In this document: positions 1-13,670 of the stretch, piece after piece
Position numbering within the stretch: the first letter of the stretch is position 1
Layout of the letters: every line of letters begins with the position of its first letter
Source: an uncultured Chloroflexota bacterium
GTDB taxonomy: Bacteria; Chloroflexota; Dehalococcoidia; SAR202; UBA11138
Direction: 5' to 3'
Assembly: GCA_913046025.1 (NCBI GenBank)
Contig: CAJWRP010000011.1
Location: 1-13,670 of the forward strand
DNA length: 13,670 nt
Made by a program: the position numbers and the translations under genes
The notes under the pieces: model-generated
Told to the model about the DNA's origin: nothing
The model's database searches: none
What the model saw: the letters and a program-made list of their open reading frames with translations, nothing else

Positions 1-1
1 G

Positions 2-310
2 GTGGCGCTGGTGGAGCCGGGCCTCTTCAACACGAACTTCCAGCAGAACACGGTGCTGGCGGAAGGGATTGATGGTCAGGAGACCGTTTACACCCCGCTA
101 ATTGAAGGGTATCGCAAGAACCATGACAGATTTCAGAGCTTTGGCAAGGACCCTATTAAGGTAGCCAAGGTGATTCATTCCATTATCGAATCGAGGAATC
201 CACCCTTCCGCAATCCCGTGGGTGCGGATGCCAGAGCAGGCATATTCGGAACGCGGGTGCTGCCTGAGAAGATATACTGGCCGCTGCTGGACAAGGCTAC
301 GATGCGCTAG
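2..310 (+). CDS. Short-chain dehydrogenase/reductase (SDR), C-terminal fragment
   Basis: Only the last 102 codons or so are present; the 5' part, with the Rossmann glycine motif and the catalytic Ser-Tyr-Lys, lies outside the window. The visible start, V-A-L-V-E-P-G-L-F-N-T-N-F, matches the classical SDR stretch after the catalytic helix, where a beta strand ends in a Pro-Gly followed by Thr (the PG-x-x-x-T signature contacting the nicotinamide). The following segment (K-D-P-I-K-V-A-K-V-I, then P-V-G-A-D-A-R) resembles the SDR C-terminus, where 'dpe.vA..iv.al' precedes a 'yp.G.da' strand. The protein would be a cytosolic NAD(P)-dependent oxidoreductase whose substrate cannot be inferred. The stop at 308-310 lies 14 nt from the end of the convergent hpt gene, with no obvious terminator between them. 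The SDR call is firm, the substrate unknown. Confidence 0.8.
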   Translation: MALVEPGLFNTNFQQNTVLAEGIDGQETVYTPLIEGYRKNHDRFQSFGKDPIKVAKVIHSIIESRNPPFRNPVGADARAGIFGTRVLPEKIYWPLLDKATMR

Positions 311-324
311 TTGCCATCAGTTGT

Positions 325-897
325 TTAGGCCTCAGGCTCGTTTTTCATGGTGCCAATGTATGGAAGATTACGTAGGCGCTCTTCATAGTCCAAACCATAC
401 CCTACGACGAACCTGTTAGGGATATCGAAGCCCACGTACTTCACCGGCACCTCCACTACCCTTCGAGAGGGCTTGTTAAGAAGGGCACATACCTCCAGGC
501 TGGCCGGGTTCCTAAGTCGCAGATGTTCCAGAATTTTGTTCAGCGTCCGTCCCATGTCGACTATGTCCTCGACAATGATCACGTGCCGCCCCGTTATGTC
601 CAATTCAACGTCCCTGGTAATTTCCATATCCGGCTGGCCGTAGCCATTGGGACGATGTACCGACAGCAGGTCGATCTCGCCATCTGCAGTGATCTGACGC
701 ATAAGGTCTGCCAGGAAGGGAATGGCTCCTTTAAGAACGCCGATGAGTATGGGCGATCTGCTGGAATAGTCCAACGAAATTTCTTGACCCAGTTCGCCAA
801 TTCGTCGTTGAATCTGCTCTGCGGTTAACAGCACCTCCTCAACATCTTCGTGAAGACTATGGGCTGTCGAATTCACTTGTGCTTGACCTTGCTCCAA
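325..897 (-). CDS. hpt: Hypoxanthine phosphoribosyltransferase
   Basis: Converts hypoxanthine or guanine plus PRPP to IMP or GMP in cytosolic purine salvage. The 190-residue product is close to the usual 175-190. Visible motifs are the PPi-loop L-K-G at about residues 55-57, the PRPP-binding motif V-I-I-V-E-D-I-V-D-M-G-R-T-L at 106-119 with the adjacent acidic pair E110-D111, the purine-contacting lysine in L-N-K-P (K142), and the C-terminal K-Y-V-G-F-D-I-P-N-R-F-V-V-G-Y-G-L-D-Y block at 153-171, which is diagnostic for HPRT. The ATG at 897 follows an AAAGGG-like Shine-Dalgarno; the first 18 or so residues are not conserved in the family, so a later start is possible. The gene stands alone on the minus strand, convergent with the SDR gene, and not in the usual tilS-hpt-ftsH cluster. 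Function is near certain. Confidence 0.95.
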   Translation of the reverse strand: MEQGQAQVNSTAHSLHEDVEEVLLTAEQIQRRIGELGQEISLDYSSRSPILIGVLKGAIPFLADLMRQITADGEIDLLSVHRPNGYGQPDMEITRDVELDITGRHVIIVEDIVDMGRTLNKILEHLRLRNPASLEVCALLNKPSRRVVEVPVKYVGFDIPNRFVVGYGLDYEERLRNLPYIGTMKNEPEA

Positions 898-1064
898 GGC
901 TACCCTTTCGGCTTTAAATCGATGGCATCAATGTTATCACCGACAGGGGGCGCGTGTCGCAATCTGACGCACCCTAAAAGCCCGGTCGCCTTGTGGTAGC
1001 ATTGGAGCGTCGTCGCCCTGGTAGTAAGAAACAGGGCCTGATTTAGTGCTCGTAGGTTGGAAAT

Positions 1065-1358
1065 GTGAACGTAGGGGTTTGCAAGATCAAGCTCAGGATC
1101 CCTGAGAGCCACAGCTTCAAAGGCAAGAGAAGTGTGGTCAAGTCTCTAAGCCAACGCATTCAAAACAATTTTAACGTCTCTGTGGCAGAGGTAAACGACA
1201 ACGAGTCCTGGCAGATGGCGACGCTGGGCATTACCTGCGCCAGCAACAGCGCCCGTCATGCCGACGAGATCATTAGCAACGTGCTGTCCTACATCGAATC
1301 CAGCTGGGAAGACCTAGAGATCATCGACATCGATCAGGAGAATATTTCAGGGTTTTAG
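1065..1358 (+). CDS. DUF503 / YlxP-like small protein
   Basis: A 97-residue protein starting at GTG. The opening pattern, a beta strand (M-N-V-G-V-C-K-I-K-L-R-I-P) followed by S-H-S-F-K-G-K-R-S-V-V-K-S-L, then N-F-N-V-S-V-A-E-V and W-Q-M-A-T-L-G-I-T, is the full DUF503 signature (compare B. subtilis YlxP). The family has a ferredoxin-like fold of about 90-95 residues. Its biochemical role is not established, though in Firmicutes it sits in the nusA-infB-rbfA translation operon. Here that context is absent: the neighbours are hpt (divergent) and the mrfA-like helicase 88 nt downstream. The GTG at 1065 is preferred because it opens the conserved first strand; the Shine-Dalgarno is weak (TAGGTTGG a few bases upstream). 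A small GCCCTG/CAGGGC hairpin lies at 1015-1037 in the leader. Confidence 0.85.
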   Translation: MNVGVCKIKLRIPESHSFKGKRSVVKSLSQRIQNNFNVSVAEVNDNESWQMATLGITCASNSARHADEIISNVLSYIESSWEDLEIIDIDQENISGF

Positions 1359-1363
1359 TCTTG

Positions 1364-1426
1364 AGTTGTTAGTTATTAGTATCCGAAATATCGCCGTACC
1401 TACAATATCACTAACAACTAATAACT
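1364..1426. repeat. Imperfect 17-bp inverted repeat built of ACTAAYAACT units
   Basis: The arms 1364-1380 and 1410-1426 are each two overlapping 10-mers. Arm 1 is AGTTGTTAGT followed by AGTTATTAGT; arm 2 is ACTAACAACT followed by ACTAATAACT. Paired antiparallel they give 15 Watson-Crick pairs, one G-U and one A-C mismatch, around a 29-nt loop. A third related unit, ACTGATAACT, lies at 1431-1440, just before the helicase start at 1447. There is no U-tract, so a classical Rho-independent terminator is unlikely. It fills the whole gap between the DUF503 gene and the helicase. It could be a transcript-processing hairpin, a protein-binding palindrome or a small dispersed repeat. Confidence 0.7.
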
Positions 1427-1446
1427 AGAGACTGATAACTAGCAGC

Positions 1447-3747
1447 ATGGACGTTTACTCCTTTTTAAATGAACTACAAAAAATGCCCTGGTACGAGGGG
1501 CAGATAGTTCACCACGAAAGCATTCCTCCCAGAGTTCCGCTGCCCGGCGAGCTAGACATACCTTTGCCATTCAAACTGATGGATTCTTTGGATAAGATGG
1601 GTGTGTACGGACTCTATCGACACCAGGCAGCTGCTATCAATGCCCTCCGCCGTGGTGAAAACGTCATCGTGGCTACTCCCGCTGCAAGCGGCAAGAGCCT
1701 TTGCTACCACCTGCCTGTGCTGGAGGCTCTACTGGCTGACCGCTCCGCCAGGGCGATGTACATCTTCCCGACCAAAGCGTTGGCCCAGGATCAGCTCAAA
1801 AACATGGACAAGCTGGTGCCAGAGGGCAGTCGCCTGCGACGGGGCATCTTCGATGGTGACATACCCAGTTCTGACCGGGCGGATATTCGGCGCAACGCCA
1901 GACTGCTGATAACCAACCCGGACATGCTGCACCTGGGTATTCTGCCCAATCATCGCTCCTGGTACCAGACGCTTCGCAACCTACGCTACGTTGTAATCGA
2001 CGAAGCCCACATCTACAGAGGAGTCTTTGGCTCCCACGTAGCTAATGTCCTGCGCCGTCTTCGTCGCCTGTGCCGCAGATTCGGCAGCAATCCTCAGTTC
2101 ATCCTCTGTTCCGCCACCATCTCCAACCCTGGCGAGCACGCTCAGCGTATTACTGGTCTGCCATTTACCGTAGTGGAAGACGATGGCTCTCCCTACGGTG
2201 GTAAGGACTTTCTCTTTTGGAATCCTCCCATGGTGGATATGGCGAAAGGCACGCGTCGTAGTACGAATACCGAATCATCGCAACTATTTGCGGAGCTAAT
2301 TCGCCGCATGGTGCGGACATTGGCCTTTGTTCGCAGTCGTCGTACGGCAGAGATTTTGTATGTATATGTGCGGGACCAGCTACGGCTATCCAACCCTGCG
2401 CTGGCCAAGCGCATCATGCCGTATAGGGCCAGTTACCTGCCAGAGGACCGTCGCGCCATAGAACGGGACCTGTTCGAGGGCAAGTTGCTTGGTCTGACCA
2501 CTACCAATGCCATGGAACTGGGCATCGATATTGGCGACCTGGACGCCACGCTTATGACGGGTTACCCGGGCACCATAGCCAGCACTTGGCAGCAAGCCAG
2601 CCGCAGTGGACGCCGAGGTGAGCGGTCTCTCAGCGTGCTCATCGCCCAGGACAATCCGCTTGACCAGTACCTGATGCGCCACCCCGATGCCTTCTTCGAA
2701 AAAGCACACGAGAGCGCACGGATTTCGCCGTCCAACCCCTATGTCTTGAAACCGCACCTGCTATGCGCGGCCTACGAAGCGCCTCTGATTATGGAAGACA
2801 CAGATCTGTTTGGGCCTGACCTGCTGTGGTACGCCGACGAACTCGTTGAGGACGGGTTCCTGCACGTGCAGGGCAAGCGCTGGCACCTCACCGCCGACCT
2901 TCAGTACCCAGCCCAGGACGTTAATATTCGCTCCACGTCTGCCAACACCTACACGCTGGTTGAAAAAGATAGTGGCGTGATTTTGGAGACCGTTGATGAA
3001 ATGTCCGCGTTCATGCAGTTACACCCCGGCGGCGTTTACCTGCACCAGGGGGAGCAATACTTAATAACAGACTTGGACCTGGAGTCGGCCACCGCCTACG
3101 CAGCGCTGACTGATGTGCCGTATTACACTGAGGTCCGCGATTACACTGAGACTCGGGTATTGAAGGTCTACAAGCAGAAAAATGCCCTCCGTACTACCGT
3201 CTACCTCGGGGACGTTAATGTCTCTACCACCGTTGTCGGGTTTCGGCGAAAGGCCAACGTCAGCGAAGAGGTATTGAGCGAGGAGCATGTCGATCTGCCG
3301 CCGCAGAGCTACGATACCATAGCTATTTGGTTTGACGTTCCAGGCGATACCCTCGACTACATCCATCGCAACAGGTTGGATCTGATGGGCGGTCTGCACG
3401 CTGTGGAGCACGCGGCCATCGGTGTTCTGCCGTTGTTCGCCATGTGTGATCGCAATGACATCGGCGGCATATCCACTCCACTGCATCAAGACACCGGCAG
3501 GCCCCAGGTCTTCATTCATGATGGCCATCCTGGCGGAGTTGGTATCACCGAGCACGGTTACGAGATAATCGAGGAGCTCTGGCAGGCAACGCTGGACGTA
3601 ATCTCCGAATGCCCTTGTGAGGCGGGCTGCCCTAGCTGCATCCAGTCGCCCAAGTGCGGCAACAACAACGAGCATCTGGACAAACAGGTGGCCCAAATGA
3701 TCCTTCGCGGCATCCTGGGAGACAAAGGGAAGTTGGATGAGGGATGA
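1447..3747 (+). CDS. mrfA: MrfA/Hrq1-type DEAH helicase with C-terminal DUF1998 zinc module
   Basis: A superfamily 2 ATP-dependent DNA helicase of 766 residues, close to B. subtilis MrfA (YprA) in length. MrfA works with the exonuclease MrfB in repair of mitomycin-type adducts outside the UvrABC pathway, and eukaryotic Hrq1 is related. Visible motifs: R-H-Q-A-A-A (Q-motif region, near residue 60); Walker A A-T-P-A-A-S-G-K-S at 76-84; F-P-T-K-A-L-A-Q-D-Q (motif Ia); DEAH box at 185-188; S-A-T at 222-224; and motif VI Q-A-S-R-S-G-R-R-G at 383-391. The C-terminal part has a conserved H-A-V-E-H-A segment, D-G-H-P-G-G-V-G, and a cysteine cluster C722, C724, C728, C731, C737 expected to bind Zn. 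Being full length with all motifs, it is probably active. No mrfB is visible nearby. The gene symbol rests on family architecture; a generic DUF1998 helicase is the alternative. Confidence 0.9.
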   Translation: MDVYSFLNELQKMPWYEGQIVHHESIPPRVPLPGELDIPLPFKLMDSLDKMGVYGLYRHQAAAINALRRGENVIVATPAASGKSLCYHLPVLEALLADRSARAMYIFPTKALAQDQLKNMDKLVPEGSRLRRGIFDGDIPSSDRADIRRNARLLITNPDMLHLGILPNHRSWYQTLRNLRYVVIDEAHIYRGVFGSHVANVLRRLRRLCRRFGSNPQFILCSATISNPGEHAQRITGLPFTVVEDDGSPYGGKDFLFWNPPMVDMAKGTRRSTNTESSQLFAELIRRMVRTLAFVRSRRTAEILYVYVRDQLRLSNPALAKRIMPYRASYLPEDRRAIERDLFEGKLLGLTTTNAMELGIDIGDLDATLMTGYPGTIASTWQQASRSGRRGERSLSVLIAQDNPLDQYLMRHPDAFFEKAHESARISPSNPYVLKPHLLCAAYEAPLIMEDTDLFGPDLLWYADELVEDGFLHVQGKRWHLTADLQYPAQDVNIRSTSANTYTLVEKDSGVILETVDEMSAFMQLHPGGVYLHQGEQYLITDLDLESATAYAALTDVPYYTEVRDYTETRVLKVYKQKNALRTTVYLGDVNVSTTVVGFRRKANVSEEVLSEEHVDLPPQSYDTIAIWFDVPGDTLDYIHRNRLDLMGGLHAVEHAAIGVLPLFAMCDRNDIGGISTPLHQDTGRPQVFIHDGHPGGVGITEHGYEIIEELWQATLDVISECPCEAGCPSCIQSPKCGNNNEHLDKQVAQMILRGILGDKGKLDEG

Positions 3748-3846
3748 ACTGGTGATCGGGCTCAAAATCGCAATGCCACCGTAATTGACGCAAGTGGCTT
3801 GATTACAGGTATCACATGTGTAAGAGCAGGGAGAAAGTGCCCAAAG

Positions 3847-3876
3847 TAGACAGTAATTGAATGTTGATAATATAGT
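3847..3876 (+). promoter_or_regulatory. Candidate sigma-70 promoter of the methyltransferase relic
   Basis: TAGACA (3847-3852, one mismatch to TTGACA) and TATAGT (3871-3876, one mismatch to TATAAT) are separated by 18 nt. Initiation would fall near 3883, 25 nt before the ATG at 3908, which is preceded by a GGGGA Shine-Dalgarno. The control elements thus look better preserved than the reading frame they serve. Inference from consensus only. Confidence 0.45.
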
Positions 3877-3907
3877 GCATTAATAATTCTGGATTGGGGA
3901 AATTCCG

Positions 3908-4713
3908 ATGACTGAATCAAGCTACATGTTAGACAATGCTTGGATTCATGGGAGAGCGTTTCGACGCCCATGAACACAACTTGAATCCGGGCACAATCCA
4001 CGCCCTTTCGGAGATAGGCGTGTCCGGCGCTTGGAATTGCTTGGAGGCGGCTCTATAACTTAGTGGCTTTGCAAACAGGTCGGTCGCGATGGAAAAGTCA
4101 CTGCGATCGATTTGAACACCCGGTTTGTTGGAGCGCTGCGGTACAAAAAATCGAGAAGTACGAGATCAAATCCTCATCACGGAAGAACTACTAGAGGCGG
4201 TGTACGATCTCCTGCATACCCGGTTTACTCTGTCCCACATTCCTGAAAGAGATTCAGTGCTTGCAAAAATAGTGCGAGCCCTCAAGACGGGCGCATGGAT
4301 ACTAGTGGATACTAAGCGAGGAACCGATTTCCGCACAGGGCGTCTAAAGTCGAGTTATTCCAGTCCGGCACGAGGTCGATAAGAGAATTTCAATTTCAAA
4401 TGAGTATGGATCCGTACTCCGGAAGTACCTTGTTTAGCAAACTGATTTCTTAAGTTTTACGAATGTAAAGTCCGTTGGCTGTGCCTTCACCTCGCGGGGC
4501 GAAACGACAGAATCAAGAGTATTTTCCTTCACCATGGAGCAGTTGCAGGTTCCCGCAATCGCTACTGGCCTAATTTCCGAGCAGGATTAATTGGCATTCA
4601 GGTCTCTGTTCGACGACGAAGATTTCTATTTGCGATGGTATATGATGACTTCTGCGTGGGGGGGTAGAAACCTGATTAGGGAACGACATCTAACGCATTA
4701 CAAGATCGAATAA
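3908..4713 (+). pseudogene. Decayed SAM-dependent methyltransferase gene (multiple frameshifts and stops)
   Basis: Joining reading frames piecewise rebuilds one class I methyltransferase of about 270 residues. It opens at ATG 3908 (M-T-E-S-S-Y-M-L-D-N-A-W-I-H-G), shifts by one inserted base near 3950 into E-R-F-D-A-H-E-H-N-L-N-P-G-T-I-H-A-L to about 4049, loses about 10 nt where the SAM-binding glycine loop belongs, and resumes as G-S-I-T-stop-W-L-C-K-Q-V-G-R-D-G-K-V-T-A-I-D-L-N-T-R-F (4049 to about 4150). A further shift gives E-A-V-Y-D-L-L-H-T-R-F-T-L-S-H-I-P-E-R-D (to 4382). From about 4399 a third frame gives the C-terminal half, with F-T-M-E-Q-L and I-A-T-G-L-I-S-E-Q-D. Stops interrupt at 4061-4063, 4380-4382, 4435-4437 and 4588-4590. 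Loss of the glycine loop makes activity impossible. The relic ends 2 nt before the MFS start. Sequencing error could explain one lesion, not all of them. Confidence 0.85.
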
Positions 4714-4715
4714 AA

Positions 4716-5984
4716 TTGTCCATCCGATTAACTGGCCTCTGGCGTGACTCTGACTTCCTGAAGCTGTGGGCCGCCCGTATTATTTCCGAGTTCGGCACCC
4801 TGATGGGAGGGTTGCAGTTCACGGCTGTGCTGGTCCTTGGGGCCTCACCACTGCAGATGGGAACTCTTGTTGCTTTGCGCAGGGCTCCTGGCGCTGTGGC
4901 CGGCTTCCTGGCAGGCCCGTGGGTGGACAGGCACAGAAAACGGCCCATCATGATCGCCACCGACCTGGGTAGGGCCGCGCTATTTGCGTCCATTCCCATC
5001 ACGTATGTCTTGGGCGAGCTTCGGATGGAACAGGTGTATGCCGTCGCCTTCTTCGAGAGCATTCTCACGGCCATATTCGACGTAGCCTACCGCTCATACC
5101 TGCCCACCTTGGTTTCCCGCGACGTCCTGCTGGAGGCCAATAGCAAGCTCACAGGAAGCGAGGCCTTCGTTGAGGCCACCGGGTTTAGTGTCGGTGGCTG
5201 GGTCGCCCAGATATTCAGCGCCATTGGTCTGGCCTTGGCTGATGCACTGACCTTTCTGGCATCGGCAATATCATTGGCATGGATTAGAACCTCAGAAGAG
5301 TCACCTCAAGGAGCTGATGGCGAATCTGGTGCTGCCGGCCAGCTTACTGAAGGCCTAGTTCTGGTGTGGAGAGACCTCATTCTTCGTGCCTTCGCTCTGG
5401 CCACTGTTTGCGAAGGGGTTGCTTTTGGAGTCTACAGTGCAACCATACTCATCTTCGGCACTCAGGAGTTGGGTATGCAACCCGGTCTACTTGGTACCAT
5501 ATTCGCAGTGGGTGGTCTTAGCTCGCTTTTTGGTTCGCTGTTCGTGGGGCGAATCAGCCGACGCTTCGGCATTGGCCCTGTAATGATTGGAGGATCCTTG
5601 CTGTTTGCCATAAGCATGTATCTGGTGCCTATGGCCCGAGGCCCGCTGTCTGTCGCTGCGCTGTTCCTTATGGGAAACCAGCTTGGAGATGGCTTCATGA
5701 CTATGTACCTCATCAACCAGATTAGCCTTCGGCAGGCCATTACTCTGCCTGTTGCACTGGGTCGTGTGAACGCCATATTGCGTTCTGCGGAGATGATAGG
5801 ACTTTTGTTGGGAGCCATGATTGGCGGCGCGCTAGCCGGAGTCATAGGCATACGGGCGGCGATGGTATTGGGTGCCACTGTCGGACTTGCTGGCGTGGGA
5901 TTCTTGTTGCTGTCACCAGCACTTCGACTGAAAGACCTGCCCTCGCCTGACAACATACAAGAACGTGATGTATCATCTCCGTAG
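4716..5984 (+). CDS. Major facilitator superfamily transporter (MFS_3-like exporter)
   Basis: A 422-residue inner-membrane protein with about 12 hydrophobic helices. The N-terminus L-W-R-D-S-D-F-L-K-L-W-A-A-R is typical of MFS_3-type drug/siderophore exporters, where a short '..r.F..lw...' precedes helix 1. The loop 2-3 signature (motif A) is G-P-W-V-D-R-H-R-K-R-P at about 67-77, and a weaker repeat, F-V-G-R-I-S-R-R-F-G-I-G, stands in the second half. The central loop (about residues 190-215, rich in Glu/Gly) separates the two six-helix bundles. The start is taken as TTG 4716, because the conserved N-terminus begins there and the next ATG would remove helix 1; no strong Shine-Dalgarno is seen. 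It lies 36 nt upstream of the dehalogenase-like gene, so the two may be co-transcribed. The substrate is unknown. Confidence 0.88.
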   Translation: MSIRLTGLWRDSDFLKLWAARIISEFGTLMGGLQFTAVLVLGASPLQMGTLVALRRAPGAVAGFLAGPWVDRHRKRPIMIATDLGRAALFASIPITYVLGELRMEQVYAVAFFESILTAIFDVAYRSYLPTLVSRDVLLEANSKLTGSEAFVEATGFSVGGWVAQIFSAIGLALADALTFLASAISLAWIRTSEESPQGADGESGAAGQLTEGLVLVWRDLILRAFALATVCEGVAFGVYSATILIFGTQELGMQPGLLGTIFAVGGLSSLFGSLFVGRISRRFGIGPVMIGGSLLFAISMYLVPMARGPLSVAALFLMGNQLGDGFMTMYLINQISLRQAITLPVALGRVNAILRSAEMIGLLLGAMIGGALAGVIGIRAAMVLGATVGLAGVGFLLLSPALRLKDLPSPDNIQERDVSSP

Positions 5985-6020
5985 CATTTAAGGCTATAAA
6001 GCATAGGACGTGACAGGCAT

Positions 6021-7307
6021 ATGGCAAGACGGTTGTTAGGGCATAACGTAAATCGAAGAGGACGCACCAACGGCGACGAGTCAATCGAAATTCCTGTGGC
6101 GAAGGACCTGGAAAAAGACCCCGCCTCAATGCGTCGAGAAGACGAAATCACCTTTTACAATCGCGAATATCCCCTTGAGAGCTTTGCCATTGCGGAGAGT
6201 GCGTCAGCGGAGTGGGCAGGAACCGTACGCGATGAGTTTTCGCCCGAGACGACCAAGCTTTACGAGAAATTCCAGAAAGAGATGGAACCTGCCATAGACT
6301 GGGTGCGCCACTCAGGTGACCTGGAGCCTACAGGGGAGCCCACGGGAGAAGACGTGACCGATTCCCTCCGCCAGAAGGCCTACGAGTTGGGCTATGGCGA
6401 GGTTGGCTTCACTCGATTTGATCGGCGCTACCTCTATCAGGTCCGGCGCAAGGATGTGCGCGCTGACCTCCCTCATGCGATATGTCTTGCGTTGGAGCAG
6501 GACTATGTAGGAACGCAAACCTTGCCAAGCCTCGAAGCAGAAGAGGCCCAGGGCGAAGCATACAAGCGCCAGGCCGAACTGGCAGAAAAACTGGTAGCCC
6601 ACATAAATTTCCTTGGTTACAGCGCCCAGGTTTCCGGCCCCACATGGCATTTCGGTCCCATGATTCCCATGTTTGTCGAGTCTGGCCTAGGGCAACTGGG
6701 TGTTAACGGACAGCTCCTTTCGCCTCACTTTGGGTCCCGCGCGCGATTGCAGATAATTCTCACCAATGCCAAGGTCCGACACGACAAGCCTGTGGACTAC
6801 GGCATTCACAAGTTCTGCGAGGTTTGCCAGGTCTGTTTCATGCGCTGTCCCGGCCGAGCCATTCAAGGTCAGCGTCTCTGGTTCCGCGGAGTAGAAAAGG
6901 CCAAGCTTATATACAAGCGGTGCCGGCCAGTCATGGCGCGCTACTCTGGCTGCGGTGTCTGCATGAAGGTCTGTCCGATACAAAAGTACGGTCTTAAGCC
7001 AACCATGGAGCACTACATCGAGACCGGGGAAATTCTAGGCAAAGGCACTTCAAATCTTGAGGCCTACGAACTTCCGGGCAAGGGTTATTTCCGTCCGGGC
7101 AAGCTTCCTGTGTTTGGAGCCGAATTCTTTCAGATGCCAGTCGGCAGGACAGAAGATCATATCGTAGAAGAGTACAAGGAAGGTCTCGCGGAGGCTTCTA
7201 CTAAAGAGGAGCGCGAAGAGGTCTGGCAGAAATACCGGGAGAGCATGGAGCGGGCTCTGGAGCAGGGTACAACCATTGTGGACATGGGAATGGACCTAGC
7301 CAACTAG
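6021..7307 (+). CDS. Reductive-dehalogenase-like corrinoid/double [4Fe-4S] protein, no Tat signal
   Basis: A 428-residue protein related to RdhA and to epoxyqueuosine reductase QueG. Two ferredoxin-type motifs are intact: C266-x2-C269-x2-C272-x3-C276-P and C301-x9-C311-x2-C314-x3-C318-P; the spacing of the second is that of RdhA enzymes. Before them, residues 222-242 (G-L-G-Q-L-G-V-N-G-Q-L-L-S-P-H-F-G-S-R-A-R) match the RdhA block lining the cobalamin/active site. The N-terminal 100 residues are polar, with no hydrophobic stretch after the arginines, so the protein should be cytoplasmic. No rdhB anchor gene is adjacent. The C-terminus (about 370-420) is charged and helical. Such soluble homologues may reductively remove halogen from, or otherwise reduce, an organic substrate; the substrate cannot be read from sequence. 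The ATG at 6021 lies about 12 nt after AGGA. QueG itself is less likely because of the motif 2 spacing and the extra N-terminal region. Confidence 0.8.
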   Translation: MARRLLGHNVNRRGRTNGDESIEIPVAKDLEKDPASMRREDEITFYNREYPLESFAIAESASAEWAGTVRDEFSPETTKLYEKFQKEMEPAIDWVRHSGDLEPTGEPTGEDVTDSLRQKAYELGYGEVGFTRFDRRYLYQVRRKDVRADLPHAICLALEQDYVGTQTLPSLEAEEAQGEAYKRQAELAEKLVAHINFLGYSAQVSGPTWHFGPMIPMFVESGLGQLGVNGQLLSPHFGSRARLQIILTNAKVRHDKPVDYGIHKFCEVCQVCFMRCPGRAIQGQRLWFRGVEKAKLIYKRCRPVMARYSGCGVCMKVCPIQKYGLKPTMEHYIETGEILGKGTSNLEAYELPGKGYFRPGKLPVFGAEFFQMPVGRTEDHIVEEYKEGLAEASTKEEREEVWQKYRESMERALEQGTTIVDMGMDLAN

Positions 7308-7551
7308 ATTTTTAGATGTTTTTTGGAATAGGGCAAATCGATTATTAGTGTGCGTAACTCGATTAAATGAGCGCCCGCAAAGGCAGGCTTGTTTTATAAC
7401 CGGTGCATTCAATTGCTTGCTCAGTCACCACCATTTCGCGCTTCAGTTTAAATTAAGACCTTATATCTGACGACATGCCAGAAAGTTTGTGCTCCCATTT
7501 AGGTCTGTGCAGAAGTGGCGAGGTACATAATTTCCTGAGGAGCAGAACGCA
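7308..7551. other. Intergenic stretch with nothing recognised
   Basis: These 244 nt after the dehalogenase-like gene show no convincing coding frame, hairpin terminator or RNA gene. A T-rich run directly follows the stop codon but without a stem. The minus-strand ORF spanning 7453-7659 is mostly antisense to the ABM relic and has no family resemblance. Confidence 0.5.
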
Positions 7552-7863
7552 TTGATCGTTGTAATTAACCGCATACCCGTGAAGCCCTAGTTTGTACAGC
7601 GAATCGAGGAAAGCTTTGCGAAGAATGCGCCTGGTCTTACTGAACTCAAAGGATTTCAAGGCTTCAGGCTGTTGCGTCCTTTGAAGGACTGAGATCCCTA
7701 TGTGGTCTATGTGTCCTGGGATTCGGAGAAAGATTACAAGGCATATATGAGCTCGGAACTATTCAAGCAAAGTCACTCAAACAGGACGGATATGGCCAAT
7801 GCGTTTACTGGCCCGCCATCACTAGAGAAGTACGAAATCGCCAATGAAGTAATGGGCCCTTAA
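7552..7863 (+). pseudogene. ABM-fold (IsdG/HmoB-like) monooxygenase gene with two in-frame stops
   Basis: One continuous frame from TTG 7552 to TAA 7861-7863 encodes 103 codons matching the antibiotic-biosynthesis-monooxygenase/heme-degrading fold. It has the first strand I-V-V-I-N-R-I-P-V-K-P, F-V-Q-R-I-E-E-S-F-A, a central G-F-Q-G-F-R-L-L-R-P-L, then Y-V-V-Y-V-S-W-D-S-E-K-D-Y-K-A-Y, F-K-Q-S-H, and a G-P-P-S-L-E-K-Y-E tail. The frame is broken by TAG 7588-7590 (after V-K-P, where homologues usually have Gly) and TGA 7690-7692 (before D-P-Y-V-V-Y). A Shine-Dalgarno (GAGGAG, 7537-7542) remains. Homologues are cytosolic enzymes of about 100 residues. The absence of frameshifts suggests recent death. 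Translation past both stops is unlikely: neither position is a redox cysteine site. The CopD-like gene follows after 20 nt. Confidence 0.82.
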
Positions 7864-7883
7864 ACCTTAAATAGGAGGCAGTC

Positions 7884-8372
7884 ATGGACGCCGAAATCAT
7901 CGTAATTAGACTTTTGCACATTATTCCAGGTGCGGTTTGGGTAGGAACTGCGGTTCTGATGGCCCTGGTAATAGGGCCGCGTCTGAAATCCGCCGGTACC
8001 TTGTCGTCGTTGACGTCGGATGGTGATATAACTGGCGGCGCTGCAACCGTAATGAACGTGTCGGGCGTTTTGACGATATTGTTCGGGCTGGCGCTGATAT
8101 GGAGAACAGTTGGTTTTTCGCTGCTCTTCAATAGCGCTTGGGGCTGGTCAATTGGAATTGGACTTGTGCTATCTATCTTGGCTATGGGTACAAGTGGCGC
8201 GATAACGTCTACGCTGCGGCGGCTGTATCGCGAAATGTCTGGCTCCAGCGAGCGGACAAACATTTCCGGCGATAACGATAGCCTGGCCGCTAGGGTAGGG
8301 CTGATCTCCTACCTCAACGCGATATTGGTCGTTGTAGCCGTTGGATCCATGGCAGTCGCAAGGTTTGTCTAG
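7884..8372 (+). CDS. Small CopD/DUF2269-like four-helix membrane protein
   Basis: A 162-residue integral membrane protein with four hydrophobic segments at about 5-30, 55-74, 87-110 and 138-160. The first helix, R-L-L-H-I-I-P-G-A-V-W-V-G-T-A, contains the 'lH...g.vWvG' pattern of CopD-like and DUF2269-like families, in which the helix-1 histidine may ligand heme or copper. A charged cytoplasmic or periplasmic loop (about 111-135) is rich in Ser, Arg and Asp. The ATG at 7884 is fixed by an excellent Shine-Dalgarno (AGGAGG, 7873-7878, 5 nt spacing). Its neighbour upstream is the dead ABM gene, which may once have formed a pair with it. The exact role is unknown; family assignment rests on helix 1 and topology only. 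Confidence 0.7.
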   Translation: MDAEIIVIRLLHIIPGAVWVGTAVLMALVIGPRLKSAGTLSSLTSDGDITGGAATVMNVSGVLTILFGLALIWRTVGFSLLFNSAWGWSIGIGLVLSILAMGTSGAITSTLRRLYREMSGSSERTNISGDNDSLAARVGLISYLNAILVVVAVGSMAVARFV

Positions 8373-8413
8373 GCAGCCGTCATGGGGCTAAGTTAGCTTC
8401 GAGTCTGAGACAG

Positions 8414-9118
8414 CTACTCCTTGAAGTGGTACACAGACAGGCTGTAGGAGATCTCGTTTCCCTCTACGGCCGATAAGACTTCCTCATAATTCTCAGCGAA
8501 ATCCAGCTTTAGTATTTCTCGAAGGGTATCTCTGTCCGGGGCGCGTATCACCGTATCCACTTCGAAGCGCTCGAACCCGTGCCCCTTATAAAAGTCAGCT
8601 CTCTCTTCGACGTATGTGGGAGTGTAGATATCCGGATATATTTGGCGAGCAAGCTTCCCAAACTGGCCCTGGTCTGGATTAGTGTCAATTACGAAGAAGT
8701 GACCGCCGGGTTTCAAGATGCGTTGAATCTCCCGCAGTCCGGGTAAGCTCTCGACGGTTCCATAAAAGTATGCGAAACGAGCGTAGGCCACGTCTATGGA
8801 GTCGCTGGGCAGGGTGATCTCTTCGGCGGAGGCCGCCATTACGCTTACATTTGCAAGATCGTTCTTGGCCAGTCGCAGGTAAATCTGCCTCAGCATTCGA
8901 GGGTCTGGTTCAGCGGCGAATACGCGAAAGGCCTTGCCGGCGTAACGCACTGTCTGAAAGCCCGATCCAGCTCCTACGTCCAACACCATCTTGCCGTCGA
9001 TCGGTGCGATTTCCCACATGAGTTTTTCAAGTAGGTAACCGGGATCCGTGCACTCGTTCCAGTGCTCATAAGCAGTGGGATTGGTCGCGCCTGTGTATGG
9101 GTAAAACTGCTCTGCCAT
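8414..9118 (-). CDS. Class I SAM-dependent methyltransferase
   Basis: A 234-residue cytosolic protein. Motif I, V-L-D-V-G-A-G-S-G, lies at 45-53; the acidic residue binding the SAM ribose is E70 in V-F-A-A-E-P-D; A-S-A-E-E-I at about 97-102 is motif II/III; and L-K-P-G-G-H-F-F-V-I-D at 135-145 is the strand-5 motif typical of Methyltransf_11/25 enzymes. The N-terminus (F-Y-P-Y-T-G-A-T-N-P-T-A-Y-E-H-W) probably caps the active site. The substrate is not predictable. It is transcribed toward the CopD-like gene (41 nt gap) and away from the selenoprotein unit. It is not a copy of the broken methyltransferase at 3908-4713, which belongs to a different subfamily. Its start is ATG at 9118, with only a weak Shine-Dalgarno. 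Confidence 0.88.
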   Translation of the reverse strand: MAEQFYPYTGATNPTAYEHWNECTDPGYLLEKLMWEIAPIDGKMVLDVGAGSGFQTVRYAGKAFRVFAAEPDPRMLRQIYLRLAKNDLANVSVMAASAEEITLPSDSIDVAYARFAYFYGTVESLPGLREIQRILKPGGHFFVIDTNPDQGQFGKLARQIYPDIYTPTYVEERADFYKGHGFERFEVDTVIRAPDRDTLREILKLDFAENYEEVLSAVEGNEISYSLSVYHFKE

Positions 9119-9161
9119 AACTAACCCACTTTACATGGTTTTAGGCGATTTTGCCAAGCTG

Positions 9162-9175
9162 ATTTTTCGAAAAAT
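9162..9175. promoter_or_regulatory. Perfect 14-nt palindrome, candidate operator
   Basis: ATTTTTCGAAAAAT is a perfect palindrome lying 44 bp upstream of the minus-strand methyltransferase start, flanked by GCCA and TGGC at unequal distance. It sits in the divergent intergenic region, where a dimeric regulator could bind. No regulator gene is nearby, so function is a guess. Confidence 0.3.
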
Positions 9176-9315
9176 GGCTCGATTCGTTGAATTTAAGGTA
9201 AATTCCATGGGCTGCTAAATACCAGCTGAGAGACATAAACATGCGGGAAATATAATGGGAGCATTTGTATATGCTGCAGTCCAATGACCTGGTTTTCACG
9301 CAATGTTTGCAGATA

Positions 9316-9344
9316 TTGACACACCCAATAACCTATGTTAGATT
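9316..9344 (+). promoter_or_regulatory. Strong sigma-70 promoter of the selenoprotein gene
   Basis: TTGACA (9316-9321, perfect) is followed by a 17-nt spacer and TAGATT (9339-9344), with TG at 9336-9337 giving an extended -10. Predicted initiation is near 9351, leaving a leader of about 93 nt before the ATG at 9444. This is the best promoter match in the window. Confidence 0.65.
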
Positions 9345-9361
9345 CAAGAATAATGCATAAT

Positions 9362-9410
9362 ATGGTGTTATAAGTGTCTGCTTATGGCAGATATTAGTCA
9401 TAAACACCGT
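9362..9410 (+). promoter_or_regulatory. Structured 5' leader hairpin upstream of the selenoprotein gene
   Basis: An inner stem pairs 9373-9381 with 9387-9395 (nine pairs, two of them G-U) around the loop TTATG. An outer stem pairs 9362-9369 with 9403-9410 (eight pairs, one G-U), and 9371-9372 can add two pairs with 9401-9402. An asymmetric bulge of about 5 nt (AGTCA, 9396-9400) separates the stems on the 3' side. The fold lies wholly inside the predicted leader and ends 20 nt before the Shine-Dalgarno. It does not match a riboswitch class I recognise. It may stabilise the mRNA or regulate translation. Confidence 0.5.
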
Positions 9411-9443
9411 TTGTGGCAGCACCTAAATTTAAGGAGGATGTGC

Positions 9444-9728
9444 ATGGCCGGAGAAGCAAAAGTCGACGCCGAAATCATCTACTGTGTACCTTGACAGCAT
9501 CTTGGTACTGCGGCCTGGACGGCCAATGAGTTGTTTGCCCAAGGTGGCAAAGATGTTTCGATTAAGATTACGCCGGGCGTAGCTGGTGTATTCCAAGTGT
9601 TCCTTGATGGCGAAAAGGTCTTCGATAGGAAAGAGGAAGGTAATATCTTCCCGGACCTGACAAGAGTCAAGCAGATGAGGGCGATCCTGCAGGAGAAGAT
9701 TAACTCTGCTCCAGTAGCAGCTGACTAG
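9444..9728 (+). CDS. SelW/Rdx-family selenoprotein (CxxU, Sec encoded by TGA 9492-9494)
   Basis: Reading through one in-frame TGA gives a complete 94-residue thioredoxin-like Rdx (SelW/SelT/SelH) protein. I-I-Y-C14-V-P-U17 is the family's CxxC/CxxU redox motif, with selenocysteine where homologues carry Cys or Sec. It is followed by A-A-W-T-A-N-E-L-F, T-P-G-V-A-G-V-F-Q-V-F-L-D-G (43-56), E-K-V-F-D-R-K-E-E-G (57-66) and F-P-D, the rest of the Rdx fold. The start at ATG 9444 follows a perfect AAGGAGG (9431-9437) by 6 nt. The frame is otherwise open to TAG 9726-9728, and a strong promoter and terminator frame it as a single-gene unit. A bacterial SECIS-like hairpin directly follows the TGA. The protein is probably cytosolic and acts in thiol/selenol redox chemistry; the partner is unknown. 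A Cys-to-stop mutation is the alternative, but the TGA falls exactly on the Sec position. Confidence 0.88.
9502..9526 (+). promoter_or_regulatory. Candidate bacterial SECIS element
   Basis: Directly after the TGA, 9502-9505 (UUGG) pairs with 9523-9526 (CCAA) and 9508-9510 (CUG) with 9520-9522 (CGG, one G-U), with a 2-nt bulge and a 9-nt apical loop CGGCCUGGA beginning 17 nt past the UGA. Bacterial SECIS elements lie in the coding region within about 16-37 nt of the UGA and keep a G among the first two loop bases, as here. A rival stem (GGCC 9512-9515 with 9521-9524) is also possible. Confidence 0.55.
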
Positions 9729-9751
9729 ATCTTCTAAAATATCGACCTAAT

Positions 9752-9787
9752 AAAAAGCCCCGAACTTAATCAGTTCGGGGCTTTTTT
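9752..9787 (+). terminator. Rho-independent terminator of the selenoprotein gene
   Basis: A perfect 14-bp stem (AAAAAGCCCCGAAC at 9752-9765 with its complement at 9773-9786), a 7-nt loop and a run of six T. It lies 24 nt after the TAG stop, so the selenoprotein gene is a monocistronic unit insulated from the SirB1 gene. The A-run on the other side would let it act in both directions. Confidence 0.95.
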
Positions 9788-9814
9788 GTTAATATGTTCT
9801 CTGTACAGGACACT

Positions 9815-9823
9815 TGATAGAAT
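9815..9823 (+). promoter_or_regulatory. Candidate extended -10 promoter for the SirB1 gene
   Basis: TGA-TAGAAT (extended -10, with TAGAAT at 9818-9823) lies between the terminator and the ATG at 9846. No good -35 is visible. Initiation near 9830 would give a leader of about 16 nt. Since a strong terminator precedes the gene, a promoter must lie in these 58 nt. Confidence 0.4.
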
Positions 9824-9845
9824 CTCTTCCATTTGAGTTAGTCTA

Positions 9846-10673
9846 ATGCACCTGCCCGACATATGGCATCAGTTCGACAGCATAGTGAGGTCTTCTGACG
9901 AGGAGATTGACCTCGCTCGCACTGCGCTTCTCATTGCGGCCACCGAGTACCACGACCTGAACGTTGAGCGAGAGCTCTATAGAATTGGTCTGCTTGCAGA
10001 TGGCATTGCTCACCGCATCTACGACGACCCCAGCCCTCTTTACCACTTGAATACCCTCAGTGAATACCTATTTGACGAACTAGGCTTTCGCGGAAACTAC
10101 GATAACTATTACGATGCCAAGAACAGCTTCCTAAACGACGTGCTAGAGCGCCGTCTCGGCATACCCATCACTCTTTCTCTTCTGTATATCGAGGTAGGCC
10201 GCAGTTTGGGGATTCCGCTTCAAGGCGTAGGAATGCCTGGGCATTTCCTTGTTAGGCACGCCCAAGTGGATGACATGTTCATAGATCCGTATCAGAATGG
10301 CATCCTCTTGACCACAGCGGAATGTGAAGCCAAATTCACTCAGTTGACTCACAAAAGACTGGCCTGGGATGAGCGCTACTTGGACCCCATCAGCAGCCGC
10401 GAATTCGTTGCACGGATGCTGCGCAATCTTAAAGCTATCTACCTTCAGCGCCGCGACTATGAGCGAGTGCTGTCTACTATCGACAAGTTGCTTTCAATTC
10501 AGCCGAATGCGCCCGATGAACTCAGGGACCGCGGAGTGGTCAACTATAGGCTAGGCAACAACGAAGAGGCGCTAATAGACCTGAAGACCTACGTCACCAA
10601 CGCCGGATCTCCTGGAGACGCCGGCACTGTACACAGACTAATTGACCAGATCCAGGACATCCTGGGCGATTAA
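9846..10673 (+). CDS. SirB1-family transglutaminase-like protein with TPR tail
   Basis: A 275-residue cytosolic protein. The core signature of SirB1 proteins is complete: N-Y-D-N-Y-Y-D-A-K-N-S-F-L-N (84-97), L-E-R-R-L-G-I-P-I-T-L-S-L-L-Y (100-114), G-V-G-M-P-G-H-F-L-V-R-H (127-138) and F-I-D-P-Y (145-149). The fold is transglutaminase-like, with His133 and Asp147 at the positions of the catalytic pair, but the usual nucleophilic Cys is not evident at the N-S-F-L-N helix, as is common in this family. Residues 190-255 form tetratricopeptide-like helices (Y-L-Q-R-R-D-Y-E-R-V-L, then Y-R-L-G-N-N-E-E-A-L). The molecular function is unsettled for the family. The start is the only ATG consistent with the conserved N-terminal helix; its Shine-Dalgarno is weak. 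It has its own upstream terminator and probably its own promoter. Confidence 0.85.
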   Translation: MHLPDIWHQFDSIVRSSDEEIDLARTALLIAATEYHDLNVERELYRIGLLADGIAHRIYDDPSPLYHLNTLSEYLFDELGFRGNYDNYYDAKNSFLNDVLERRLGIPITLSLLYIEVGRSLGIPLQGVGMPGHFLVRHAQVDDMFIDPYQNGILLTTAECEAKFTQLTHKRLAWDERYLDPISSREFVARMLRNLKAIYLQRRDYERVLSTIDKLLSIQPNAPDELRDRGVVNYRLGNNEEALIDLKTYVTNAGSPGDAGTVHRLIDQIQDILGD

Positions 10674-10789
10674 TTCCCCTTCTCCTAGGACCTATTAGCT
10701 TCCACTTACATCAACTGTGCTACTATGCCAACGCCCAACTAGACGATACCTTCTGGCGTCACCAAACTCTGTAATCTTAGGCAAGGCAT

Positions 10790-11716
10790 ATGACGAAATC
10801 GATCCCCGAAGACTACCGCTGCAAAGTCGAGAAACCGGACGATTTTGACCAGTACTGGAATGAAGTTCTGTCGCAAGTGGCTCAGATTCCTTTGAACGCG
10901 GTTACGGTAGCCGACCCTCTCAGAACCTCCGATGATATAGAGACATTCCAGGTGTTCTATGACAGCCTGGATGGCGTAAGGGTTGCCGCTTGGTACTGCC
11001 TACCAAAGAACCGGACGGGCAGATTACCGGCGGTGCTTTTTTTGCCTGGATACCAGAGCGATCCGCCGATTCCTAAGGACTGGGCCAGACGAGGATACGC
11101 AGCCATTTCAGCAGCTCCCAGGGGTAAGCTGCGAAGCAACAGCCAGTTTAATCCTGGTTACCCTAATCTGCTTACCCACAATATTATAGATCGTAACTCA
11201 TACACCTATAGGGGCTTCTATGTGGATGCGTGGAGGGCAGTAGATTACCTTCTGAGTCGAGATGAAGTGGACGGCAATAGGATTGGTGTAGCAGGCAGCA
11301 GCCAGGGTGGCGGCTTAACCATAACTACAACTGCCATGCGACAGGAGGTTGCCGTTGCCTCTGCGGGCGCGCCCTACCTCTGCGGCTACACGGACGCCAT
11401 AGAATTGGAGGATAGCTACCCCTACGAGGAGATTAACGACTACCTGCGTATGCACCCTGAGCAGAGGGCCAAGGTGGAGAGCACCCTGGCTTACTTCGAC
11501 GGCATAAGCTTCGCTGACAAGATAAGCTGTCCTATCATCGTGAACATTGGCCTGCAGGATAATGTCGTCCCACCTGAGACTGGTTACGCTCTCTACAACA
11601 CCATCGGCAGCGACGACAAGAAACTTTACGCGTACGAGGGCCATGGTCACGAGGCTGGGCGCTACAAGCACACCGCCGTAATTACAGACTTTTTCGCTGA
11701 ACATCTTAAGCCGTAA
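10790..11716 (+). CDS. AXE1/CE7-family alpha/beta hydrolase (acetyl esterase-like), active type
   Basis: A 308-residue protein with the N-terminal F-D-Q-Y-W helix typical of AXE1 (acetyl xylan esterase/cephalosporin-C deacetylase) enzymes. Seen in order: L-F-L-P-G-Y (84-88) near the oxyanion loop; A-P-R-G-K (109-113), in place of the family's R-G-Q-G; the nucleophile elbow G-S-S171-Q-G-G; D257 in L-Q-D-N-V-V-P-P; and H287 in G-H-G-H-E. The catalytic triad S171-D257-H287 is therefore complete. There is no signal peptide, so it should act in the cytosol on small acetylated or ester substrates rather than on polymeric xylan. The ATG at 10790 overlaps a CATATG. The next gene, 29 nt downstream, is a diverged tandem copy. 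The exact substrate is unknown. Confidence 0.87.
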   Translation: MTKSIPEDYRCKVEKPDDFDQYWNEVLSQVAQIPLNAVTVADPLRTSDDIETFQVFYDSLDGVRVAAWYCLPKNRTGRLPAVLFLPGYQSDPPIPKDWARRGYAAISAAPRGKLRSNSQFNPGYPNLLTHNIIDRNSYTYRGFYVDAWRAVDYLLSRDEVDGNRIGVAGSSQGGGLTITTTAMRQEVAVASAGAPYLCGYTDAIELEDSYPYEEINDYLRMHPEQRAKVESTLAYFDGISFADKISCPIIVNIGLQDNVVPPETGYALYNTIGSDDKKLYAYEGHGHEAGRYKHTAVITDFFAEHLKP

Positions 11717-11745
11717 ACAGCTGTAACAGATAAGAGGATACGCAT

Positions 11746-12654
11746 ATGTGGGATGGCCACCCCGCCGATTTTGACGCCTATTGGCAGAGCACTCTGGATG
11801 AGCTGGAACTAATTCCTGCCGCGCCGGAAGTGGATCCGCTCCCTATCCGCAGCACGGCGTTTGCAACTACATATTCAGTCAGGCTGACCAGCGTCGGCCC
11901 GTACAGGCTGTACGGCTACCTGAGCATACCCACTGGCGACGGGCCGTTCCCCGCCATTTACTACGCTCCCAAGTACCAGAGCGTATTGGAACTGATTCCT
12001 CAGGGCTCCTCTAATAAGCTTCGTAGCCGGTTCATCACCTTTTCGCTGGCGGGCAGAGGACAGCGAAATTCAGACCAGCCCTTCTCGGCCATGTTTCCAG
12101 GCATGCTCACCGAAGGCATTAATGATTCCTCGAGTTACATTTTGCGAGGGTTTTTAGCCGACGCTGTACGAGGCCAGGAGTACCTGCAGCTGCGCCCCGA
12201 GTTGGACCGCAGCCGTGTGGTCTCCATAGGCAACGACGTTGCGCTGATGGCCGCTGGACTTCATTGGGGAGTGAGCCACGTCGTGTGCACACCGGCGCTC
12301 TTCTTCGACAGCATGAACCTGGCAACGAAAACTGGCGCGTATCCGCTAGAGGAGATCAATGACTACATGGGGTCGTTTCCAGATAGGCGCAGCGCTGTAG
12401 TAGAGTCGCTGGCCTATATGGACTTGCGAGGTTTTGCGCCCAAGGTAGGGGCAACGACCTTGCTTATGGCGGATGCCACCGGTGGACTCATGGACGGCAG
12501 TGCGCTTAAGTCAGTTTCCGAAGCCATTCAGGGGAGCGTGACTGTGCACGACTCAGAGAGTTCCAGCTACAGAGACGGGATGTTCGTTGAGGACTGGATA
12601 GCCAGGGAATTCGGATACGAGAAGGCCATCGTGCCTAAACATTGGCAAGACTAA
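11746..12654 (+). CDS. AXE1-family paralog lacking the catalytic triad (predicted pseudoenzyme)
   Basis: A 302-residue intact frame that aligns end to end with the preceding hydrolase: F-D-A-Y-W near the start, A-G-R-G-Q (102-106), S-S-Y-I-L-R-G-F-L-A-D-A (129-140) and Y-P-L-E-E-I-N-D-Y (199-207) correspond to conserved blocks there. At the nucleophile elbow, however, it reads G-N-D164-V-A instead of G-S-S-Q-G. The acid position falls on G246, and the histidine position on S273 within D-S-E-S-S-S-Y. All three catalytic residues are gone, while the length, frame and Shine-Dalgarno (AGAGGA about 8 nt before ATG 11746) are kept. This suggests selection for a non-hydrolytic role, for example as a partner of the upstream enzyme. 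Neofunctionalisation with a different active site cannot be excluded. Confidence 0.82.
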   Translation: MWDGHPADFDAYWQSTLDELELIPAAPEVDPLPIRSTAFATTYSVRLTSVGPYRLYGYLSIPTGDGPFPAIYYAPKYQSVLELIPQGSSNKLRSRFITFSLAGRGQRNSDQPFSAMFPGMLTEGINDSSSYILRGFLADAVRGQEYLQLRPELDRSRVVSIGNDVALMAAGLHWGVSHVVCTPALFFDSMNLATKTGAYPLEEINDYMGSFPDRRSAVVESLAYMDLRGFAPKVGATTLLMADATGGLMDGSALKSVSEAIQGSVTVHDSESSSYRDGMFVEDWIAREFGYEKAIVPKHWQD

Positions 12655-12681
12655 GTCCCCCAGAATACCTTACAGGACGAA

Positions 12682-12715
12682 AAAAGCCTCTCTACATTTA
12701 AAGAAAGGCTTTTCT
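12682..12715. terminator. Bidirectional Rho-independent terminator
   Basis: AAAAGCCT (12682-12689) pairs perfectly with AGGCTTTT (12706-12713); TCT/AGA inside adds three more pairs after one mismatch. T-runs follow on both strands (six on the minus side, four on the plus side). It lies between the convergent esterase-like and unknown genes and serves both. Confidence 0.85.
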
Positions 12716-12785
12716 GCGTGTTGCTTGTCTCGTTGGCGTCTGGCATAAAGCCAACAGGCTCACGAGCGCCAGCAATCCAAATAAG

Positions 12786-13190
12786 CTATACGGCTAGATG
12801 CAGACCGTCGGATTCTGGCTTGTCGTCTAAGACAAGCAGCTCTACTACTTCCGTGCCCTTTGCCTTGAGTGAATTCTTGGCCTTTTGAATGGCCTCATGG
12901 CTGCCGTAGCACTGGTAATCATTGATATTCAGACAACCGATTACTCTTTTGTGGTGAAGAGAGACCAGCGTGTGCTCCAGAATGGATATGGGCTGGACCT
13001 TTTCGTCTACCAGGGACAGGGGCGGCTCAGGCGTGTGCGGAGCTTGCATCCAAGCCCTTAATTCCTGAAGATCAGCCATCTTGTCCTTTCGGAACAGGTA
13101 ATTGGGATGCTGTTCCATTACTTCCACTACCTGTCTTTCCAACGGCGGAAGCCTGGGGTCGTCGGCCATAATATGCTCTATGAGCGGCAT
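12786..13190 (-). CDS. Protein of unknown function, 134 residues
   Basis: I do not recognise a family. The frame is open upstream to an ATG at 13250, but the start at 13190 is preferred because GAGGTGAGG stands just before it on the minus strand and the extra 20 residues look like untranslated leader. The product is soluble and mixed alpha/beta, without a signal peptide. The N-terminal half is helical and acidic (L-P-P-L-E-R-Q-V-V-E-V-M-E-Q-H). The C-terminal half alternates strand and helix (V-I-G-C-L-N-I-N-D-Y-Q-C-Y, then S-H-E-A-I-Q-K-A-K-N-S-L-K, then V-V-E-L-L-V-L-D). Two cysteines lie near Asn-Asp. It stands alone between a bidirectional terminator and a divergent DUF6166 gene, and the two may share control in the AT-rich gap 13191-13376. 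Confidence 0.7.
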   Translation of the reverse strand: MPLIEHIMADDPRLPPLERQVVEVMEQHPNYLFRKDKMADLQELRAWMQAPHTPEPPLSLVDEKVQPISILEHTLVSLHHKRVIGCLNINDYQCYGSHEAIQKAKNSLKAKGTEVVELLVLDDKPESDGLHLAV

Positions 13191-13376
13191 AAACCTCACC
13201 TCACAGTGATTACTTTTTCTTAGGATGAGCCAATAAGTTACTGTAAGCATGAAGAATAGTTCTTGCTTACGAAGGTGTTAATATTTGTTTTTTCTTATAT
13301 TTTGTTCAACCCTTTTGAGTAGTAAGAGCAAATCATTTAAGATACGGTCGTCTGGTCAATAACAAGCGGAGTTCCC

Positions 13377-13670
13377 ATGTCTGACAAACTCTACACCGGT
13401 AAGCGTGGACAAGACAGCGATGGTCAACGCGTCATTGTGGAGGTTACGGACGGCGAAAACTGTTGGCCGCTACCTTCCCGGCTGGACCTGAAGGAGCATT
13501 CCACAAAACTGGAGTGGGGTTACGGTATGGGGGGGCCTGCGCAGCTAGCCCTGGCCATTCTAGCGGATGTAACTGGGGACGACGATTATGCAGAGCGCCA
13601 TCACCAGTGGTTCAAATTAGAGATAGTGTCCAGGTTTGGATGGGGCGAGTGGGGCCTGCGGGAGGGTCAG
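13377..13670 (+). CDS. DUF6166-like protein, truncated by the window end
   Basis: 98 codons from ATG 13377 remain open to the last base, so the 3' end is missing. The opening Y-T-G-K-R-G-Q, then V-I-V-E-V, L-P-S-R-L-D-L-K-E-H-S, the block E-W-G-Y-G-M-G-G-P-A-Q-L-A-L-A-I-L-A-D, and H-Q-W-F-K-L-E-I-V match the DUF6166 pattern ('slDL..hs..feWGYgGsGPaQLALAiLad'). Most of the family length (about 100-110 residues) is probably present. The function of this family is not known; members are small soluble proteins often found on accessory DNA. GCGGAG lies 5-6 nt before the start as Shine-Dalgarno. It is divergent from the unknown gene at 12786-13190. Confidence 0.75.
   Translation, partial: MSDKLYTGKRGQDSDGQRVIVEVTDGENCWPLPSRLDLKEHSTKLEWGYGMGGPAQLALAILADVTGDDDYAERHHQWFKLEIVSRFGWGEWGLREGQ

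Follow-up and report, generated by a model that had tools for sequence, protein, structure and literature searches.

A short reading frame in the DNA of an uncultured Chloroflexota bacterium contains one in-frame TGA, which raises the question of whether this codon is a stop or is decoded as selenocysteine (Sec). The frame lies in a 13,670-nucleotide stretch of contig CAJWRP010000011.1, which is referred to in full as the window. Based on the evidence described below, we conclude that the gene very probably encodes a 94-residue SelW-like (Rdx) selenoprotein, in which UGA codon 17 is decoded as Sec via SelB and a hairpin. The original prediction of a 94-codon frame with a single in-frame TGA was confirmed by translation: an ATG at 9444 and 15 further codons are followed by TGA, 77 codons and TAG (9726-9728), and the read-through product of 94 residues starts with MAGEAKVDAEIIYCVPU, in which Sec is residue 17 of the motif YCVPU. 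Standard gene calling yields, as had been foreseen, only a 65-residue fragment with a TTG start at 9531, and this fragment contains neither the first strand nor the redox motif.

The signals that flank the frame are of unequal strength (Table 1). The Shine-Dalgarno sequence just 5' of the ATG is present, as had been described, and AGGAGG is also found 5' of the ATG in all seven family members compared. Five ATGs in the window have AGGAG at Shine-Dalgarno distance, among which that of the Rdx gene alone opens a frame that crosses a TGA. The strong terminator proposed for the 3' side was likewise found, and similar inverted repeats were recognized by eye 3' of the Rdx gene at two related loci, L025 and L109. 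The claim of a strong promoter was not upheld, because the promoter-like sequence, although it matches the consensus at 10 of 12 positions, is located about 100 nt upstream of the Rdx start and is one of three such sites in a consensus scan that finds 1.4 in shuffled sequences. No Rfam family was matched anywhere in the window at curated thresholds.

Table 1. Features of the putative selenoprotein locus (positions in the window)
Feature	Position	Strand	Basis
Possible sigma-70-like promoter, TTGACA-17-TAGATT	9316..9344	+	Consensus scan alone; weak evidence
Shine-Dalgarno sequence, AAGGAGG	9431..9437	+	Sequence; AGGAGG 5' of ATG in 7/7 family members
Gene for SelW-like (Rdx) selenoprotein; 94 codons, of which codon 17 specifies Sec	9444..9728	+	Read-through translation, profile matches, conservation
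Sec codon TGA (UGA)	9492..9494	+	Second redox position of CxxU
Bacterial-SECIS-like apical hairpin, GGCC-TGGAC-GGCC	9512..9524	+	Comparison of 61 distinct Sec sequences
Intrinsic terminator hairpin	9752..9786	+	-23.4 kcal/mol; 0/200 shuffles equally stable

The read-through product belongs to the Rdx family. Its score against the Pfam model Rdx (PF10262) is 54.8 bits (cut-off, 22.6), compared with 30.4 bits for the 65-residue fragment, and its score against TIGR02174 (CXXU_selWTH) is 37.0 bits, just over the cut-off of 34.2 (both cut-offs are curated); with NF041051 (SelTWH_Campy) the protein stays under the cut-off (38 versus 88). A sequence search of the PDB returned seven distinct chains, of which six are bacterial SelW-related proteins and the seventh, a weak match (E 0.039), is C17orf37. 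The structure was predicted with Cys in place of Sec17 from a 21-row alignment (mean pLDDT 88.7, pTM 0.79). In the model, residues 7-13 form a strand, Cys14 comes next and residue 17 starts a helix, which is the predicted arrangement of a thioredoxin-like fold with CxxC or CxxU after its first strand. Foldseek gave 22 matches with E no higher than 0.001, all of them to SelW-related chains, and their TM scores normalized by query length are 0.65-0.76. The predicted fold is the same as that of the bacterial SelW-related structures 2oka, 3dex, 2ojl, 2obk, 2p0g and 2fa8, although the chains of 2oka and 3dex differ from the window protein in having Cys at the Sec position. The predicted fold is also that of mouse SelW (2npb), whose sequence is 13% identical to the window protein.

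A protein search listed 32 relatives, of which six have 92-95 residues and 26 have 66-73 residues. The latter are the size of post-TGA fragments, and the 14 of these 26 whose sequences were read all start after the redox motif; one of the relatives listed (P0007) already bears the source name 'predicted Rdx family selenoprotein'. Position 17 of the six long relatives is W in P0002, P0003 and P0004, Cys in P0005 and P0027 and Leu in P0008. The two Cys proteins are Rdx homologues that share the motif site with the window protein, with CxxC rather than CxxU (P0005, 63% identity over 98% of the query; P0027, 46% identity over 93% of the query). The TGA thus aligns at residue 17 with Cys or Sec codons of homologues, as had been anticipated, for it corresponds to Cys in P0005, P0027 and the Cys loci and to TGA in the loci of other genomes described below. 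P0008, a close relative with YCVPL, is represented by a single member sequence, from a contig of 585 bases, and its Leu at the Sec position may reflect an error or a changed variant. Among viral contigs and phage records, no relative was found at the sensitivity of the tools used for them.

The W at position 17 of three database proteins is what a table-4 gene caller would write, and it could be taken to mean that UGA is read as tryptophan (YCVPW) through an altered code or suppression, a reading that we consider extremely unlikely. The ten other genes of the window contain 38 TGG and no internal TGA codons, and the helicase gene at 1447-3747 ends in TGA, which argues that TGA does not generally specify Trp in this stretch. 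P0002 is the window's own protein, the DNA of which reads TGA, so its W is a translation artefact. At all loci where the DNA was read, which do not include those of P0003 and P0004, codon 17 is either TGA or a Cys codon. Decoding of UGA as Cys was sought in PMC5424206, in the main text of which 'UGA' occurs 0 times, and this paper therefore lends the idea no support.

The TGA is conserved in related genomes. The closest locus (L001) is on contig JACZVF010000011.1 of the metagenome-assembled genome (MAG) of Chloroflexi bacterium B17T3L14 (G001), which shares synteny with a large part of the window (DNA identity of about 76-83% in long blocks), and its Rdx ortholog retains TGA at the same codon. 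Over the 77 codons that follow the TGA, the two genes differ by 18 synonymous changes and one nonsynonymous change (dS 0.46, dN 0.006); in the 16 codons before it, two codons are changed synonymously and one nonsynonymously. Other TGAs are common to read-through frames of the window and L001, but those frames are 38-82% identical, compared with 96% for the Rdx frame, and are presumed to be shadow frames of real genes. In the family of the L001 genome, six of eight genomes have the Rdx gene, with TGA in each. The window gene has diverged further from the five other family members: 18-24 of the 77 post-TGA codons are changed synonymously and 29-42 nonsynonymously, the differences being most frequent at third positions (43-46, versus 20-24 and 14-22 at the other two); the synonymous distance is saturated in the sole pair of such distance for which it was computed (window versus L109). 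The Shine-Dalgarno sequence, the ATG and 16 in-frame codons before the TGA are kept in all seven family members. This last result bears on the proposal that only the 65-residue product started at TTG 9531 is functional, the upstream part being unused. That product is the output of standard gene calling, but it would have neither the first strand nor the redox motif, and the upstream part has stayed in frame, with its ribosome-binding site, in 7/7 members, and the probability that we give to this proposal is exceedingly small.

At the level of the class, which is probably Dehalococcoidia, Rdx relatives with E no higher than 0.001 were found in 110 of 294 sampled genomes, and TGA was found at the exact CxxU column in 61 of the 294, all 61 of which were read. 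In G192 and G252 the TAA or TAG listed inside the match is the gene's own end, the gene of G273 is cut by the contig, and a second copy in G249, which is degraded and contains both TGA and TAA, was left out of the 61. The ten matches without TGA that were read all have Cys (eight distinct Cys loci and second copies at L026 and L039). The weaker class matches are members of other Rdx subgroups, and they need not be orthologs. A stop within a short frame is usually a nonsense lesion, and the second copy in G249 does carry further lesions, but a pseudogene or sequencing error at the window locus is already refuted by the conservation found and is left with a vanishing probability: the same TGA occurs at the same codon in L001, five further family genomes and 61 class genomes, the change after it relative to L001 is almost solely synonymous, and the other frame-destroying lesions that had been named as a result against Sec insertion are found in none of the six family copies.

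Sec and Cys appear to have been exchanged repeatedly at this position. A tree of 82 rows (67 with Sec, 12 with Cys and three with neither) implies four Sec/Cys changes, with a bootstrap range of 4-5, of which the starred branches force three; the alignment is short, at 86 columns, and 28 of the 79 inner branches are open. P0005, with Cys, is among the nearest relatives of the window protein, alongside L109, with Sec, and P0008. In four genomes (G231, G191, G272 and G108; loci L026, L039, L084 and L085), the Rdx gene is present as neighboring Sec and Cys copies, with 40-82 nt between their matched parts. In addition, locus L102 (G249:C108:19451-20278) combines an intact Cys copy with a degraded one after it, in which TGA is still present, and is possibly a snapshot of selenoprotein loss.

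The original prediction also included a SECIS-like hairpin at 9502-9526. Comparison backs its inner part, the hairpin listed in Table 1, but the stretch as such folds no better than shuffled sequences when it is considered alone, and folding of the single sequence after the window TGA gave no signal relative to shuffles. The loop of the inner hairpin begins 21 nt after the TGA and has G at its second position, in agreement with the small apical loop with a guanosine given for bacterial SECIS elements in PMC1088965. This 4-bp stem is possible in all seven family members, while the most stable fold of a 54-nt stretch is another structure in both the window and L025. Because the stem is largely dictated by the codons for Ala-Trp-Met/Thr-Ala/Val, random synonymous codons were used as the control. 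Among 61 distinct Sec sequences the mean stem is 5.10 bp, compared with 3.65 bp when codons are replaced by random synonymous ones (0 of 2000 randomizations as high), and a stem of at least 4 bp is found in 60 of the 61 (expected, 36.2). Among eight distinct Cys sequences it is 2.62 bp versus 2.23 bp, and 475 of 2000 randomizations are as high. Taken alone, the window hairpin does not reach significance in this test (P about 0.42). Covariation is seen at the fourth pair of the main register (n=52), which is C-G in 36 sequences, G-C in eight, T-A in four, A-T in one, T-G in one and unpaired in two; nine sequences show a second register, in which the loop has 6 nt. The registers were picked after inspection of the sequences, the sequences are related to each other and the Cys set numbers only eight. 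When whole-region folding energy was compared, free of any register, with that of synonymous shuffles, Sec and Cys loci were not distinguished (mean z of -0.65 for 65 Sec rows and -0.77 for nine Cys rows, two of which are the same gene; medians of -0.71 and -0.20, respectively); the positioned stem alone distinguished them.

Most of the machinery for Sec insertion was identified in the closest MAG, where searches identified selA, selC and selD but no selB. The tRNA-Sec of this MAG has a score of 56 bits, less than the roughly 69-82 bits among the class matches listed, and ARAGORN calls the site tRNA-SeC with anticodon TCA; a second match to the tRNA-Sec model, just over the cut-off at 47.3 bits, is a tRNA-Ser. 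SelA scores 449.7 bits and SelD 382.6 bits, and the SelD gene (L021:1477-2538) has one in-frame TGA (SCAGU), so that SelD is probably itself a selenoprotein. In this MAG, for which completeness is not given, all matches to the SelB model TIGR00475 are under the cut-off, the best being a 417-residue frame, and the SelB of a relative used as query revealed no further candidate. By our reading, which included inspection of two of the sequences, these sub-cut-off matches are EF-Tu, IF2, LepA and EF-G-like genes. A lineage with tRNA-Sec, SelA, a TGA-containing SelD and a conserved Sec gene might be thought to decode Sec without a canonical SelB, but this is very improbable; SelB is over the cut-off in all seven other genomes of the family (the copy in G296 has two internal stops), which makes an assembly gap by far the likelier explanation.

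Class-wide, the machinery was surveyed with E limits of 1e-60 for SelA, 1e-75 for SelB and 1e-9 for tRNA-Sec. Among the 61 TGA genomes, selA was found in 52, selB in 50 and tRNA-Sec in 57; the corresponding numbers are 33, 34 and 34 for the 49 genomes whose Rdx genes include no intact TGA copy, and 112, 111 and 118 for the 184 genomes without Rdx. All three went undetected in 0/61, 13/49 and 52/184 genomes, respectively (Fisher test of 0/61 versus 65/233, P 4e-8, uncorrected for relatedness or assembly completeness), and four TGA genomes show just one of the three. The other counts and tests are likewise uncorrected for relatedness. Sec machinery is thus common in the class even without Rdx (selA in 112/184), which counts against the interpretation. 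Among the control genomes, SelA was found in E. coli alone and SelB in E. coli and M. jannaschii. The tRNA-Sec model matched these two and also Thermus composti, which has no SelA or SelB match, so the class count of tRNA-Sec may include false positives.

Returning to decoding as Sec, the genuine insertion postulated in the original prediction is supported by the Cys homologues, the conserved TGA, the nearly synonymous change relative to L001 and the hairpin in the set of Sec genes, and further by the tRNA-Sec, SelA and TGA-containing SelD of the closest MAG. We infer that the UGA at codon 17 would be read as Sec by tRNA-Sec(UCA), which SelB would deliver by recognizing the small hairpin at 9512-9524, whose loop begins 21 nt 3' of the UGA. 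The resulting protein would contain a thioredoxin-like domain in which the redox pair Cys14-x-x-Sec17 is flanked by the first strand and helix, and is most likely a thiol/selenol oxidoreductase.

Two further observations concern other parts of the window. A 428-residue iron-sulfur protein encoded at 6021-7307 is reductive-dehalogenase-like (TIGR02486, 105.7 bits, under the cut-off of 160.35), and two adjacent acetyl-xylan-esterase-like (AXE1) genes at 10790-12654 (213.4 and 71.8 bits) are perhaps a tandem duplication.

SelW-like proteins are well represented in previous surveys. SelW-like CxxU proteins are the most abundant family of the Sargasso Sea set, with 48 genes, and an interaction of the protein with glutathione is reported (PMC1088965); they are among the most abundant and widespread families of the GOS data, with 427 proteins and 56 Cys homologues (PMC2398784); and a 2006 survey includes them among bacterial selenoproteins and gives three selenoproteins of three families for Chloroflexi (PMC1794560). 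The window gene has in common with the SelW-like proteins of the two marine-metagenome studies the family, the CxxU motif, the existence of Cys homologues and a bacterial SECIS element, putative in the window gene, just 3' of the UGA, while it differs from them in being placed in a Chloroflexota lineage. Searches of an open-licence library with a few phrasings listed no paper on this gene in this lineage. The family, motif and mechanism are already established, and the general picture of selenoprotein biology is unchanged. What the finding corrects is an error of gene callers, which is evident in the 26 of 32 listed relatives that are of fragment length. With repeated switches in one small protein and paired Sec and Cys copies, the class offers natural material for the study of Sec/Cys exchange.
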